Shown: positions 1 to 64,000 of the stretch, in pieces
How positions within the stretch are numbered: position 1 is the stretch's first letter
How the letters are laid out: each line of letters starts with the position of its first letter
NCBI RefSeq assembly: GCF_013128195.2
Contig: NZ_CP053452.2
Coordinates: forward strand, 5,642,001 to 5,706,000
Length of the DNA stretch: 64,000 bases
Direction: 5' to 3'
Source: Frigoriglobus tundricola
GTDB taxonomy: Bacteria; Planctomycetota; Planctomycetia; Gemmatales; Gemmataceae
Translations under genes and position numbers: made by a program
Notes under the pieces: generated by a model
Databases searched by the model: none
The model's input: only the letters and a program-made list of their open reading frames with translations
What the model was told of the DNA's origin: nothing

Positions 1-2073
1 CAGGTCGTCGCCCTCGTCGAGCGTGAGGCCGATGACGCCGCCGGCCCGCACGTTGCTGTACGCCATCAGTTCCGTCTTCTTCACCGTGCCCTGGCGGGTG
101 GCCATGAGGAGGTACTGGTTCTCCACGAACTCGCGCACCGGCACGATGCTCGTGATCTTCTCCTCGGCCGCGAGCGAGAGCACGTTGGCGATGCTGCGGC
201 CGGGGCTGGTGCGGCTGGCGGTCGGGATCTTGTACACCTTGAGCCAGTACATGCGGCCGGTGTTGGCGAAGCACAACAGGTACGCCTTGGTGGAGGCGAC
301 GAAGAAGTGCTCCACGAAGTCGTTGTCGCGGAGCCCGCCCTGCACGCCCTTGCCGCCGCGCCCCTGCACCCGGTACTCGGTCAGCGGCATCCGCTTGACG
401 AACCCCTCGTGCGAGATCGTGACGACGTTCGGCTCGTCCACGATCAGGTCTTCCATCTCCAGGTCGCCGCCGTCGTCGGTGATCTCGGTGCGGCGCTCGT
501 CGCCGTACTTCGCGGCCATCTTCTCCAGGTCGTCGCGGATGACGGCCCGGACGTTCGCGTCGTCCGAGAGGAGCGTCTCGTACCCGCGGATCAGGTCGCG
601 GAGTTGCATGTACTCCTTGAGGATCTCCTCGCTCTCGAGGGCCGCGAGCTGGCCGAGCTGGAGCCGGACGACGGCCTCGGCCTGCTGCTCCGTCATGCGG
701 TACTCGGCCACGGTGCCGAGTTCCCGCTGCAGCGCCGCGAACGGGGCCGCGCCGATGGCGCGCTCCATCAGGGCGGCCGGGACGGCCATGCCCTGGAGGC
801 GGAGCTTGGCCTCGCCGCGGTTGGCCGACGTGCGGCAGATCTTGATGACCTGCTCGATGTCGGCGATGGCGATGAGCTGGCCCTCGAGGACGTGCCCGCG
901 GCGCTTGGCCTCGCGGAGCAGGAACTCGGTGCGCCGCCGGATGACGTGGACGCGGTGCTCCAGGAACTTCTGGAGCATCTCCTTGATGGTCAGCTCGCGC
1001 GGGCGGCCGTCCACCAGCGCGAGCATGATGACGCTGACCGTTTTCTGGAGCTTCGAGAACTGGTACAGTTGGTTGAGGATCAGGTGCGGGTCGGCCCCGC
1101 GCTTGAGCTCGATGACGAGGCGCACCGGTTCGCCGTTGCGGGCGGAGGACTCGTCGCGGATGCCGCTGATGCCGGCGATCCGGTCGTCCTTCACGAGCTG
1201 GCCGATCTCCTCGGTGAGCGCGTTCCGCGTCACCTGGAACGGCACCTCCGTGATGAGGATGCTGGGCGACTTCCCCTTGCCCTCCTCCACGACCCGCGCG
1301 CGGGCGCGGAGCGTGAGCCGGCCGGCGCCGCGGGCGTAGGCGTCCAGGATGCCCTGCCGGCCCATGATCTGGCCGCCGGTGGGGAAGTCCGGACCGGGGA
1401 TGATGTCGATGATCTCGCCGAGCGTGGCGTCCGGCTCGTCGATCAGCTTGATGAGCCCCTTGCACACCTCGCGGAGGTTGTGCGGTGGGATGTGCGTGGC
1501 CATGCCGACGGCGATGCCGTCGGAGCCGTTCACGAGCAGGTTCGGGAACTTGCCCGGCAGCACCAGCGGTTCGCGGTACTTGCCGTCGTAGTTGTCGATG
1601 AAGTCGACGGTGTCGCGCTCGAGGTCCTCGAGCAACTCGGCCGCGGCCGGGGTGAGCCGGGCTTCGGTATAACGGTGGGCGGCGGGGGGCAGGCCGGCGA
1701 TGGAGCCGAAGTTCCCCTGGCCGTGAACGAGCCGGTAGCGCAGGTTCCAGTCCTGGGCCATCCGGACGAGCGAGTCGTAGATGGACGCGTCGCCGTGCGG
1801 GTGGTACCGCTTCATCGTCTCGCCGATGATACCGGCACACTTGCTCGTCGTCGAAGCCGGCCCCAGGCCGAGATCGTTCATGGCGACGAGGATGCGGCGC
1901 TGCGACGGCTTCAGCCCGTCGCGGACGTCCGGCAGGGCGCGGCTGACGATGACGGACTGGGCGTAGGTGAGGTAGCTGTCGCGGAGTTCGTCAACGATGT
2001 CCAGAGGGCCGACGTACGCGAGTTCGGGGGGCGGGGCGTCGGGACCGGTCGGCGGTGGTACGGGATCGGCCAA
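1..2073 (-). CDS. gyrA: DNA gyrase subunit A (C-terminal part outside window)
   Basis: ATP-dependent negative supercoiling of DNA together with GyrB. The reading frame is open from a TTG start at 2073 (GGAG six bases upstream) to the window edge, giving 691 codons. Visible: the winged-helix region with [15 protein letters not shown] (residues 87-101), the catalytic tyrosine in HRYTEARL (Tyr135, equivalent to E. coli Tyr122), [17 protein letters not shown], and the start of the beta-pinwheel domain. The N-terminus has a short Pro-rich extension ([16 protein letters not shown]). Residue 96, at the E. coli Ser83 position, is Ala, while the Asp87 equivalent is kept. ParC is the paralogous alternative; no sequence in the window decides this fully, but the core matches GyrA best. 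Confidence 0.93.
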
Positions 2074-2154
2074 GAGCACTCCTCAGAAAATGCCGTCCGC
2101 GTCCGGCACCCCGGCTCGTTTCTGGCTGACTGCCGTTCCGCGGAGAACTGTGTT

Positions 2155-2167
2155 ATTTTAGTAAAAT
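2155..2167. promoter_or_regulatory. AT-rich perfect palindrome in divergent promoter region
   Basis: ATTTTA-G-TAAAAT is the most AT-rich spot between the divergent gyrA (start 2073) and the exported-protein gene (start 2298). It could be a -10-like element or an operator for either gene. No clear -35/-10 pair is assigned. Confidence 0.3.
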
Positions 2168-2297
2168 CGGGCCGCCCGAACCAGCAGAGTAGCCCCGCGG
2201 TCGGTCCTTTTTCCACTGCCGGAAGTTCAAGCTGGGCAGGATGTTCGGGCGAGTTCGATCGGCGGGCCGCGATAACCTCTTTCCGTCAGGATGTGTC

Positions 2298-2948
2298 ATG
2301 CGTGCGATGGTGCTTTTTACGGCCTCGGTGACGCTCCTGTGGGGGGCCGCCGCGTGGTCCCAGCCGGCCCCCCAGGGCGACAAAAAAGACGCGAAAGCGG
2401 ACCCCCCATCCGCCGCGATGGAGCCGCTCACGTTGACACCGGCGGCCGAGCGGACCCGCACCAAAGCGCTCAAGGCGAAGGTGTCCGTGAATTTCACGGA
2501 AAAGCGCCTGGGCGACGTACTCAAGGAGTTTGCGACGCAGGCGGACGTGAGTGCCGACGCACTACTAATGTGGGCCTACGGGCCGGACTTCCCGTACTCG
2601 AAGAGTGTGAGTTACACCTGCAAAGGAAAGGCCCTGGACGTCGCGCTGGACGAACTGTTCAAGAAGAACGGCGACCTGGGCTACATCGTCGTCTCGAAAG
2701 AGGGGGACAAGCACGACGGGTGGGTGCTGTTGACGACGACCGGAGAGCGCGGGGCGGCGAAGCCCGCAGTGAAGTTGGGCGCCAAGGACGAGGCGGACGC
2801 GGCGGAGAAACTGGCGCTGGCGAAGACCCTGATCGACGGCGGCAAGACGGACCAGGCGAAGACCGTCCTCGCGTTCGTTCTCAAGAAGTACCCGACGGCG
2901 AAGATCGCCGCCGAAGCGAAGGAACTGCTGACGAAGCTCGAAAAGTGA
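2298..2948 (+). CDS. Exported protein with secretin/TonB short N-terminal-like domain and TPR-like tail
   Basis: A 216-residue protein with a signal peptide (MRAMVLFTASVTLLWGAAAWSQ). The middle (about 65-160: VSVNFTEKRLGDVLKEFATQ, then VSYTCKGKALDVALDELF) has the beta-alpha pattern of STN/secretin N domains, in which a short amphipathic strand is followed by LxDVLxxF and ALDxLF helices. The last 50 residues (AEKLALAKTLIDGGKTDQAK...KKYPTAKIAAEAKELL) look like one TPR unit. An in-frame ATG lies 57 bases upstream, but this start keeps the signal peptide at the N-terminus and has AGGA upstream. The function is unknown; a periplasmic role is inferred from the signal peptide. Confidence 0.7.
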   Translation: MRAMVLFTASVTLLWGAAAWSQPAPQGDKKDAKADPPSAAMEPLTLTPAAERTRTKALKAKVSVNFTEKRLGDVLKEFATQADVSADALLMWAYGPDFPYSKSVSYTCKGKALDVALDELFKKNGDLGYIVVSKEGDKHDGWVLLTTTGERGAAKPAVKLGAKDEADAAEKLALAKTLIDGGKTDQAKTVLAFVLKKYPTAKIAAEAKELLTKLEK

Positions 2949-2986
2949 GCGCGGGGCGCGGCTGTGTCCGAAGTCGGTCACGCTCC

Positions 2987-3115
2987 GCGAGTGACGCCAG
3001 TCACCGGCCCCAGATGGAAAGGCGCGGCTCGTGAGCGAAGCGTTGGCTTTCAGAGCCGCCGGCACGCGGTGCGAGTGACGCCAGTGACCGACTCCAAAGG
3101 GAAGGGCGCGACTCG
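2987..3115. repeat. Two-copy imperfect direct repeat, 84-bp period
   Basis: The motif GCGAGTGACGCCAGT[C/G]ACCG occurs at 2987-3006 and 3071-3090. It is followed at the same offset by GAAAGGCGCGGCTCG and GAAGGGCGCGACTCG. It lies in the 203-bp gap between convergent genes. The CACGCTCCGCG stretch just before copy 1 resembles the inverted repeat at 36362-36380. Confidence 0.6.
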
Positions 3116-3151
3116 CGGAGCGAGTCGTTTACTTTCCGCGAATGTCACGCA

Positions 3152-4015
3152 TCAGCCGCCCGGTTTGACGTCGCCGCTGGTGCCCACGAGTGTCACACCG
3201 AGGCCGGTTCCGGAGAACGCGGCCGTCCCCGCGGTAAACTGGAGTGCGTAGGTGCCGGTGACGGCGCTCGAGAGCGACGTGTCGCTGTTGAACGTGAGGT
3301 CGGTCACGACTTCCTGATTGCCGGCCGCGAACGAGGACACGCTTTGCGTGTACCCCGTGATCGCCGCACTAGCGTCGTTCAGGCCGTCGTACAGGGTCGT
3401 GAGGCCGGTGACGGTGTCCGCTTTCTGGGCCAGGAATTCGCTGCTACCCAGCTCCTGTCCGATGGCGATACCGGTGTTGCCGGCGGTATCCTGGTACGCA
3501 CTGACCCAGCGCACGTGGGTGCCGAGCGCGAGGCTCTGGAGGCCGCCGGAGGTGGTAAACTCCATCACGTGTCCGGTCTGGCCCAGGGCGGTCGAGGGCG
3601 AGCCGGAGTTGGCGACGAGGACGTCGATCCGCACCCGACCCGACGCGCTGTAGGCGGTACTCAGGTCGAGGATGTTGCCGCCGAAGAAGGTGTTGCTAAG
3701 GGTCAACACGCCGCCGGCCGACGGGTCGTAGTGGATGGCCGAGCCGTCGGTGAAAACGACGTCGATGCCGAGGGCGCCGTCGGCCGCACGGAAGCCCTGT
3801 GCCGTACGCACGCTGCCGTCGTAGAGCGCCGTCTGCTGCCCGTTCGGTGAAACGAGAACCAGGTCGCTGTTCGCGTCCACATAGACCTGGTTCAGCCCGT
3901 TGCTGGCGAGCACGGAACTGGCGCTCGGCACACACCGATCGTCGAGCGCTTCAACGCGCGGGCGGAATGTGTTCGGGCGGGCGCGCTCGGTGCGCCGGTT
4001 GCGGAACCATAGCAT
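3152..4015 (-). CDS. Surface/secreted protein with planctomycete-type N-terminal sorting motif
   Basis: A 287-residue protein. Start chosen at MLWFRNRRTERAR because AGGAG lies seven bases upstream; an upstream ATG (4138) gives an unlikely extension. Residues 18-31 are FRPRVEALDDRCVP, the basic/LExLxxR-x-VP motif found at the N-terminus of many planctomycete exported proteins; a similar motif opens the large protein at 61959. The rest is beta-rich and low in cysteine, with repeated YDGS/YDGLND-type segments, ending GTGLGVTLVGTSGDVKPGG. No enzyme motif seen. Likely an extracytoplasmic protein of unknown function. Confidence 0.7.
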   Translation of the reverse strand: MLWFRNRRTERARPNTFRPRVEALDDRCVPSASSVLASNGLNQVYVDANSDLVLVSPNGQQTALYDGSVRTAQGFRAADGALGIDVVFTDGSAIHYDPSAGGVLTLSNTFFGGNILDLSTAYSASGRVRIDVLVANSGSPSTALGQTGHVMEFTTSGGLQSLALGTHVRWVSAYQDTAGNTGIAIGQELGSSEFLAQKADTVTGLTTLYDGLNDASAAITGYTQSVSSFAAGNQEVVTDLTFNSDTSLSSAVTGTYALQFTAGTAAFSGTGLGVTLVGTSGDVKPGG

Positions 4016-4203
4016 GGTGAGAGCTCCTGGAGAGTGTGTGAGAAACGGGCGAACGGGGCGAGGGGCGGCGCGAGTTGTTCGGGACCGCGGGCACATGGAA
4101 GCGCACGCGGCTCCGCTGCCGATCCCTGGGTCGTCCACCCGCAGAGTAACGAGTGGGGAATAAGGCAGAAGCGGGAAAATGCTCGACCGGTAAGGTTCGA
4201 TCC

Positions 4204-4264
4204 TGTTGTGGTGCCGGCGCCTCGCCTCCCTCGCTTTGGCAGGCGAGACGCCGGCACCACAACA
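4204..4264. repeat. 24-bp inverted repeat (one mismatch) between divergent genes
   Basis: Arms 4204-4227 and 4241-4264 pair over 24 positions with a single C-A mismatch; the loop is 13 bases. It lies upstream of both divergent genes (start 4015 minus, start 4369 plus), so it is not a 3'-end terminator of either. It may be a mobile palindromic element or an mRNA leader hairpin for aat. Confidence 0.75.
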
Positions 4265-4368
4265 CGAACGAGCGGTACATTTTTTCTCCGCCCATGCCTA
4301 AGGGCGCGGAAAATAGGCAATCTGGGTATGCAACTCGCGCGCCGGCCGCGCAATGGAGACGTCCCGCG

Positions 4369-5094
4369 ATGAGCGGCATCTGGGGGAGCCGTGACGTACC
4401 GTGGATTCCGCCCGAACTGGCGGAACCGGACGGCTTCGTCGGCGTGGGCGGCGACCTGTCGCCGCGCACCCTTTTGCGCGCGTACGCGGAGGGCGTGTTC
4501 CCGTGGTTCAACGAGGGCGACCCGATCCTGTGGTGGTCGCCGGACCCGCGCGGCGTGATCGAGTTACAGGCCCCGGCGGGCACCCCGCCGGAAGCGGCCG
4601 AGTACGGCGGGCTGCACGTGTCGCGGCGGCTGGCCCGGACCATCCGCTCCGGTAAGTTCCGGGTCACCACCAACCAGTGTTTCGAGACGGTGATGCGGGC
4701 GTGCGGCGACTGCCGGCCGGAGGGCACGTGGGTGACCGAGGACATGCTCGCCGCGTACGCGGAACTGCACCGCCTGGGCCACGCGCACAGCCTGGAGACG
4801 TGGGCGCCGGCGGCCGACGGCGGCGACGGACCCTGGGAACTCGCGGGCGGGACCTACGGGGTGTGTATCGGCGGCCTGTTCGCGGCGGAGTCGATGTTCT
4901 ACCGCGTGACGGACGGGTCGAAGGTGGCGCTAGCGGCGCTCGTGGCGCGCCTCCGCGCCCGCGGCTTCGCTCTGTTGGACGTGCAGATGAAGACGGACCA
5001 CACGGGCCGCATGGGCGCGAGCGAGGTGCCGCGGACGGAGTACCTGAAGCGCCTGCGCCGCGCCGTCGCGATGACCGGCATCAACTTCGCGTGA
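4369..5094 (+). CDS. aat: Leucyl/phenylalanyl-tRNA-protein transferase
   Basis: Transfers Leu or Phe from aminoacyl-tRNA to the N-terminal Lys/Arg of proteins, marking them for the N-end rule ClpS/ClpAP route. The 241-residue length matches the family. Motifs: WIPPELAEPDGFVGVGGDLS, LLRAYAEGVFPWF, ILWWSPDPRGVI, GTYGVCIGGLFAAESMF and DVQMKTDHTGRMGA. An ATG at 4153 would add 72 residues of non-family sequence and run across the palindrome, so MSGIWGSRDVPW, with GGAGA about 12 bases upstream, is preferred. It is convergent with typA. Confidence 0.93.
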   Translation: MSGIWGSRDVPWIPPELAEPDGFVGVGGDLSPRTLLRAYAEGVFPWFNEGDPILWWSPDPRGVIELQAPAGTPPEAAEYGGLHVSRRLARTIRSGKFRVTTNQCFETVMRACGDCRPEGTWVTEDMLAAYAELHRLGHAHSLETWAPAADGGDGPWELAGGTYGVCIGGLFAAESMFYRVTDGSKVALAALVARLRARGFALLDVQMKTDHTGRMGASEVPRTEYLKRLRRAVAMTGINFA

Positions 5095-5178
5095 GGGCGC
5101 GGGAGCGCGGCGGAGGAACGCGGGCCCTCGACCGGGCGCCCGGGGGGGGATAGACAATACGGGCGACAGCGGCGGCCG

Positions 5179-5234
5179 TGCCGTAACACAGCCGGCCGCC
5201 GGGTCTTCGCCCGGCGGCCGGCTGTGTTACGGCA
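5179..5234. terminator. Bidirectional hairpin terminator between aat and typA
   Basis: A perfect 25-bp inverted repeat (5179-5203 with 5210-5234) with a six-base TCTTCG loop sits between the convergent aat and typA. There is no long T tract, only ATTTCGCGTTTCG on the plus side. Confidence 0.75.
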
Positions 5235-5247
5235 TTTCGCGTTTCGT

Positions 5248-7077
5248 TCAGGACTGGTTCCGGCCCTGGCGCTTGCGGTCGCCTTCCTTGAGGAACAGCT
5301 TCCGCATCCGCACGGCCGCCGGGGTGATCTCGACCAGCTCGTCGTCCTCGATGTACTCCAGTGCCATTTCCATCGAGAACTTCAGCGCCGGCTTCAGGAC
5401 CGCCGCCTTGTCGCTGCCGGACGCCCGCATGTTGGTGAGCGGCTTCGGCCGGGTCACGTTCACCACCATGTCGTTGTCGCGCCCGTGCTCGCCGACGATC
5501 TGCCCCTCGTACACGCTGTCCTGTGGGGACACGAACAGGTTGCCCGTCAGGTCCTCGGCCGAGTACGCGGTCACCTTGCCCGTTTCCTTCGAGATGTACA
5601 CGCCGGTGGCGCGCCCGGCCGCGCTGCTCCGCAGCGGGCGGTAGTTGAGGAAGTTGTGGTGCATGATGGCCGTGCCCTGCGTGGCCGTCAGCATCCGCGT
5701 CCGCAGGCCGATCAGCGACCGGGCCGGGATGTGGAACTCCACCTGGGTGATGCCGCGGTGGCTCTCCATCCGCTGGAACTCGCCCTGGCGCTCCAGCACC
5801 AGCCGCATGACCGAGTTCTGGTGGTCGTTGGGCACCTCGACGACCAGGTGCTCGTAGGGCTCGTGCTTGTGCCCGTCGATCTCCTTCACGATCACCTGCG
5901 GCTTGCCGACGGCGAGCTCGCCGCCCTCGCGGCGGATCGTCTCGAGCAGCACGCCCAGGTGCAGCAGCCCGCGCCCGGACACGATGAACTCGCTCTCGCG
6001 GGCGCCCGGCTTGACCCGCAGCGCGACGTTGTGCTGCAGCTCCTTTTCGAGCCGGTCGCGCAGCTCGCGGCTCGTCATCGGCTTGCCGTCCTGGCCCGCG
6101 AACGGGCTGTCGTTCACGCGGAACACCATGTCGAGCGTCGGCTCGTCGATGGTCAGCGGCGGCAGCGCCTGGGCCTTGTCGAACTCGCAGATGGTGTCGC
6201 CGATGTCCGCGTCGTCGATGCCCACGACGGCGCACACGTCGCCGGCGCGGAGCTCCTCGACCTCCCGCTTCGCGAGCCGCTCGAACTCCAGCACCTGGAC
6301 GACGGTGTCCGGGAACACGGTGCCGTCCTTCTGCTTGACGACGGACACCTTCTGGTTCTTGCGGATCTTGCCGGCGAAGATCTTGCCGATCGCGATCTTG
6401 CCGACGAACTCGTTGTACTGCAGCGCCATCACCTGCATCTGGAGCGGGGCGTCCTGGTCCACGTCCGGCGGGGGCACGTTGTTCAGGATGGCGTCGAACA
6501 GCGGGCGCAGGTCCTTGGGCTCGACGGCCAGGTCGGTGGTGGCGACGCCGGCCCGGCCGCTGGCGTAGATGACCGGGAAGGTGGCGGTGTCGTCGTCGGC
6601 GCCCAGCTCGATGAACAGGTCGAACATGAGCGCGTGGACGTCCGTGATGCGGGCGTCCGGGCGGTCGATCTTGTTGATGACGACGATCGGCTTGAGGCCG
6701 GCGGCGAACGCCTTCTTGAGCACGAACCGGGTCTGCGGGAGCGGCCCCTCGGCCGCGTCCACCAGGACGAACGCGCCGTCGGCCATTTTCAGGATGCGCT
6801 CGACCTCGCCGCCGAAGTCGGCGTGCCCGGGCGTGTCGATCAGGTTGACCTTCACGTCGCCGATGCGGATGCCGCAGTTCTTCGCCAGGATCGTGATGCC
6901 GCGCTCGCGCTCCTGGTCGTTGGAGTCCATGATGAGGCCGTGCTGCCCCCCCACCAGCTTGTCCAGTTCCTCCGAGCGGAACTGGCCGGACTGGCGCAGC
7001 ATCTGATCCACGAGTGTGGTTTTGCCGTGGTCAACGTGGGCGATCACGGCGACGTTCCGAATATCGTTCCGCTTCAT
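5248..7077 (-). CDS. typA: Translational GTPase TypA/BipA
   Basis: Ribosome-associated GTPase of the EF-G/LepA group, acting in 50S biogenesis and stress adaptation. 609 residues, normal for the family. G-domain motifs: AHVDHGKTTL (13-22, G1), RERGITI (G2), DTPGHADFGGEVER (G3), NKIDRPDAR (G4) and YASGRAG (G5). Then domain II, the EF-G domain III/V-like parts (VKEIDGHKHEPYEHLVVEVP) and the BipA C-terminal domain with SIGLRTRMLTATQGTAIMHH. The ATG is the only plausible start. Confidence 0.97.
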   Translation of the reverse strand: MKRNDIRNVAVIAHVDHGKTTLVDQMLRQSGQFRSEELDKLVGGQHGLIMDSNDQERERGITILAKNCGIRIGDVKVNLIDTPGHADFGGEVERILKMADGAFVLVDAAEGPLPQTRFVLKKAFAAGLKPIVVINKIDRPDARITDVHALMFDLFIELGADDDTATFPVIYASGRAGVATTDLAVEPKDLRPLFDAILNNVPPPDVDQDAPLQMQVMALQYNEFVGKIAIGKIFAGKIRKNQKVSVVKQKDGTVFPDTVVQVLEFERLAKREVEELRAGDVCAVVGIDDADIGDTICEFDKAQALPPLTIDEPTLDMVFRVNDSPFAGQDGKPMTSRELRDRLEKELQHNVALRVKPGARESEFIVSGRGLLHLGVLLETIRREGGELAVGKPQVIVKEIDGHKHEPYEHLVVEVPNDHQNSVMRLVLERQGEFQRMESHRGITQVEFHIPARSLIGLRTRMLTATQGTAIMHHNFLNYRPLRSSAAGRATGVYISKETGKVTAYSAEDLTGNLFVSPQDSVYEGQIVGEHGRDNDMVVNVTRPKPLTNMRASGSDKAAVLKPALKFSMEMALEYIEDDELVEITPAAVRMRKLFLKEGDRKRQGRNQS

Positions 7078-7343
7078 GGATTCGTGCGAGCTCCGAGGCC
7101 CTTGTGTCCGGTCCCGTGTTCCCGCCTTCGTATCGGCGGGGCCGCCGCTCCGCAGCGGTACGGGTGAACAGGTCTTACGGACAGGGGCCGGGAACTTCCC
7201 TCGGGTCTGGTGGAGTCAAGCGCTTCCTGTAATGTAGAAGTTGTGTCGTCTTCCCGAAAGGGCAGAATGGCGCGAGGATTCGGTGAACGCGGTCCGGCAC
7301 GGACGCGGCCCCACGGAACGGGGGATCCCAGCGAGGACCCGTG

Positions 7344-7832
7344 ATGCTCTTGTACCTGATCCGGCACGCCGAGGCCGTCGAGCTGGGCTCGCACGGTGCG
7401 GCCCGCGATTTCGACCGGCCCCTGACGCCCAATGGGCGCGATCAGGCCCGCGCCCTGGCGCACGCGTTCGTCCGCCTCAACCTGGCGGTGGACGCGGTCG
7501 TCGCCAGCCCCCTGGTTCGCGCGCACCAGACCGCGGTCGAGCTGCTGACCGTGTGGCAGCCGGACGGGCGGGCGGTGACGTGCGATCAGCTCGCCCCGGA
7601 GCGGCTGAAACCGGGAAAACTGTCCGATTTCCTGGCCGCGGTGCCGGGGGACCGCGTCGCCGTGGTCGGGCACATGCCGGAGCTGGGCAACTACGTCGAG
7701 TGGCTCATCGGCGCGTCAGAGGAAACCGTTCCGCTCGCCAAAGCAGCGGCGGCGTGCGTCTCGTTCAAGGGCGACCCGGCGAAGGCCGCGGGCAAGCTGC
7801 ACTGGATCGTTCCCCCCAACTGGTTCATGTGA
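7344..7832 (+). CDS. sixA: Phosphohistidine phosphatase SixA family
   Basis: Small histidine phosphatase (162 residues) of the phosphoglycerate-mutase-like superfamily, which removes phosphate from phospho-His in phosphorelay or PTS proteins. Catalytic motif LIRHAEA near the N-terminus, LTPNGRDQARALA, VVASPLVRAHQTAVEL and the second histidine in VVGHMPELGNYVEWL. GTG at 7341 is directly before ATG 7344; AGGA at 7334-7337 is better spaced for the ATG. The substrate is not identifiable from the sequence. Confidence 0.85.
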   Translation: MLLYLIRHAEAVELGSHGAARDFDRPLTPNGRDQARALAHAFVRLNLAVDAVVASPLVRAHQTAVELLTVWQPDGRAVTCDQLAPERLKPGKLSDFLAAVPGDRVAVVGHMPELGNYVEWLIGASEETVPLAKAAAACVSFKGDPAKAAGKLHWIVPPNWFM

Positions 7833-7851
7833 CGCGGCTTCACTTCGTCCG

Positions 7852-7888
7852 GGTCCGGTACGGCAGGGGCGTTCCGCCGTACCGGACC
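7852..7888. terminator. 13-bp hairpin between convergent genes
   Basis: GGTCCGGTACGGC (7852-7864) pairs perfectly with 7876-7888 around an 11-base loop. It lies 20 bases after the sixA stop and 36 bases from the stop of the converging gene, so a bidirectional terminator is likely. Confidence 0.7.
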
Positions 7889-7923
7889 GCAACAAGTGGG
7901 CGGCGACTTCGAAACTTATTCAA

Positions 7924-9642
7924 TTATTCATCTTCATCGACTTCGACTTTGGCCTTCTTGGTGGTTAACGGCCGGGCCTTTTTCGGCGCAGCGGATTTCG
8001 GACTCTCGTCCCCGTCCGACGCCACTTTCCGCTTCTTCTTCGCCTTCTTTTTCTTCTTGTCGCTGTCTTCCTCTTCGTCCGCTTCTTCGTCCTCGTCCCC
8101 GCGCCGCATGAACAAGAACAGCAGCCCCAACCCGAGTAGGCCGAGCAGGAACAGCCCGAGAACGATCCAGAGCCACGGCGTCTTCTTCGCGGGCTCGGGG
8201 GCCTCAGCTTCGGCTTGCGGCTGGGCGCGGGGGGCGGGTGTCGGCGCGGGGGGCACAGCGAGCGGGACGGGGACCGGCTTCGGCTGCACCGTGTGCGGCG
8301 GCGGGGCCGTCTCGATGACGTTCGTCGGCGGGTCGATTTTGGGCGCGAGTTTGATGTCCACCTTCGCGGCCAGCGCCCCGGGATCGACGGTCAACCGCTT
8401 CGACAGGTCGGGGAGGAGATTGGCCCGTTTCAGGAACAGCAGCGCGAGGCAGGTGTTCACGAGCGGGCTCTGTCCGGAAAACCCGCCCTCCTCCCAGCTC
8501 CCGTCGCCCGACTGGTTGCTGATGAGGATCTCCGCGCCCCACTGGTACCAGTCCTTCTTGTTGAGCTTTTGCAGGTCGTACAGCACCGCGATGCGTTCCA
8601 TCGACCACAGGAAGTACAGCCCGCCCACGTCCTTGACCTTCGGGCGGTTGGTGGTGTCGCCGACCGGCGCGCCGATCGCCTTGTCGAGCGCGACGAAGGC
8701 GTTGATGATCACCGGATCGGTTTCCGGCTTGACGTCGGGCTCCGGCGCGACGACGTGCCCGATGGCGATGCCGAGCAGGGCGATGCAGGTCATCGCGTTG
8801 TTCCCGTCGGCCCCGGTGCGCACGAAATCGTAGGCCCAGGTGCCGCCGGGGCCCTGGCTCGTGCGGAACCGCCGGTTGACGAGCACGAACGTGCGGTCCA
8901 CGGGGATCTCGTACTTGCGGGCGGTCCACAGCCCGACCATCGCGAGGTGCGTGTTCGAGTTGTCGGTGGCCGCGTCGTACAGGTCGTTCCGCTTGTCGCC
9001 GACGGCGGCCGGGTCCGCCGGCAGGCGCCCGGCCCCGTCGCTCCAGACCGCCAGCCGCCGCATGTTTTCCGGCAAGTTGGCCCGGACCTTGGTCATGTCC
9101 ACCGGCTTGTCGGGCGTCGCGGCGCTCACTTTTTTGAGCGCGGCGATCAGTCGCAGGACGTTCTGCTCGCCGTACTTCTGCGCCTTGTAGCCCCAGCCGC
9201 CGCTGGCCATCTGGGACGCGATGAGCCGGCCCGCGAGGAGCTGGATGTACTGCTTGTCCTTTTCGTTCTTCTCTTTCTGATCTTTCAGCCGGTCGAGGAA
9301 CAGGATGGCCAGCGACATGTCGTAGGTGGAATCCAGATCGGGCGTGTACAGCCGCACGAAGTTGGCGGCCTGTTTGATGCAGGGATCGGTCACCGAGACC
9401 CCGGACTCGATGAGAGCGATGCCGGTCAGCGCGGTCCGGCCCACCGCCGCCGCGCCGTCGCCGTCGCCCCAGGCGCCGGTCGCCTTCTTCTGCTCGCCCT
9501 TGAGGAACCGGACGCCGAGCGCGACGCGGCTGTCGATGGTGGCCTTGTCGGCCGGTTGCTGGGCCGCGGCGGGGGCGGCGGTGTGCAGCCACAATGCGAC
9601 CGCGAAGACGGCCGTGCGCCCGAGCCCCTGACGAACGCGCAT
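7924..9642 (-). CDS. Exported protein with prenyltransferase/squalene-oxidase-type repeats and C-terminal membrane anchor
   Basis: A 572-residue protein. Signal peptide MRVRQGLGRTAVFAVALWL to about residue 28. The central 30-440 region is alpha/alpha-barrel-like, with repeats such as QMASGGWGYKAQKYGEQNV, SQGPGGTWAYDFVRTGADGN and NQSGDGSWEEGGFSGQSPL, the QxxxGxW pattern of terpene cyclase folds. The DxDD-type catalytic motif is not evident, so enzyme activity is doubtful. A Pro-rich linker leads to one transmembrane helix (PWLWIVLGLFLLGLLGLG) and a cytoplasmic Asp/Glu/Lys-rich tail. The start was chosen at the MRV codon because the signal peptide begins there. Confidence 0.75.
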   Translation of the reverse strand: MRVRQGLGRTAVFAVALWLHTAAPAAAQQPADKATIDSRVALGVRFLKGEQKKATGAWGDGDGAAAVGRTALTGIALIESGVSVTDPCIKQAANFVRLYTPDLDSTYDMSLAILFLDRLKDQKEKNEKDKQYIQLLAGRLIASQMASGGWGYKAQKYGEQNVLRLIAALKKVSAATPDKPVDMTKVRANLPENMRRLAVWSDGAGRLPADPAAVGDKRNDLYDAATDNSNTHLAMVGLWTARKYEIPVDRTFVLVNRRFRTSQGPGGTWAYDFVRTGADGNNAMTCIALLGIAIGHVVAPEPDVKPETDPVIINAFVALDKAIGAPVGDTTNRPKVKDVGGLYFLWSMERIAVLYDLQKLNKKDWYQWGAEILISNQSGDGSWEEGGFSGQSPLVNTCLALLFLKRANLLPDLSKRLTVDPGALAAKVDIKLAPKIDPPTNVIETAPPPHTVQPKPVPVPLAVPPAPTPAPRAQPQAEAEAPEPAKKTPWLWIVLGLFLLGLLGLGLLFLFMRRGDEDEEADEEEDSDKKKKKAKKKRKVASDGDESPKSAAPKKARPLTTKKAKVEVDEDE

Positions 9643-9846
9643 GACACTACCCCGGGAGATGAGTACCGACTCACACAAGCGCGGGAAGGCCGACGAGTAT
9701 GGGAAACGGCGACCGGCACCGATCGAATAACGGCCCGCGAGTCCGCGAAGTGTACGTTCAATAGCTTAGCTTTAAGTGTGAACGGGTGCCACAATAAAGT
9801 CGCTCTCGAGAAGTGAACTGCGCAGCGGGCCGCCGCGAAATAAAGC

Positions 9847-9880
9847 GCCGCGGCCCGCTCGAAATCGAGCGGGCCGCGGC
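9847..9880 (-). terminator. Rho-independent terminator of the small helical-protein gene
   Basis: A 16-bp perfect GC-rich inverted repeat (9847-9862 with 9865-9880; real loop four or more bases after fraying) lies 28 bases downstream of the stop at 9908. On the minus strand it is followed by GCTTTATTTC, a short T-rich run. Confidence 0.7.
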
Positions 9881-9907
9881 AGTCGGGTTCTTGGAGCTTA
9901 AGGGCGG

Positions 9908-10141
9908 TTAGTTGCACCCGCAATCGCCGGACTTGGCCTTCGCGTCGGCGTCGGCCTGATCGGCCTTGTTCTGGGCCTGATCCGACACCTCATCGGCCTT
10001 GTTCTGGGCCTTGTGGAGCTTTTCTTTCGCCCAGTCCTTGGCCTCTTCGGCCTTCTCGGACACCCGGTTACCGACCTTCTTCGCGGCTTCCGAGATCGAG
10101 TCGCCGGCTTCCTTCAGCTTGCCCTGGATGGTATCCGCCAT
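9908..10141 (-). CDS. Small charged helical protein (LEA/CsbD-like)
   Basis: A 77-residue, almost wholly alpha-helical protein: MADTIQGKLKEAGDSISEAA, then repeats of the AEEAKDWAKEKLHKAQ and NKADEVSDQAQ/NKADQADADAK type, ending SGDCGCN. The 11-residue Ala/Lys/Glu periodicity is typical of late-embryogenesis-abundant group 3 and CsbD-like stress proteins. Start fixed by AAAGGAG seven bases upstream. The terminal CGC pair could bind metal or form a disulfide. A stress or desiccation role is inference only. Confidence 0.75.
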   Translation of the reverse strand: MADTIQGKLKEAGDSISEAAKKVGNRVSEKAEEAKDWAKEKLHKAQNKADEVSDQAQNKADQADADAKAKSGDCGCN

Positions 10142-10258
10142 GATCGGACTCCTTTGCACGTGTGATTGGGTGATTGCAAGTTCGCCGGGGTTATCGGCCC
10201 GGCGGCCGTTATGAACGAAAGAGTTGCAATCACCGTGCCAGAGCCGCATGCGGTACGG

Positions 10259-11149
10259 CTATCCGATCAGTTTGCGGAGTTCCTTGACGTGCTTCGGCAC
10301 AGCCACCTTTGGATCCTCCTTGGCTTCGTACTCCAGCGCGACGTAGCCGTGGAAGTTCGCGTCCTTCAGGATCTTCACCACCCTGGCGAGGTCGGCGTCC
10401 GCCGTTTTGCCGCCGGGGGACACTTCCGTCTTCACCTGCGACACCACGCCGTAGGGGGCGATTTTCGCGATATCGGCGTAGGGGTCGGCGGTGCGGAAGT
10501 TGCCCGTGTCGATGTTCACACCGAGCCACTTGCTCTTCACCGGCTTCACGAGTTCGAGCAGGTGTTCCGGCGTGTCGGTGATGCCGCCGTGGTTCTCCAG
10601 CGCGAGGTACACCCCCAACTTTTCGGCCACCACGCAGCACTCGTTGATCGCCGCGACCACGCGCTTCTGGGCCTCTCCGAGCGTGTCACCTTTCTCCAGG
10701 TTCCCGGCGAAGATGCGGACCGTCGTCGCGCCCGCCGTCGCGGCCCGCGCGGTCCAGTCCTTCACCTTCTGGATCTCGGCCTTGTACTTCGCCTCGTCCC
10801 GCACGCAGAAGTTGTTGCCGACCGGCACGCCGGAGATCGCGAGCTTCTTCTTGGTCGCGTGCGCGCGGAGCTTCTCGGCGTAAGCGTCCGTCGTTTCGGC
10901 CCAGTAATAGGACGTGAGTTCGACGGCGTCGAGCGGCAGGTCGGCCGCGAGATCGATGAACTCGAACAGCGTCATCGCCGGGTTCTTCAGGTCGAGGCCC
11001 TGGCGGTAGCTGTACGCGGCGAGCGACAGCTTCAGGTCCGGCTTGTCCGACGGGCGCCGGATCGGGTCGATGGCCCGGCCCGTGCCGGACCGCAAGACCG
11101 AAGGAGCAACAAGAGACGCGGCGAGGAACTGGCGGCGAGAGAGGGACAC
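10259..11149 (-). CDS. Sugar phosphate isomerase/epimerase-like TIM-barrel protein (Tat-exported)
   Basis: A 296-residue xylose-isomerase-like TIM-barrel (AP endonuclease 2 family). The GTG start has GGAGG six bases upstream and is followed by SLSRRQFLAASLVAPSVL, a twin-arginine signal. Barrel motifs: DAVELTSYYW, TTVRIFAGN, LALENHGGITDTPEHLLELV, GVNIDTGNF and GYVALEYE; the Glu, His and Asp residues are placed as metal ligands of the family. An ATG 126 bases upstream gives an unrelated extension. Substrate unknown. The stop is TAG. Confidence 0.85.
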   Translation of the reverse strand: MSLSRRQFLAASLVAPSVLRSGTGRAIDPIRRPSDKPDLKLSLAAYSYRQGLDLKNPAMTLFEFIDLAADLPLDAVELTSYYWAETTDAYAEKLRAHATKKKLAISGVPVGNNFCVRDEAKYKAEIQKVKDWTARAATAGATTVRIFAGNLEKGDTLGEAQKRVVAAINECCVVAEKLGVYLALENHGGITDTPEHLLELVKPVKSKWLGVNIDTGNFRTADPYADIAKIAPYGVVSQVKTEVSPGGKTADADLARVVKILKDANFHGYVALEYEAKEDPKVAVPKHVKELRKLIG

Positions 11150-11944
11150 GGCAGCCTCCGAACGTGTGGGGCGAGTGGCCCAATTGTGCCAGAGGCGCCG
11201 GCCCGCGGCCAGCGCGAAGAACCGAACGCTTTGGTCACTTTCCCGAGGCACCCGAGCCCGATGATGCGTTCGCATGTTATTGAGAGGGTGAGGCTCCGGC
11301 TGAACACAGCGACGCGGCTCGGCCGTTGCGATCTGGGGGCGGAGGTGTTACCCCCGTAACACCCCCGCTCCGGCCGCCGATGAGATCTTGCGGGCCACGG
11401 ACGGATCGATGGTGCGGAGGTGTTACTCTCGTAACACCCGGCTCCGGCCGCGAGGCTCCGGCTTGGCCGGAGCCTCGCCCTCCCGGGAAATAAGACACTG
11501 CCAGCGGGTTCATGTCTCCACTCCGCGCGGTCGGGAATGAGCTATTGAGCGTGCAGTTCCCGTGTCCGGGTTGTCGGCCGGAAAGGCGGGAGAGCCATCG
11601 GTCGGCACCGTCGGTTGAGAAAAGACGCCTTGGGGCATCTCGAACAGATCGATCCCCCTGAACCCTCATCGTGTCGGTAAACGGCTTATGGCACGGAGTA
11701 TGAGACGTGAAGTGATGCCTGGTACATGGTCCGGTTGGTACTGTCTGTTTTCGTAATCTGGGAAACAGGCTTTCGATCCTGTGCTTCCACGGCACATAGG
11801 CTGAAAAGCCTGTGCCACCAAAAACCAAACAGCCGCATCCGGATCGTGAATGAGCCACTGATCCCCGACGCTGCGCGACGAGCCGCAGTGGCGCACGCGC
11901 CCCGAATGATCCGGGTGGTCGTTCCCGTGTGGACGGAGGAAATG
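11150..11944. other. Intergenic region with several small palindromes
   Basis: No credible gene is seen in this 795-bp gap between divergent genes. It holds GGTGTTAC-N4-GTAACACC hairpins at 11344-11363 and 11419-11438, and a 12-bp perfect hairpin with TTG loop at 11451-11477 (CGAGGCTCCGGC arm). From about 11640 it is AT-richer and may hold the promoters of the two flanking genes. Confidence 0.6.
11344..11438. repeat. Pair of GGTGTTAC-N4-GTAACACC palindromes
   Basis: Two perfect 8-bp-arm palindromes (11344-11363 with CCCC spacer, 11419-11438 with TCTC spacer), 75 bp apart, each preceded by GGA and followed by CCC. A third of the same design, GGCGTTAC-AGGA-GTAACGCC, is at 25823-25842. Confidence 0.7.
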
Positions 11945-12391
11945 ATGGCGCCACTGGCCGAGCTACTGTCACGGTTGCGTGCGGTGCGGGCACTCCGGTT
12001 CGACGCGCGGAGCGAAGCCGCGACCGGATGGAACGGTGTCGGGGCCGGCACGGTTACCGTGTCCGAACCGTCGGCCGGCGTTGTCGTGTTCGAGGAGACC
12101 GGAACGTGGCAACCGCCCGACAGGCCCGCGATCGGCTTCCGGAACGTGTTCCGGTGGTCGGTCGCCGGCGCGGTGCTGCGCCTGGAACACCTGCGGTTCG
12201 GCCCCGATGAACCCGTGTTCCTGATCGATATGGCGCCCGGCGCCGATGGCGAGTGGCACGAGGTCCGCCCGCATCAGTGCCGGGACGATTGCTACACCGC
12301 CGCCATGAAAATTGAGGGCGGCACGCTGCTGGTTGCGTGGTCCGTTCAGGGGCCGAGCAAGCGGGAGTCGATTCGGTACACCTACTGGTGA
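11945..12391 (+). CDS. DUF6314 family protein
   Basis: A 148-residue protein. The spaced pattern GTVTVSEPSAGVVVFEETGTW, FRNVFRWSVAGAVLRLEHLR, HQCRDDCYTAAMKIE, LLVAWSVQGPSKRESIRYTY matches the DUF6314 family, a lipocalin-like beta-barrel of unknown function (GP-K near the end and an H-x-C-x-x-D motif). GGAGGA at 11935-11940 favours the second of two adjacent ATGs; an upstream ATG at 11906 would add 13 residues. No operon partner is visible. Confidence 0.7.
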   Translation: MAPLAELLSRLRAVRALRFDARSEAATGWNGVGAGTVTVSEPSAGVVVFEETGTWQPPDRPAIGFRNVFRWSVAGAVLRLEHLRFGPDEPVFLIDMAPGADGEWHEVRPHQCRDDCYTAAMKIEGGTLLVAWSVQGPSKRESIRYTYW

Positions 12392-12465
12392 GACGCTCCC
12401 TTGCTGGGTTGAAATCACGGCGGGCACGCCTGTGCCTCGAATGTTCGTCACACTCGTGCCCCGGA

Positions 12466-14931
12466 TCACCGTTCTGCCGAGGCTTTCGTCGCGACCGGGG
12501 GCTTGGGCCGAGTGACAACGGTCGGTTTGGCCGCCCCGCCGGCCGGCAGGACGCACACTTCGCCGCTCACCTGTTGCGCCGACCGGCCGGCCGCCCGGTA
12601 GGTGGCGTCGGCCGAGAGCCCCGCGATGAGGACCACCGAGAACCGCGGGTCGGTCGGGTTCGTCCCGGCCGCCACGACCGCCGTCCCCTCATGGGCATAG
12701 TACCGGTCCTGCACCCGGACGGACGCTGACCCGAACGTCACCGGGAACGCGGCGGCGTGGCGGGCGGCCACCGCGTTCGTTGGCGGGCGGCCGACGAGGA
12801 GGACGTGCCGCCCCTTCATGTCGGAGTCGGTCACCTCGGTGTCCGCCTTCGCCGGGATCGCGACGTTCCAGCCGCCGTTGAGAACCCCGTCCCGAAGGGC
12901 CGCCGCCGCCTCCCGATTGGCCGCGGCGTCGGCCCTGGTGCCGTACACGATGAGTGCCGATTCTGGCGCCTGGAGCCAGGTGTTGACCGCGAACGCGGGG
13001 CCTTCGATACGCGGATCGGCGGCCCACTTCGCCAGCCACCCGACTACGTCTTTTCCGGTCCGCTTGGCGAGGTCTTCAGCGAATTCGGTCGCCGAGACCT
13101 CCCGACCGGCGCGGGCGCGACTGAAGGCGTCCATCGCCTCGACAAATTGGGCCGGGCCGACGAATCCTCTCAGCTCGTGCAGGGTCAGCGCGCCGTACCC
13201 GACCTGTTCCCGGTGCCACCGGTCGCGGTCCAGTTCGACGTCGAGCGGGGCCGGGGGGGCGCCACCGGTCCGCTTCCAATCGGGCTGATTGGCCCTGGCC
13301 GCCAGATAGCCCGAACGGAACCGGAACAGGGCCAGCTCGACCGCCTCAGTCCGGGCAGTGGACTTCTCGCCCGAGTCGAGGGCGGCGACCGGCTCGTAGG
13401 CGGCCGACCCGGCGGTCAGCCACAGGTCGGCGTCGGTCTTCGGGAGCAGGGTCCCGGTCCATGCCGGGACGGTCCGGTTCGACGGCGGCGGTGAAGCGGG
13501 CGGGTCGGACAGATCCACCGCGACCCGGTCCGCCTTACCCGGCTCGATCGGCCCGATCACCGTCCAGTCGTTCGGCACCAGCGCCCGGATCTCGGGATAG
13601 CGGTCGCGGTCGGTCACCTTCGGCGCCCACACGCGGCCGTAGGGCGGGCCGAATAGCGCGTGCGACGCGAGCTTCTTGGCCATGTCGGACGTTGTGATCT
13701 TGGCGTCGAGCGACGAGAGCTTGGCGAGCGGGGCGGCCGAGAACGCGAACTTGCCGAACTCGACGCCCACCTTGCCGCGGCGGTCGCGGAACAGCCCCAG
13801 CCACGCCTTGTCCCGGTCGGACGGCCGCCACGAGACGTCCTCCGGGCGGCCGAGGACCGACGCGACCGTGTCGAGCTGCACCTTGCGGTCCTTGGTGTTG
13901 TTGCACCCCCAGTAGAACCCCTCGGTCCCGGGCAGCACCCACTCCTTCTTCGAACTCCGCCACAGCCGCTCGGCGGTGGTGCCCAGCTCGAACATCGCGA
14001 TCTCGTTCGTGTTGGCGTCGCCGATCAGCCACTCGTTCGTGTACAGCCCGTTGTTCCCGGTGGAGAGCTCTTTGATCAGGCCGTCGATGGTGTCGGCGTA
14101 CTGCATCGCGCGGCGGCACCGGTTGGCGAGCGGGGTGCCGTCGGCGTTGAACCGGGTCTGCCGGATGGTCGTCTCGGTCAGCATGAGGCCGGCCGAGTTG
14201 ATGTAGTAGTCGAGGCCGGAGAAGATGCCGCCGGGGAAGGTCTGCATCACGACCCGGTGCCCCTTCTCGGGCTTGACGTCGAGCCACACGTTGAACTGGG
14301 CGGCCGGGTACAGCGCCCACATGGTGATGTGGCCGAACACGATCTTGCCGTCGGCCGTGGCCGGGCCGGTCGCGGCGAACGCCGAGCAGTGGTGCGGCTG
14401 CTCCGGTTTCGGGCCGGCCGGGGCGGGCTTCGGGAACTGCGTCCCTTCGAGCCCGGTGGGGGTGGCCCGAAGGGCGGCGTCGAGGAACTCGAACTCGATC
14501 GCGGCCAGGTTAATGCCGGCCACGTCGGTCAGGTCGATCGGGCGGCCGTCCACTGTTGCGCCCCCGGCGGCGGCCCCGTCGGCGATGCCCTTCATCTCTT
14601 CCAGGAACTCGCGGTCGAACTTTCGCAGGCTTGTGGCCCCGACGAGGGTCCGGGTCATGTTCCAGGCGTCGGCCGGGGCCTTCTGGCTCTGCATGACGGA
14701 CAGGGTGCGGATGTGCCCGGCGATCTCCTTCGCGAGGAGCCGGCCGTGCTGGTACCCGCGCTCGTAGGGCTTCCCCTCAATGTGCAGAACCGTCCACCCG
14801 GCCTGCGGGTACCGGAAGCCGGCGCCCTCCCGGCGGACCGACAGCGGGTCCGGGCGGAACGGCTCTCCCGCGCGAGCGGCGGCCGCGATAACGAAGAATG
14901 CGACAAGGCCGGTTAGCGAGCGGCGCAACAT
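12466..14931 (-). CDS. Exported C45 peptidase / phospholipase B-like N-terminal nucleophile protein
   Basis: An 821-residue protein with signal peptide MLRRSLTGLVAFFVIAAAARA. Residues 45-450 resemble the acyl-CoA:6-aminopenicillanate acyltransferase/phospholipase B-like fold: ERGYQHGRLLAKEI near the start, then HHCSAFAATGPATADGKIVF, where Cys182 would be the nucleophile exposed after self-cleavage, GHITMW and NSAGLMLTETTI. The remaining 370 residues, including an M1-peptidase-like HELRGFVGPAQFVEAMDAF segment, are an unrecognised C-terminal extension. GGAGG upstream fixes the start. Substrate unknown: an amide or ester hydrolase acting outside the cytoplasm is inferred. Confidence 0.78.
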   Translation of the reverse strand: MLRRSLTGLVAFFVIAAAARAGEPFRPDPLSVRREGAGFRYPQAGWTVLHIEGKPYERGYQHGRLLAKEIAGHIRTLSVMQSQKAPADAWNMTRTLVGATSLRKFDREFLEEMKGIADGAAAGGATVDGRPIDLTDVAGINLAAIEFEFLDAALRATPTGLEGTQFPKPAPAGPKPEQPHHCSAFAATGPATADGKIVFGHITMWALYPAAQFNVWLDVKPEKGHRVVMQTFPGGIFSGLDYYINSAGLMLTETTIRQTRFNADGTPLANRCRRAMQYADTIDGLIKELSTGNNGLYTNEWLIGDANTNEIAMFELGTTAERLWRSSKKEWVLPGTEGFYWGCNNTKDRKVQLDTVASVLGRPEDVSWRPSDRDKAWLGLFRDRRGKVGVEFGKFAFSAAPLAKLSSLDAKITTSDMAKKLASHALFGPPYGRVWAPKVTDRDRYPEIRALVPNDWTVIGPIEPGKADRVAVDLSDPPASPPPSNRTVPAWTGTLLPKTDADLWLTAGSAAYEPVAALDSGEKSTARTEAVELALFRFRSGYLAARANQPDWKRTGGAPPAPLDVELDRDRWHREQVGYGALTLHELRGFVGPAQFVEAMDAFSRARAGREVSATEFAEDLAKRTGKDVVGWLAKWAADPRIEGPAFAVNTWLQAPESALIVYGTRADAAANREAAAALRDGVLNGGWNVAIPAKADTEVTDSDMKGRHVLLVGRPPTNAVAARHAAAFPVTFGSASVRVQDRYYAHEGTAVVAAGTNPTDPRFSVVLIAGLSADATYRAAGRSAQQVSGEVCVLPAGGAAKPTVVTRPKPPVATKASAER

Positions 14932-15113
14932 GACGGTGCCTCCGGGAAGATCGGAGAGGTGTCACAGTGTCGCACGACGGGCGGCGCAAGGGAAGGACTT
15001 ATTCAACCGCGAACGGCTCCGCGTGTCTTCCTCCCGCATTCCGATATTCCGCGCGCCGACCCCGGCGTGAGCGGGGAGCCATCAGGTAGAACATCTCACG
15101 GGAGGACTTCCAG

Positions 15114-18100
15114 ATGGACACCGCCCGCTTGCTGCGCCTCGCGCGCGACACCGCCCCGCCGACCGGAGCCGATTCGACGGACACGGACCTGCTCCACCGT
15201 TATGCGGTGGAGCATGACGAGGCCGCGTTCGCCGAACTCGTCCGGCGGAACGGGCCGCACGTCCTCCGGGCCTGTCGGCACGTCCTCGGTGAGGCGGGTG
15301 CCGAGGACGCGTTCCAGGCCACGTTCCTGCTCCTGGCTCGATCTGCCGGACGGCTCGCGCGGCCGGGCTCTCTGGCCGGGTGGTGGCTCCACGCGGCCGC
15401 CGTTCGGATCGCGCGCGCGCGCGGGCCGGGCGGAGGGCCGGCGGCGGGAGTACGAACGCGCCGCCCGCACGGCGCCGATCGCCCGGGACGCCCTGACCTG
15501 GCGCGAGGTCCGTGAGGTCCTCGACCGGGAACTCGCCGCGCTGCCCGAGAAGTACCGCGTCCCGCTCGTGTTGTGCTACCTCCAGGAACTGACCTACGAG
15601 GAGGCGGCCCGTCGGGCCGGGTGTCCCGTCGGAGCGCTCCGCGGTCGCCTGGAGCGGGGGAAAGAACGGCTCCGTAAGCGGCTCGCGGAGTACGGGCTGC
15701 CGTTGGCGGCCCCGGCCCTCCTTCTCGGCCCCCCGGCGCCGGTTTCTGCCGCCCTCGCAAGCGCCACGCTCGACACGGTGCGGACGGTTGCGAACGGCGG
15801 CCGAGTGCCCGCGGCCATCGCCGGACTGGTCGGCCCCAGGACGGGCTTCCGTGTTGCCTTCCTCGCTCCGCTTGCCGTCGCTCTCACCGCCCTCGGGGCC
15901 GTTTTGGCCGGGAGCGAACGTCCGGGGGCTGTGGCCGAGCCGCCCGCGCCGCCCGCTCGCGAGGTCGCTGGACCGCCCGCGCGAGTCGATCCGTTTGGCG
16001 ACCCGCTTCCGGACGGGGGCCTCGTTCGGCTCGGGACGATGCGCTCGCGGGCCGGCATCCACACCTTCGGCCTTCGCGCCGACGGGACCGTGGTCACCGT
16101 TGGCCCGTTATTCGGTGGTGGGAAGTGGGACCAGAAAATCGGCGTTCGGACGTGGGGCCCGAGGAGCGACGCATCCGAAGCCCCGGTGCCGCTCCCGCTC
16201 AAAGAATATAACCCGGCCCTCTTCCCCCAGGTGTCGCTCGACGGGCGGTTCGTCGCCGCCGGCACAACGGCCAAAGTGGTCGTTTGGGAGTGGACCTCGC
16301 GCGCGAAAGAAGTTGCCGCGTTCCCGATCGAGCGCGCGCGTGGCCTCGCCCTGTCCCCGGACGGGAGCCGGTTGGCGGTGGCGCACGAGAAGGTCGCGCT
16401 GTGCGATGTCCGCACGGGCGCGGTCCGCGAGTTAGAACCGGGTCCGGCCGAAGTGCTCTGCTTCTCCGGCGACGGGCGGCGCCTCATGGCCGGTTCATCG
16501 GAGCGGGTGGTCGTCTGGGACGTGGCGACGGGTAAGCGGCTGGCCGACCACAAGGGTGAAACACTCGGTGGCGGCGTCCCGAGCGCCCTGGACCACACCG
16601 GGTCCGTGATTGCCGCCCTCCCGCACGGGTGGGGGGAGGACCGGGTTCGCTTTCTGGACGCGATCACCGGTGAACCGGTCGCGGGGCTGACCGGCCCTGA
16701 AGTGGAGATTTACGGTGGGGTCGTGACGTTCGCCCCGGACGGGAAGACGGTCCTTCTGGGCAACAAGGACGGGGTGTGCTGGTGGGACCCTGCCGCCGGC
16801 AAGCTGATCCGCCAGTTCGACGCCCCCTCCTCAACCGCCGCGTGGTTCGAACGCCAACAGGCCCGGCTCACCCCGGACGGAAAGGTGCTTGTCTGGCACA
16901 CCCAACAGGCGCTGTTCCGGTGGGACGCGACGACCGGCAAGCCGCTGTTCCCACAGGCCCAGGGGACCGGGCACACGGAAGAAGTGAAGGCCCTGGACAT
17001 TTCGCCCGACGGCACGCGGGTGGCGACCCTGGGGGGCGAGCCCGGTGTGCGGGTGTGGGACGCGACGACCGGTCGGCAACTGTTCGTCCTCCCCTCCAGC
17101 ATTCCGACGGACGTTGACAATGCGGACTTCAGCCCCGACGGGCGGTTCCTTTTCACCCTGAGCCGGAAGCGCGACGCGGTTGTGAAGTGGGACGTAGCGA
17201 CGGGCAAGGAGATCACCCGGTACGTGGTGGGAACGCCCGAGGAGCTGAGAACCAGCACCCTGTGTGCGTTCCGGTTGGCCCCCAATGGTCGTATCGTTCA
17301 CGGGGTGTTGGATGATCTGTTCAGGAAAAGCGCGCGGATGGTGCAGTGGGACGCCGAGTCGGGCCGCATCCTCTCCGAAAGAACCGTGACCAATCGCGGG
17401 CAGGAAGATGGGTATCAGGGAAGCTTCTCGCCCGACTGTCGCTGGTTCGCTGGGGCCGAGTCGTTGTTCCCCGTCGAGCTCGGCCCGACGGCTAAAGCCA
17501 TCGCTCTGGAAAAGGCACGGCCGATCGGGATGTACGTTTTCTCGTCGGACAGCCGGCTCCTCGCATTGACAGGCTGGAGCGTGGAAGCGCCCGCCACCCC
17601 CTCGGATCCGGCGTGTCATGCGGTGGTGCTGGACGTTGCCACGGGTGCGAAGGTCTTTGAGATGCCGGTTCGGTGGTGCACCGGGTTCGCGTTCCACCCG
17701 GACGGCCGGTCGCTGGCCGGCGCCGAGTCGGACGGGTTGGTGTTCTGGGACCTGGTGACGGGCAAGGAGTACGCCCGGCGGAAGGCCCACGCGCGGCACC
17801 CGATCGACCCGCAGCCGTTCGCGCGGGTCATGCGGTACTTTCCCGACGGGACGAAGCTGGTGACCGGGCACCACGACACGACCGCGCTGATCTGGGAGGC
17901 ACCCGTCCGGCCGAAGGGCGCGAAGGTCCTGGACGAAAAGGGGCGAGCCGCTTTGTGGGACGACCTTGCGTCGCCGGACGGGGCGAAAGGGTGGGGCGCC
18001 GTGTGGGGGCTGGCCGATGACCCCGGCGCGGTCGCGTTCCTTCGCGGGAAGGTGACACCGGTCCCGGCGCTCCCGGCGAAGGAGTTCGACCCGCTCTTAG

Positions 18101-18435
18101 CGGACCTCGGTTCCGAAGCGTTTGCCACACGCGAGGCGGCAACGGAGAAGTTGAAGGCGGCCCTCGATCGCGCGACGGGGCCGCTCCGCGCCGCGTTGAA
18201 GGCCGAGCTGACGGCGGAACAGAAACTCCGAGTCGAGCAGCTCCTGGCGGCCTGGCCGGGTGCGGACCGGCGCCCCCTGACCGGCGACCGGTTGCGGGGC
18301 GTCCGGGCGGTGGCCGCTCTGGAACTGGCGGGAACAGCCGGGGCTCGGAAGCTGCTGGCGGAGTTGGCCGCAGGGGCTGCTGACGCGACCATCACGCGCG
18401 AAGCCAAATTCGCATTGGGGCGCGTGAGCCGATGA
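15114..18435 (+). CDS. ECF sigma factor fused to WD40 repeats (apparent frameshift near 15411-15425)
   Basis: Planctomycete-type sigma factor fusion, about 1107 residues if repaired. Region 2 lies in the first frame (DLLHRYAVEHDEAAFAELVR, GAEDAFQATFLLLARSA), ending at GWWLHAAAVRIARAR. Region 4 continues in the +1 frame (REVLDRELAALPEKYRVPLV, then LTYEEAARRAGCPVGALRGR). The switch falls in a (GC)6-GGG tract; one extra GC, or one G fewer, restores one frame. After region 4 come one transmembrane helix (about 240-262), a long WD40 domain with many SPDG and VWDxxTG repeats, and a C-terminal HEAT-like helical tail. GGGAGGA precedes the ATG. Likely a membrane-tethered, self-regulated sigma factor; sequencing error, decay or phase variation are all possible. 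Confidence 0.8.
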
Positions 18436-18584
18436 CGGCCCGCGACGGTTCCAGATGGATCGCGGAGTGCCAGGGATGGCGCGTCTCGGCGTCGACCACA
18501 GCGACACGTCACAGCGCGCTCTCGCGGTCCACGTCGGCCCGTCATGTCGCTTCGGCCCCATCCCCGCCATAGACTTGCGCCTTC

Positions 18585-19259
18585 TCAGCTCCCGCGGCTC
18601 GGGCGATTGATCCCGATACCCGGGTCATACGAATACAGGGTGCCCAGTATTTTGCTGAGCAGACCGAGGCGCTCGTTCCGCGTCATGTCGGGGAACTCGT
18701 GCTCAAGAAAAGCCAGGATCATGCTTTGCTTTTCGGCGCCCGGATTCGATTTGACCTCGGCGCACGCCTTCGCGCGCTCCCGGCTCGCGACGTTGCAGCA
18801 GTGGTTGGTGCGCCCGGGATAGCCGTGATAAATCCGCAGGGTCCCGTTGACCTGGATTTCGACGACCAGTCCCCCCAGAATCCAGGACGTCCAATTGGGA
18901 CTGGAATTGACCCTCCACGCCTCGTCCGCGGTCTTCCCGTGGAATTGGCCGCCCTCCAAAACGATCGGCTTGCCGCAGTGGTCGCACAGAAGGGGGCCGC
19001 CATCGGTCCCCATTGTCGCCAGGGGCCGAACCGGCGTCTGGCCGCGACCGGCTGTGGCGCGGGCCACCTGCTCGGCATAGACCTGATGCGCTTCAAGCTC
19101 CTGGACCTTCTGGAGGTACGCCTGGTAGATTTCTCGGGCCTCGGTGTGGTCCCGTGCTTCTTTGGGTTCCGGTTTCGCTCTTGGGGGCTTCGCGTCTTTT
19201 TCCTCAACTCCAATTTCGTGCAATCGGGCATCGACGCACGGCATGCCGAGCTGATACAT
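18585..19259 (-). CDS. Uncharacterised protein with CxxC motif, 5' end abutting an IS630 element
   Basis: A 224-residue product of unknown function. A coiled-coil, charged N-terminal part (EARDHTEAREIYQAYLQKVQ) is followed by LLCDHCGKPIVLEGGQFHGK, a CxxC pair that may bind zinc, then TLRIYHGYPGRTNHCCNVAS and an acidic C-terminus. The first ATG (19259-19257) is supplied by the last bases of the IS630-type element; the first host ATG is at 19244. The piece at 20451-20561 may be its original 5' end, but joining the two across a TA target leaves them one base out of frame. Confidence 0.6.
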   Translation of the reverse strand: MYQLGMPCVDARLHEIGVEEKDAKPPRAKPEPKEARDHTEAREIYQAYLQKVQELEAHQVYAEQVARATAGRGQTPVRPLATMGTDGGPLLCDHCGKPIVLEGGQFHGKTADEAWRVNSSPNWTSWILGGLVVEIQVNGTLRIYHGYPGRTNHCCNVASRERAKACAEVKSNPGAEKQSMILAFLEHEFPDMTRNERLGLLSKILGTLYSYDPGIGINRPSRGS

Positions 19260-19397
19260 GAACCCACCGACGCAGTCCCATCCTCTAACCGGAGGTAGCC
19301 CACTGCTTTAGAGGCCACTGCCATTATCCGCATCCAGCTGCCCGCCGCCGAGGCGGAACGACTCGACGCCCTGTTCCGCTCGACGGACGACCCGAAG

Positions 19398-19859
19398 TTG
19401 CGGGTCCGTCTCCAGATCGTGCTGATGGCCCATCGGGGGCGTGCCCGCCAGGACATCGCCACCGACTTGGGGGTCCACCGCCGGACCGTCACCCGGTGGG
19501 TCAACGCGTACTGCGACGACGGACTCGACGGGCTGCGGCCCAAGAAGGCCAAGGGCACCCCCTGCAAGATCCCCAAGGCCCTCGCCGAGGAGATCAAGCG
19601 TTGGGTGATCAAGGGGCCGGCCGAGGAGGGGCTCGACCGTGCCAACTGGACGCACGCGGAATTGGCCGATCATCTGCTCAAGACCAAGGGCATCCGCACC
19701 TCCCGTAGCGCCATGCAACGGTTCTGCTCGGGGATCGACATCCGCCTGTATCGGCCCACGTACCGCCACGACCGGGGCGACCCGGTCAAGCAGGCCCAGG
19801 CCCGGGAGGATCTGGCCGACCTGGGAAAAGGGCCGCGGCCGGTGAACTCGTCCTCTTGA
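19398..19859 (+). CDS. IS630 family transposase, N-terminal ORF
   Basis: Helix-turn-helix part of the transposase: IVLMAHRGRARQDIATDLGV, then HRRTVTRWVNAYCDDGLDGL and the linker helix WTHAELADHLLKTKGIRTSR. TTG 19398 is the listed start, but family-like sequence (IRIQLPAAEAERLDALFRST) extends upstream in frame to about 19323, after an in-frame TAG at 19296. Translation may therefore begin at a rarer codon such as ATT 19323 after GGAGG at 19291-19295. It ends in TGA within the overlap with the DDE-domain ORF. Confidence 0.85.
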   Translation: MRVRLQIVLMAHRGRARQDIATDLGVHRRTVTRWVNAYCDDGLDGLRPKKAKGTPCKIPKALAEEIKRWVIKGPAEEGLDRANWTHAELADHLLKTKGIRTSRSAMQRFCSGIDIRLYRPTYRHDRGDPVKQAQAREDLADLGKGPRPVNSSS

Positions 19860-20428
19860 GCCAAGACGAGGCCCGCTTCCCGATGGTCCCGACGTTGGCC
19901 GCAACGCTCGGGGTCAAGGGTCACCGGCCGATCGTGGGAACCCGCGATTGCAAGGATCTCCTGTACGTGCTCGCCGTCGTCAATTGGGTCACCGCGGGCG
20001 TTCACGCCAACACGCTGGAAAGTTCGGCGAATGCCAAGAAGAAGACCGGGTTGAGCAAGACCCGTCGCATGCAAGAGGCGTTTGCGGCTCACCTGCGGCA
20101 CATCGGTCGCATGTACCCGCGGGAGAAATATCCACGTGTCGTGGTACTGATCGACAACGCCCCGTGGCACCGGGGGAAGCCGATCGACGAGGCGATGCGC
20201 GAGAACCCGCACCTGGAGTTCCAGCGTCTGCCCAGCTACAGCCCGCAGTTGAACCCGATCGAGCGGTTCTGGAAGAAGCTCCGCCGCCGGGCCACACACA
20301 ACCGCCTGTTCGACACGTTGGCGGACCTGAAGGCGTCGATCCGGGCCAGCCTCTGTTACTTCCAGGCCGTCCGACATAAGGTCAAAAGCCTCATCGAGGG
20401 ACGGCCCAAGCGGAAGACCAGCAAATGA
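19856..20428 (+). CDS. IS630 family transposase, DDE catalytic ORF
   Basis: Catalytic part, 190 residues: the first Asp in SQDEARFPMVP, the second in VVVLIDNAPWHRGK, the Glu in PQLNPIERFWKKLRR. The TTG start overlaps the stop of the upstream ORF by four bases; a -1 frameshift would give one full-length transposase of about 340 residues. C-terminal basic tail EGRPKRKTSK. Confidence 0.88.
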   Translation: MSQDEARFPMVPTLAATLGVKGHRPIVGTRDCKDLLYVLAVVNWVTAGVHANTLESSANAKKKTGLSKTRRMQEAFAAHLRHIGRMYPREKYPRVVVLIDNAPWHRGKPIDEAMRENPHLEFQRLPSYSPQLNPIERFWKKLRRRATHNRLFDTLADLKASIRASLCYFQAVRHKVKSLIEGRPKRKTSK

Positions 20429-20450
20429 GACAGCTTCGGTGGGTTCATGT

Positions 20451-20561
20451 ATCAGAGCGGATCTGGTTGATTTCCCGCAAATCGACCTGTTGAGCTACAA
20501 GGGGCTGGCCCGGGTAATCGTCCTGTAACATCCGGAGCTTGTGAAGCAGCTCGTTTGGCAT
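20451..20561 (-). pseudogene. 5' gene fragment truncated by the IS630 element
   Basis: Starts MPNELLHKLRMLQDDYPGQP with GGAGA upstream, runs through QQVDLREINQIRSD and then enters the inverted repeat, stopping at TGA 20445-20447. It has the look of a real N-terminus. It may be the start of the gene now at 18585-19259, but a precise excision would leave a one-base frame difference. Confidence 0.5.
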
Positions 20562-20777
20562 GTCCCGTCTCCGAATGGAATTGCTCGTGCAAAACCAATC
20601 GCGTTCTGCAACTGAAACATCTCGATGATACCCCCGGAGGGCCGATCTCGGAAGCGGCGTAGTCATTCGGCGCTTGAGCGGAGGTCACGTCGCGGTTTGT
20701 AATGGACCTCGCGATCTCCGGCGGGCAAGTTGGAAACGCGGGGGCGCGTTCGTCGTAACGGATGGGCAGGACGAGCC

Positions 20778-21390
20778 ATGAGGACGCCACGGCTGACGGC
20801 CGAGGAACGGGACCCGCTCCGGGAGCTGGCGGCGGCGTGGGGCAAAATCGTGTCCAAGCGCGCGTTCGGGGAGGACGGCCCGGGGTTGGACGTGGGCGGC
20901 GGTGAGCGCCGATGAGGCGTCGGGCTGGTCCCAATACGTGACCTGGATGCGGGCGTGTTGGCAGGGCCAAGTGGGGGACGTGCTGACCGAACGGGACCAG
21001 TGGCAGACACGCCTGGGTGAGCCTCCGCCCGGCGAGGCCCAGACGGCTGAGGAGCGCCGGGATCCACGCCGCGTGGTGGCGCAGGCGCGGAGCTATTTGG
21101 GGAACAATCGGGACCGCATGGCGTACCCGCGGTACCGCCGGGAGGGGTTACCAACGACGAGCAGCTTGGCCGAGTCACTGGTGGGCGAGGTGAACGCCCG
21201 GGTGAAGAGCAAGCAGAAGCACGGGATCCGTTCGGCCGGGGCCGAATCGATCCTACAATTGCGGGCCGCGGTGCTGAGCCAAGACGACCGGCTCCCCCGG
21301 TTCTTCGCCGAACGGCCGGGGTGCCCCTTCCGCAAACGCGACGCACTCAATCGCAAATCAGAGGATGCCCCGGCGCAAACTGCGGCGTGA
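20778..21390 (+). pseudogene. ISKra4-like transposase remnant with internal deletion
   Basis: The N-terminal piece MRTPRLTAEERDPLRE...GKIVSKRAFGEDGPGLDV and the C-terminal piece YLGNNRDRMAYPRYRREGLP, SSLAESLVGEVNARVKSKQK, ESILQLRAAVLSQDDRLPRF match opposite ends of ISKra4-family transposases. They are now in different frames meeting near 20900-20915, with several hundred residues missing. The C-terminal fragment is open from GTG 20902. Non-functional. Confidence 0.65.
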
Positions 21391-21416
21391 CCCCTCTAAT
21401 GCACCGCCCATGAGTC

Positions 21417-22286
21417 ATGCGTGGCAAGTTTCTGTTCTGGAACATCCGGCGCGCCCAAGGAAGCCGACTGACCGCTTGTCTCACCCGTTTGGCCGGCTTC
21501 GGCACGGATGTCTTCCTATTTGAGGAGTGCCCGGCCGATGCCACGCCGGTGCTGACCGCGTTGAACGCTCAGCAGACGAACCGCTACACAGTAGTCGCGA
21601 GCCAAAGCTCGCGCGTGCGGTTTTTCGTTCGGCAAACCGGTCCGTTTGACGGAGCGACGTGGCACGACCCCTTTTTTGATGCAGTCAGCGACCGCATTAC
21701 CGCGTTAGAATGCCAACCGAGGGGTGCCTTGAGCGTTCTGATCATCGGCGCTCACCTGGATTCGCCCGCGAATGGATTGTCGGCCGACGACCGCGCCGAG
21801 TGGGCAAGAGACCTCGCACAAGACGTCCGAACCGTGGAAGGGGACATCGGCCACACGCGGACGATTTTGGTCGGCGATCTGAATATGAATCCGTTCGATG
21901 GCGGGCTTGTCCAGACGACAGCCCTTCACGCGGCCATGACCCGGCATCTGACGGGCATTGTTGTCAGACACGAGGCGCGAACCCGAAATCCGGTGTTTTA
22001 CAACCCGATGTGGTCGTGCTTCGGCGACAGACCAGCGATGCGGATTCAACCCCGTGGTCGCCGACGCCCGCCGGGAACGTAGTACTTCGACAAAACCGAC
22101 GCGCGGGCGAATGTGTTCTGGCAAATGTTCGATCAGGTACTTCTTCGGCCTCGGCTCACGGATCAGCTCACGCATCTAGAAATTCTCGTAGGCGACGGGA
22201 CCGAAGAGTTCGTGACTGCAGAAAACAAGCCCCGTGGAAATCTTGTGAGTGACCACCTGCCGATCCTGTTCGAACTGAATTTGTAG
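21417..22286 (+). pseudogene. Endonuclease/exonuclease/phosphatase family protein with one in-frame TAG
   Basis: Reads as one frame of 290 codons interrupted only by TAG at 22080-22082. N-terminal KFLFWNIRR, middle VLIIGAHLDSPANGLS, TILVGDLNMNPFDGGL (the GDxNxxP motif) and, after the TAG, YFDKTDARANVFWQMFDQVL and LVSDHLPILFELNL (the terminal SDHxP motif). The TAG replaces the first Tyr of a probable PPGTYYF. Truncation would remove the essential SDHLP segment, so the product is inactive unless TAG is read through. Confidence 0.75.
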
Positions 22287-22297
22287 GGGATTATGCG

Positions 22298-22825
22298 ATG
22301 GCAGATGACAACTCCGATCTGTGGCTTAAGGATCTCGTCGTGGACGTGTTGTCACCCATTATGATTCTGAATGAACGAGCCGAATCGCTGGCGAAGAGAA
22401 CGCAGGGTATCGTGAAGGGCGAGGTTTAGTCAGGCGGGGCGGGACCACTTGAACAGCCGCGTTTCGATCTTGTGGCCCCGGCTGTGAGCATCCGGCAGCG
22501 AACCCTACGGGTTCGATACTCACGGGAACTTCCCTACCCGGCCGTTCTTATTGCGGCTTCGCTTCAGCGCGAGTTCGACATGGGGAAGATGAGCACTGAT
22601 TATGCTGACTCGAAGACGTGGAAACTCTCGGGCGATGACGAGCCTCAGGCGCGTCTCGTGCACACTCCAAATGAGGTTCGCGAATTTCTCAAAATAATCT
22701 TCAACGCGCCAGCTACTCGGCCCACCCTCTTCTCACGAATTGCACGAAGCAACGAAGCGACCGCGGCCGTCAAAGGTGACGTGAAACCTTTGGAGGAGCC
22801 GACACCGAAACCCGTCAGTCCGTAA
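22298..22825 (+). pseudogene. Uncharacterised 175-codon gene with one in-frame TAG, next to the EEP gene
   Basis: Starts MADDNSDLWLKDLVVDVLSP, 11 bases after the EEP stop, with AGGGGA upstream. Frame: ILNERAESLAKRTQGIVKGE-V-TAG-SGGAGPLEQPRFDLVAPAV and on to EPTPKPVSP. The TAG is at 22427-22429; coding character continues in the same frame directly after it. An internal GTG (22472) could start the downstream piece. Function unknown; probably co-transcribed with the EEP gene as a two-gene unit. Confidence 0.6.
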
Positions 22826-22843
22826 CGCCAGGACTTGCTGCCA

Positions 22844-23587
22844 ATGACCGTCACCGACTCCGCTGCCGATCTCCCCACGCCCACGGGACCGATGCGGACG
22901 TACTTCTACGCGCCGCACGACCCGCACCGTACGCAACCGCGGCCGGGACTGGTGCTGTACTCCGAAATCTTCCAGCAGACGCCGCCCGTGCGCCGGCTCG
23001 CCGTCACGTTCGCCAGCCTGGGCTACCTCGTCGCGGTGCCGGAGGTGTACCACGCGCACGAACCGCCGGGCTGCGTGCTCGGGTACGACGACGACGGGAA
23101 GACCCGCGGCAACACCCTGAAGCAGATCATCCCGATGTCCGACTTCGATGACGACGCCCGCGTGGTGGTCGATGCGCTCCGGGGGCACTCGGGGTGTACG
23201 GGGCGCGTCGGAGCGGTGGGCATCTGCCTCGGCGGGCACCTCGCGTTCCGCGCGGCGCTCCTGCCGGAGGTGCGCGCCACCGCGTGCTTCTACCCGACGG
23301 ATTTGCACAGCGGAACGCTGGGGAAGGGCGGCGGGGCCGATTCGCTGGCGCGGGCAAAAGAGATCCGCGGGGAGCTGCTGATGGTGTTCGGGCGGCAAGA
23401 CCCGCACGTCCCAACGGCGGGGCGCCGGGCGATCTACGACGCCCTCGACGCGGCCGGCGTGTGGTTCACGTGGCACGAGTTCAACGCCGCACACGCCTTC
23501 CTGCGCGACGAGGGCGAACGGTACGACCCGGCCACCGCACGTTTGGGGATCGGGTTGGCCGCCGACCTGTTCGGTCGGAGCCTGTGA
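22844..23587 (+). CDS. Dienelactone hydrolase family protein
   Basis: Alpha/beta-hydrolase of 247 residues, probably cytoplasmic. Nucleophile elbow GICLGGH (Cys instead of Ser, as in dienelactone hydrolases), the acid in VFGRQDPHVP, the His in EFNAAHAFL. The start is an ATG with AGGA about ten bases upstream; a TTG nine bases earlier is too close to that site. Natural substrate unknown. Convergent with the HEAT-repeat gene. Confidence 0.88.
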   Translation: MTVTDSAADLPTPTGPMRTYFYAPHDPHRTQPRPGLVLYSEIFQQTPPVRRLAVTFASLGYLVAVPEVYHAHEPPGCVLGYDDDGKTRGNTLKQIIPMSDFDDDARVVVDALRGHSGCTGRVGAVGICLGGHLAFRAALLPEVRATACFYPTDLHSGTLGKGGGADSLARAKEIRGELLMVFGRQDPHVPTAGRRAIYDALDAAGVWFTWHEFNAAHAFLRDEGERYDPATARLGIGLAADLFGRSL

Positions 23588-23649
23588 ACGCGACCGAGCC
23601 GGGGTGTCACACGTGGCACCTCGGATCGATCACGTTCACAATCGGTCAA

Positions 23650-25734
23650 TTACTTCGTCTCGATCTTCTTGATCGCTTCGGCCGCGAGCCACTTAATCTC
23701 CGGTTGTGGGCCGTTCTCGACCAGTTTCTTCAGTTCCGGCAGCGCGTCCTTCGCGTCCGGGCCAATGGCCGCGAGACTGCGGATCGCGTCTTTCTGGTAG
23801 TAGCTCGACTTCAGCGCCACGATCAGTTCGGGCACCAGCGGCTTGGCCGCGGCACCAATTTCGGGCAGCCGGGCGATGAGGGCGTGCGAGTTTACGGTCG
23901 CCTCGGCCGCCAGCGCTTTGCGGAACCACTCGAACGCCGGTCGCGCGCCGTCCGGATCAACAACGATCAGCGCGAGCGCCGCGTGCGCGGGGACGTCCCG
24001 CTCGTCCTCGATCATGCTCAAGAGCGTCGGTGCGACGCTCTTGGCCGCCGGGCCGATGTGCCGGATCGCGGCCAGGGAGTTGACACGAACCCTGTAGAAA
24101 TCGAAGTCCGCGTCCCGCATCAACTTGATGAGCGCCTTGGCCGCCTTCGGAGCCTGTTCCGAGTCGACGCGACCGACCGCTTCGGCCGCGTGCAACCGCA
24201 AGTGCGGGTCCTTCGCGTCGTACCTCTTGATCAGTTCGGGCACCGCAGACTTCGCGGCCGGCCCGAGTTCGGCCAGCACCTTTGCGATCCGGATCGCCCT
24301 CGGCTCGACTTCGTAGTCCAGCCACCACGCGATCCGGGACACCTTCGGCTCGGAGTCGGGTTCGGACTTCAGTCCCTCGGTGAGCGCCGGTACGGTTTCC
24401 GCCGCGCCCTTCGGATCGATACCGGCCAGCGCGATCGCCGCTTCGAGCTGCGGTTCCGACTTCGGAGACCCGAACAGCTTCTTGAGCGCAGGAACGGCAG
24501 ACTTCGCGACCGGGCCGGCCAACATCAGGCACTGGCTCGCCTCGATCCGTACCGCATCGCTCGTCTGATCGAGGCCCTCGATCAGAACCGGGACCGCGGC
24601 GGCGTTCGTCTCACCGCCGCGCGTGTCCACACGCACCAGCGCCCAAGCCGCCGCGAACCGGACCGGGAACTCGGGATCGGTGAGGGCGGCCCGGAGCGCC
24701 GGAATCGACCCCACAGCGTATTTGTTTTGCGCGCCGAGAACCCGCGCGACCCCCTGACGGATGCGAACCGTTTTGCCGTCCTTGAGTGCCGCATCGAACG
24801 GCTCTTGTACCATCAGCGTTGTGAGCGCGTCGAACGCCCACAAGCGGACGCGTTCGTTCGCGTCGTCGAGGAGCGGGATCAGAGCCTTTGCCGCAGGAGT
24901 GGGGACCGGCTGAAAGTATTTGTGGAACACCCCACCGGGCGGGACCTTAGCGGCGTACTTGTCGTCGAGCGCGAGTGCCACGATCACGGGAATGGTCTTT
25001 TCGGCTCGGTCCGGGGCGAGCGAACTGAGCGACTGGGCCGCGGTCACGCGGATGTCAACGTCCTCATCGCCGAGCATTTTCTCCAGTGCCGGGGGAATGC
25101 TTTTCGCGGCCGCGCCGGCGCGTTCTAGGGGCGATTTGAGGTCCGCCCCGTTCATCTTGCCCCCGAGCAAGTTGAGTACGAGCGCGGCCTTCGCCCGCAC
25201 CTTCGGGTCCTTATCGGCGCACAGGGCAATCACCTGCGGCACCACCAGCGCCGGGTACTCGGCGAGCACCTGCGAGCGGAGCAAGAAGCTGATATCGCAT
25301 TTACCCGAGGAGATCAGAAGCCGGCGCGTGGCATCGAGTGCGGGGGCATCGATCCGGGCCAGTGCGACGGCGACCGCCTCGATACCGTACCCCCCTGCGC
25401 CCGGTTTTGAGATCAGGTCGGTGATTACGGGTACGGCCTCCTTCGCGTCCGGGCCGATCGCCCCGAGGATCGTCACCGCGTTGAAGCCGATGTCCTTATC
25501 CCCGATCAGCTTGACGAGGCTCGGCACGAGCGCCTTGGCCTTCGGCCCCGCTTTGATGAGCGCCGCGACGGCGCTCCCCCGTTTGTGTGGGTCCTCACTT
25601 CGGAGGTCATCGAACCACGTCGCCAGCTCGCGCTCGGCAGCAGGCGCCTTCTTGGCGATCGGTACGGGCGGATCAGCGGGTGAGGGAGGCGCCGCCGGTG
25701 CGGCCAGTGGAACGAGCAGGAGGAGAGCGGTCAT
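23650..25734 (-). CDS. Exported HEAT-repeat protein
   Basis: 694 residues with a short signal peptide (MTALLLLVPLAAPAAPPSPA). Nearly all the rest is HEAT/PBS-lyase-like repeats of 35-45 residues, recognisable by the recurrent IGPDAKEAVP, LGPAAKSAVPELIKRY and GPVAKSAVPALKKLF motifs at helix turns. Such solenoids bind partner proteins; none is identified here. An ATG 39 bases upstream is rejected because it would bury the signal peptide; GAGGA precedes the chosen ATG. Confidence 0.85.
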   Translation of the reverse strand: MTALLLLVPLAAPAAPPSPADPPVPIAKKAPAAERELATWFDDLRSEDPHKRGSAVAALIKAGPKAKALVPSLVKLIGDKDIGFNAVTILGAIGPDAKEAVPVITDLISKPGAGGYGIEAVAVALARIDAPALDATRRLLISSGKCDISFLLRSQVLAEYPALVVPQVIALCADKDPKVRAKAALVLNLLGGKMNGADLKSPLERAGAAAKSIPPALEKMLGDEDVDIRVTAAQSLSSLAPDRAEKTIPVIVALALDDKYAAKVPPGGVFHKYFQPVPTPAAKALIPLLDDANERVRLWAFDALTTLMVQEPFDAALKDGKTVRIRQGVARVLGAQNKYAVGSIPALRAALTDPEFPVRFAAAWALVRVDTRGGETNAAAVPVLIEGLDQTSDAVRIEASQCLMLAGPVAKSAVPALKKLFGSPKSEPQLEAAIALAGIDPKGAAETVPALTEGLKSEPDSEPKVSRIAWWLDYEVEPRAIRIAKVLAELGPAAKSAVPELIKRYDAKDPHLRLHAAEAVGRVDSEQAPKAAKALIKLMRDADFDFYRVRVNSLAAIRHIGPAAKSVAPTLLSMIEDERDVPAHAALALIVVDPDGARPAFEWFRKALAAEATVNSHALIARLPEIGAAAKPLVPELIVALKSSYYQKDAIRSLAAIGPDAKDALPELKKLVENGPQPEIKWLAAEAIKKIETK

Positions 25735-25822
25735 GAATCGGTCCTCAGCGAAAGGGTCTCGGCCCCGAATCATACCGAGATAGACGCTGAGCCATTCCCG
25801 CGCGAACGGGGCTCATTACATT

Positions 25823-25842
25823 GGCGTTACAGGAGTAACGCC
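25823..25842. repeat. GGCGTTAC-AGGA-GTAACGCC palindrome
   Basis: A perfect 8-bp-arm palindrome between two minus-strand genes, of the same design as those at 11344 and 11419. It could act as a terminator for the gene ending at 25890. Confidence 0.6.
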
Positions 25843-25889
25843 GCCGCCCCGGACCGTCGGCCCGGAGCGGCGGCGAGCGCCGATCGCAA

Positions 25890-27818
25890 TCACTTCACCT
25901 TCTTCAGCTCCGCGTCGAGCCAGTTCCTCACCGCGGCCAGCGCGGCCGGGTCCTTCGTGCGGTACACCTCGGCTTCGGCCGAGTCCTCCGGCGGCATGTC
26001 CTTGTCGGTGCCGATCCGCTTCACGAGCCGGCTCAGCACGGCCACCTTCTTCTTCCGGTCGGTGGTCTGGAGCCACGCCTCGCGGGCGACGGTGTCGAAC
26101 GGGTCGAACGCGAGCGCCGGGATCGGGTTGAACGCGGCCGGCTTCGCTCCGGTGCGGACGTCGTGGCACGCCAGGCACGCGTGGGACGGGACCGCGGCGG
26201 CCTCCGCTTCCGGTTCGGCCCCCGCGTCGAACTTCGGGGTGCTGGCGTACTCCGCCCGCGGGCGCCGGACCGCGAGCCTGGGGAATTTCGTACGCAGCAG
26301 GTCAACGCTCCCGGCCGCGAACCGGTCTTTGAAGTCGTCCCGCTCCGGCAGCGTGCCGGTCTGGAACACGTCGGCGAAATGCGGGCCCGTGAGAATCGCT
26401 TTGGTCACGGCGGCCGCGGTCAGTTGCGGGTCGTTGAACCACCCGAGTACGTCGTCAACACACTTGGCCAGGAAGGCGCGGTCGTCCTCGCTCAGGCCGA
26501 TCGCGCGGGCGAGCATCACCGCACTGATCAGTTGCGTGGGGCGGGACGGAGCGGGCAGCGCGGGCCGCACGAACGCCTTCGGGTTACTCGGCTGGTGTTC
26601 GGTCGGCAGCGCGGGGGCGCCGGCCGCCCGCAGGGCGTCGTACCGCGTCACGAGTTGTGTGGCCGCACTCGTCGGCCCGTTCGGCCCCACCGGCAGGTTC
26701 ACCGGCCCCGCCGGGCTGTAGTCGGCCAGCGCGCTCGGGGCGACCGCCTTGTTCGCGGCGTGGGCGTCCCGCATGAAGGTGACGAGGTCCATCACGTTGA
26801 GATCGAGTGCCAGCTTCTGATCGACCTTGTCGAGCGGCCCTTTCGTGACGAGAGCGCCGAGCAGCAGCGTGAGCGCCTTACGCCCTTCGGACGTGCGGAC
26901 GAGGAGCTTGAACCGTTCACGATCGCGCAGCACGTCCGCCCCTTGGCGCACGGCGGCGTCCACCTCCGGGCGGCTCGGCCCGAGGAGCCGCAGCCCGTCG
27001 ATGTCGTCGCGCAGGCCGAGGTTCGCGTTCTCTTGACCGTCCTTGTCGAAACGCGCAGTGAACTTGAGCAGCGGAGCGGACGTGGCGCGTACCAGGTCGT
27101 TGTGCGCGGTGTTCGACCACGGGGCGACGCCGAGAATCGGCCCCCGGTTTTTGTGGCAACTGAAGCACCGCACGCCGTCGAGCGTCTTCAGCTCCGGCTG
27201 CCCGCCGCCCATGCCCTCGATCACGCCGAAATCGAACTTCTGCTTGCGGCTGTTCCACGAGATGAACTCGACCGTTTTGACGACCGGTTGGCCGCGGCCA
27301 TCGACATCGGTGTTCGCCGCGAGGAACAGCCGGCCTTCGAGGTACGGCTTGTTCGTCGGCGTGGTGCCGAGTGGGGCCGGTGTCCCCGCGAACAACTTCG
27401 TCGTCCCGCTCGGCGCACTGGGACCGCTCCAGCCGCCGAAACTCTGTGCCCGCCGGCCGTCGGGGACGAACTTTTCGACCGGAGCCGGATGGGTCGAGGG
27501 GCGCATCGTGATGACGACGCGCGGGTGCGTGAGCCCCGAGTGCAGCGCGACCGCGGAGAACGTGACCGGCAGTTGCACGAAATCGCCGAGTTTCGTGAGG
27601 GCCGTGGTCAGTTCGGCCCCGGTGGCGGGCAGCTTCCACCCGTTCGCCTCGATCACCGCACCGATCGCGGTGTGGGCGTGCGGGCGCACCGACTCGTGCG
27701 GCGGGGGCGCCTCGTCGAGTACGGGCGCGCTCGGCGCGGCGGGCGCCGGGACGACCGCGACCGCGAACGTCAGCGTGAGCGCCACGAGGCCCGATCGGTA
27801 CGGGAATGCCGTCTTCAT
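25890..27818 (-). CDS. Exported di-heme cytochrome c-like protein
   Basis: 642 residues with a signal peptide to about residue 28. Two c-type heme motifs: RCFSCHKNRGPIL (about 217-221) and HACLACHDVRTG (about 548-552). Between them lies a mostly helical region with no recognised domain. Near the C-terminus KDMPPEDSAEAEVY may supply a Met heme ligand. Planctomycetes carry many such large cytochrome proteins of unknown electron partner; a periplasmic redox role is inferred from the CxxCH motifs and signal peptide. Confidence 0.82.
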   Translation of the reverse strand: MKTAFPYRSGLVALTLTFAVAVVPAPAAPSAPVLDEAPPPHESVRPHAHTAIGAVIEANGWKLPATGAELTTALTKLGDFVQLPVTFSAVALHSGLTHPRVVITMRPSTHPAPVEKFVPDGRRAQSFGGWSGPSAPSGTTKLFAGTPAPLGTTPTNKPYLEGRLFLAANTDVDGRGQPVVKTVEFISWNSRKQKFDFGVIEGMGGGQPELKTLDGVRCFSCHKNRGPILGVAPWSNTAHNDLVRATSAPLLKFTARFDKDGQENANLGLRDDIDGLRLLGPSRPEVDAAVRQGADVLRDRERFKLLVRTSEGRKALTLLLGALVTKGPLDKVDQKLALDLNVMDLVTFMRDAHAANKAVAPSALADYSPAGPVNLPVGPNGPTSAATQLVTRYDALRAAGAPALPTEHQPSNPKAFVRPALPAPSRPTQLISAVMLARAIGLSEDDRAFLAKCVDDVLGWFNDPQLTAAAVTKAILTGPHFADVFQTGTLPERDDFKDRFAAGSVDLLRTKFPRLAVRRPRAEYASTPKFDAGAEPEAEAAAVPSHACLACHDVRTGAKPAAFNPIPALAFDPFDTVAREAWLQTTDRKKKVAVLSRLVKRIGTDKDMPPEDSAEAEVYRTKDPAALAAVRNWLDAELKKVK

Positions 27819-28065
27819 CGTCTCACCGGGTGGAGGCGTGGGTGTGTTGCAGTAACCAACAACAAAATCACGCCGCCGTTGGCGAGGGTAGCGGAAATAG
27901 GGAAAGTGCGGGTCCGAGCGCCTGAGGCGGGCGGTTCGGGGACGTGCCGCTCCTCGGGCGGTCCACCCGCTCTACCGCATTCGCCCTCACAACCGGTACC
28001 GCACCGATTCGAGGTGCGGCACAATCGGAGCAACCCACTTCCTTTCCACATCTTGTCCGGTTGAA

Positions 28066-29235
28066 ATGGGGCTCATGCCCGACCGCCATGCCATTAAAGT
28101 GCTGCTCGTGGACGACCAACCGATGGTCGGGGAGACGGTGCGCCGGATGCTCGCCGACGAACCGGGCGTCGAGTTCCGCCACTGCCCGGACCCGGCCGCG
28201 GCCATCGACGCCGCCAACGAGTTCAAGCCCACCGTCATCCTGCAAGACCTCGTGATGCCCGACATCGACGGGCTCCAGTTGGTCAAATACTTCCGCGCCA
28301 ACGCGGCGACGCGCGAGACCCCGCTCGTCGTGCTCTCCAGTAAGGAAGAGCCCGTCGTGAAGGCGCGGGCGTTCGCGCTCGGGGCCAACGACTACATGGT
28401 GAAACTGCCCGACCGACTCGAGGTCGTCGCCCGCGTCAAGTACCACTCCCGCGGCTACGTCGCCCTCCTGGAGCGCAACGAGGCGTACCGCCAACTGGCC
28501 GAAACACAGCGCGAGATGGCGGCCGAACTCGCCCGCGCGGCCCGGTACGTCCAGTCGCTGCTCCCGGCACAACTCTCGACCGGGCCGATCCGGATCGCGT
28601 GGCAGTTCGTGCCGTCCACCCAGCTCGCCGGCGACATGTTCGGCTACCACTGGATCGACAAGGACCACTTCGCCATCTACCTGCTCGACGTGAGCGGGCA
28701 CGGCGTCGGCTCGGCCCTGCTCGCGGTGTCCGCCGGGAACGTGCTGTCCGCCAACTCGATCCCCGGCGCCGACCCGCGCGACCCCGGCGCGGTTGTCACC
28801 CGGCTCAACGACATGTTCCAGATGGAGCGCCAGGACGGCAAATACTTCACCATCTGGTACGGCGTGTACCGCCCGGCGGACCGGGTGCTCGCCTACTGCA
28901 ACGCCGGGCACCCGCCGGCCCTCCTTCTGTCTGATGGCACGCTCCATTCGCTCGAAGCCGACGCGCCCGCCGTCGGGATGATGCCGGACCTGCCGTACGA
29001 CACCCGCACGGTTCCCGTGGCGGCGGGCGCGCGGCTCCTCGTGTACAGCGACGGCATCATGGAGATCGAGAAGGCGGACGGGGAGATGTGGCCGTTCGAA
29101 GACTTCCTGGCCCGGATCTCGAGCGACCTCCGCGCCGAGGGCGATCTGATCGCCCGGCACCTGGAGTTCGTCCGCGAGTTAGGCGCACAACACGTACTGA
29201 GTGACGACTTTTCGATGATGGATGTGCGGGTCTGA
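28066..29235 (+). CDS. WspR-type receiver fused to PP2C/SpoIIE phosphatase (output of a Wsp-like system)
   Basis: 389 residues. Residues 9-125 are a receiver domain that closely follows WspR: VLLVDDQPMVGETVRRML, ILQDLVMPDIDG (phospho-acceptor Asp), VVLSSKEE, ANDYMVKLPD, and the linker YHSRGYVALLERNEAYRQL. In Pseudomonas WspR this linker leads to GGDEF; here residues 190-388 are a PP2C/SpoIIE phosphatase: STQLAGDMFGYHW, LLDVSGHGVGSALLA, YCNAGHPPALLL, LLVYSDGIMEIE. ATG 28066 is used; ATG 28075 is an alternative. It is the first gene of the wsp-like cluster, 131 bp before wspA. Predicted role: phosphorylation-controlled Ser/Thr phosphatase, probably acting on an anti-sigma antagonist. Confidence 0.9.
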   Translation: MGLMPDRHAIKVLLVDDQPMVGETVRRMLADEPGVEFRHCPDPAAAIDAANEFKPTVILQDLVMPDIDGLQLVKYFRANAATRETPLVVLSSKEEPVVKARAFALGANDYMVKLPDRLEVVARVKYHSRGYVALLERNEAYRQLAETQREMAAELARAARYVQSLLPAQLSTGPIRIAWQFVPSTQLAGDMFGYHWIDKDHFAIYLLDVSGHGVGSALLAVSAGNVLSANSIPGADPRDPGAVVTRLNDMFQMERQDGKYFTIWYGVYRPADRVLAYCNAGHPPALLLSDGTLHSLEADAPAVGMMPDLPYDTRTVPVAAGARLLVYSDGIMEIEKADGEMWPFEDFLARISSDLRAEGDLIARHLEFVRELGAQHVLSDDFSMMDVRV

Positions 29236-29366
29236 CCGCTTATTCCGACCACGTGATCTGGGAACATTGGGTAAATTCGGTTGTTCGGGCGAAGGTGCTG
29301 GACCGCTCGGCCGGAGCGGGTACTATCGCCTTGCCGGCCCCCCGCTTCACACACTGGCACGCTCCT

Positions 29367-31022
29367 ATGATCCGCCTCCGCGACGTGTCGCTGCGCACGA
29401 AGCTCCACACCCTCCTCATCGCGTACACGCTCACGTTAGCTGCCGTCCTGGTAGTGAGGGTGTACACGATCAACCGCTACTCCATCGGCGGCCCCACTTA
29501 CACCGTCTTGAGCCAGCGCAAAGAGCTGATCGGCGAAATGTTGCCGCCGCCGCTCCTGGTCGGGCGCCCGTACCTCGCCCTTCAAGAGCTGGAAACGGCG
29601 ACCGACCCCGCCGAGATCCGCCGGCTCACCGGGCTGTACAAAGAATTCGAGGCCCAATACTTCCAGCGCCGGGAATACTGGCTATCGAAACTGCCCCGCG
29701 AGGACCCCACGCGGCAGGCCATCGAGGTCACGGCCCACCTTTCGGCCGTCGAGTTCTTCCGGCTCGCGAACGAGGAGTACCTTCCGAATTTGAGGGGCGA
29801 CGCCGCCGCGCGGGCGAAAGCGATGAAGGTGCTGAGGGACCAACTCGGCCCGACGTTCCGGGAACAGAACCGCGTCCTCCAGGAGGCGCTCAAGAAGGAA
29901 GAGGCCGCGGTGGCGGCCAGCGAGGCGCAGACCATGTCCGACCTCGCGTTCTGGCAGAGCGTCAGCCTCGGTTTCGCGGTCCTGGCGCTCACGTTCTTCG
30001 GCGTGGTCGGGTGGCTCATCGTCCGGAGCATCGCGCGGTCCGCGGACCTCCTGCTCGTCCGCGTGCGCCAGATGACCAGCGGGGCCGCGGACCTCACGGT
30101 CCGCCTCGCGGTGGAAGGAAAGGACGAAATGGGCCAACTCGCCGAGGGGATCAACGCCGTGGTCGCCAAGATCCAGGGCATCGTCGGCAAGGCCCGCGAG
30201 TCCAGCCTGCAACTCCTGTCGACCGCGTCCCAGATCGCCTCCACGGCGCGGAGCCAGGAGCAGACGGTGAACAACCTGAGCGCCTCGACCACCCAGGTCG
30301 CCGCGAGCGTCCGGGAGGTGTCCGCGACGAGCAAGGACCTGTCCGGCACCATGAACGAGGTGAGCCAGACCGCCACCCACGCGGCCGAACTCGCCACCCG
30401 CGGGCGGGACAACACCACCCGGATGGCGACCGAAATGAAGCAACTGGTGGAATCCACCACCAGCGTGTCCACCAAACTGAATATGATCCGGGAGAAGGCG
30501 GACAGCATCAACGCGGTCGTCACGACGATCACGAAGGTCGCGGACCAGACCAACCTGCTGTCCATCAACGCCGCCATCGAGGCGGAGAAGGCCGGCGAGT
30601 ACGGCCGCGGGTTCCTCGTGGTGGCGCGCGAGATCCGCCGCCTCGCGGACCAGACCGCCGTGGCGACGCTGGACATCGAAACGATGGTGAAGCAGATGCA
30701 GGACGCGGTGTCCGCCGGCGTGATGCAGATGGACAAGTTCGCCGACGAGGTGCGGTCCGGCGTCGGCCAGGTGACGAAGATCAATCAGATGACGTGGGAG
30801 ATCATCAACGAGGTCCAGAGCCTGAGCGGCCGGTTCCAACTGGTGAACGAGGGGATGCGGAACCAGACGACCGGCGCGCAGCAGATCAACGAGGCGATGG
30901 GCCAGATCGCGGAGGCGACGCACCGGTCGGCGCAGTCGATCAAGGAGTTCGAGCGCGCCACCACCACCCTCCGGGCGTCCGTCGAGGGGCTGAACCAGGA
31001 GATCGCGCAGTTCAAAACCTGA
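29367..31022 (+). CDS. wspA: Methyl-accepting chemotaxis protein, WspA-like
   Basis: 551-residue receptor. TM1 (LHTLLIAYTLTLAAVLVVRV), a periplasmic helical domain of about 150 residues, TM2 (SLGFAVLALTFFGVVGWLIV), HAMP, then a signalling domain. The tip is not the classical chemotaxis sequence but DQTNLLSINAAIEAEKAGEY, then GRGFLVVAREIRRLADQTAV, followed by ATLDIETMVKQMQDAV, which is diagnostic of WspA surface sensors. ATG 29367 is preferred to one 114 bases upstream because the basic/TM start fits. Confidence 0.9.
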   Translation: MIRLRDVSLRTKLHTLLIAYTLTLAAVLVVRVYTINRYSIGGPTYTVLSQRKELIGEMLPPPLLVGRPYLALQELETATDPAEIRRLTGLYKEFEAQYFQRREYWLSKLPREDPTRQAIEVTAHLSAVEFFRLANEEYLPNLRGDAAARAKAMKVLRDQLGPTFREQNRVLQEALKKEEAAVAASEAQTMSDLAFWQSVSLGFAVLALTFFGVVGWLIVRSIARSADLLLVRVRQMTSGAADLTVRLAVEGKDEMGQLAEGINAVVAKIQGIVGKARESSLQLLSTASQIASTARSQEQTVNNLSASTTQVAASVREVSATSKDLSGTMNEVSQTATHAAELATRGRDNTTRMATEMKQLVESTTSVSTKLNMIREKADSINAVVTTITKVADQTNLLSINAAIEAEKAGEYGRGFLVVAREIRRLADQTAVATLDIETMVKQMQDAVSAGVMQMDKFADEVRSGVGQVTKINQMTWEIINEVQSLSGRFQLVNEGMRNQTTGAQQINEAMGQIAEATHRSAQSIKEFERATTTLRASVEGLNQEIAQFKT

Positions 31023-31036
31023 ACGCGCAAGAGATT

Positions 31037-31232
31037 TCACCACAAAGGCACAAAGATCTCACAAAGGAAACAGAAGATCGATGAGGGAACCAGATTCATA
31101 AGGCATTCTGACGAGAAGAATCGAGGTCGGGTGGCAGGGGGCTGTTTCTTGTCACAACCCTCTCCTTCTGTGTTCTTTGTGCCCCTTTGTGCAATCTTTT
31201 CCCCCGCTGCACGGGGACCCTCTTTGTGGTGA
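31037..31232. repeat. Nested inverted repeats between wspA and wspB
   Basis: TCACCACAAAG (31037-31047) pairs with 31222-31232 and GGCACAAAGA (31047-31056) with 31174-31183, framing the wspA-wspB gap. The A+T content and CACAAAGGCACAAAG composition differ strongly from neighbouring genes, suggesting a dispersed repeat that landed inside the operon. Confidence 0.6.
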
Positions 31233-31260
31233 GACTTTCTTTCTTTTCCGACGGCTCAAC

Positions 31261-31722
31261 ATGCTCGGGCTCGTCTTCCAGGTCGGTGCGAACAAGGTCG
31301 CGGTGGACGTGCGCCGCGTCCGCGAGGTGGTGCCGCGCGTCCGGCTCGCGGACGTCCACGGCGGGCCGCCGTGGGTCGCGGGCGTGTTCGTGTACCGCGG
31401 GCGGGTGGTGCCGGTGATCGACCTCCACGCGCTCGTCGGCGTGGGGGCGTGCCCGCCGCACCTGAGCAGCCGCATCATCCTGTTCCCGTACCCCCCGGAC
31501 GTGCCCGACTCGCTCGTCGGGCTGCTCGCGACCCAGGTGGCGGAGATCCGCGAAATCAAATCCGAAGTCGCGCACCCGCTTCCCGGCCCGGCCGGCCGAA
31601 CCGGGTTGGGGCCGGCCCTCGCGGACGGCGAGGGCGTCCTCCGCCTGCTGGACCCCGACTGGTTGCTCTCCCAGGTCGCGGCCGGGGCGGGCGGGCTGAT
31701 CGCAACGGGGTTCGCGCCGTGA
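31261..31722 (+). CDS. wspB: CheW-type coupling protein, WspB-like
   Basis: 153-residue CheW domain linking receptor and kinase: MLGLVFQVGANKVAVDVRRV, VAGVFVYRGRVVPVIDLHAL, RIILFPYP, VGLLATQVAEIREIKS. Start taken at the ATG of the CheW domain; an ATG/TTG-type extension upstream would run into the repeat. Its TGA overlaps the GTG of the next gene (GTGA), so translation is coupled. Confidence 0.85.
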   Translation: MLGLVFQVGANKVAVDVRRVREVVPRVRLADVHGGPPWVAGVFVYRGRVVPVIDLHALVGVGACPPHLSSRIILFPYPPDVPDSLVGLLATQVAEIREIKSEVAHPLPGPAGRTGLGPALADGEGVLRLLDPDWLLSQVAAGAGGLIATGFAP

Positions 31723-32926
31723 CCCTCCGCACCATCGATTCCGTCGTGCGCGAGCGCCTGGGGCTGGACCCGTCCACGCTCGGGGCCAACGTCCTCGACC
31801 GCGCCGCCGCCGCGCGGATGCTCGCCTGCGGACTCAGCGACCCGGCCGTGTACGCCGCCCGGCTGATGGCCGAACCGGCCGAGCGCGAGGTCCTGGCCGC
31901 GGACCTGGCGGTGTCCGAAACGTGGTTCTTCCGCGGCGGCCGGGCGCTATTCGATCGGCTGGCCGGGTTCGTGGCCGGGCGCGCGACCGGCACCCCGGCG
32001 CGCGTCCTCAGCATCCCGTGCAGCACCGGCGAGGAGCCGTACTCGCTGGCCATCGCGCTCCACGAACGGTCCCTCTCGGCCACGGACTTTGTCATCGATG
32101 CCGTCGATCTGTCGGAGCGGGCGCTGGCCCGCGCGACGGCCGCCCGGTACGGCGCGTTCGCGTTTCGCGAAGCCGGCCCGGACATGCGCCCGGCGTACTT
32201 CCGCCCGGTGGCGGACCAGTGGGAACTGCTCCCGAACTTGCGCGCCGCCGTCCGCTTCCGGGCCGGCAACCTGACCGATCCGCTCTTCCTCGCGGGCGAG
32301 CGGAGTTACGACCTCATCCTGTGCCGCAACCTGTTCATCTACCTGACGCCCGACGCGCGCGTCCGGGCGCTGGCGAACTTCGACCGGTTGCTCGCGCCCG
32401 ACGGGCGGTTGTGCGTGACCCACGGCGAGGCCGACCGGTTGCCCCCCGACCGGTTCCAGCCCGACGGACCGACCGAAACCGGCATCTACCGCCGCACCGG
32501 AGCGAGCGGCGGCGTTCCGCCGCGAACCGTTCCGCCCGTCCCGCCCGTCCCGGAAACCGTTGCGCGCCCGCGCCGCCACCGTCGCCACCGGCCCCGGCAG
32601 CGGCCCCCAGCCGTGACGCCACGCTGGCTGCGGCCCGGGCGCTGGCGGACGCCGGCCGCCTGGACGACGCCCGCGCGATGTGTGAACGCCTGCTCCGCGC
32701 CCGCTCCACGGACGCCGACGCGCTGACGCTCCTCGGGGTCGTCCACCTCGCGGCCGGGCGCGCGGACGAGGCGTTCGACACGTTCCGCAAAGCGCTGTAC
32801 CTCGTACCCGATCACGCCGAGGCGCTGGCGCACATGCTGGGCCTGTACGAGCGGCGCGGGGACGCGGCCGGCGCCGCGGCGCTGCGCCGCCGGCTCGCTA
32901 GGGCGACCCGTCCGGAGGGCACATGA
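31719..32926 (+). CDS. wspC: CheR-type methyltransferase with TPR, WspC-like (apparent frameshift near 32562-32570)
   Basis: SAM-dependent glutamate methyltransferase for the WspA receptor. GTG start overlapping wspB. First frame: VSETWFFRGGRALFD, RVLSIPCSTGEEPYSLAIAL, DLILCRNLFIYL, ending in a Pro/Arg-rich linker. The TPR tail (LDDARAMCERLLRARSTDAD, LTLLGVVHLAAGRADEAFDT) lies in a different frame that ends at 32926 and overlaps wspD by ATGA. One missing base in the CGCGCCCGCG stretch, or a surplus GC, explains the shift; the repaired length is about 402 residues. CheR plus TPR is the WspC layout. Confidence 0.82.
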
Positions 32927-33597
32927 GTACGACGGCACTCCCCCTGCACACGATCGACCCCACCGAGCAGTGCTGGAACCGCATCGGGGTCCGGGGCGAC
33001 CGCTCGTGCCCGGAACTGGCGAAGGTCACCCACTGCAACAACTGCCCGGTGTTCGCCGCCGCCGGCCGGCGGTTCCTGGACGCGCCGTCCCCCGTCGGTT
33101 ACCTGGAGGAGTGGACCACCCGGCTCGCCGCCCGCGACGACGACCGCGAGGGGGACCAGACGAGCGTCTTGGTCTTCCGGCTCGGTGACGAGTGGCTCGC
33201 GCTGCCGGTGGCCGTTCTCGTGGAAGTGACCCGCCCGCGGGTCGTTCACCGCGTCCCGCACCGCGGGGGGCTGCTCGCCGGACTGGTGAACATCCGCGGC
33301 GAGTTGAACCTGTGCGTCCGGATGGACCAGTTCCTGGGCGTCGAGGGCGGGGCCGAACCCGATCCCGAGCAGCGCCGCCTGGTGGTGGTCCGCCACGCCA
33401 CCGACCGGTGGGTGTTCGCGGCCGACGAGGTGGATCAGGTGCACCGGGTGCTGCTGCCGGACCTCTCGGCCGCCGCGCCGACGCTGGCGCGGGCGCACGC
33501 GCGAATGACCCGCGGGGTGTTCCCGCACGCCGGCCGCTCGGTCGGCCTGCTCGACGACACGCGGCTGTTCCAGACCCTCCGGGAGCGGCTGCGATGA
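32923..33597 (+). CDS. wspD: CheW-type coupling protein, WspD-like
   Basis: 224 residues. The N-terminal module CWNRIGVRGDRSCPELAKVT, HCNNCPVFAAAGRRFLDAP is the cysteine-containing signature that separates WspD from ordinary CheW; the CheW domain follows (VLVFRLGDEWLALPVAVLVE, LAGLVNIRGELNLCVRM). ATGA overlaps at both ends place it in a tightly coupled block with wspC and wspE. Confidence 0.9.
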   Translation: MSTTALPLHTIDPTEQCWNRIGVRGDRSCPELAKVTHCNNCPVFAAAGRRFLDAPSPVGYLEEWTTRLAARDDDREGDQTSVLVFRLGDEWLALPVAVLVEVTRPRVVHRVPHRGGLLAGLVNIRGELNLCVRMDQFLGVEGGAEPDPEQRRLVVVRHATDRWVFAADEVDQVHRVLLPDLSAAAPTLARAHARMTRGVFPHAGRSVGLLDDTRLFQTLRERLR

Positions 33598-36318
33598 CCG
33601 GCATCGATCCCGCCATGTTCGAGCTGTTCCGCGAGGAGGTGAAGGCGCACGCCGACACCCTCGCGGCCGGACTGGTCGCCGTCGAGGCGAACCCGACCGA
33701 CCCGGCGCGGCTCGAATCGCTCATGCGGGCGGCGCACTCGATTAAGGGCGCCGCCCGGATCATCAACATCGACACGGCCGTGCGGCTCGCGCACGTGATG
33801 GAGGACGCCCTCGTCGCCGCGCAAGACGGCCGGATTCGCTTGACCTCCGCCGACATCGATACGCTACTGAAGGGGTCGGACGTTCTCGCGGGGCTGGCGG
33901 CGCTGGCTCCGGGCACGGTGTCCGCGTGGGAAGCGACCAACGCCGCGGCGGTAGCCGCGCTGGAGCCGCAGTTCGTTGCAATGGCGCGCGGCGGACCGGT
34001 CTCCGAAGAACCTCCCCCCCCAACCCGCCCGCTTTCGAGCCGACGGGCATCCCAACCGAGCCGTTCCCGCTCGGCGCCGAGCACTCGATGCTCGATCTGT
34101 TTCGTGAGGAACTTCGCGGATACCTTCGGACCGTCTCGAAGTCGCTCGACGCGCTGGCAACCGATCCGACCGCGTCCGAACCGGTGCTGGACGCGCTGAA
34201 GCAGATTCGCGGGGCCGCGCGACTGGTGAAGTGTGCCCCCGTGGCCGCTCTCGCCACCGCGGTCAGCGACTTCGTCCGTGCGGCGCGCGAAGGCCGGTGC
34301 GAACTGTCACCGCCCGCGCTCGACTGGTCGCGCTACGCGGTCGACCTGCTCGCCGGCGCGCTCGTGACCGACGACGAGACGTTCCCCACCTGGGCCGAAT
34401 CGGCGGCGGGGGCATTCGCGACCGCTACCGAGACGTTTGCACGCGCTGTGGTGAGCGGAAGACCCACCGCCCCAGCTCCCCTCGGTTCACTCCCCGGTAC
34501 TGTCAGCGGAGCTTCTCGCGGGCCGGGGGGGTAGGTTCTTCGCCCTCCCCGCCGTCCCCAACTCCCCCGCCCGCGGAGTTGGTGGTGCGGGTCGCGGCGC
34601 AGAGCCTCAACCGCCTGATGGGCCTGGCCGGCGAGTCGCTCGTGCAGGCGCGGTGGCTGCCGTCCTTCTCCACCGCGCTTCTCAAGCTGCGAAAGCAACA
34701 CGACCGACTCGCGTCCCTGTTGGACGCTGTGTACCACACCACGGCCGGCGGGGTGCCCCCGGACCAGGTGGCCGACCTGATCTCCGACACCCGCCGCCAG
34801 TGGGCCGCGTACCGCGAAGAACTGAACGCCAAGACGGCCGCCTTCGACGAGCACGCGGCCCGCGCCGAGGACCTCAACGTCCGGCTCTACCGCGAGGTCA
34901 TCGCCAGCCGCATGAGGCCCTTCGGCGACGGCGCGCACGGCCTGCCCCGTCTCGTTCGCGACATGGCCCGGGCGCTCGGCAAGGAGGCGCGGCTGGTCGC
35001 CGTGGGGGACCGCACCGAAGTCGATCGCGACATCCTGGAGAAGCTCGAGTCGCCGCTCTCGCACCTCGTTCGAAATGCGGTCGATCACGGACTGGAAATG
35101 CCCGCCGCGCGCGCCGCCGCGGGTAAGGCGGCGGCCGGCACGATCACGCTGGAGGCCCGGCACCGCGCCGGCATGTTACTCGTCACCGTGGCCGACGACG
35201 GCGGCGGCATCGATTTGAACAAGCTCCGCAAGAAGATCGTGGACCGCGGGATGAACACCGCCGACGTGGTCGCGCGGTTCACGGAAGCGGAGCTACTCGA
35301 GTTCCTGTTCCTGCCCGGTTTCAGCACGGCGGCGGCGGTGACCGAGTTCTCCGGCCGCGGGGTCGGGCTGGACGTGGTTCAGGACACCGTCCGCCGCGTG
35401 GGCGGCAACGTCCGCATCACCACCGTTGCGGGGAAGGGGACCACGTTCCACCTGCAACTGCCGCTCACGCTCTCCGTCATCCGGGCCGTGGTGGTGGACG
35501 TGGGGGGCGAACCCTACGCGTTCCCGCACACGCGCATCGACCGGCTCATCCGGGTCCGCCGGGACGAGGTGCGGTCGATCGAGCACCGCCAGTTCGTCAC
35601 CGTGGACGGCCTCAACGTCGGGCTGGTCCTCGCCGGCCAGTTGCTCGACATCCCGGCCGCCACGCCGGTCGGAACCGAGTTCCCGGTGGTCCTCCTGTCG
35701 GACGGGGTCGGCGAGTACGGCCTGGTGGTGGACGCGTTCCACGGCGAACAGGACCTGGTCGTCCGGCCGCTCGACCCGCGCCTGGGCAAGGTGCCCAACC
35801 TGAGCGCCGCCGCGATCCTCGACGACGGCGCGCCGGTCCTGATAGTCGATGTGGAGGACCTGCTGCGGTCGATGGACCAGTTCATCCAGACCGGCTCGCT
35901 CGTGCGGTGCGAGACGCGCGCCACCGGGACGGGGCGCAAGAAGCGCGTGCTCGTCGTGGACGACTCCATCACCGTCCGCGAGGTCGAGCGCCAGTTGCTC
36001 CTGCACAAGGGGTACGAGGTCGCGGTCGCCGTGGACGGCGTGGACGGCTGGAACAAGGTACGGGCCGAGCCGTACGATATGCTGGTGAGCGACATCGACA
36101 TGCCGCGCATGAACGGCCTCCAGCTCGTACAAGCGGTGCGGGCCGACGAGCGGCTCCGCGACCTGCCGGTCATCATCGTGTCGTACAAGGAGCGCGAGGA
36201 GGACCGCATCCGCGGGCTCGAGGTCGGGGCGAACTCGTACCTGACCAAGAGCAGCTTCCACGACAACCGGTTCATCGAAACCGTGGTGGACCTAATCGGC
36301 CCGGCGGACGAGGTGTAG
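33594..36318 (+). CDS. wspE: Hybrid CheA histidine kinase-receiver, WspE-like (two apparent homopolymer frameshifts)
   Basis: About 908 residues if repaired. HPt1: MRAAHSIKGAARIINIDTAV with phospho-His. A C8 tract (34014-34021) shifts the frame. HPt2-like: MLDLFREELRGYLRTV, LDALKQIRGAARLVKC, with Gln in place of the His, so degenerate. A G7 tract (34525-34531) shifts again; one extra C and one extra G restore a single frame. Then dimerisation, HATPase (HLVRNAVDHGLE, VADDGGGIDLNK, FSGRGVGLDVVQDTVRRVGG), CheW-like domain and a C-terminal receiver (VLVVDDSITVREVE, LVSDIDMPRMNGLQ, ANSYLTKSSF). It should phosphorylate the PP2C response regulator and WspF. The stop is TAG. Confidence 0.85.
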
Positions 36319-36361
36319 AATCGGTGGCGGAGGGGCGGGCGTCGGGAGCGCTGCGATCGCC

Positions 36362-36455
36362 GTCATCACGCTCCGCGTGACGTCCGCTGAGATCGGAGGT
36401 GTGTCGCGTTCCTCGGAACCGCGGAGGCCGGGGGCATCACGCGGAGCGTGATGAC
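36362..36455. repeat. 19-bp inverted repeat between wspE and wspF
   Basis: 36362-36380 pairs perfectly with 36437-36455; each arm itself contains a TCACGC-N3-GCGTGA mini-palindrome. Intergenic 36319-36688 is otherwise empty of genes. The CACGCTCCGCG core also occurs at 2980. Confidence 0.7.
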
Positions 36456-36688
36456 GACGACGAAGAACCGACTCCGCTTCGTACGGGCTCTTTACGCCAC
36501 CGTTTTCTAAGAACGGCGCTGCGCCCGTCCTTCGGGCGGGCGGTGAGAGTTCCCATCTTGAGACGGCGCATCAAGTTCCCAATCCGCGCTTGCGCGGGTC
36601 CGTGTCCGCTTCCGGCTTTAACAAATCCGAGCGGGAGGGTAGATACCATCAGCGAGCGGCCCGCGACGAATGGCACAGGGCTTTCAGG

Positions 36689-37714
36689 ATGCGTATCGGG
36701 ATCGTGAACGATCTGGCTCTGGCGCGGGAGGTGCTGCGGCGCGTGGTGGCGGCAGTGCCCGGTTACTCCGTTGCGTGGATGGCGGAAGACGGCGCCGAGG
36801 CGGTCGTCCGGACCGCCGCCGACCGGCCCAATGTCGTTCTGATGGACCTCATCATGCCGCGCCTGGACGGCGTCGAGGCCACGCGGCAGATCATGGCGCA
36901 ATCGCCGTGCCCCGTCGTGGTCGTCACGGCAAGTGTGGCGACCAACTACGCGATGGCGTGTCGGGCGATGGGCGCCGGAGCGCTGGACGCGGTGGACACC
37001 CCGGTGCTCGGCCCCGGCGGGGCGGTCCAGAACGCGGACAAGCTCCTCACCCGTCTGGCCCATTTGCGGGCCGCACTCGCCGGCATCGTCGGGTTCGGGT
37101 CCGCAACGGCCCCCAGGCCGTGTGCGGCCCCGATCGAGACACCGTCACTGGTCCTGCTCGGTGCGTCCACCGGCGGCCCGGAAGCCCTGGCGACGGTGCT
37201 GAGTGCGTTCCCGGCCGATCTGCCCGCGGCGGTCCTCATCAGCCAGCACATCGGGGCCGACTTCGCGCACGGACTGGTTCAGCAACTGGCGGCGCGGTGC
37301 AAACTGCCCGTCCGGGCCGCGCACGCCGGCGACGCGCCGACCGCGGGCGTCGTCCACGTCGCGGTGAGCAACGACCACATGGAACTCGGCCCCGACCGCT
37401 CGCTCCAGTACACGCCGCACCCGCGGGAGCACCCGTACCGGCCGTCGGTGGACGTGCTGTTCACCAGCGGCGCGGTCCGCGCCTCGCGGCCGGGCGTCGC
37501 GGCGCTGCTCACCGGCATGCACACCGACGGCGCCGAGGGCCTGTTGCGCCTGCGCATGGCCGGCTGGCACACCATCGCGCAGGACGAGGCGACGAGCGTC
37601 GTTTACGGCATGCCGAAGGCGGCCGCGGAGAAGCGCGCCGCGGTGGAGGTGCTCCCGCTACAACACATCGGTGACAGCCTCGTCGCGCGGCTCCTCGCGC
37701 TGCGCCGGCGGTGA
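36689..37714 (+). CDS. wspF: CheB-type protein-glutamate methylesterase, WspF-like
   Basis: 341 residues. Receiver (VLMDLIMPRLDGVEATRQIM) then methylesterase with the Ser-His-Asp set: LLGASTGGPEAL, VLISQHIGADFAHGL, LLTGMHTDGAEGLLRLRMAG, AQDEATSVVYGMPKAA. It removes methyl groups from WspA and resets the pathway; loss of WspF locks the Pseudomonas system on. Start at MRIGIVNDLALAREV with AGGG eight bases upstream. It is separated from wspE by 370 bp, so it may have its own promoter. Confidence 0.9.
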   Translation: MRIGIVNDLALAREVLRRVVAAVPGYSVAWMAEDGAEAVVRTAADRPNVVLMDLIMPRLDGVEATRQIMAQSPCPVVVVTASVATNYAMACRAMGAGALDAVDTPVLGPGGAVQNADKLLTRLAHLRAALAGIVGFGSATAPRPCAAPIETPSLVLLGASTGGPEALATVLSAFPADLPAAVLISQHIGADFAHGLVQQLAARCKLPVRAAHAGDAPTAGVVHVAVSNDHMELGPDRSLQYTPHPREHPYRPSVDVLFTSGAVRASRPGVAALLTGMHTDGAEGLLRLRMAGWHTIAQDEATSVVYGMPKAAAEKRAAVEVLPLQHIGDSLVARLLALRRR

Positions 37715-37788
37715 GAAGGTGACGCGGCCCCGGGGCATCGTGTCCCCCAGCGCGTTGCAGGGGCGCGGGCTCTTTGAGTTGAAGATCC

Positions 37789-38691
37789 ATGCCCGAAAGT
37801 GGAGAAACCGCACGGGTCGAACTCACCGCGTGGCGGGCGGCGCGTGCCGACTACCTCGCGCGCGTCGAACCGTGGGCGGTCGAGCGCACGCGGCGCATGG
37901 CCCGGCACGAGAAGCACCCGGTCTACGACTTCCTGTTCGAGTACTACTCGTTCCGCCCGGCGCACCTGCTCCGCTGGACCCCGGGCTCCGGCGTGGAACT
38001 GGTAGGCGCGACCCGCGCCGATATCGCCTGGACCGAGTTCGTGGAGGGCGACAACGCCCTGTCGCTCCCGGCCGCGGCGTTTCCCGCACACCGGCTTTCG
38101 TACCTTGTATGGGCGGTCGGGTATCTGGAAGCGGTTCTGGAGCGGGAGCCATCGTTCGCCTGTCTCGGCCTGCACGAGTGGGCGATGGTGTACCGCGACC
38201 CGAACGTGCGGCACCCGTACGTGCCGCTGCGCCTGAGCCGCGCCGAGACGGACGCGGTGGTCGATTCGCAGCCGCTCCGCTGCACGCACTACGACGCGTT
38301 CCGGTTCTTCACGCCGCCCGCCGCCCGGCTCAACCGCTGGGAACTGGCCCGCGCCGCGACCGCCGACCACGACCAGCCCGGGTGCATCCACGCGAACATG
38401 GACCTGTACCGCTTCGCGTACAAGATCGCGCCGTTCTGTCCCTCGGACGTGGTCGCGGACGCCTTCGACGTGGCCCGCGCGGCGCGGGAAGTGGACATGC
38501 GGGCGAGCCCCTACGACCTCAGCGGGTACGGCTTCGCGCCCGTGAAGATCGAGACCCGCGCCGGCCGCGAGGAGTACGTCGAGCTTCAACGCGGCGTCGC
38601 GGACCGCGCCCGGCCCGTTCGGGAGCGGGTTCTGGGCGTGTACCGGCAGCTCCTGGCGCGGAACAATCAGCGGGCAGCCCCTTCCGCGTGA
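37789..38691 (+). CDS. 3-methyladenine DNA glycosylase-like protein (family annotation, function unproven)
   Basis: 300-residue protein with HPVYDFLFEYYSFRPAHLLR, LGLHEWAMVYRD, LRCTHYDAFRFFTPPAARLN, CIHANMDLYRFAYKIAPF and ASPYDLSGYGFAPVKIETRA. This pattern is shared with actinobacterial and planctomycete proteins often named 3-methyladenine DNA glycosylase. It lacks the HhH-GPD motif of AlkA, so the name is transferred rather than shown. No operon link to wspF is evident (74-bp gap). Confidence 0.6.
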   Translation: MPESGETARVELTAWRAARADYLARVEPWAVERTRRMARHEKHPVYDFLFEYYSFRPAHLLRWTPGSGVELVGATRADIAWTEFVEGDNALSLPAAAFPAHRLSYLVWAVGYLEAVLEREPSFACLGLHEWAMVYRDPNVRHPYVPLRLSRAETDAVVDSQPLRCTHYDAFRFFTPPAARLNRWELARAATADHDQPGCIHANMDLYRFAYKIAPFCPSDVVADAFDVARAAREVDMRASPYDLSGYGFAPVKIETRAGREEYVELQRGVADRARPVRERVLGVYRQLLARNNQRAAPSA

Positions 38692-38755
38692 CCGCACCGC
38701 CGCGCATAATCGGCCGTGTCGCCCTCCGCGTCGTCCCACTTCACGGGTCAGCACC

Positions 38756-39355
38756 ATGTACAAGTTCGTCGCGTTCGCGGCGCTCGCCGCCACCGCTCTC
38801 GGTCTCGTCGGCACCGGGCCGACGACCGCTCAGGACAAGAAGCTCAAGACGGAGATCGAGGTACCGTTCGTCCCGACCAACGAGAAGGTCGTCGCCGCGA
38901 TGCTGAAACTGGCGCAAGTGAAGGAGGGCGATACGGTGTACGATCTGGGGTGCGGCGACGGCCGGATCGTCATCACCGCGGTCAAGGAGTTCAAGGCCAA
39001 GCGCGGCCTCGGCATCGACTTCGACCCCGCGCGCCTCAAGGACTGCGAGGCCCGAATGAAAGAAGAGAAACTGACGGCGGAACAGACCAAGAAGCTCACC
39101 TTCAAGCAGGGCGACGTGCTGAAGATGACCCCCGAGGACTTCAAGGACGTGGACGTGGTGACAATGTACCTCCTGCCGCGCGTCAACAATCAACTCAAGC
39201 CGATACTTCAGAAGGGCCTGAAACCCGGTGCCCGCGTCGTGTCGCACGATTTCGACATGGGTGAGGACTGGAAGGAAGACAAGAAGGAAGAAGTGATGTC
39301 CGAGCGCAGCTACTCGCACACCATTTACCTGTGGACGATCAAAGAGAAGAAGTGA
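38756..39355 (+). CDS. Class I SAM-dependent methyltransferase with signal peptide
   Basis: 199 residues. The N-terminus MYKFVAFAALAATALGLVGT is a signal peptide-like sequence followed by AQDKK. Then the methyltransferase fold: VYDLGCGDGRIVITAV (motif I), RGLGIDFDPARLKDCEARMK, FKQGDVLKM, DVVTMYLLPRVNNQLKPILQ. All SAM-binding motifs are intact although export would remove the enzyme from cytoplasmic SAM. Substrate unknown. Confidence 0.8.
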   Translation: MYKFVAFAALAATALGLVGTGPTTAQDKKLKTEIEVPFVPTNEKVVAAMLKLAQVKEGDTVYDLGCGDGRIVITAVKEFKAKRGLGIDFDPARLKDCEARMKEEKLTAEQTKKLTFKQGDVLKMTPEDFKDVDVVTMYLLPRVNNQLKPILQKGLKPGARVVSHDFDMGEDWKEDKKEEVMSERSYSHTIYLWTIKEKK

Positions 39356-39450
39356 CGCGGTCACACACCCTAGCAATCACGCGGGCCGGGGAGCGTCAGC
39401 CCCCCGGCCCGTTTTCTATCATGACACCACCCACCCAGCGAGGCGCCACC

Positions 39451-41040
39451 ATGTCAACGAGCTCTTACGACGCGATCATCATCGGGGCCGGGCACAACGG
39501 CCTGGTCACGGCCGCCTACCTCGCGCGGGCCGGCTACAAGGTGCTCGTACTCGAGCGCCGGGAACTCGTCGGCGGGTGCTGCGTCACCGAGGAACTGTGG
39601 CCCGGCTTCAAGGTGTCCACGGCCGCGTACGTGAACAGTTTGCTGCGGCCCGAGATCATCCGCGACCTGGAGCTGAAGAAGTACGGCTTCGAGATGCTGC
39701 CGCGCAGCCCGTCGTCGTTCACGCCGTTCCCGGACGGCCGGTACCTGATGATGGGGCCGGACAAGGAGATGACGCACAAGGAGATCGCGAAGTTCTCCAC
39801 CAAGGACGCGGAGGCGTACCCGAAGTACGAGGACATGCTCACGCGCGTGGCCGACTTCCTCGAACCGATGCTGACCCAGACCCCTCCCGACCCGTTCGGG
39901 GGCCTCGGCTCGCTGTGGAAGCTCGGCAAACTCGGCCTGGGCTTCCGCGGCCTGGGCCGCACCACCGCGACCGAGGCCGTGGAGATCCTCACCGGCGCGG
40001 CCCGGCCGATCCTGGACCGGTGGTTCGAGGCGGAGCAACTGAAGGCGACCATCGCGACGGACGCCGTGATCGGCGCGTACGCCCCGCCGTCGCACCCCGG
40101 CACCGCGTACGTGCTGTTCCACCACGTCATGGGCGAGTGCAACGGGGTGCGCGGCGTGTGGGGGTACGTGCGCGGCGGCATGGGCACCGTCTCCAACAGC
40201 ATCGCCGCGGCCGCGAAGAGCAAAGGCGCGGAGATCCGCACGAACGCGGACGTGGGCCAGATCCTCGTCGCCGACGGGCGAGTGGCCGGGGTCGCGCTCA
40301 AGGACGGTACCGAGTTCCGCGCGCCGCGGGTCGCCTCCTGCGCCGACGCGAACGTGACGTTCCTGAAGCTGATGGAAGCGAAGGACCTGCCGCCGGACTT
40401 CGTGGCCCAGGTGAAGAAGATCGATTACTCGTCGGCGACGGTGAAGATCAACGTCGCGCTCGACCGGCCGCCGAACTGGAAGGCACTGCCCTCGGACGGC
40501 AAGATCGGCCCGCAGCACCACGGCACGATGCACATCTGCCCGGACCAGGACTACATCGAGCGGGCCTTCGACGACGCCAAGTACGGTCGCTGGGCGCGCG
40601 ACCCGATGCTCGAGTGCACGATGGCGACGGCCCTCGACGACACGCTCGCCCCGCCCGGCAAGCACATCCTGAGCATGTTCGTGCAGTACGCCCCCTACCA
40701 CCTGAAGGGCACGACCTGGGACGCCGAGAAGGACAAGTTCGCGGATAGGTGTTTCGACATCATGGAAGAGTACGCGCCCGGCTTCAAGGCGAGCGTGCTG
40801 CACCGCCTGGTGATCCCGCCGCCGGACATGGAGCGGCTGTGGGGCATCACCGGCGGAAACATCATGCAGGGTTCAATGAGCCTGTCGAGCATGTTCAGCT
40901 TCCGCCCGGTGGCCGGGTACGCGAACTACCGCACGCCGGTGACAGGGCTGTACCTGTGCGGGGCCGCCGCGCACCCGGGCGGCGGCGTGATGGGGGCCTG
41001 CGGGCTGAACGCCGCGCGCGAAATGCTGCGGGACGGGTGA
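39451..41040 (+). CDS. PYROXD2-type FAD-dependent oxidoreductase (phytoene dehydrogenase-like)
   Basis: 529 residues. N-terminal dinucleotide fold YDAIIIGAGHNGLVTAAYLA, then VLERRELVGGCCVTEELWPG; C-terminal TGLYLCGAAAHPGGGVMGAC, which closes the FAD site. Middle markers GGMGTVSNSIAAAAKSKGAE and RVASCADANVTF. Overall it fits the PYROXD2/CrtI-like group rather than carotenoid desaturases, and no carotenoid genes are nearby. GAGG nine bases upstream of the ATG fixes the start. Substrate unknown. Confidence 0.88.
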   Translation: MSTSSYDAIIIGAGHNGLVTAAYLARAGYKVLVLERRELVGGCCVTEELWPGFKVSTAAYVNSLLRPEIIRDLELKKYGFEMLPRSPSSFTPFPDGRYLMMGPDKEMTHKEIAKFSTKDAEAYPKYEDMLTRVADFLEPMLTQTPPDPFGGLGSLWKLGKLGLGFRGLGRTTATEAVEILTGAARPILDRWFEAEQLKATIATDAVIGAYAPPSHPGTAYVLFHHVMGECNGVRGVWGYVRGGMGTVSNSIAAAAKSKGAEIRTNADVGQILVADGRVAGVALKDGTEFRAPRVASCADANVTFLKLMEAKDLPPDFVAQVKKIDYSSATVKINVALDRPPNWKALPSDGKIGPQHHGTMHICPDQDYIERAFDDAKYGRWARDPMLECTMATALDDTLAPPGKHILSMFVQYAPYHLKGTTWDAEKDKFADRCFDIMEEYAPGFKASVLHRLVIPPPDMERLWGITGGNIMQGSMSLSSMFSFRPVAGYANYRTPVTGLYLCGAAAHPGGGVMGACGLNAAREMLRDG

Positions 41041-41915
41041 CGGCATGGGCTCGGGATTTTGGTCGCACGCACCGCTCCCGGCCCGCTAAGCCGGTGGGGC
41101 CTTTATGCTATCGGCCCGGCTCGTCCGAACCACGGCCGCGGAGCACCATTTCCCGCGCGGCCGCTTCGCCGACACGCGGCCGAATCATACCATGCCGAAA
41201 AATCGGAACTCGCAACCCGGCAGCCAAATTCGCGCGATTCTGTTCGACGGCATTGAAACGTCACACGTTTGAGACCGTCCAATCGGTAACAACCGGAGCC
41301 CAACGCAAACGCGCCAACGGGCGTTGACGGTTCCGTGGCATGGCAGATCGATCTGCCTGATCAAGTTTCGGCCCCTCGATCTCAATTTTTCTTGCCGCAC
41401 AGCGCGTGCGAAACACTTCACGAATGAACGTAGAGGGCAATATTCCATCTGCCTGCTTTTGTTGCACTCATGCGAAAAGACGCGGCGGCACCCTTTAGCT
41501 CAACTCGGGTCCCGCTGCGCGAAAAATTGATGAGAATTGAACGTGATTTTCAGCACCTGCGGAGAGTGGTTAATCTGTGCAGTGTAGCTTGGCACGGCTC
41601 CTGCTAGGCTGCAACTTTAACCTACCTGCGTTGTACGCGGACTCGCTGTCATTTTCTCAGCAATGAAGAATTCGTAGTTACGCGCAGTTGGTCTTTCTGA
41701 GAATTGCGGCGTCAGTGTGAAAAAGACAACGGCGCTCTGCGCACTTGCTCAGCCGCGCCATTTCACATTTGAACGAGCGAGAGGCTTTTATTAACACCTC
41801 AAACCAGACTCCGCACTTCTCGCCGGGTTCAATCGCTTGTTTCATTCTGTTCCCAGGTATGACGATCGACGGTCGACGGCTTAACAGGTATTGCGAATCA
41901 TCTGGAGGTTACCCG
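41041..41915. other. 875-bp AT-richer intergenic region
   Basis: Short open frames on both strands lack ribosome sites and coding character, so no gene is called. The lower GC from about 41370 on suggests regulatory sequence for the downstream DUF1559 gene; it contains the sigma-54-like site at 41589-41605. Confidence 0.5.
41589..41605 (+). promoter_or_regulatory. Candidate sigma-54 (-24/-12) promoter
   Basis: TTGGCACGGCTCCTGCT matches the RpoN consensus TTGGCACR-N4-TTGCW except for C in place of the first T of the -12 element, with correct GG-GC spacing. It points toward the DUF1559 gene, whose ATG is 311 bases downstream, so the leader would be long. Confidence 0.5.
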
Positions 41916-42971
41916 ATGCCTTGGATGCGCCGTGTTCCTATTCGTCCGCGTGGTTTCACGCTGATCGAGTTGCTGGTGGTGATCGCCATCATTGCCGTCC
42001 TCATCGGCTTGTTACTCCCCGCCGTCCAGAAAGTGCGCGATGCCGCCGCCCGCGCACAGGGAATGAACAACCTCAAACAGCTCGGCCTCGCGACGCAAAC
42101 GTACCACGATACGTACAACTGCTTCCCGCCCGCGTGCGGTTGGGCGGGGAACAAACAGCCGACGGGCACCCCGAGCGCATCGAGCGCGTCGAACCCGTTC
42201 GGCATCGCCGGCGGGGTGGACGGCACCGCCTTCTTCCACCTGTTCCCGTTCATCGAGCAGAACAACTTGTTCCAGTCGCGCACCGGCGCGTTCTCTCAGC
42301 AGACCACCGACTACAGCGCCGGTACAACCACAACTGTCTATTTTGTCAATGCAACGTATGCGGACACGAGCGCCTCGACTTATACCGGTAGCGGCTACGA
42401 CTACAATGCCCCCACGGTCAGGGTTCTAATCGCGCCGAACGACATTTCGGCTTACGAGCCGTCACCGGCCGTCAGCTACGTTGTGAACGCCGATGTGTTC
42501 AACGGGACCCTGAACATCCTCGGCATCACGGACGGCACGAGCAATACCATTGGGTTCGCCGAGGGGTACGGGTACTGCTATTCACAGGGCGCGACGACGA
42601 CGTCCCAAACGGGTACCACGTCCACCTACACCTCGACGTCCGGTAACCGACTCGGCTACTGGTCCATGAACGCCGAGGACGTGAGCCAGTACACAGAAGC
42701 TTACTCTTATTCGTCCGGCGGAATTACATACTCGTACACGTACACAGTCAACAACGGAGCCCCGTACGTCCGGCGGGTGGCCGGAAAGACCTTTGAAAGC
42801 AAGCCGACAGCGTACACGTGCGACCCCGCCATCCCGCAGTCGCACTCACCGGGCGCGATCCTCGTCGGGCTGATGGACGGGAGCGTGCGCGGGATCAGCA
42901 AGGGGGTGAGCGGCCCGAGTTGGGAGGCCGCGATGACGCCCAGCGCCGGCGACATCGTGGGCGACCTTTAA
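41916..42971 (+). CDS. DUF1559 protein with type IV pilin-like N-terminus
   Basis: 351 residues. Prepilin-type cleavage site and helix [20 protein letters not shown], then [20 protein letters not shown], the hallmark of the planctomycete DUF1559 (SBP_bac_10-like) family. The body is Ser/Thr/Tyr-rich ([13 protein letters not shown]) and ends with [20 protein letters not shown], the conserved H-x-G/DGS tail. GGAGG lies nine bases before the ATG. Likely a pseudopilin-like surface protein; 21 bp before the lipoprotein gene. Confidence 0.92.
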
Positions 42972-42992
42972 CGGCCACACGGAGGTCCTCCC

Positions 42993-43649
42993 ATGCCGAT
43001 TCGCGCCCTGGTCCCGTGCTTCGTATTCGCTGCCATCGTCGGCGCGCTCCTGGTGGGGTGCAACAACCCCACCCCCGAAACGGCCAAGGCGAGCCCGACG
43101 GACAAAGCGCGTCCGACGTTCGGCATCCCCGTAGCGATGCTGGGCTCGTCGAGCCTCACGGGTAAAGTGACACTCAACGGTGAACCGGTCATCGCCGGTC
43201 GCGTGCTCCTCTTCACCGCCGACGGAATGGTAATGTCCGTCGGGGTCATTGACGAAAAAGGGAACTACAGCATCGAAAAGGTCCCCGACGGTCCGGCCGA
43301 CGCCGTTGTCGTCCTCGACCCGAGCGGTGAAATGCCATTCCCGGTACTGGGCTCCTCGTCCTCGGGCGCGCCCAAGGGTGGTGGCCCAGTGGGGGTACCC
43401 AAGGGCGGCCCGCCGGGCGTGCCTAAAGGCCCCCCGCCGAAGGGGCCACCGGGCGCGCCGAGCGTGGAATTCACCGGGCCGAAGCCGTTACCCGCGCACT
43501 TCCTTCAGGAAATGAAGTTCACCGTTCCGGCAAAGGAACAAGCGAAGTACAAAGCGGCGCACCTGAAGTACGGCAAGACCAGCCCGAACAACCCGCTCAA
43601 GGTGACCATCACCGGTGCGACGACCTACCACTTGGTGCTGACCGGATGA
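42993..43649 (+). CDS. Lipoprotein with carboxypeptidase-regulatory-like fold, paired with DUF1559
   Basis: 218 residues. Lipobox GALLVGC (acylated Cys at 23), then a Thr/Ser linker, a beta-sandwich-like stretch SLTGKVTLNGEPVIAGRVLL, VIDEKGNYSIEKVPDGPADA and a Gly/Pro/Lys repeat segment (VPKGGPPGVPKGPPPKGPPG). Such lipoproteins commonly follow DUF1559 genes in planctomycetes; a companion at the envelope is inferred. Confidence 0.8.
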   Translation: MPIRALVPCFVFAAIVGALLVGCNNPTPETAKASPTDKARPTFGIPVAMLGSSSLTGKVTLNGEPVIAGRVLLFTADGMVMSVGVIDEKGNYSIEKVPDGPADAVVVLDPSGEMPFPVLGSSSSGAPKGGGPVGVPKGGPPGVPKGPPPKGPPGAPSVEFTGPKPLPAHFLQEMKFTVPAKEQAKYKAAHLKYGKTSPNNPLKVTITGATTYHLVLTG

Positions 43650-43655
43650 ACTTGC

Positions 43656-43686
43656 CCGGGTGCAGCCCCCGGCGCGTTGCACCCGG
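43656..43686 (+). terminator. Hairpin after the lipoprotein gene
   Basis: CCGGGTGCA (43656-43664) pairs with 43678-43686 around a 13-base loop, immediately after the stop at 43649, followed by ATTTGATT. Possible terminator or attenuator before the next DUF1559 gene. Confidence 0.5.
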
Positions 43687-43759
43687 CATTTGATTCGGCG
43701 GCGCGGCCCGATCCCCTTTCATCGTTTCGTGCGCTCTCGAACATTCATTGGAGACACCT

Positions 43760-44704
43760 ATGAGTCCGAACTGGTCGCGAACCCCGACGCGACGCGGGTT
43801 CACGCTGATCGAGCTGTTGGTGGTGATCGCCATCATCGCCGTCCTGATCGGCCTGCTCCTCCCCGCTGTCCAGAAGGTCCGCGAGGCCGCCGCCCGGACC
43901 CAGAGCCAGAACAACCTCAAGCAGATGGCCCTCGCGAGCCACAATTACGAGAGCACCTACCGAAAGTTGCCCGACGCGTACGGCGACTCTGCGTCCCTCG
44001 ACCCCTCGTTCACTTATTACGACCCGTACGGGGGGTGCGGGTACGTTGGGAACGTGTTCTACGGGCTCCTTCCTTACATCGAGCAAGACGCCCATTTCAA
44101 GTCCGGTTCGTTCACGGCCACCGGCACCATCTACGGCAACAACACGACGTCGAACGGGCCGTTCACGGCCAACATCGCGTGGAAGGCGCCCGGTGGCACC
44201 GTGAAGACCTACGTCGCTCCGGGCGACCCGACGATTGGTACCGATCCGCCGAACAACAGCCCCGTCAGTTATATCCCGAACAGTTCGGTTCTCGCGTACT
44301 ACAAGTCGCTGCTCAAGATCGTGAACGGGTCCTCGAACGTCGTGATGTTTAGCGAAGGGTATTCCGCTTGCACGACCTTCATCAGTTACTCGTGGGGCTA
44401 CTCGTACACGGACCAGCGGCGCCAGGAGTGGAACCTGGACACATCGAACTACAACGGCCCCTACCTGACGCTTTATCTCCAGGGCTTCAATTACGACCCC
44501 ATGACGAGCCAGCTCCTTCCCCCGTTCCAGATCCGTCCGACGGCCGCCAACTGTAACGCCACTATGGCGCAGAGCCTTAGTACCTCGGGGTTGCAAATCG
44601 CCATGGGCGACGGCCACGTGCGGAACGTCACTCTGTCGGTCGATCAGAACTCCTGGGCCTCCGCCATCTATGATTACCCTTACGGCGGCTCGGGACTCGA
44701 TTGA
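43760..44704 (+). CDS. DUF1559 protein with type IV pilin-like N-terminus
   Basis: 314 residues. [20 protein letters not shown] is followed by [20 protein letters not shown] and [20 protein letters not shown]. The body has aromatic and Tyr-rich segments and ends [24 protein letters not shown] eight bases upstream selects ATG 43760 over an in-frame TTG at 43748. Second copy of the family in this cluster. Confidence 0.92.
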
Positions 44705-44728
44705 CGCGACCGGTGCCCACTCACCGCT

Positions 44729-44749
44729 GCCCGGGTCTCGTGCCCGGGC
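44729..44749 (+). terminator. Hairpin after DUF1559 gene
   Basis: GCCCGGG (44729-44735) pairs with CCCGGGC (44743-44749) with a seven-base loop, 25 bases after the stop and followed by GGCTTTCCC. Weak T tract. Confidence 0.45.
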
Positions 44750-44801
44750 GGCTTTCCCGTCCGGGCCTGCGAGCGTTTACATCGGAGGCTCGTGCCCGCC
44801 C

Positions 44802-45626
44802 TCACGCGGCTTTCTGGCCCGTGAGCAACTTCTTCCACCACGGCGCGTCCTTCGCGGGCTTCGACTTCGGCGCTGGTGCCGGTCCGTGCCCCGCTGTGTG
44901 ATCGTCTCCGTGGCCGCCGTGCTCATGTCCCGTCCCGTGCCCATGTTCGTGGTCGTGGCCCTGTCCGTCCCCGTGTTCGGGCGGGTGCGCGTGAGCCGGT
45001 TTTTTCTTCTTCTCTTTCTTCTTCGGCTTCTCTTTGGTCTCGGCCGCCGCCCCCTCGTCCGGCGCGGAGGCCGATTGGAGCAGGATGCCGAGAACCACGA
45101 GCCCCACCACGACCCCGTTCAGCGCGGGCACGTTCTGCGTCACCCACCCGACGGAATCGAATTCGAGGAGCGGTTCGAGCAGGAGGAGGCCCGCGTGGAC
45201 CACGAGAAGGGTCCCGATGAGGCTCGTGAGGAGCATCGTCCAGAGCCGGTAGAGGAGCAGGCCGAACAGGCCGCCGCACAGGAACACCGCCCACAGCTCC
45301 TGCGCCTGGGGCAGCACCCACTGCACCGCGAGCCACGCCCCGCACCCGCCGGCCACGAACGCGAGCACCTTGGCCAGTTCCAGCGCGATCAGGCCCGCGG
45401 AGACGGCCAGCAGAATGCCGACGGCCATCACCTGCGTGCCGCCGCTGGTCCGGCCGGCGTTCAGGCCGATTAGTCCGGCGGCGAGCGTGATGCCGGAGAC
45501 GATCCAGAACCGGTGCCACCGCCAGCCGAACAGCCACAGCGCGAAACCGAGTACGGCTATGGTGCCCGTCATCGCACCGGTCAGACCGCGGGCCTCGGCC
45601 AGAATGTCGGGAGCGACGAGGTGCAT
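44802..45626 (-). CDS. Multi-pass membrane protein with His-rich C-terminal tail
   Basis: 274 residues. Six to seven hydrophobic helices between residues 15 and 205 (for example LGFALWLFGWRWHRFWIVSG and VVGLVVLGILL), resembling DUF4203/TMEM198-like proteins. The C-terminal 70 residues are Lys-rich and then repeat HGDGQGHDHEHGHGTGHEHG, a likely metal-binding tail, before a Pro/Lys end. The start at MHLVAPDILAEARGL is preferred over an ATG 87 bases upstream. Function unknown; metal handling is a guess from the histidines. Confidence 0.7.
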   Translation of the reverse strand: MHLVAPDILAEARGLTGAMTGTIAVLGFALWLFGWRWHRFWIVSGITLAAGLIGLNAGRTSGGTQVMAVGILLAVSAGLIALELAKVLAFVAGGCGAWLAVQWVLPQAQELWAVFLCGGLFGLLLYRLWTMLLTSLIGTLLVVHAGLLLLEPLLEFDSVGWVTQNVPALNGVVVGLVVLGILLQSASAPDEGAAAETKEKPKKKEKKKKPAHAHPPEHGDGQGHDHEHGHGTGHEHGGHGDDHTAGHGPAPAPKSKPAKDAPWWKKLLTGQKAA

Positions 45627-45734
45627 CGGTTCGGGCGCCCTGTGCGGGGATCGGGGGATTGTTGCAGGGTACGGGTGCCCCGCGGAAGGTGTCAAGCGGC
45701 GTCCGCGTCGCACCGGGGGCGTTTGCCGCCCGCG

Positions 45735-46139
45735 CTAACCGGCGTTTCCGATTGTTTGCACCTGAATGGTCCGGGTGCGGGGGCCGTCGAACTCGCAGAA
45801 GTACACGCCCTGCCACGTTCCCAGGACCAGATCGCCGGCTTCCACAAGGATCGTGACGGATGTGCCGATCAGGCTGCTCTTGATGTGCGCGTCGCTGTTG
45901 CCTTCGGCGTGTCGGAACCCCGGCACGTCTTTCGGGATGTGGTGGTTCAGCCAGAGCAGCACGTCGCGGACGGCGTCGGGGTCGGCGTTCTCCTGGACCG
46001 TGACGCCCGCGGTCGTGTGCGGGCAGTACACCACGCACGCGCCGGACCGCAGCCCGCTGTCCCGAACCGCCCGGCGCACTTCGGACGTGATTTCCACGAA
46101 CTCGGTCCGCTTCGCCGTGCCCACGGTGAATGATCGCAT
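45735..46139 (-). CDS. YjbQ family protein (UPF0047)
   Basis: 134 residues. Pattern CVVYCPHTTAGVTVQENADP, DVLLWLNHHIP, HAEGNSDAHIKSSLIGTSVT, GTWQGVYFCEFDGPRTRTIQ is the conserved UPF0047/YjbQ signature with its His-rich active site. Members have weak thiamine-phosphate synthase activity, but the physiological role is uncertain. GAGGG nine bases upstream supports the ATG. Divergent from the pseudouridine synthase gene. The stop is TAG. Confidence 0.92.
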   Translation of the reverse strand: MRSFTVGTAKRTEFVEITSEVRRAVRDSGLRSGACVVYCPHTTAGVTVQENADPDAVRDVLLWLNHHIPKDVPGFRHAEGNSDAHIKSSLIGTSVTILVEAGDLVLGTWQGVYFCEFDGPRTRTIQVQTIGNAG

Positions 46140-46199
46140 GGCCGCCCTCGTAGAATGGCAGGAACATTGTACGCCCGGTCGTTTCGTGGAGAGTTGCCC

Positions 46200-47276
46200 G
46201 TGCCGCCGATTCAGTTCGTGGTCGATCGTCGCGACGCCGGGAAGACGCTCGCCGCCGTGCTGAAGGTGCGGTTCGGTATCCCGTGGGCGCACGCCAAGCG
46301 CCTCGTCGAGAACAAGCACGTCCGCGTCAGCGGGCAGGTCGAGACCGACGTCGCCCGCCGGCTCAAGCTCGGCAAGCGCGTCGAACTGGCCGCGGGCACC
46401 GTGGAACTGAAGAAGGCCGATAAGAGCGGCGGGAGCAAGGGGAAGCGGGACGAGGTGAAACCCGCGCCGAAGAAGCCGCCCGCGAAGCCGACGCCACCGG
46501 CCGCGAAGCCCGCGGGAAAGAAGAGCGCCCCGGCCGGGCTCCTGTCGCTGGACGACATCGTTTATCTGGACGACGCGCTCGTGGTGGTGAACAAGCCCGC
46601 GGGCCTGACCACCATGCGCAACGAGGACGAGGTCGCGGAGTTCGGCGCGGGCCAGCGGTTCCTCACGAGGACGCTCGCCGGGGCGCTGCCGGCGCTGCTC
46701 GGCACGCCCGACCGGGCGGTGGTCGCGGTCCACCGCCTCGACCGCGACACGTCCGGACTGGTCGTGTTCGCCCGCACCCGCGCCGCGGGCGAAGTTCTTA
46801 CGAAGCAGTTCCGCGCGCACAGCACCGAGCGGCGGTACGTGGCCCTGACGCGCGGGGTGCCGCCCGCCAAGCGCATCGCGTCGGTGCTGGTGCGCGACCG
46901 CGGCGACGGCCGCCGCGGCAGCACGACGGACCTCGTCGCCGAAGACGGCAAGCGGGCGGTGACGCACGTTTCGGTGGCCGAGACCTTCGGCCGCTTCGCC
47001 CTGGTCGAGTGCCGCCTGGAGACGGGCCGCACGCACCAGGTTCGTATCCACCTGGGGGAGGCCGGCGCCCCCCTGTGCGGCGAAACGGTGTACGACCGGC
47101 CCATCGACGGGAAGCCGCGCCCGGACGGGAGCGGCGCGAAGCGCCCGATGCTGCACGCGATCCGGTTGGGCTTCACGCACCCCGAGACCGGCGCGGAGGT
47201 GAGCTGGGAAGTCGCCCCGCCCGCGGACTTCCGCGAAGTGCTGACGCGCCTGCGCAAAGAACACGCGGCTGAATAA
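46200..47276 (+). CDS. RluA/RluD family pseudouridine synthase
   Basis: 358 residues. N-terminal S4-like RNA-binding domain (VLKVRFGIPWAHAKRLVENK), a Lys/Pro/Ala linker (90-135), then the catalytic domain: YLDDALVVVNKPAGLTTM, AVHRLDRDTSGLVVFA with catalytic Asp, RLETGRTHQVRIHL and LHAIRLGFTHP. It isomerises uridines in rRNA or tRNA; the target is not predictable. GTG start supported by GGAGAG; an ATG 45 bases upstream lacks a ribosome site. Confidence 0.9.
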   Translation: MPPIQFVVDRRDAGKTLAAVLKVRFGIPWAHAKRLVENKHVRVSGQVETDVARRLKLGKRVELAAGTVELKKADKSGGSKGKRDEVKPAPKKPPAKPTPPAAKPAGKKSAPAGLLSLDDIVYLDDALVVVNKPAGLTTMRNEDEVAEFGAGQRFLTRTLAGALPALLGTPDRAVVAVHRLDRDTSGLVVFARTRAAGEVLTKQFRAHSTERRYVALTRGVPPAKRIASVLVRDRGDGRRGSTTDLVAEDGKRAVTHVSVAETFGRFALVECRLETGRTHQVRIHLGEAGAPLCGETVYDRPIDGKPRPDGSGAKRPMLHAIRLGFTHPETGAEVSWEVAPPADFREVLTRLRKEHAAE

Positions 47277-47527
47277 CGCCATGCGCCACCGACTCGCGCG
47301 TGCCCTTTGTCAGGAGCCTGGGAGGACGCCCGTCGCGTCCCATTACCCGGGTCCAGGGGAACGGGTGGGTTCAGAGGCGAGTAGCATTCTCAGCAGAATT
47401 GGGGCCGTGGATCCGGCGCGATAGGCTAACGGGCCATCCGATCGACCCTCCCCGTACGGCGCGAATAATTTTGTCCGCTGTCGCAGCCGACCGGACATAT
47501 GCTTTTGCCCACCACCGAGGTCAAGGA

Positions 47528-48643
47528 ATGGCCGTCTCCCTGTTACCACTCGTGCGGCACGCCTCCCGCGCAGCGGCCGATGGCGTTCTACTGGAACAGT
47601 TCGCCGTCCACCGCGACCAGGACGCGTTCGCCGAACTCGTGCGCCGCCACGGCCCGCTGGTGTACCGCACCTGCCGACAGATGGTCGGGGCGGCCGACGC
47701 CGATGACGCGTTTCAAGCCACCTTTCTTGTGCTCGCGGCCCGCCCACGCGTCGCCGCGTCAACCGGATCCGTCGCCGGGTGGCTCATCGGGGTGGCCCGC
47801 CGCGTGTCCTTACAGGTGCGCCGGTCGGCCCACCGACGGGCCCGCCACGAGGCGGTGGCGGCCCGTCGTGACCCGCAGGCGTGTTCGGTTCGGGGGCCGA
47901 CGGATGGTGACGGTGCCCTCACCGAGGAGATCGCCCGCCTTCCGGACGGACTTCGCGCCCCGGTCGTCGAATGCCTCCTTCGGGGGCGCCCTCAGGACCA
48001 GGTCGCGGCCGATCTCGGCTGCACGACTCGCACGCTGAGGCGGCGGTTGGAGCTGGCTCGGGGCCTGCTCCGAAGCCGGTTGATGCGGCGGGGCGTTGTC
48101 CCGGCGGTGGCGGTCTCGCTGACCGGCGGTATCGGTCCGGCCGCACCCCAACCGGCAGGGCTGGGCGAACGAACGGTGGCCGTGGCGCTTGATGTTCTGG
48201 CCGGCAAGGGGACTCGTCCGGCCCTCCTCGCGAAAGGAACGGTTAAAGCCATGATGGCGCAAACAGTGTACCGGTGGGTGGCGGCCGCAGCGGTCGCCCT
48301 GGTCGCGGTCGGGATGGGGTTCGGCGGGGCGGTCGCCCCGCCCGTTCCGGCGGCCGCTACGCCGGCACCAAGTGATGAGCAGCAAGCCAAGACGGTTCCG
48401 CCGCAAGCCAAGGCCGTTTCGCCAGTACGATACGCGCCGAGAATCACCTCGGCCGACGGCCCGTCGCCCGGTGTCATTCGGGCGTTGGCGGCCGAGGCCG
48501 AATTCCTCCGCGGGGAGCTCACCGAGCTGTGGTTCGGGAAAGACAAACGCCCCGGGCGGGAGTGGAAGGTGTCGGTGCTCGGGGCGAAGACGGGTGACCC
48601 GGTGCCTCCCCCCGCCGCGGACGACATTCGTGTGATGTACTAG
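47528..48643 (+). CDS. ECF sigma factor with membrane segment, ending at an in-frame TAG
   Basis: 371 residues to the TAG. Sigma region 2: LLEQFAVHRDQDAFAELVRR, ADADDAFQATFLVLAARPRV; region 4: LPDGLRAPVVECLLRGRPQD, CTTRTLRRRLELARGLLRSR. One membrane helix (WVAAAAVALVAVGMGFGGAV) near residue 260. Beyond it begins an extracytoplasmic domain that continues in the same frame after the TAG at 48641-48643 (see the next feature). The ATG with AAGGA upstream is chosen over a far upstream ATG. Confidence 0.85.
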   Translation: MAVSLLPLVRHASRAAADGVLLEQFAVHRDQDAFAELVRRHGPLVYRTCRQMVGAADADDAFQATFLVLAARPRVAASTGSVAGWLIGVARRVSLQVRRSAHRRARHEAVAARRDPQACSVRGPTDGDGALTEEIARLPDGLRAPVVECLLRGRPQDQVAADLGCTTRTLRRRLELARGLLRSRLMRRGVVPAVAVSLTGGIGPAAPQPAGLGERTVAVALDVLAGKGTRPALLAKGTVKAMMAQTVYRWVAAAAVALVAVGMGFGGAVAPPVPAAATPAPSDEQQAKTVPPQAKAVSPVRYAPRITSADGPSPGVIRALAAEAEFLRGELTELWFGKDKRPGREWKVSVLGAKTGDPVPPPAADDIRVMY

Positions 48644-48652
48644 AAGGGCGGT

Positions 48653-49264
48653 GTGGAGGGATCATCGGCGCGACTGGAATTCGGCGGCGGCAAACTGACC
48701 CGTGCCTGGGTGGACCTGTCGGGGCCGATCGAGCCCGTAATCGACGACCAGTTACCGCAGGAGATGACCAGGGTGGTGCTCGCCGAGCAATTCGGCGCGG
48801 CGCTCCCATGGTGGGCGAACGAAGGCGTCCCCCTTTTGGCCTCGTCCCAGCGACGACAATCTCAAGCCGATGCCCGGTGTCGGGAGGGCTTGAACCAGGG
48901 CCGGGCCGTCCGCCTCCGGGCGCTGTTTGCCTTAACCGCGGCCCCCCGGGACGCCGGGGTGGCCGGCGCTCAAGGCCATTCCGTTGGCCGCTTCCTACTC
49001 TTGCAGGCGGATGCTGAAGGCCGATGTCGGCACTACGCGGCGATCGGGGATTTTTTGAGACTGGGGGCCAAAAGCGGTTGGGATAGTGCGGCGAAGGAGG
49101 TGTACGGGTTCCCGGACGTACCGGCCTTGGAAGCGTCGTGGATCAAGTGGATGAAGTCTCGCGAGTCGGACCTGCGCCCGGCGGCTCCGCCCTACGCCGC
49201 GGTCGAGGCGCTTCCGCCCGCGCCGCCGACGATTCCGCCGGTGCAGACGAACGGGGGGAAGTGA
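48653..49264 (+). CDS. Peptidase-like C-terminal domain, in frame with the upstream sigma factor
   Basis: 203 residues from a GTG (48653), but homology pattern and frame continue the sigma gene through TAG: after DIRVMY comes KGGVEGSSARLEFGGGKLTR. It resembles the putative metalloprotease domain often fused to planctomycete sigma factors (RVVLAEQFGAALPWWANEGV, GAQGHSVGRFLLLQADAEGR, VYGFPDVPALEASWIKWMKS). The usual HEVTH is replaced by QEMTR, so zinc binding is lost. Possibly the 3' half of one gene broken by a nonsense change. Confidence 0.6.
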   Translation: MEGSSARLEFGGGKLTRAWVDLSGPIEPVIDDQLPQEMTRVVLAEQFGAALPWWANEGVPLLASSQRRQSQADARCREGLNQGRAVRLRALFALTAAPRDAGVAGAQGHSVGRFLLLQADAEGRCRHYAAIGDFLRLGAKSGWDSAAKEVYGFPDVPALEASWIKWMKSRESDLRPAAPPYAAVEALPPAPPTIPPVQTNGGK

Positions 49265-49342
49265 GAACCGGCCGCGATGGAATAGCACCCCATCTGACAG
49301 CCGGTTATTTGTGATCAGCGCCCCGGTCACTGCGATGGCGGC

Positions 49343-49593
49343 ATGGCCGAGCCCACGTGCCCCGGCTGTCGGGAACTCCTCCATCGCGTGACCGACCTCG
49401 AAGCCCGGGGCGCCGAGTTGACCCGGATGCTCGAGGGCGCCATTCGCACCGGCAAGCAACAGGCCGCCTCTTCCGCAAAGGCCCGCCCACACCCGAGCCC
49501 AAAACGCCCGGACGCAAGTCGGGTGGCGCACAAGGTGCCCACGGGCGCCGCCCGAACCGGAAGGTGTGGGGCGGGAACCGGACGGGCGTTTGA
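49343..49593 (+). pseudogene. IS66-type transposase N-terminal fragment
   Basis: MAEPTCPGCRELLHRVTDLE, LTRMLEGAIRTGKQQAA, then, after a frame change, FRKGPPTPEPKTPGRKSGGA. This is the leucine-zipper/zinc-linker start of IS66-like transposases. No catalytic part follows, so it is a remnant. Confidence 0.6.
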
Positions 49594-50373
49594 TGTCCGT
49601 GCTGAAGACGTGCTGCCGCGGGGGCTCTCGTTTGGTGGATCACGTCAGCCGGATGTTGTGATGGTTCGGCAACCGGCAACTCCCTCGCCCAGTGTAGTGT
49701 TGGGACGCTAACGAGTCCCTTTTTGACACTTGAGCAGCAGGAGTGAGCGGGGTCGGTGTCGGGTAGACCGGTCGGGCTTCGTTTTCCGGCGCCCGGGGCG
49801 AAGCCCCCCCCGCCGCGAGAAGCTCCGCTGACAGGGTCGGGGAGAGAGCGGAGGGGGCGGGGAGGGGGCTTCGCCGTCGGACGGCCCATTCCCCTTCGGG
49901 CGGGCGCGGCTTAGCCAACCCAATCCATGCACTCCTGCTGCTAACGAGTCCCCCCTTGCTGCTCTCCTTTTGGGGCGCACACGCATCGGGCTCGCGGTTG
50001 TTCGTCCCATAGCGGACGGGAAGCCCGAACCGGCAGCGGCCCAGCGTATCTTCGGCGGTCAACTGAGGCACCCAATAACCGACTGCGGACCTGTAGCGAA
50101 ACGTCTCAACCCGCATTTCCCAGATCACATTCCGCTTTCGGCACGGTCCGTGAACCAGAACTCTAAATCTGAGTAATTCTGACTAATTTTAATTAAATTA
50201 AATGTTAGCGCCTTCGGCGTGAGGTGGTCCCCTTGTCGCACTCGGCTCGGCGCGGCCGTCGACCGTGGCCCAGGTGACGCACGGGATCAGTCACCTGGGA
50301 AAAAATTGGGAAAAAATTCTCCGCCCGTGTCAGAAATGAGGTGCGCTGTTCGTGTGGAAGATGAGAGACTCGC
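49594..50373. repeat. Gene-free region with dispersed-repeat sequence
   Basis: GCTAACGAGTCCC occurs at 49707 and 49940; AGCAGCAGGAGTG (49733-49745) is inverted at 49930-49942. Between them is GC-rich sequence, including 49814-49833, which is identical (inverted) to 34501-34520 inside wspE. From 50150 it is AT-rich (AATTTTAATTAAATTAAATG, about 50185-50205), a likely promoter area for the ECF gene at 50374. Confidence 0.6.
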
Positions 50374-50916
50374 ATGGCTCTTGAACTGGATTTAATTGTC
50401 CAGATTCTGCTCCGCGAACGCCTCCGTGTGGCGGCCCTTGCGTCCGCCATTACCCGGGATGTCCACGCCGCAGACGACATCTTCCAGCAGGTCGTGCTGG
50501 AGGCACTGGAGTCGCGCGCCCAGTTCCGCAGCCCGGACCACGTTCTGGCCTGGGCCCTACGCACCGCCCGCCACCGGGCCGTGGACTGTGCCCGGAGCCG
50601 GCGGCTCCACCTGCTCCCGGACGAGATCTTGGAGGCGCTCGAGGCGCGGTGGGCCGAGCCGGTCGGGGACTCGATCTCGGACCGCGGCGAGGCGCTCCAC
50701 GGGTGCCTGGGTCAGTTGACGCCGTCCGCACGGGAGCTGCTCCAGATGAGATACGCGGAGCGGTTGCCCGTGGCGGAAGTGGCGGCGCGGTTGAGCCGGA
50801 CGGTCGATGCCGTGTACCAAATGCTCTCGCGCATCCACCGCGCCCTGCGCGAGTGCGTCGAGCGCAAACTGCCGGTTGGGAACGGACCCCCGAACGCAGA
50901 GGGGGTTCGCTCGTGA
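50374..50916 (+). CDS. ECF-type RNA polymerase sigma factor
   Basis: 180 residues. Region 2: ITRDVHAADDIFQQVVLEAL, FRSPDHVLAWALRTARHRAV; region 4: LTPSARELLQMRYAERLPVA, VAARLSRTVDAVYQMLSRIH. A short stand-alone sigma of the planctomycete ECF type. Its TGA overlaps the GTG of the FecR-like gene, the classic sigma/anti-sigma coupling. Confidence 0.88.
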   Translation: MALELDLIVQILLRERLRVAALASAITRDVHAADDIFQQVVLEALESRAQFRSPDHVLAWALRTARHRAVDCARSRRLHLLPDEILEALEARWAEPVGDSISDRGEALHGCLGQLTPSARELLQMRYAERLPVAEVAARLSRTVDAVYQMLSRIHRALRECVERKLPVGNGPPNAEGVRS

Positions 50917-52286
50917 GCACGCACCCGGACACCCGGTTCGCCGACCTGCTCGTGCGGTACTGGGACGACGCGCTCGCGCCCGCGGAGGCGGAGGAGCTGG
51001 AGCAGCGGCTGGCCGCCGATCCGGCCGCGCGCGAGTGGCTCCGGGTGTTCGCGCTCCAGGTGGTCGCGGCCGCGGAGTTGCGTGCGGCGCGGCCCGCTCC
51101 GGAACGCCCCGCTCCGGAACGCCCCGCCCCGGAACGCCCCGCCCCGGAACGCCCCGCGGCCGCCGCGGAACGCGCACCGACCGAGCGGCACAAGCCGAGT
51201 CGGCGCCGCGCGTTGTGGTCCCTCGGCGGGGGCCTGGCGGCCGCGGTCGCCGCGGTCGCGGGCGGCCGGTGGCTGGGCACGGGACCGTCCGATCCGGCGC
51301 CCGCGGCGGACCGGTTCGTCCGGCTCACCGCGATTCGTGGTGCGGTGGTGGTGCGCGGCGCGGACGGTGCCGAGCTGCCGACCGATGGCGCCGTGCCGAC
51401 CGGGAGCACGATCGCGACCAACGGCCCGGGCGCGTCGGTCGTGCTGCTGTACCCGAACGGGACCAACGTGACGCTGACCGAGGACTCGGCCGTCACCCTC
51501 GGCCCGACCGACGATCGGCTCCGGCTCGACCGCGGGGCGCTCGCCGCGGACGTGCAGCCGCCGCTCGTCAGCGGCTCCGCGCTGACACTGGCGACATCGG
51601 AAACGCTCATCACCAGCGCGACCAAGGCGGTCGTGACGCTCACGCAGGCGGTGCGGCTGACGGAACTGGGCGTGCAGCACGGGTCCGTGAGTGTGACCGC
51701 GCCCGGCGGGCGCTGGCTGGGCGCGGTGAACGGGGGGGAACTGCTCACGGTCCGGTCCGACGGCGAGTGCCGGAAGCAAGCGCACCCCGTCGCGCCGGAC
51801 GAGTACGCCCTGGACCTGACCCGCCCGCTACCGGCGGGCTGGGCCGTGGGGCGGCTCGCGGCCCGCGCCGACCGCCCGGCCCTAGTTCCCGAGTTCTGGT
51901 TCGACCCGTTCCACCAGCGGCAGATGTTCCAGATCCGCTCCGACAAGGCGTGGGCCCGGGGCTTCTTCCGGCTGACGCCGGACTCGGTGGTGAAGGTACG
52001 CTACCGAGTGGCGCGGCCCGGTTCGGGACAGGTGTGCCTGTGCGTCCGCACGCCGGACGTCCGCTCCCCCGACACCGGAATGCTGGAGTGGAACGGCCAT
52101 TACGGCGCGGGGGGGGCCGATGACGGTTCCTGGCAGACGCTCGAAATACGTGCCGGCGCGATGCTCGAAAACCGGTACGCGCCGCAATTTGGTTATCCCT
52201 GGGTCAGTTTCTTACTCATCTTCAACACGTTCGAGACGGACCTGGGGTTGCAAGTGGCCGAGTTCCGGGTGACCGCCCCGAACTGA
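50913..52286 (+). CDS. FecR-like anti-sigma/sensor membrane protein
   Basis: 457 residues. Cytoplasmic anti-sigma-like helices (FADLLVRYWDDALAPAEAEE, AADPAAREWLRVFALQVVAA), an Ala-Pro-Glu-Arg-Pro tandem repeat linker (about 61-81), one membrane helix (ALWSLGGGLAAAVAAVAGG) and a periplasmic FecR domain (IRGAVVVRGADGAELPTDGA, ATNGPGASVVLLYPNGTNVT, LDRGALAADVQPP). A distal beta-sandwich domain may bind carbohydrate. It probably holds the sigma factor from the adjacent gene at the membrane. Confidence 0.85.
   Translation: MSTHPDTRFADLLVRYWDDALAPAEAEELEQRLAADPAAREWLRVFALQVVAAAELRAARPAPERPAPERPAPERPAPERPAAAAERAPTERHKPSRRRALWSLGGGLAAAVAAVAGGRWLGTGPSDPAPAADRFVRLTAIRGAVVVRGADGAELPTDGAVPTGSTIATNGPGASVVLLYPNGTNVTLTEDSAVTLGPTDDRLRLDRGALAADVQPPLVSGSALTLATSETLITSATKAVVTLTQAVRLTELGVQHGSVSVTAPGGRWLGAVNGGELLTVRSDGECRKQAHPVAPDEYALDLTRPLPAGWAVGRLAARADRPALVPEFWFDPFHQRQMFQIRSDKAWARGFFRLTPDSVVKVRYRVARPGSGQVCLCVRTPDVRSPDTGMLEWNGHYGAGGADDGSWQTLEIRAGAMLENRYAPQFGYPWVSFLLIFNTFETDLGLQVAEFRVTAPN
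51096..51155 (+). repeat. Four 15-bp tandem repeats in the FecR-like gene
   Basis: Units GC[T/C]CCGGAACGCCCC at 51096, 51111, 51126 and 51141 encode APERP four times in the cytoplasmic linker. In-frame copy changes would alter linker length without breaking the gene. Confidence 0.85.
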
Positions 52287-52605
52287 GCCCGTCAGAAGTG
52301 GTACCGAAGCGAGGAGGTTTCAAGTACCCGTCATTCTCCGTTCCCGGGTCTTCGGTTGCGGGTGGTCGGTCGGCCCGCTCGCCTCGCACCTTCGACCCGG
52401 AACAACAGAGCCTGTCGGAGCTTGAAACTCCTGGCGTTCTCGTGGAAGAGCACCTGTCGCGGGTGAGCGCTTTGCCCCCTCCCGCCCCACCGAAAGAGTG
52501 GGGAACCGGGCAACAGCGGTCAGTCCAGATGGGGCCGCTTCCGCGCGAATCGGTCCGCGGCCGGTGTTGCGGTTTCTTCTCTCCGTTTCATTGGAGGTCT
52601 CTCCC
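52287..52605. other. 319-bp gap before DUF1559 gene
   Basis: No gene seen. GTTCCCGGGTC (52340-52350) can pair with GACCCGGAAC (52394-52403) with one bulge. Probably leader or promoter sequence for the downstream gene. Confidence 0.45.
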
Positions 52606-53736
52606 ATGCGGTTCCTCTTCCCTCGGGCGCGTTCCGCTCGCGCCTTCACGCTCATCGAACTGTTGGTGGTGATCGCGATCATCGCGATTCTCATCGGCCT
52701 TCTTCTCCCGGCCGTCCAGAAGGTGCGCGAGGCCGCGGCCCGCATCCAGTCCTCGAACAACCTGAAGCAGATCGGGATCGCCCTGCACGCCGCCCACGAC
52801 ACGATGGGCGTGTTCCCGCCGCTGCTGGTCAACCAGTGGGAGTCGTTCAACGGCGGCTCGGGTGCGGTGCATTACGCCGGCCCGTACCTGCCGAACAACA
52901 TCAACACCTGCGGGAGCGACAAGACCACGTTCTTCTACGCCCTGCTGCCGTACATCGAGCAGCAGAACCTGTACAGCTCGATCAGCGGGTACCAGTACTT
53001 CCTGATGGGGACGCGCAAAGACAACCCGAACCTGCTGGTCGGCTCGACCACCCCCAAGACGTACATCGCGCCGTCCGACAACAGCCCGTACCAGTACGTC
53101 AACTGGTCCTGGCCGTACACGAACAACGAGCAGGTGTTCCAGATGGGCCTGGTCAGCTACGCGGCCAACGCCCGGGTGTTCGGCCAATCGGCCCCGACCG
53201 GCGACGGCGGGTGGAGCGTTTGGGAGGTGGCGTGGAACAACGCCGGTGGCGGGGCGATGCGGATGACCGGCATCACCGACGGCACCTCGAACACGATGGC
53301 CGTGGTCGAACGTTCGATGGTGCGCGGCAGCCAGCAAATGTATTACAAAGACTGGAGCGTGGTAAACTCCGGGAACGGTTCGGTCACGCCCGGGGGCATC
53401 AGCATGTGGGCGACCACCGACACGCCGCCGGAGGGGATGCCGTTCTTCGGGTGCAACTGTAAGGACCCGACCCAGACCTGGGACGCCACCTACGGTCAGT
53501 GGTGGCTGGCCAACTGCCGGATGGTCGCCGGGGACCCGAACGAGTACTTCCAGCCGCCCACCCCGCGCCTCGTGCTGTCCCAGCAGCAGGCGTTCAACAT
53601 CTATCCCTATAACGTTGCCGGAACCCAGACCCTGATGTGCGACGGGAGCGTCCGTCTCATGCCGACGTCGGTGTCCGTCCAGGCCTGGAGTGCGGCGGTC
53701 ACCCCGGCCGGGGGCGAAGTGATCTCCCTCCCGTGA
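52606..53736 (+). CDS. DUF1559 protein with type IV pilin-like N-terminus
   Basis: 376 residues. [20 protein letters not shown] then [40 protein letters not shown]. Conserved [20 protein letters not shown] and the tail [27 protein letters not shown] nine bases upstream fixes the ATG. It belongs to a transcription unit with the ECF sigma, FecR-like and lipoprotein genes. Confidence 0.92.
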
Positions 53737-53764
53737 CCAACTGATCCGAACCGGCGCACGTCGG

Positions 53765-53786
53765 GGGGGCGGCATCCGTCGCCCCC
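53765..53786 (+). terminator. GC hairpin after DUF1559 stop
   Basis: GGGGGCG (53765-53771) pairs with CGCCCCC (53780-53786), 28 bases after the stop. Confidence 0.5.
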
Positions 53787-53822
53787 GGCGGGCGAAGTGT
53801 TCCCTGAACAAATGACCCGAAC

Positions 53823-53860
53823 CGGTGCGCGGCGGCGATATTTGTTGCCGCCGCGCACCG
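53823..53860 (+). terminator. 14-bp hairpin before the lipoprotein gene
   Basis: CGGTGCGCGGCGGC (53823-53836) pairs perfectly with 53847-53860 around GATATTTGTT. It lies 33 bases before the lipoprotein ATG, so it may attenuate readthrough from the abundant DUF1559 message. Confidence 0.6.
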
Positions 53861-53892
53861 CTCATCCAACATTCATTTCATCCGGAGACAGT

Positions 53893-54360
53893 ATGCAGCA
53901 CAAGGTACGGTTCGGGGCCGCGGTTCTGCTCGGCACCGTCTGCGCGGCCCTGACCTCGTGTGGGTACGGGGTTCGGGAGCAACGCCTACCGGAGACCGGC
54001 GCCACCCTCGAGGGGACGGTCTCGTACGGGGGCGAGACGGTCCCCCTTGCCCTGATCATCGTCGCCGGTTCGAACGCGTCGGCGACCGGTAACATCGACG
54101 ATTCGACCGGCCGGTTCAGCATCCAGAACGTCCCGCTCGGGGAGGTGAAGATCGGGATCAACATCGATGCGGCCAAGGGCGAGTTGCAGGGCAAGCTCAT
54201 GTCCGGCTACTATCAGGGACCGGATGCCAAGAAGAAGGGAATCGTGGCCCCGCCCAAGGTGGTCAACGTCCCAAAGAAGTACGCCGACCCGAACACTTCG
54301 GGGCTCACGACCACCATCAGCGCCGGGAGCAACACGTTCGACATCAAGATCCCGAAGTGA
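53893..54360 (+). CDS. Lipoprotein paired with DUF1559
   Basis: 155 residues. Signal peptide with lipobox AALTSC (Cys 23), then TGATLEGTVSYGGETVPLAL, IDDSTGRFSIQNVPLGEVKI, a carboxypeptidase-regulatory-like beta-sandwich as in the lipoprotein at 42993. GGAGA lies upstream of the ATG. Envelope protein of unknown function. Confidence 0.8.
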   Translation: MQHKVRFGAAVLLGTVCAALTSCGYGVREQRLPETGATLEGTVSYGGETVPLALIIVAGSNASATGNIDDSTGRFSIQNVPLGEVKIGINIDAAKGELQGKLMSGYYQGPDAKKKGIVAPPKVVNVPKKYADPNTSGLTTTISAGSNTFDIKIPK

Positions 54361-54363
54361 CGA

Positions 54364-54395
54364 ACCGGTGCGGAGCCTTCGGGCTCCGCACCGGT
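54364..54395. terminator. Terminator hairpin with UUCG tetraloop
   Basis: ACCGGTGCGGAGCC (54364-54377) pairs perfectly with 54382-54395 around TTCG, a C(UUCG)G tetraloop. It starts four bases after the lipoprotein stop and faces the converging MFS gene. Confidence 0.8.
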
Positions 54396-54500
54396 GGGTC
54401 GTCGTCGATCGTGTTCGGGCGTCCCGGACCCGCCGGCCACCCGGCGGCCCGGGATGTGTACAGGGCTCTGTCGGGATCGGGTGAGGCGGGCCCTCCGCTC

Positions 54501-55829
54501 TCACCCCACCGCTTCGACCACTTCCGGCTCCGCATCCTTTTCTGGCTCCGCCTGCGCGTGCGTCGGCGCGTCGAGCGGGGACGCGTCCGTCCGCGCCGGG
54601 CGGAGCAGGCCCGCGAGGGCCAGCGAAATCGCCGCCGTCGCGGCAGCGACCAGCCCGACGTTGAACCAACCGGGGTTCGGGTAGCCGACCAGGTGGCCGT
54701 CCGGGGTCGTCGTCACCAGCGCGCCCGCGATCAGCGGGGCCAGCCCCGTCGCCACGTGCTGCACCGCCGTGTTCACGCTCATGAACGCGCCGCGGTTTTT
54801 CCGTTCCGCCACGCCGAGGAGCATGGCCTGCACCGGCGCCATCCGGCCGGCCGCGAACACCATGAACGCGCTCATCGTGATCGTCGCCACCCAGAGCGGC
54901 CCGGCCGGCAGGTTCGTGATCACGATGGCCATGACCAGCGCCCCGAAGCCGAGCACGCGGAACAGCCCCAGCCGCGGTAAGCGGTCGGAGAGGCGGCCGA
55001 TGACCGTCATCCCAATGAGGGTGCAGGTGCCGGCGACGAAGTAGATCTGCGACAGTTGCCCCTCGGACCAGCCGTTCGTGGCCATCAGGTACGGGCCGAT
55101 GAACGACGCGACCGTGAACGTGCCCAGCACGAGGAAGAACGAGAAGGCGAACGCCCCGAGGTGGTCGGGGTGGCGCACCACTTCTCGGAACTCGGCCCAG
55201 CGGTTCGGGCGCTCGGACGAAAGGTGCCCGCGCACGGGCGGCAGTTTCGCCCACGCGCCGGCCCACACGCCCAGGCTCAGCGCCGCGAGCGCGATGAACG
55301 GCGCCCCGCGTCCGTACTCCTCGGCCAGCAACAGTCCGGCCGGGAGGCCGGCGATGGACGCGACCGCGAACGCCGAAATGACCGCCCCCGTCGCCCGCCC
55401 GCGCTTCTCCGGCGGAAACACGTCGCCGATAACGGCCATGAGCGCCACCGCGGCCGTCCCGCCGAACGCCCCGGCCAGGGTCCGCGACACGAGCAGCCAC
55501 TCGTACCCGGACGCCAGACCACAAAACAGGGTGCTGAGGGCGAACCCCGCGTACATGGCTATCAGCACCGTCTTGCGGTCGAACCGGTCCATCACGAAGC
55601 TCGCGAGCAGGCTCGCGACGCCCGCCGCCCAGGCGTACGCCGAGACGATTTGAGCGAACTGGTCCGGGCTGATCGACAGTTCCTTCATCAACCGGCCGCC
55701 GAGCGGCATGATGATGACGAAATCGACCATGTGCGTGAACTGGATCGCCACGAGGATGAGGATCAGTCCCCACTCCGCTCTCGTGATCTGGGACAGATGG
55801 GGCGGGCGGGATCCTTCCGACGCGGGCAT
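54501..55829 (-). CDS. MFS transporter
   Basis: 442 residues with 12 predicted helices. Motif A-like loop FVMDRFDRKTVLIAMYAGFA between helices 2 and 3, and a second IGRLSDRLPRLGLFR between 8 and 9. Helix 1 carries HMVDFVIIMPLGGRLM, often seen in sugar-efflux/drug-efflux DHA1-type carriers. Central cytoplasmic loop LSSERPNRWAEFREVVRHPD. GGAGAAG upstream of the ATG; an ATG 39 bases earlier is less likely. Substrate unknown. Confidence 0.88.
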   Translation of the reverse strand: MPASEGSRPPHLSQITRAEWGLILILVAIQFTHMVDFVIIMPLGGRLMKELSISPDQFAQIVSAYAWAAGVASLLASFVMDRFDRKTVLIAMYAGFALSTLFCGLASGYEWLLVSRTLAGAFGGTAAVALMAVIGDVFPPEKRGRATGAVISAFAVASIAGLPAGLLLAEEYGRGAPFIALAALSLGVWAGAWAKLPPVRGHLSSERPNRWAEFREVVRHPDHLGAFAFSFFLVLGTFTVASFIGPYLMATNGWSEGQLSQIYFVAGTCTLIGMTVIGRLSDRLPRLGLFRVLGFGALVMAIVITNLPAGPLWVATITMSAFMVFAAGRMAPVQAMLLGVAERKNRGAFMSVNTAVQHVATGLAPLIAGALVTTTPDGHLVGYPNPGWFNVGLVAAATAAISLALAGLLRPARTDASPLDAPTHAQAEPEKDAEPEVVEAVG

Positions 55830-56273
55830 TTCGCTTCTCCGGTGTACAGGCGATAAGGAGAATACCACGGTCCGGGCTACCAGTTACAGGTCGAATTGAT
55901 GAACCGATCGGCCCATCGGGCGAATTTCGCGAGTTGGGAGGGAGGGGCAAAACCCGATCGAGGTTCGCGGGATTCCGTTCTGCACGCGGTTCGCGCGGAA
56001 CTTCCGGGCGATTCTCGCGTTAACACTTGTGCCGGGCCGGCCGGGTGATGACGCGATCGGGAGCGAAACCCGACGCGCGAACGCGAATCCGAACTTTTTC
56101 GTTCGGGTTCGGGAACTCCGAAGAGCGGCCGGCGTCAGAAAGTAGGAACTGGCTCACGACCGCCTACCACCGGCCGTAACTGCTTGCATGAGCCGGACTT
56201 TCGCGATACACTCTTCCCACTACCCGCCGTCCACTCTTCACCCGACGAGTGCCGGCCAACCGGAGCCCGGAAC
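55830..56273. other. Intergenic region between divergent genes
   Basis: 444 bp with no convincing gene. CGAATCCGAAC (56084-56094) pairs with 56101-56111 (10 of 11) around TTTTTC. Promoters for the MFS and DUF1501 genes should lie here. Confidence 0.5.
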
Positions 56274-57671
56274 ATGTTCGGCATTACGGATCGTCGGCAC
56301 TTCCTGAAGCACGCGGCCGCGGGCGCGGCGGTGACGGTTCCCGGCCTGTCGTTCATGACCAACATCCGGGCGAAGGCCGCCGAGCTGAAGAAGAAGCAGA
56401 AGAGCCTCATCATCCTGTGGATGGGCGGCGGCCCCTCCACGATCGACCTGTGGGACATGAAGCCGGGCAGCCCCAACGGCGGCGAACACAAGCCGAAGTC
56501 GACGGCGGCGAGCGGCATCCAGATCACCGAACACATGCCGAAGGTCGCCGAGCAGTTCAAGAACCTGTCGATCATCCGCTCGCTCAGCTCCGGTGAGGGC
56601 GACCACGCCCGCGGCACCTACCGCATGAACACCGGCAACAAGCCGAGCCCGATCCTGGAATACCCGTCGATCGGCTCGGTCCTGAGCTACTACCAGGCGA
56701 TGGACGCCGAGGCGGCCAAGAACGCGGACATCCCGGCCTTCATCTCGCTCGGCAACACCGTCGGCACCAACCCGCTGACGCAGAACCAGGTCGGCGGCGG
56801 CTTCCTCGGCATGAAGTACTCGCCGTTCCTCGTCCAGAACCCCGGCTCCCCGCCGGAAAACGTCTCCTCGCCGGTCGCCGACGACCGCACCGTCCGCCGC
56901 GCCGCCATCTTCGGGCAGCTCGAAGGCGGGCTGGTCCAGCACGGGACCGACAAGAAGGCCGTGATGGACGCCGCCCAGGCGCACAAGGAAGTGTACGAGA
57001 AGGCCCTGAGCCTCGTGGTTTCCAGCCGCAAGGAGGTCTTCAACCTGGACAAGGAAATCGACGGCAAGCCGATCGACACGAAGCTGAAGGAAGAGTACGG
57101 GGCCGCCGGCCCCGGCGCCAACAACTTCGGCCGCGGCTGCCTCCTGGCCCGCAAGCTCGTCGAGGCCGGCGTCGCCTGCGTCGAGATCACCCTCGGCGGC
57201 TGGGACATGCACCAGGGCATCTTCAACGCCCTGGCCACCCGCCAACTGCCGACGCTCGACAAGGGCATGGGCACCCTGGTGAAGGACCTGGCCCAGCGGG
57301 GCAAGCTGAAGGACACCGTGATCGTGTGGATGGGCGACTTCGGCCGCACCCCGCGCATCAACCAGAACGGCGGTCGCGACCACTACCCGGCCGCGTGGAG
57401 CGTGGTGGTCGGCGGCGGTAACATCAAGGGCGGCGTGGCCTATGGGGCCACCGACAAGGACGGCACGCAGGCGGTCGAGGGCAAGGTCGGCGTTCACGAC
57501 CTCTACGGCACCCTGTACCGCGGCCTCGGCATCGACCCGACCCCGGAAACGAACGCCAGCGTCCGCGACAACCTCGGCCGACCGTACTACGTCGCCGGCG
57601 ACCGCTCGAAGAAGGACGACAACACCGACGCCAAGCTGAGCGAGTACTGGATCAAGGAAGTCGTCAGCTAA
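56274..57671 (+). CDS. DUF1501 family protein (Tat-exported)
   Basis: 465 residues. Twin-arginine signal DRRHFLKHAAAGAAVTVPGL. Sulfatase-like/alkaline-phosphatase-superfamily fold: SLIILWMGGGPSTIDLWDMK, SIIRSLSSGEGDHARGTYRM, LLARKLVEAGVACVEITLGG, WDMHQGIFNAL, VIVWMGDFGRTPRINQNGGR, DHYPAAWSVVVGGGNIKGG. Very abundant in planctomycetes, usually following DUF1549/DUF1553 cytochrome genes, which are absent here. Start at MFGITDRRHF with GGAG upstream. Enzyme activity not established. Confidence 0.92.
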   Translation: MFGITDRRHFLKHAAAGAAVTVPGLSFMTNIRAKAAELKKKQKSLIILWMGGGPSTIDLWDMKPGSPNGGEHKPKSTAASGIQITEHMPKVAEQFKNLSIIRSLSSGEGDHARGTYRMNTGNKPSPILEYPSIGSVLSYYQAMDAEAAKNADIPAFISLGNTVGTNPLTQNQVGGGFLGMKYSPFLVQNPGSPPENVSSPVADDRTVRRAAIFGQLEGGLVQHGTDKKAVMDAAQAHKEVYEKALSLVVSSRKEVFNLDKEIDGKPIDTKLKEEYGAAGPGANNFGRGCLLARKLVEAGVACVEITLGGWDMHQGIFNALATRQLPTLDKGMGTLVKDLAQRGKLKDTVIVWMGDFGRTPRINQNGGRDHYPAAWSVVVGGGNIKGGVAYGATDKDGTQAVEGKVGVHDLYGTLYRGLGIDPTPETNASVRDNLGRPYYVAGDRSKKDDNTDAKLSEYWIKEVVS

Positions 57672-57688
57672 GCGGGTCCGCTCACAAC

Positions 57689-57730
57689 AACGCCACACGG
57701 CCGGGACGAGAGTCCCGGCCGTGTGGCGTT
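57689..57730 (+). terminator. 19-bp perfect hairpin terminator after DUF1501 gene
   Basis: Arms 57689-57707 and 57712-57730 pair perfectly; the loop is GAGA, a GNRA tetraloop. Located 18 bases after the stop. Confidence 0.8.
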
Positions 57731-57885
57731 TCCAGCCCCCCCCTCCCTTCAGGAGGGGAGCAAGACCCGAACGCGCGGTCACAACCCGCAAAACGCGGGC
57801 ACGAGCGCCTCTACTCGCGAACCGAGCGGGCGGGGGCGATCCGTGACAAGCCGCTACGGCGACGCGCTCCACAACGGCCCCGTCT

Positions 57886-58335
57886 TCAGTCTTCGTCCCG
57901 GGTCGCGATCTTTTCCAGGTTCACGAGCATCTTCTGCACGAGACCAACGAGGCGCTCCTGCTCGGCGTCATCGAATCCCTCCAGAACTTCCTTGGCGAGA
58001 CTCGAAAGGGCCTTCTTGGCGCCGGGCAGTTTGGCCATTGCCACCGGGGTCAGGCGGATCAGGCTGCCGCGCCCGTCGGCCGGGTCGGGCGCGCGGCGGA
58101 TCAAGCCGTCCCGCTCCATCCGGGTCAGCGTCGCCGCCATCGTGGGTTGCTCGACCCGCGCGACGTGGGCCAGGGCCGTCTGCGACAGCTCGGACCCGTC
58201 CTGAAGTGCTGCCAGTACGGGAATGTACCCGCCGGCGACGCCGAGCGACTTCAGCCGCGCGTCCGCCAGCCGGGTCAGGAGCCGGGCCGCCCGGTTGATG
58301 AGGTGCCCGGCCGAGTTCTGGGGGATCCACGTCAT
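57886..58335 (-). CDS. MarR family transcriptional regulator
   Basis: 149 residues, winged helix-turn-helix: YIPVLAALQDGSELSQTALA, HVARVEQPTMAATLTRMERD, GLIRRAPDPADGRGSLIRLT. DxRxxx wing motif (DPADGRGS) is typical. Divergent from the TetX-like monooxygenase with a long palindrome between them, so it most likely represses both until a ligand binds. Confidence 0.9.
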   Translation of the reverse strand: MTWIPQNSAGHLINRAARLLTRLADARLKSLGVAGGYIPVLAALQDGSELSQTALAHVARVEQPTMAATLTRMERDGLIRRAPDPADGRGSLIRLTPVAMAKLPGAKKALSSLAKEVLEGFDDAEQERLVGLVQKMLVNLEKIATRDED

Positions 58336-58364
58336 GCCGGGATTATCTCACGAGCGGGCTTGAC

Positions 58365-58416
58365 GGGCAAGTGCATAGTACGCTATCTAATTGAATAGCG
58401 TGCTATGCACTTGCCC
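58365..58416. promoter_or_regulatory. 52-bp near-perfect palindrome, candidate MarR operator
   Basis: Arms 58365-58386 and 58395-58416 match at 21 of 22 positions around CTAATTGA. Each arm also contains its own dyad (TAGCGTGCTA on the right, TAGTACGCTA on the left), so two dimers could bind. It lies 30 bases from the MarR ATG and 38 from the monooxygenase ATG. Confidence 0.7.
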
Positions 58417-58453
58417 GCATTCGGGCGGGGCCGCGCGGAGGGGGCCAGCAGAT

Positions 58454-59614
58454 ATGAATGCGCCACGGATCGCGATCGTCGGGGGCGGACCGGGCGGCCT
58501 GATGCTCGCGCGGACGCTCCACGTGCGTGGGGCGACCGCCGTCGTGTTCGAGCGTGACCCGCACCCGCTCGCCCGGCCGCAGGGGGGAACCCTCGACGTC
58601 CACGCGGACACCGGACAACTCGCTCTGTCACGAGCCGGTCTCACCAGCGAGTTCCTTCGCATCGCCCGGTACGATGACCAGGGGAGCCGCCTGCTCGACA
58701 AGACCGGCCGGGTGGTGTTCGAGGAACCGGACCCGTCCGCCGGGGACCGGCCGGAGGTCGATCGGACCGCCCTGCGGGACATTTTGCTGCGGTCCGTTCC
58801 CGAAACGTGGGTCCAGTGGGACCACGGGTTGCGGGCGGTGCGGCCGAGGAGCGACGGAACCTACGATCTGGAGTTCGAGAACGGTACAATCGGTCCGTTC
58901 GATCTGATCGTGGGGGCCGACGGCACCTGGTCCCGGGTTCGACCGCTGGTTTCGCCGTACCGGCCGCAGTACACCGGGATCACGATGATCGAGTTCGGGA
59001 TCGATGACATTGACGCCCGCCACCCGGCACTGGCCCGGCTGGTCGGCCGCGGCAAAATGGAAGTCCAGGGCGACGCCCGAGCCGTCATCGCGCAGCGGAA
59101 CGCCAACGCACACGTTCGGGTGTACCTGGTCTTCCGGGTTCCGGAGACCTGGCCGGCCCGGACGTTCGATTTCGCGTCGCCGGCCGCTGCCCGAACCGGA
59201 TTGCTCGCGCAGTTCGCCGGGTGGGCGCCGGAACTCCTCGATCTCATCCGGGCCGGCAACGATCACATTGTTCCCCGCCCCATCTACGCGCTACCAATTG
59301 ATCACCGGTGGCCGAACCGGATCGGCGTGACCCTGCTCGGCGACGCCGCCCATGTGATGTCGCCGTTCGGTGGCGACGGGGTCAACAACGCCCTGTTCGA
59401 CGCCGCCGAGTTGGGCCGGCACCTCACGGAGAGGGCCGATTGGCCCGGCGCGGTCGCGGCTTACGAGGCCGACATGTTCGAGCGGACGATCGGGTCCGCG
59501 GCCCACGCGGCCGAGGCCGTCGCGACGGTCCTGTCGCACGACGACCTGGCCCTGACTCTGGAACACTTGAAGGCCCACCGCGGCTCCCGGGACGGAGCGG
59601 TCGCACCGGCCTGA
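58454..59614 (+). CDS. TetX-like FAD-dependent monooxygenase
   Basis: 386 residues, class A flavoprotein monooxygenase. [20 protein letters not shown] (FAD), [20 protein letters not shown], which parallels the GGTLDLHxxxGQxAxxxAGL of Tet(X), [48 protein letters not shown] (second FAD motif). Probable cytoplasmic hydroxylase; whether tetracyclines are substrates is unknown. Its expression is likely controlled by the divergent MarR protein. Confidence 0.82.
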
Positions 59615-59679
59615 CCCGAAGCCCGATTGGTGCCCGGATCGTCTCGGCCGCCGCGCCGATCACCGCAGAGAGGTTCCCG

Positions 59680-61050
59680 ATGCGTTTGACTCAAACCGTT
59701 TTGGTGGCCCTCTCACTCCTGATGGCAGCGCCTGCGGTGCGTGCGGATGAACCGAAGCCGATGAACGTGGTCGTGCTGCTCGCTGACGACTGGCGGCACG
59801 ACACGCTCGGCTGCGCCGGCAACCCGGTCCTGAAGACGCCGCACCTCGACCAGCTCGCGAAGACCGGGTTCCGGTTCACGCACGGGTGCGTGACCACGTC
59901 CATCTGCGGCGTGAGCCGGGCGTCACTTCTGACCGGCCAGTGGATGTCCCGGCACGGGAACGAAGCGTTCGCCATGTTCAAAACGCCGTGGGCCGAGACC
60001 TACCCCGGAATCCTTCGCGCCAACGGCTACTGGGTGGGGCACGTCGGGAAGTGGCACAACGGCGCGTTCCCCAAAGAGCGGTTCGACTTCGGCCGCAGTT
60101 ACTCGGGCACGCACTGGGTCAAGCGACTCAACGCCGAACCCGTTCACGTCACCCAACTGAACGAATCGGACGCGCTCGAGTTCCTCCGCACCCGCCCCAA
60201 GGACAAACCGTTCGGCCTGACGCTGGCGTTCTTCGCCGCGCACGCGGAGGACGACAACCCGAAGCAGTATCTACCGCAACCCGGCAGCGCGGGGCTGTAC
60301 GCGAACGATACCATCCCGGTGCCCGCGACCGCGACCCGGGAGGCGCTCGAGCGCTTGCCGCCGTTCCTGCAACGGCCCACGAACGAGGGCCGCAAGCGCT
60401 GGACCTGGCGGTTCGACACGCCGGAAAAGTACCAGTCGATGATGAAGAACTACTACCGGCTCTGCACGGAGGTGGACGCGACCTGCGGCGCCGTGATCGC
60501 CGAGCTGAAGCGGCAGGGCGTTCTGGACCACACGCTCGTGATCTTCACCGGCGACAACGGCTACTTCCACGGCGAGCGCGGCCTCGCGGACAAGTGGTAC
60601 CCCTACGAGGAGAGCATCCGCGTACCGCTCATCGTCCACGACCCGCGCACGCCCGCCGCCGCAAAGGGGAAAACGAATAGCGATTTCGTGCTGAACGTCG
60701 ACATCGCGCCGACGATCCTTGCGGCGACGGGTGCCGCGGCCCCCAAGACGATGCAGGGGCGCGACTTCGCGCCGCTCTACCGCGAGGCGAAGCGGCCCGA
60801 CCCGCCGTGGCGCGCGGAGTTCTTCTACGAACACGCCGTCATCGGCACCAAGGACCGCATCCCGGCGTCGCAAGCGCTCGTGCGCCACGACGCCAAGTAC
60901 ATCGACTGGCCCGACTTCCGGTACGAGGAACTCTTCGACCTCACAGCCGATCCGCAGGAGCAGAAGAACCTCATCAACGACCCCGTCCGCGCGAAGCAGC
61001 TCGCGGAGATGAAACAGCGGTTCGAGAAACTCCGGGCGCAGGCGAAGTGA
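59680..61050 (+). CDS. Sulfatase
   Basis: 456 residues with signal peptide [22 protein letters not shown]. Sulfatase/alkaline phosphatase fold: [20 protein letters not shown] (metal Asp pair), [17 protein letters not shown], the formylglycine site (C-x-x-S-R, with Val where Pro or Ala is usual), [25 protein letters not shown], and [20 protein letters not shown]. Exported, cleaving sulfate esters probably from polysaccharides; it needs a formylglycine-generating enzyme. AGAGAGG precedes the ATG. Confidence 0.92.
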
Positions 61051-61101
61051 TACCCGGCGCCGACCGCGAACCTCCGCCCGGTTCCGGTGTCTACCACACA
61101 C

Positions 61102-61186
61102 GGAAGGGCAAGCCGATCGGTGACGGCACCCGGTTGGAATCCGGACGAGGCGCGAGCCCTTGCAGGTTCAACTCCTGTCCCTTCCG
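61102..61186 (+). tRNA. tRNA-Ser (anticodon GGA)
   Basis: Acceptor GGAAGGG (61102-61108) pairs with CCCTTCC (61179-61185), discriminator G as in Ser tRNAs. D arm GCC/GGC with GG in the loop; anticodon arm CCGG-TTGGAAT-CCGG (anticodon GGA at 61136-61138); long variable arm with GGC-GCGA-GCC; T arm GCAGG-TTCAACT-CCTGT. CCA is not encoded. Position 8 is C rather than U, a little unusual. Confidence 0.8.
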
Positions 61187-61239
61187 CTCGTAACGGCTCA
61201 ACGCCGCTCGTTGCGGCACCGTTCGGGTTTGGCGAGCGT

Positions 61240-61399
61240 GCCCCATGCGCGGGGCTTACATACTCAGTACGAGAGGACCGGTATCGGGACCGCAAGGCCC
61301 CGAGCGTGAAGGGAAGAAACGGCTGAGAAACCGGGAGGTGGGGTTAGAAGTGCCCATCCTTTAAAGAGTGTGTAGCAACTCACCGGCGGAGCACCTCGG
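61240..61399 (+). ncRNA. Candidate RNA carrying 23S-like sarcin-ricin loop and GTPase-associated-centre folds
   Basis: GCCCC-N6-GGGGC hairpin (61240-61255), then 61260-61284: stem ATACT/GGTAT closing C-AGTACGAGAGGACC, the sarcin-ricin loop core of 23S rRNA. Next, 61331-61399: GGTGGG-GTTAGAAGTG-CCCATC (61337-61358) and TTTAAA-GAGT-GTGTAGCA-ACTC (61360-61381), which follow E. coli 23S helices 43 and 44 (UUAGAAG, CCAUC, UUUAAAGA, CUCAC). An outer stem CCGGGAGGTG/CACCTCGG is possible. The order is reversed relative to 23S rRNA. Either a new functional RNA or scrambled rRNA remnants. Confidence 0.55.
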
Positions 61400-61466
61400 A
61401 ACGAAGAACGCAGAGCACTGCCGACTCGCACGCCTGTCTGAACCTTCATTTTCAACGCCACAACGT

Positions 61467-61537
61467 GCCCCGGTGGTGAAACGGAATCACTCCTCGGTCC
61501 TAACGAGACGTTCCGGGTTCGACTCCTGGTCGGGGTA
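61467..61537 (+). tRNA. tRNA-Arg (CCU)-like sequence
   Basis: Acceptor GCCCCGG (61467-61473) pairs with TCGGGGT (61530-61536, two G-U), discriminator A. D stem GTG/CAC with AAACGGAAT; anticodon stem CCTCG/CGAGA (one mismatch) with loop GTCCTAA, anticodon CCT at 61499-61501; T arm CCGGG-TTCGACT-CCTGG. It is 71 nt, with a weak D arm and G at position 32, so it may be divergent or decaying. Confidence 0.6.
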
Positions 61538-61541
61538 CTGT

Positions 61542-61592
61542 CCGTCCGGAAGCAATCGTGCACGTTTCGTGCGGGGCACGGGCTCCGGACGG
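61542..61592 (+). terminator. Hairpin downstream of tRNA-Arg-like sequence
   Basis: CCGTCCGGA (61542-61550) pairs perfectly with 61584-61592; CGTGC/GCACG inside the loop can extend it. It begins five bases after the tRNA end, a likely 3' end of the tRNA/RNA cluster. Confidence 0.55.
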
Positions 61593-61958
61593 GGATGCGT
61601 ATTGTGTCGGGACCGGTTGCCTGAGCCGGTTGTAACCGCCCTTCTTGAGGCCACGCGGAGCGTGGTCGTGTCGTTGTGGAACAAACTGTACCGCCACATG
61701 TGGGGCAACAAGCGGCCGGCCGTCGCAAGTTGCGGACCGGTGAAATTCGGGCCGGGCCGTCGCGACGTCAGTCGCCAGTTCGCAAGCCGTGTTGAGGCAC
61801 CTCAAAAATTCAACACCCGTGGCGACTACGGAGATCGCTCTGGCCGATGCGGCTGGTAGAATCATCTCGCCCAGATAGTGTTCACGTGTTCATTAGTTGT
61901 GAACGGACTGCGTGAATCGTTCCGGGAATCCTTCTCCACTCCTTCCGAGGAAGCACCG
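61593..61958. other. Intergenic region before the surface-protein gene
   Basis: No gene seen. CCACGC-GGA-GCGTGG hairpin at 61651-61665 and smaller stems; the A+T-richer 61860-61920 stretch probably holds the promoter of the following gene. Confidence 0.5.
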
Positions 61959-64000
61959 ATGCGCCTGTCCCAATTCTTGAGCCGTTTGACCCGCCCCACC
62001 TCCCCCATCCGCCGGCCCAACCGCCCGAAGGCGCCGTCCTCACGGCCGCGGCTGGAGGTGCTGGAGGGGCGCGACGTGCCGGCGACCGTTTCGTGGATCA
62101 ACGCGTCCGGGGGCGACTGGGACACCGCGTCCAACTGGAGCACGGGCGCGGTGCCCGGCGCCAGTGACGACGCGGTCCTGAGCGTCACCGGGAACGTCAC
62201 CGTCACCCACTCCACCGGCGCCGCCGACGCGGTCCGGAGCATCAGCGGCACCGACGCGCTCGTTCTCTCCGGCGGGTCGCTGAGCGTCTCGTCCAACTCC
62301 GACTACACCGGCGCGGTCACGCTCTCCGGCGCGACGCTGACGGGCGGCGGGAACCTGGAACTCGACGGCGCGCTCACCTGGACCGGCGGCACCATGAGCG
62401 GCACCGGGACCACGCTCGCCACGGGCACCGTCCTGCTCAACCCCACGACGCAGTTCTTCCAGCCCGCCCTGATCCTGGACGGCCGGACCTTCGACAACGC
62501 CAAGGCGGCCACGTGGGTCGGGGGGAACGTTTCCACCCGGGACGGGGCCGTCTTCGACAACCTGGCGGGCGCCACGTTTACCGTTCAGACCGATTCGACC
62601 TTCGACAGCAACTCCGGGCAACAGGGGACGTTCCAGAACGAGGGCACCGTCACCAAGTCGCTCACGATCGGCACCACCGACTTCAACACCCTGTTCGACA
62701 ACACCGGAACGGTGACGGTGAAGACGGGGACCCTGGACCTCAACGGCGGCGGTAACGCGACGGGCTCTTTCAAGGTCAGCTCGGGCGCGACGCTCGGGTT
62801 CACCCAGGACCAGTACACCCTCGGGGCCGCGTCTCAAGTCACCGGGGCCGGTACGGTCCAGTTCCTCGATAACGCGTTCTTCGGCGGCTCCGTTTACAAC
62901 CTCAACGGCTCGTTCACCCCGAGCAAGACCGTCATCAGCGGCGGTACCGTCAACTTCGATGCCAACACCAAACTGGCGACGCTGACCTTCACCGGCGGGA
63001 CGCTCTCCGGCACCGCCAACCTGACCGTGACCGGCCCGCTCAACTGGACGGGCGGCACGATGAGCGGGTCCGGCACCACGCTCTCCAAGGGCGCCCTGCT
63101 CATCGAGACCACCAGCGCCACTCCGAGCCTGAGCGGCCGTACCTTCGACAACGACGGGTCCGCGATCCTGACCGGGTCGGGGACGCTCACGATCGTGAGC
63201 GGGGCTCTGTTCGATAACGCCAAGGGGGCCACGTTTAACGTCCAGGGCGACGCCGTGATCGGCGACGGTTCGGACACCGGCACCTTCGACAACGCGGGCA
63301 CGTTCGAGAAGACGCTCACCACCGGCACCACGAACCTGGAAGCCGTGTTCAACAACAGCGGGACCGTCGGCGTGCAGACCGGCACCCTGGCGCTCGCGGG
63401 CGGCGGGACCGGCAGCGGCGCGTTTGCGGTCAGCTCGGGCGCGGTCCTGGCCTTCAGCGGCGACACCGACACGCTCTCCCCGGCGTCGCACGTGACCGGG
63501 GCCGGGACGGTGGCGTTCCAGGGTGGCACCGTCAACCTGGAAGGCGCGTTCGCTCCGGCGAACACCGACATCACCGGCGGGACGGTGAACGTCACCACCA
63601 ACCTGAGCCTAGCCGACCTGACGATGAGCGGCGGCACGCTCACCGGCCCGAGCACCGTCACCGTCACCGGGCCGCTGGACTGGACCGGCGGGACCATGTC
63701 CGGCAGCGGCACCACCGTCGCGGCCGGCGGGCTCACCATCGACACGACGGTCGGGGGCAACCCGGGCCTGAGCGCACGGACCTTCCGAAACGCCCAGGTC
63801 GGCACGCTCGTCGGGAACGGGGGCACGTTCGCGGTCAGTAACTCCGGGACGTTCGACAACGCCGCGGGCGGGGCGCTGACGATCCAGGGCAGCGTCTCCT
63901 TCGGCGCGGCCTTCTTCCAGGGTCCGGGAACGGTCCAGAACGAGGGCACGTTGAATCTGTCGGGAACCGGGACCACGGTGACGGTGAACGAGCCGTTTAC
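61959..64000 (+). CDS. Large repetitive beta-helix surface protein (3' end outside window)
   Basis: At least 680 residues, open to the window edge. N-terminus is basic with SSRPRLEVLEGRDVPATVSW, the planctomycete sorting-like motif also seen at 3152-4015; SWINASGGDWDTASNWSTGA follows. The rest is Gly/Thr/Ser-rich parallel beta-helix sequence with three copies of a roughly 210-220-residue unit containing WTGGTMSG[T/S]GTT (near 62380, 63050 and 63690). Cysteine is absent. GAGG precedes the ATG. Likely an exported adhesin-like or cell-surface protein. Confidence 0.85.
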   Translation, partial: MRLSQFLSRLTRPTSPIRRPNRPKAPSSRPRLEVLEGRDVPATVSWINASGGDWDTASNWSTGAVPGASDDAVLSVTGNVTVTHSTGAADAVRSISGTDALVLSGGSLSVSSNSDYTGAVTLSGATLTGGGNLELDGALTWTGGTMSGTGTTLATGTVLLNPTTQFFQPALILDGRTFDNAKAATWVGGNVSTRDGAVFDNLAGATFTVQTDSTFDSNSGQQGTFQNEGTVTKSLTIGTTDFNTLFDNTGTVTVKTGTLDLNGGGNATGSFKVSSGATLGFTQDQYTLGAASQVTGAGTVQFLDNAFFGGSVYNLNGSFTPSKTVISGGTVNFDANTKLATLTFTGGTLSGTANLTVTGPLNWTGGTMSGSGTTLSKGALLIETTSATPSLSGRTFDNDGSAILTGSGTLTIVSGALFDNAKGATFNVQGDAVIGDGSDTGTFDNAGTFEKTLTTGTTNLEAVFNNSGTVGVQTGTLALAGGGTGSGAFAVSSGAVLAFSGDTDTLSPASHVTGAGTVAFQGGTVNLEGAFAPANTDITGGTVNVTTNLSLADLTMSGGTLTGPSTVTVTGPLDWTGGTMSGSGTTVAAGGLTIDTTVGGNPGLSARTFRNAQVGTLVGNGGTFAVSNSGTFDNAAGGALTIQGSVSFGAAFFQGPGTVQNEGTLNLSGTGTTVTVNEPF

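What the first reader, a model, noticed from the sequence alone, without database searches (positions are those of the whole stretch)
33594..36318. wspE reading frame broken at a C8 and a G7 tract
HPt1, HPt2 and the kinase core lie in three frames. One extra C in 34014-34021 and one extra G in 34525-34531 restore a single 908-residue protein. Homopolymer length errors in the assembly are the simplest cause, but slippage at these tracts would also switch the whole sensory pathway on and off.
Basis: partly seen in the sequence, partly recalled or inferred. Interest (0 to 1): 0.55.

Follow-up and report, generated by a model that had tools for sequence, protein, structure and literature searches.

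The report
Broken sensor-kinase gene, probably sequencing error
A gene for a chemosensory control enzyme in a Gemmata-like bacterium is split into three reading frames at two runs of a single letter; intact relatives and a genome-wide check make a letter-counting error in the assembly the likeliest cause, with a truly broken gene second.

Summary
In detail: HPt1, an HPt2-like domain and the kinase core lie in three frames that change at or beside C8 (34014-34021) and G7 (34525-34531). All 15 genus-mates holding the whole gene keep one frame. At the second site G065, G068 and G072 carry the matching run with eight G and stay open. Both tracts lie in inverted copies of one dispersed Gemmata repeat, so they are repeat tails. 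The breaks are not confined to wspE: the CheR-TPR gene just upstream (one frame in 17 of 17 relatives) and a sigma/WD40 gene (15335-15449) also change frame. In this genome 11 of 34 model frame jumps sit at simple repeats, against 0 of 13 in two control genomes, which points to sparse length errors in the assembly. Against that, most long runs keep frame (28 of 32 of length seven, 9 of 10 of eight or more) and the CheR break is not at a homopolymer, so real decay stays open. MutS1 is intact. Nothing specific supports a phase switch. Assembly error 0.6; real frameshift 0.25; switch about 0.07.

The parts
33594..34022 (+). HPt1 segment, first frame (Pfam Hpt, phospho-His motif AHSIKG present)
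34014..34021 (+). C8 tract; first frame change at or within about 20 nt of it
34004..34028 (-). copy of the dispersed 25-nt repeat motif, containing the C8 tract
   Evidence: pair I1
34022..34534 (+). HPt-like second domain, second frame, ends at TAG 34532; lacks the phospho-His
34458..34542 (+). dispersed Gemmata repeat copy in the HPt2-kinase linker (44 matches listed in own genome, this copy included)
34525..34531 (+). G7 tract, tail of the repeat; the matching run is eight long and in frame in G065, G068, G072
34518..34542 (+). second copy of the 25-nt motif, inverted relative to 34004-34028, 88% complementary
   Evidence: pair I1
34534..36318 (+). kinase core: HATPase, CheW-like and receiver domains, third frame, no stops, up to 85% identical to relatives
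31719..32926 (+). CheR methyltransferase with TPR (WspC-like), two frames, break at about 32510-32620; one frame in 17 of 17 relatives
32923..33597 (+). CheW-like (WspD-like), open, overlaps the start of the kinase gene
31177..31722 (+). CheW-like (WspB-like), open
29253..31022 (+). methyl-accepting receptor with HAMP (WspA-like), open
36689..37714 (+). CheB methylesterase with receiver (WspF-like), open
28066..29235 (+). receiver-SpoIIE phosphatase, likely output protein; open

Best explanation
The living cell most likely carries one uninterrupted CheA-type hybrid kinase gene (HPt, HPt-like, kinase core, CheW-like, receiver) in a Wsp-like chemosensory operon, and the three frames come from short length errors of the assembly at runs of identical letters in the proline-rich linkers. 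The linkers hold such runs because copies of a dispersed Gemmata palindromic repeat have settled in them; both tracts are tails of such copies. Shown: the frame changes, the intact relatives, the repeat copies, the genome-specific excess of frame jumps at simple repeats. Inferred: that the letters are missing from the file and not from the cell.
For: 15 of 15 relatives holding all three parts are in one frame (of 18 loci, G069 lacks the kinase end and G072 the HPt1 start, both in frame for what they hold, and G061 is unusable because of an N gap). G065, G068 and G072 have the orthologous G run followed by TAGGT with eight G, in frame (11 loci printed besides the window). The sequenced parts show no decay: kinase core up to 85% identical to relatives, no stops. 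Model frame jumps: this genome 34 in 0.986 Mb coding with 11 at simple repeats; controls G062 5 and G043 8 in 0.61 Mb with 0 at simple repeats; about 5% of random coding positions have a simple repeat within 110 nt. Jumps not at simple repeats run at 23, 17 and 26 per Mb in the three genomes, so the excess is the simple-repeat class. All 4 jumps at CG-dinucleotide runs go in the direction of a lost unit, and all three operon breaks in the direction of one lost base. MutS1 is full-length and open, so a mutator is not an easy alternative. Completeness 95.05 and contamination 4.47 for a two-contig genome, against 98-99 and 1-2 for the near-complete congeners G062, G043 and G063.
Against: 28 of 32 runs of seven and 9 of 10 runs of eight or more G/C in coding sequence keep the frame, so the error rate per run is at most about 10%, and two in one gene is unlucky. 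The run-length spectrum is not cut off (3 nines, 3 tens, 1 eleven in 1.264 Mb). Near-identical insertion-sequence copies show only one likely one-base difference at a G/C-rich site. Homopolymer-linked jumps are 3 in each direction, not one-sided. The CheR-TPR break has no run longer than C5 nearby. Seven is the commonest length of this repeat tail in the genus listing, also in other assemblies, so neither tract is short for its repeat family. Breaks cluster in this operon. The sequencing platform is unknown.
Confidence: 0.6

Rival explanations
1. Real frameshifts: the operon is recently inactivated, with slippage at the repeat-derived runs breaking wspE and a separate indel breaking the CheR-TPR gene.
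For: Breaks cluster: 3 of the 5 homology-supported breaks in 151 kb of compared sequence are in this operon. A 20-kb control stretch (13.7 kb covered) compared with dedicated relatives gave two sites, both judged wrong-frame matches. Most runs elsewhere keep frame. The CheR break is not at a run.
Against: Sensitivity was higher inside the window, where full-length relatives were fetched, than outside. All three breaks fall in linkers and none in a domain; receptor, both CheW, CheB and kinase core are open. The genome-wide simple-repeat class needs its own explanation.
Confidence: 0.25
2. Phase variation: the two runs change length in the population and switch the kinase on and off.
For: Runs of 7-8 G/C can slip. 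The G run is present at the same site in three relatives, and a C run in the same motif sits at a similar place after HPt1 in G063 (eight C, in frame) and G061 (A plus seven C) of 17 loci examined.
Against: Relatives show in-frame lengths only. The motif is a dispersed repeat; 1 of 19 tail copies sampled is flanked by coding sequence on both sides. MutS1 intact. Two runs that must both be right make a poor switch. No population data.
Confidence: 0.07
3. The broken gene still works: a split CheA acting in trans, or leaky slippage during transcription or translation at the runs making some full-length protein.
For: All domains are intact and the breaks lie in linkers; split CheA proteins that phosphorylate in trans are known (Rhodobacter CheA3/CheA4, recalled). 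Both frame changes are of the minus-one kind at slippery runs.
Against: No full-length relative shares the break (15 of 15 unbroken), so there is no conserved programmed site. No start site for the kinase part was tested.
Confidence: 0.06

Closest known systems
Wsp chemosensory system (WspE, Pseudomonas; passages of PMC6324874 read)
   Same: Order receptor, CheW, CheR, CheW, CheA/receiver hybrid, CheB.
   Different: Neighbouring output is a receiver-SpoIIE phosphatase; no diguanylate cyclase among the operon genes scanned. An extra HPt-like domain without phospho-His.
Gene-fragmenting indel errors of long-read assemblies (passages of PMC12007338 read)
   Same: Short indels at homopolymers, mostly false deletions, splitting genes. 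The paper reports 0.13 to 187 indels per 100 kb; the simple-repeat jumps here are about 1.1 per 100 kb of coding sequence (11 in 0.986 Mb).
   Different: Homopolymer jumps here are not one-sided (3 and 3); platform of this genome unknown.
Palindromic repeats inserted in reading frames, such as Rickettsia palindromic elements (recalled; search listing only)
   Same: A dispersed palindromic repeat read as part of a protein linker, in frame in several relatives.
   Different: Relation of sequences not tested; 0 of 9 core copies in the sample of this genome were flanked by coding sequence on both sides.

Membership tests
Wsp system | Gene order receptor, CheW, CheR-TPR, CheW, CheA-receiver, CheB | tested here: met
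Wsp system | Diguanylate cyclase output WspR | tested here: not met
   The adjacent output-type gene is receiver-SpoIIE; only the operon genes and a few neighbours were scanned, not the whole window
Long-read assembly error | Excess of frame breaks at simple repeats across the genome | tested here: met
   11 of 34 against 0 of 13 in controls
Long-read assembly error | Long runs commonly miscounted, or spectrum cut off | tested here: not met
   37 of 42 runs of seven or more keep frame; runs of 9-11 present
Long-read assembly error | Reads disagree with the assembly at the tract | not testable with these tools
   No reads held
Phase-variable contingency locus | Tract kept in relatives | tested here: inconclusive
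   G run in G065, G068, G072, a variant in G062 (11 loci printed); C run in the same motif in G063 and G061 of 17 loci
Phase-variable contingency locus | Length variants within a population | not testable with these tools
   One genome per species held
Programmed frameshift gene | Frame break and slippery site shared by relatives | tested here: not met
   15 of 15 full-length relatives in one frame
Pseudogene | Break fixed in all strains of the species | not testable with these tools
   No second strain held

The most novel reading that the evidence does not exclude
Copies of a mobile palindromic repeat brought G/C runs into the linkers of a chemosensory kinase and turned it into a slippable gene, so that run length decides between one long kinase and separate HPt and kinase pieces in this species.
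Probability: 0.07. Interest if true: 0.55.

Novelty: not a real feature. Interest (0 to 1): 0.15.

Why it matters
If an artefact, it warns that this two-contig genome carries scattered length errors (about eleven simple-repeat frame jumps per Mb of coding sequence), so other broken genes in it should be doubted. If real, it would be a case of a dispersed repeat making a signalling gene fragile at its linkers.

Tried and rejected
Mutator: MutS1 is intact in this genome; MutL was not tested. Run-length truncation: not seen (the first look on 464 kb had no nines and hinted at it, the larger sample removed the hint). IS-copy comparison for error rate: too few differences to decide, and no copies in the control samples. 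Inversion of HPt2 between the inverted motif copies: considered, no evidence. Apparent breaks at 19530, 20099 and 20996 are in insertion-sequence-like stretches; the first two lie in an element with a 99.9% identical copy elsewhere in the genome; not counted as gene breaks. Sites at 52433 and 56206 rest on one or two weak queries and were not counted. L187 sites 10588 and 17393-17476 were judged wrong-frame matches because protein identity (about 60%) is below DNA identity (about 80%); this is my judgement. Searches were earlier model settings; one search gave 21, 4 and 12 jumps on the smaller sample. Species identity was not established: G. algarum is 8.2 Mb (passages of PMC10817699), which does not fit 9.86 Mb.

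Paper searches: (listings). No paper on phase variation of a wspE-type gene was seen in the listings, which is not proof of absence.

Full report
What is there. The window is G000:C1:5642001-5706000 of a 9.86-Mb, two-contig genome whose genus-mates include Gemmata records. The gene at 33594-36318 reads as HPt (Pfam PF01627, 52 bits), an HPt-like domain (25 bits, at the cut-off), and HATPase, CheW-like and receiver domains. These three parts lie in three frames. The tracts C8 34014-34021 and G7 34525-34531 are as described.

Relatives. All 18 other genomes held for the genus have a match (19 of 19 with the window's own). In 18 fetched loci, 15 hold all three parts and all 15 are in one frame; G069 and G072 are cut by contig ends but in frame for what they hold; G061 is spoiled by an N gap. 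For G072, G061 and G069 one entry of that table is a cross-match (to the other HPt domain or to another receiver) and was not counted. The second domain has Lys or Gln in place of the phospho-accepting His in the window and in all 16 relatives aligned, whereas HPt1 keeps AHSIKG, so the second domain is probably structural.

The tracts are repeat tails. The stretch just before and including the G run is a dispersed repeat: 44 matches are listed in this genome, this copy included, of which 30 loci were aligned. The motif GAACCTAC-run-GGCC occurs in 13 of 19 genus genomes with zero hits for the reversed control; seven C is the commonest length in the listing, and this genome's 13 sites have none with eight. 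The two tracts of the finding are inverted copies of the same 25-nt motif, 88% complementary, 489 nt apart, flanking the second domain. Six of 18 relatives (G061, G062, G063, G068, G069, G074) have repeat motifs in the linkers of this gene by a simple motif count, and none was found in the domain segments of the 15 relatives where these were counted. In G065, G068 and G072 the G run at the same site is followed by TAGGT and is eight long, in frame with the kinase. After HPt1, the same motif with a C run sits at a similar place in G063 (eight C, in frame) and in G061 (A plus seven C), of 17 loci examined; the sequence beyond differs, so this does not say what length is right for the window.

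Is it only this gene? No. The CheR-TPR gene just upstream is in two frames in the window and in one frame in 17 of 17 relatives that hold both parts (of 18 loci); its break at about 32510-32620 has no run longer than C5. A sigma-factor/WD40 gene changes frame at about 15335-15449 beside a CG-dinucleotide run. Homology-supported breaks: this genome 5 sites in 151 kb compared, G062 0 in 85 kb, G043 3 in 66 kb. The window was better covered by full-length relatives than the rest, so its excess is partly one of sensitivity.

Genome-wide test. I trained a codon-usage frame model and counted same-strand frame jumps with an open upstream frame: 34 in 0.986 Mb coding here, 5 in 0.299 Mb (G062), 8 in 0.311 Mb (G043). 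Eleven of the 34 lie at a simple repeat against 0 of 13 in the controls (Fisher p about 0.02); about 5% of random coding positions have one within 110 nt (the junction windows are somewhat longer, and the binomial test there used 12%). One of the eleven is a trinucleotide repeat, which a lost unit would not shift. Jumps not at simple repeats have similar rates in all three genomes. The model counts the window's C8 and CG sites but not the G7 or CheR sites in that run. The sample is 1.264 Mb of 9.86 Mb in regular 20-kb stretches plus the window; the controls are 400 kb each, and their platforms are unknown.

Results against error. At G/C runs inside coding sequence, the frame is kept in 28 of 32 of length seven and 9 of 10 of length eight or more; the controls keep 9 of 9 and 7 of 7. 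The background of frame change at runs of four to six here is 3-5%. Runs of 9-11 exist. Copies of insertion sequences agree almost perfectly. Homopolymer-linked jumps go both ways, 3 and 3. So errors, if they are errors, are sparse.

Weighing. A sparse, genome-wide class of breaks at simple repeats, seen here and not in two congeners, with MutS1 intact and all domains otherwise sound, is best explained by residual length errors. The local cluster and the non-run break in CheR-TPR keep real decay at about one in four. A phase switch is not excluded but has nothing specific in its favour.

What the operon does (inferred). Receptor, two CheW, CheR-TPR, CheA-receiver and CheB form a Wsp-like module. 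The likely output is the receiver-SpoIIE phosphatase at 28066-29235. Seven further places in this genome match the kinase core at E below 1e-20, with open frames of 493 to 908 residues, so loss of this one need not end chemosensing.

Noticed in passing
31719-32926, break at about 32510-32620: CheR-TPR gene of the same operon is also in two frames; 17 of 17 relatives have it in one.
   Followed up: partly
14959-18435, break at about 15335-15449: Sigma-factor region 2 and the region 4/WD40 part lie in different frames beside a CG-dinucleotide run.
   Followed up: partly
34022-34534 and relatives L155-L172: The second HPt-like domain lacks the phospho-accepting His in the window and all 16 relatives aligned.
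   Followed up: partly
34458-34542; L155-L172 linkers: Dispersed palindromic repeats are read in frame as protein linkers of this kinase in several Gemmata relatives.
   Followed up: partly
L158 (G061): A loxP-like stretch (recognised from memory) and an N gap inside the kinase linker of the IIL30 assembly: likely 454 paired-end linker left in the record.
   Followed up: partly
L184 (G000:C1:5600001-5620000): Seven frame jumps within about 6 kb by the codon-usage model, over DNA collinear with three relatives; cause not resolved because loci could not be fetched.
   Followed up: no
19251-20456: Insertion-sequence-like element, 99.9% identical to a copy in L304.
   Followed up: no
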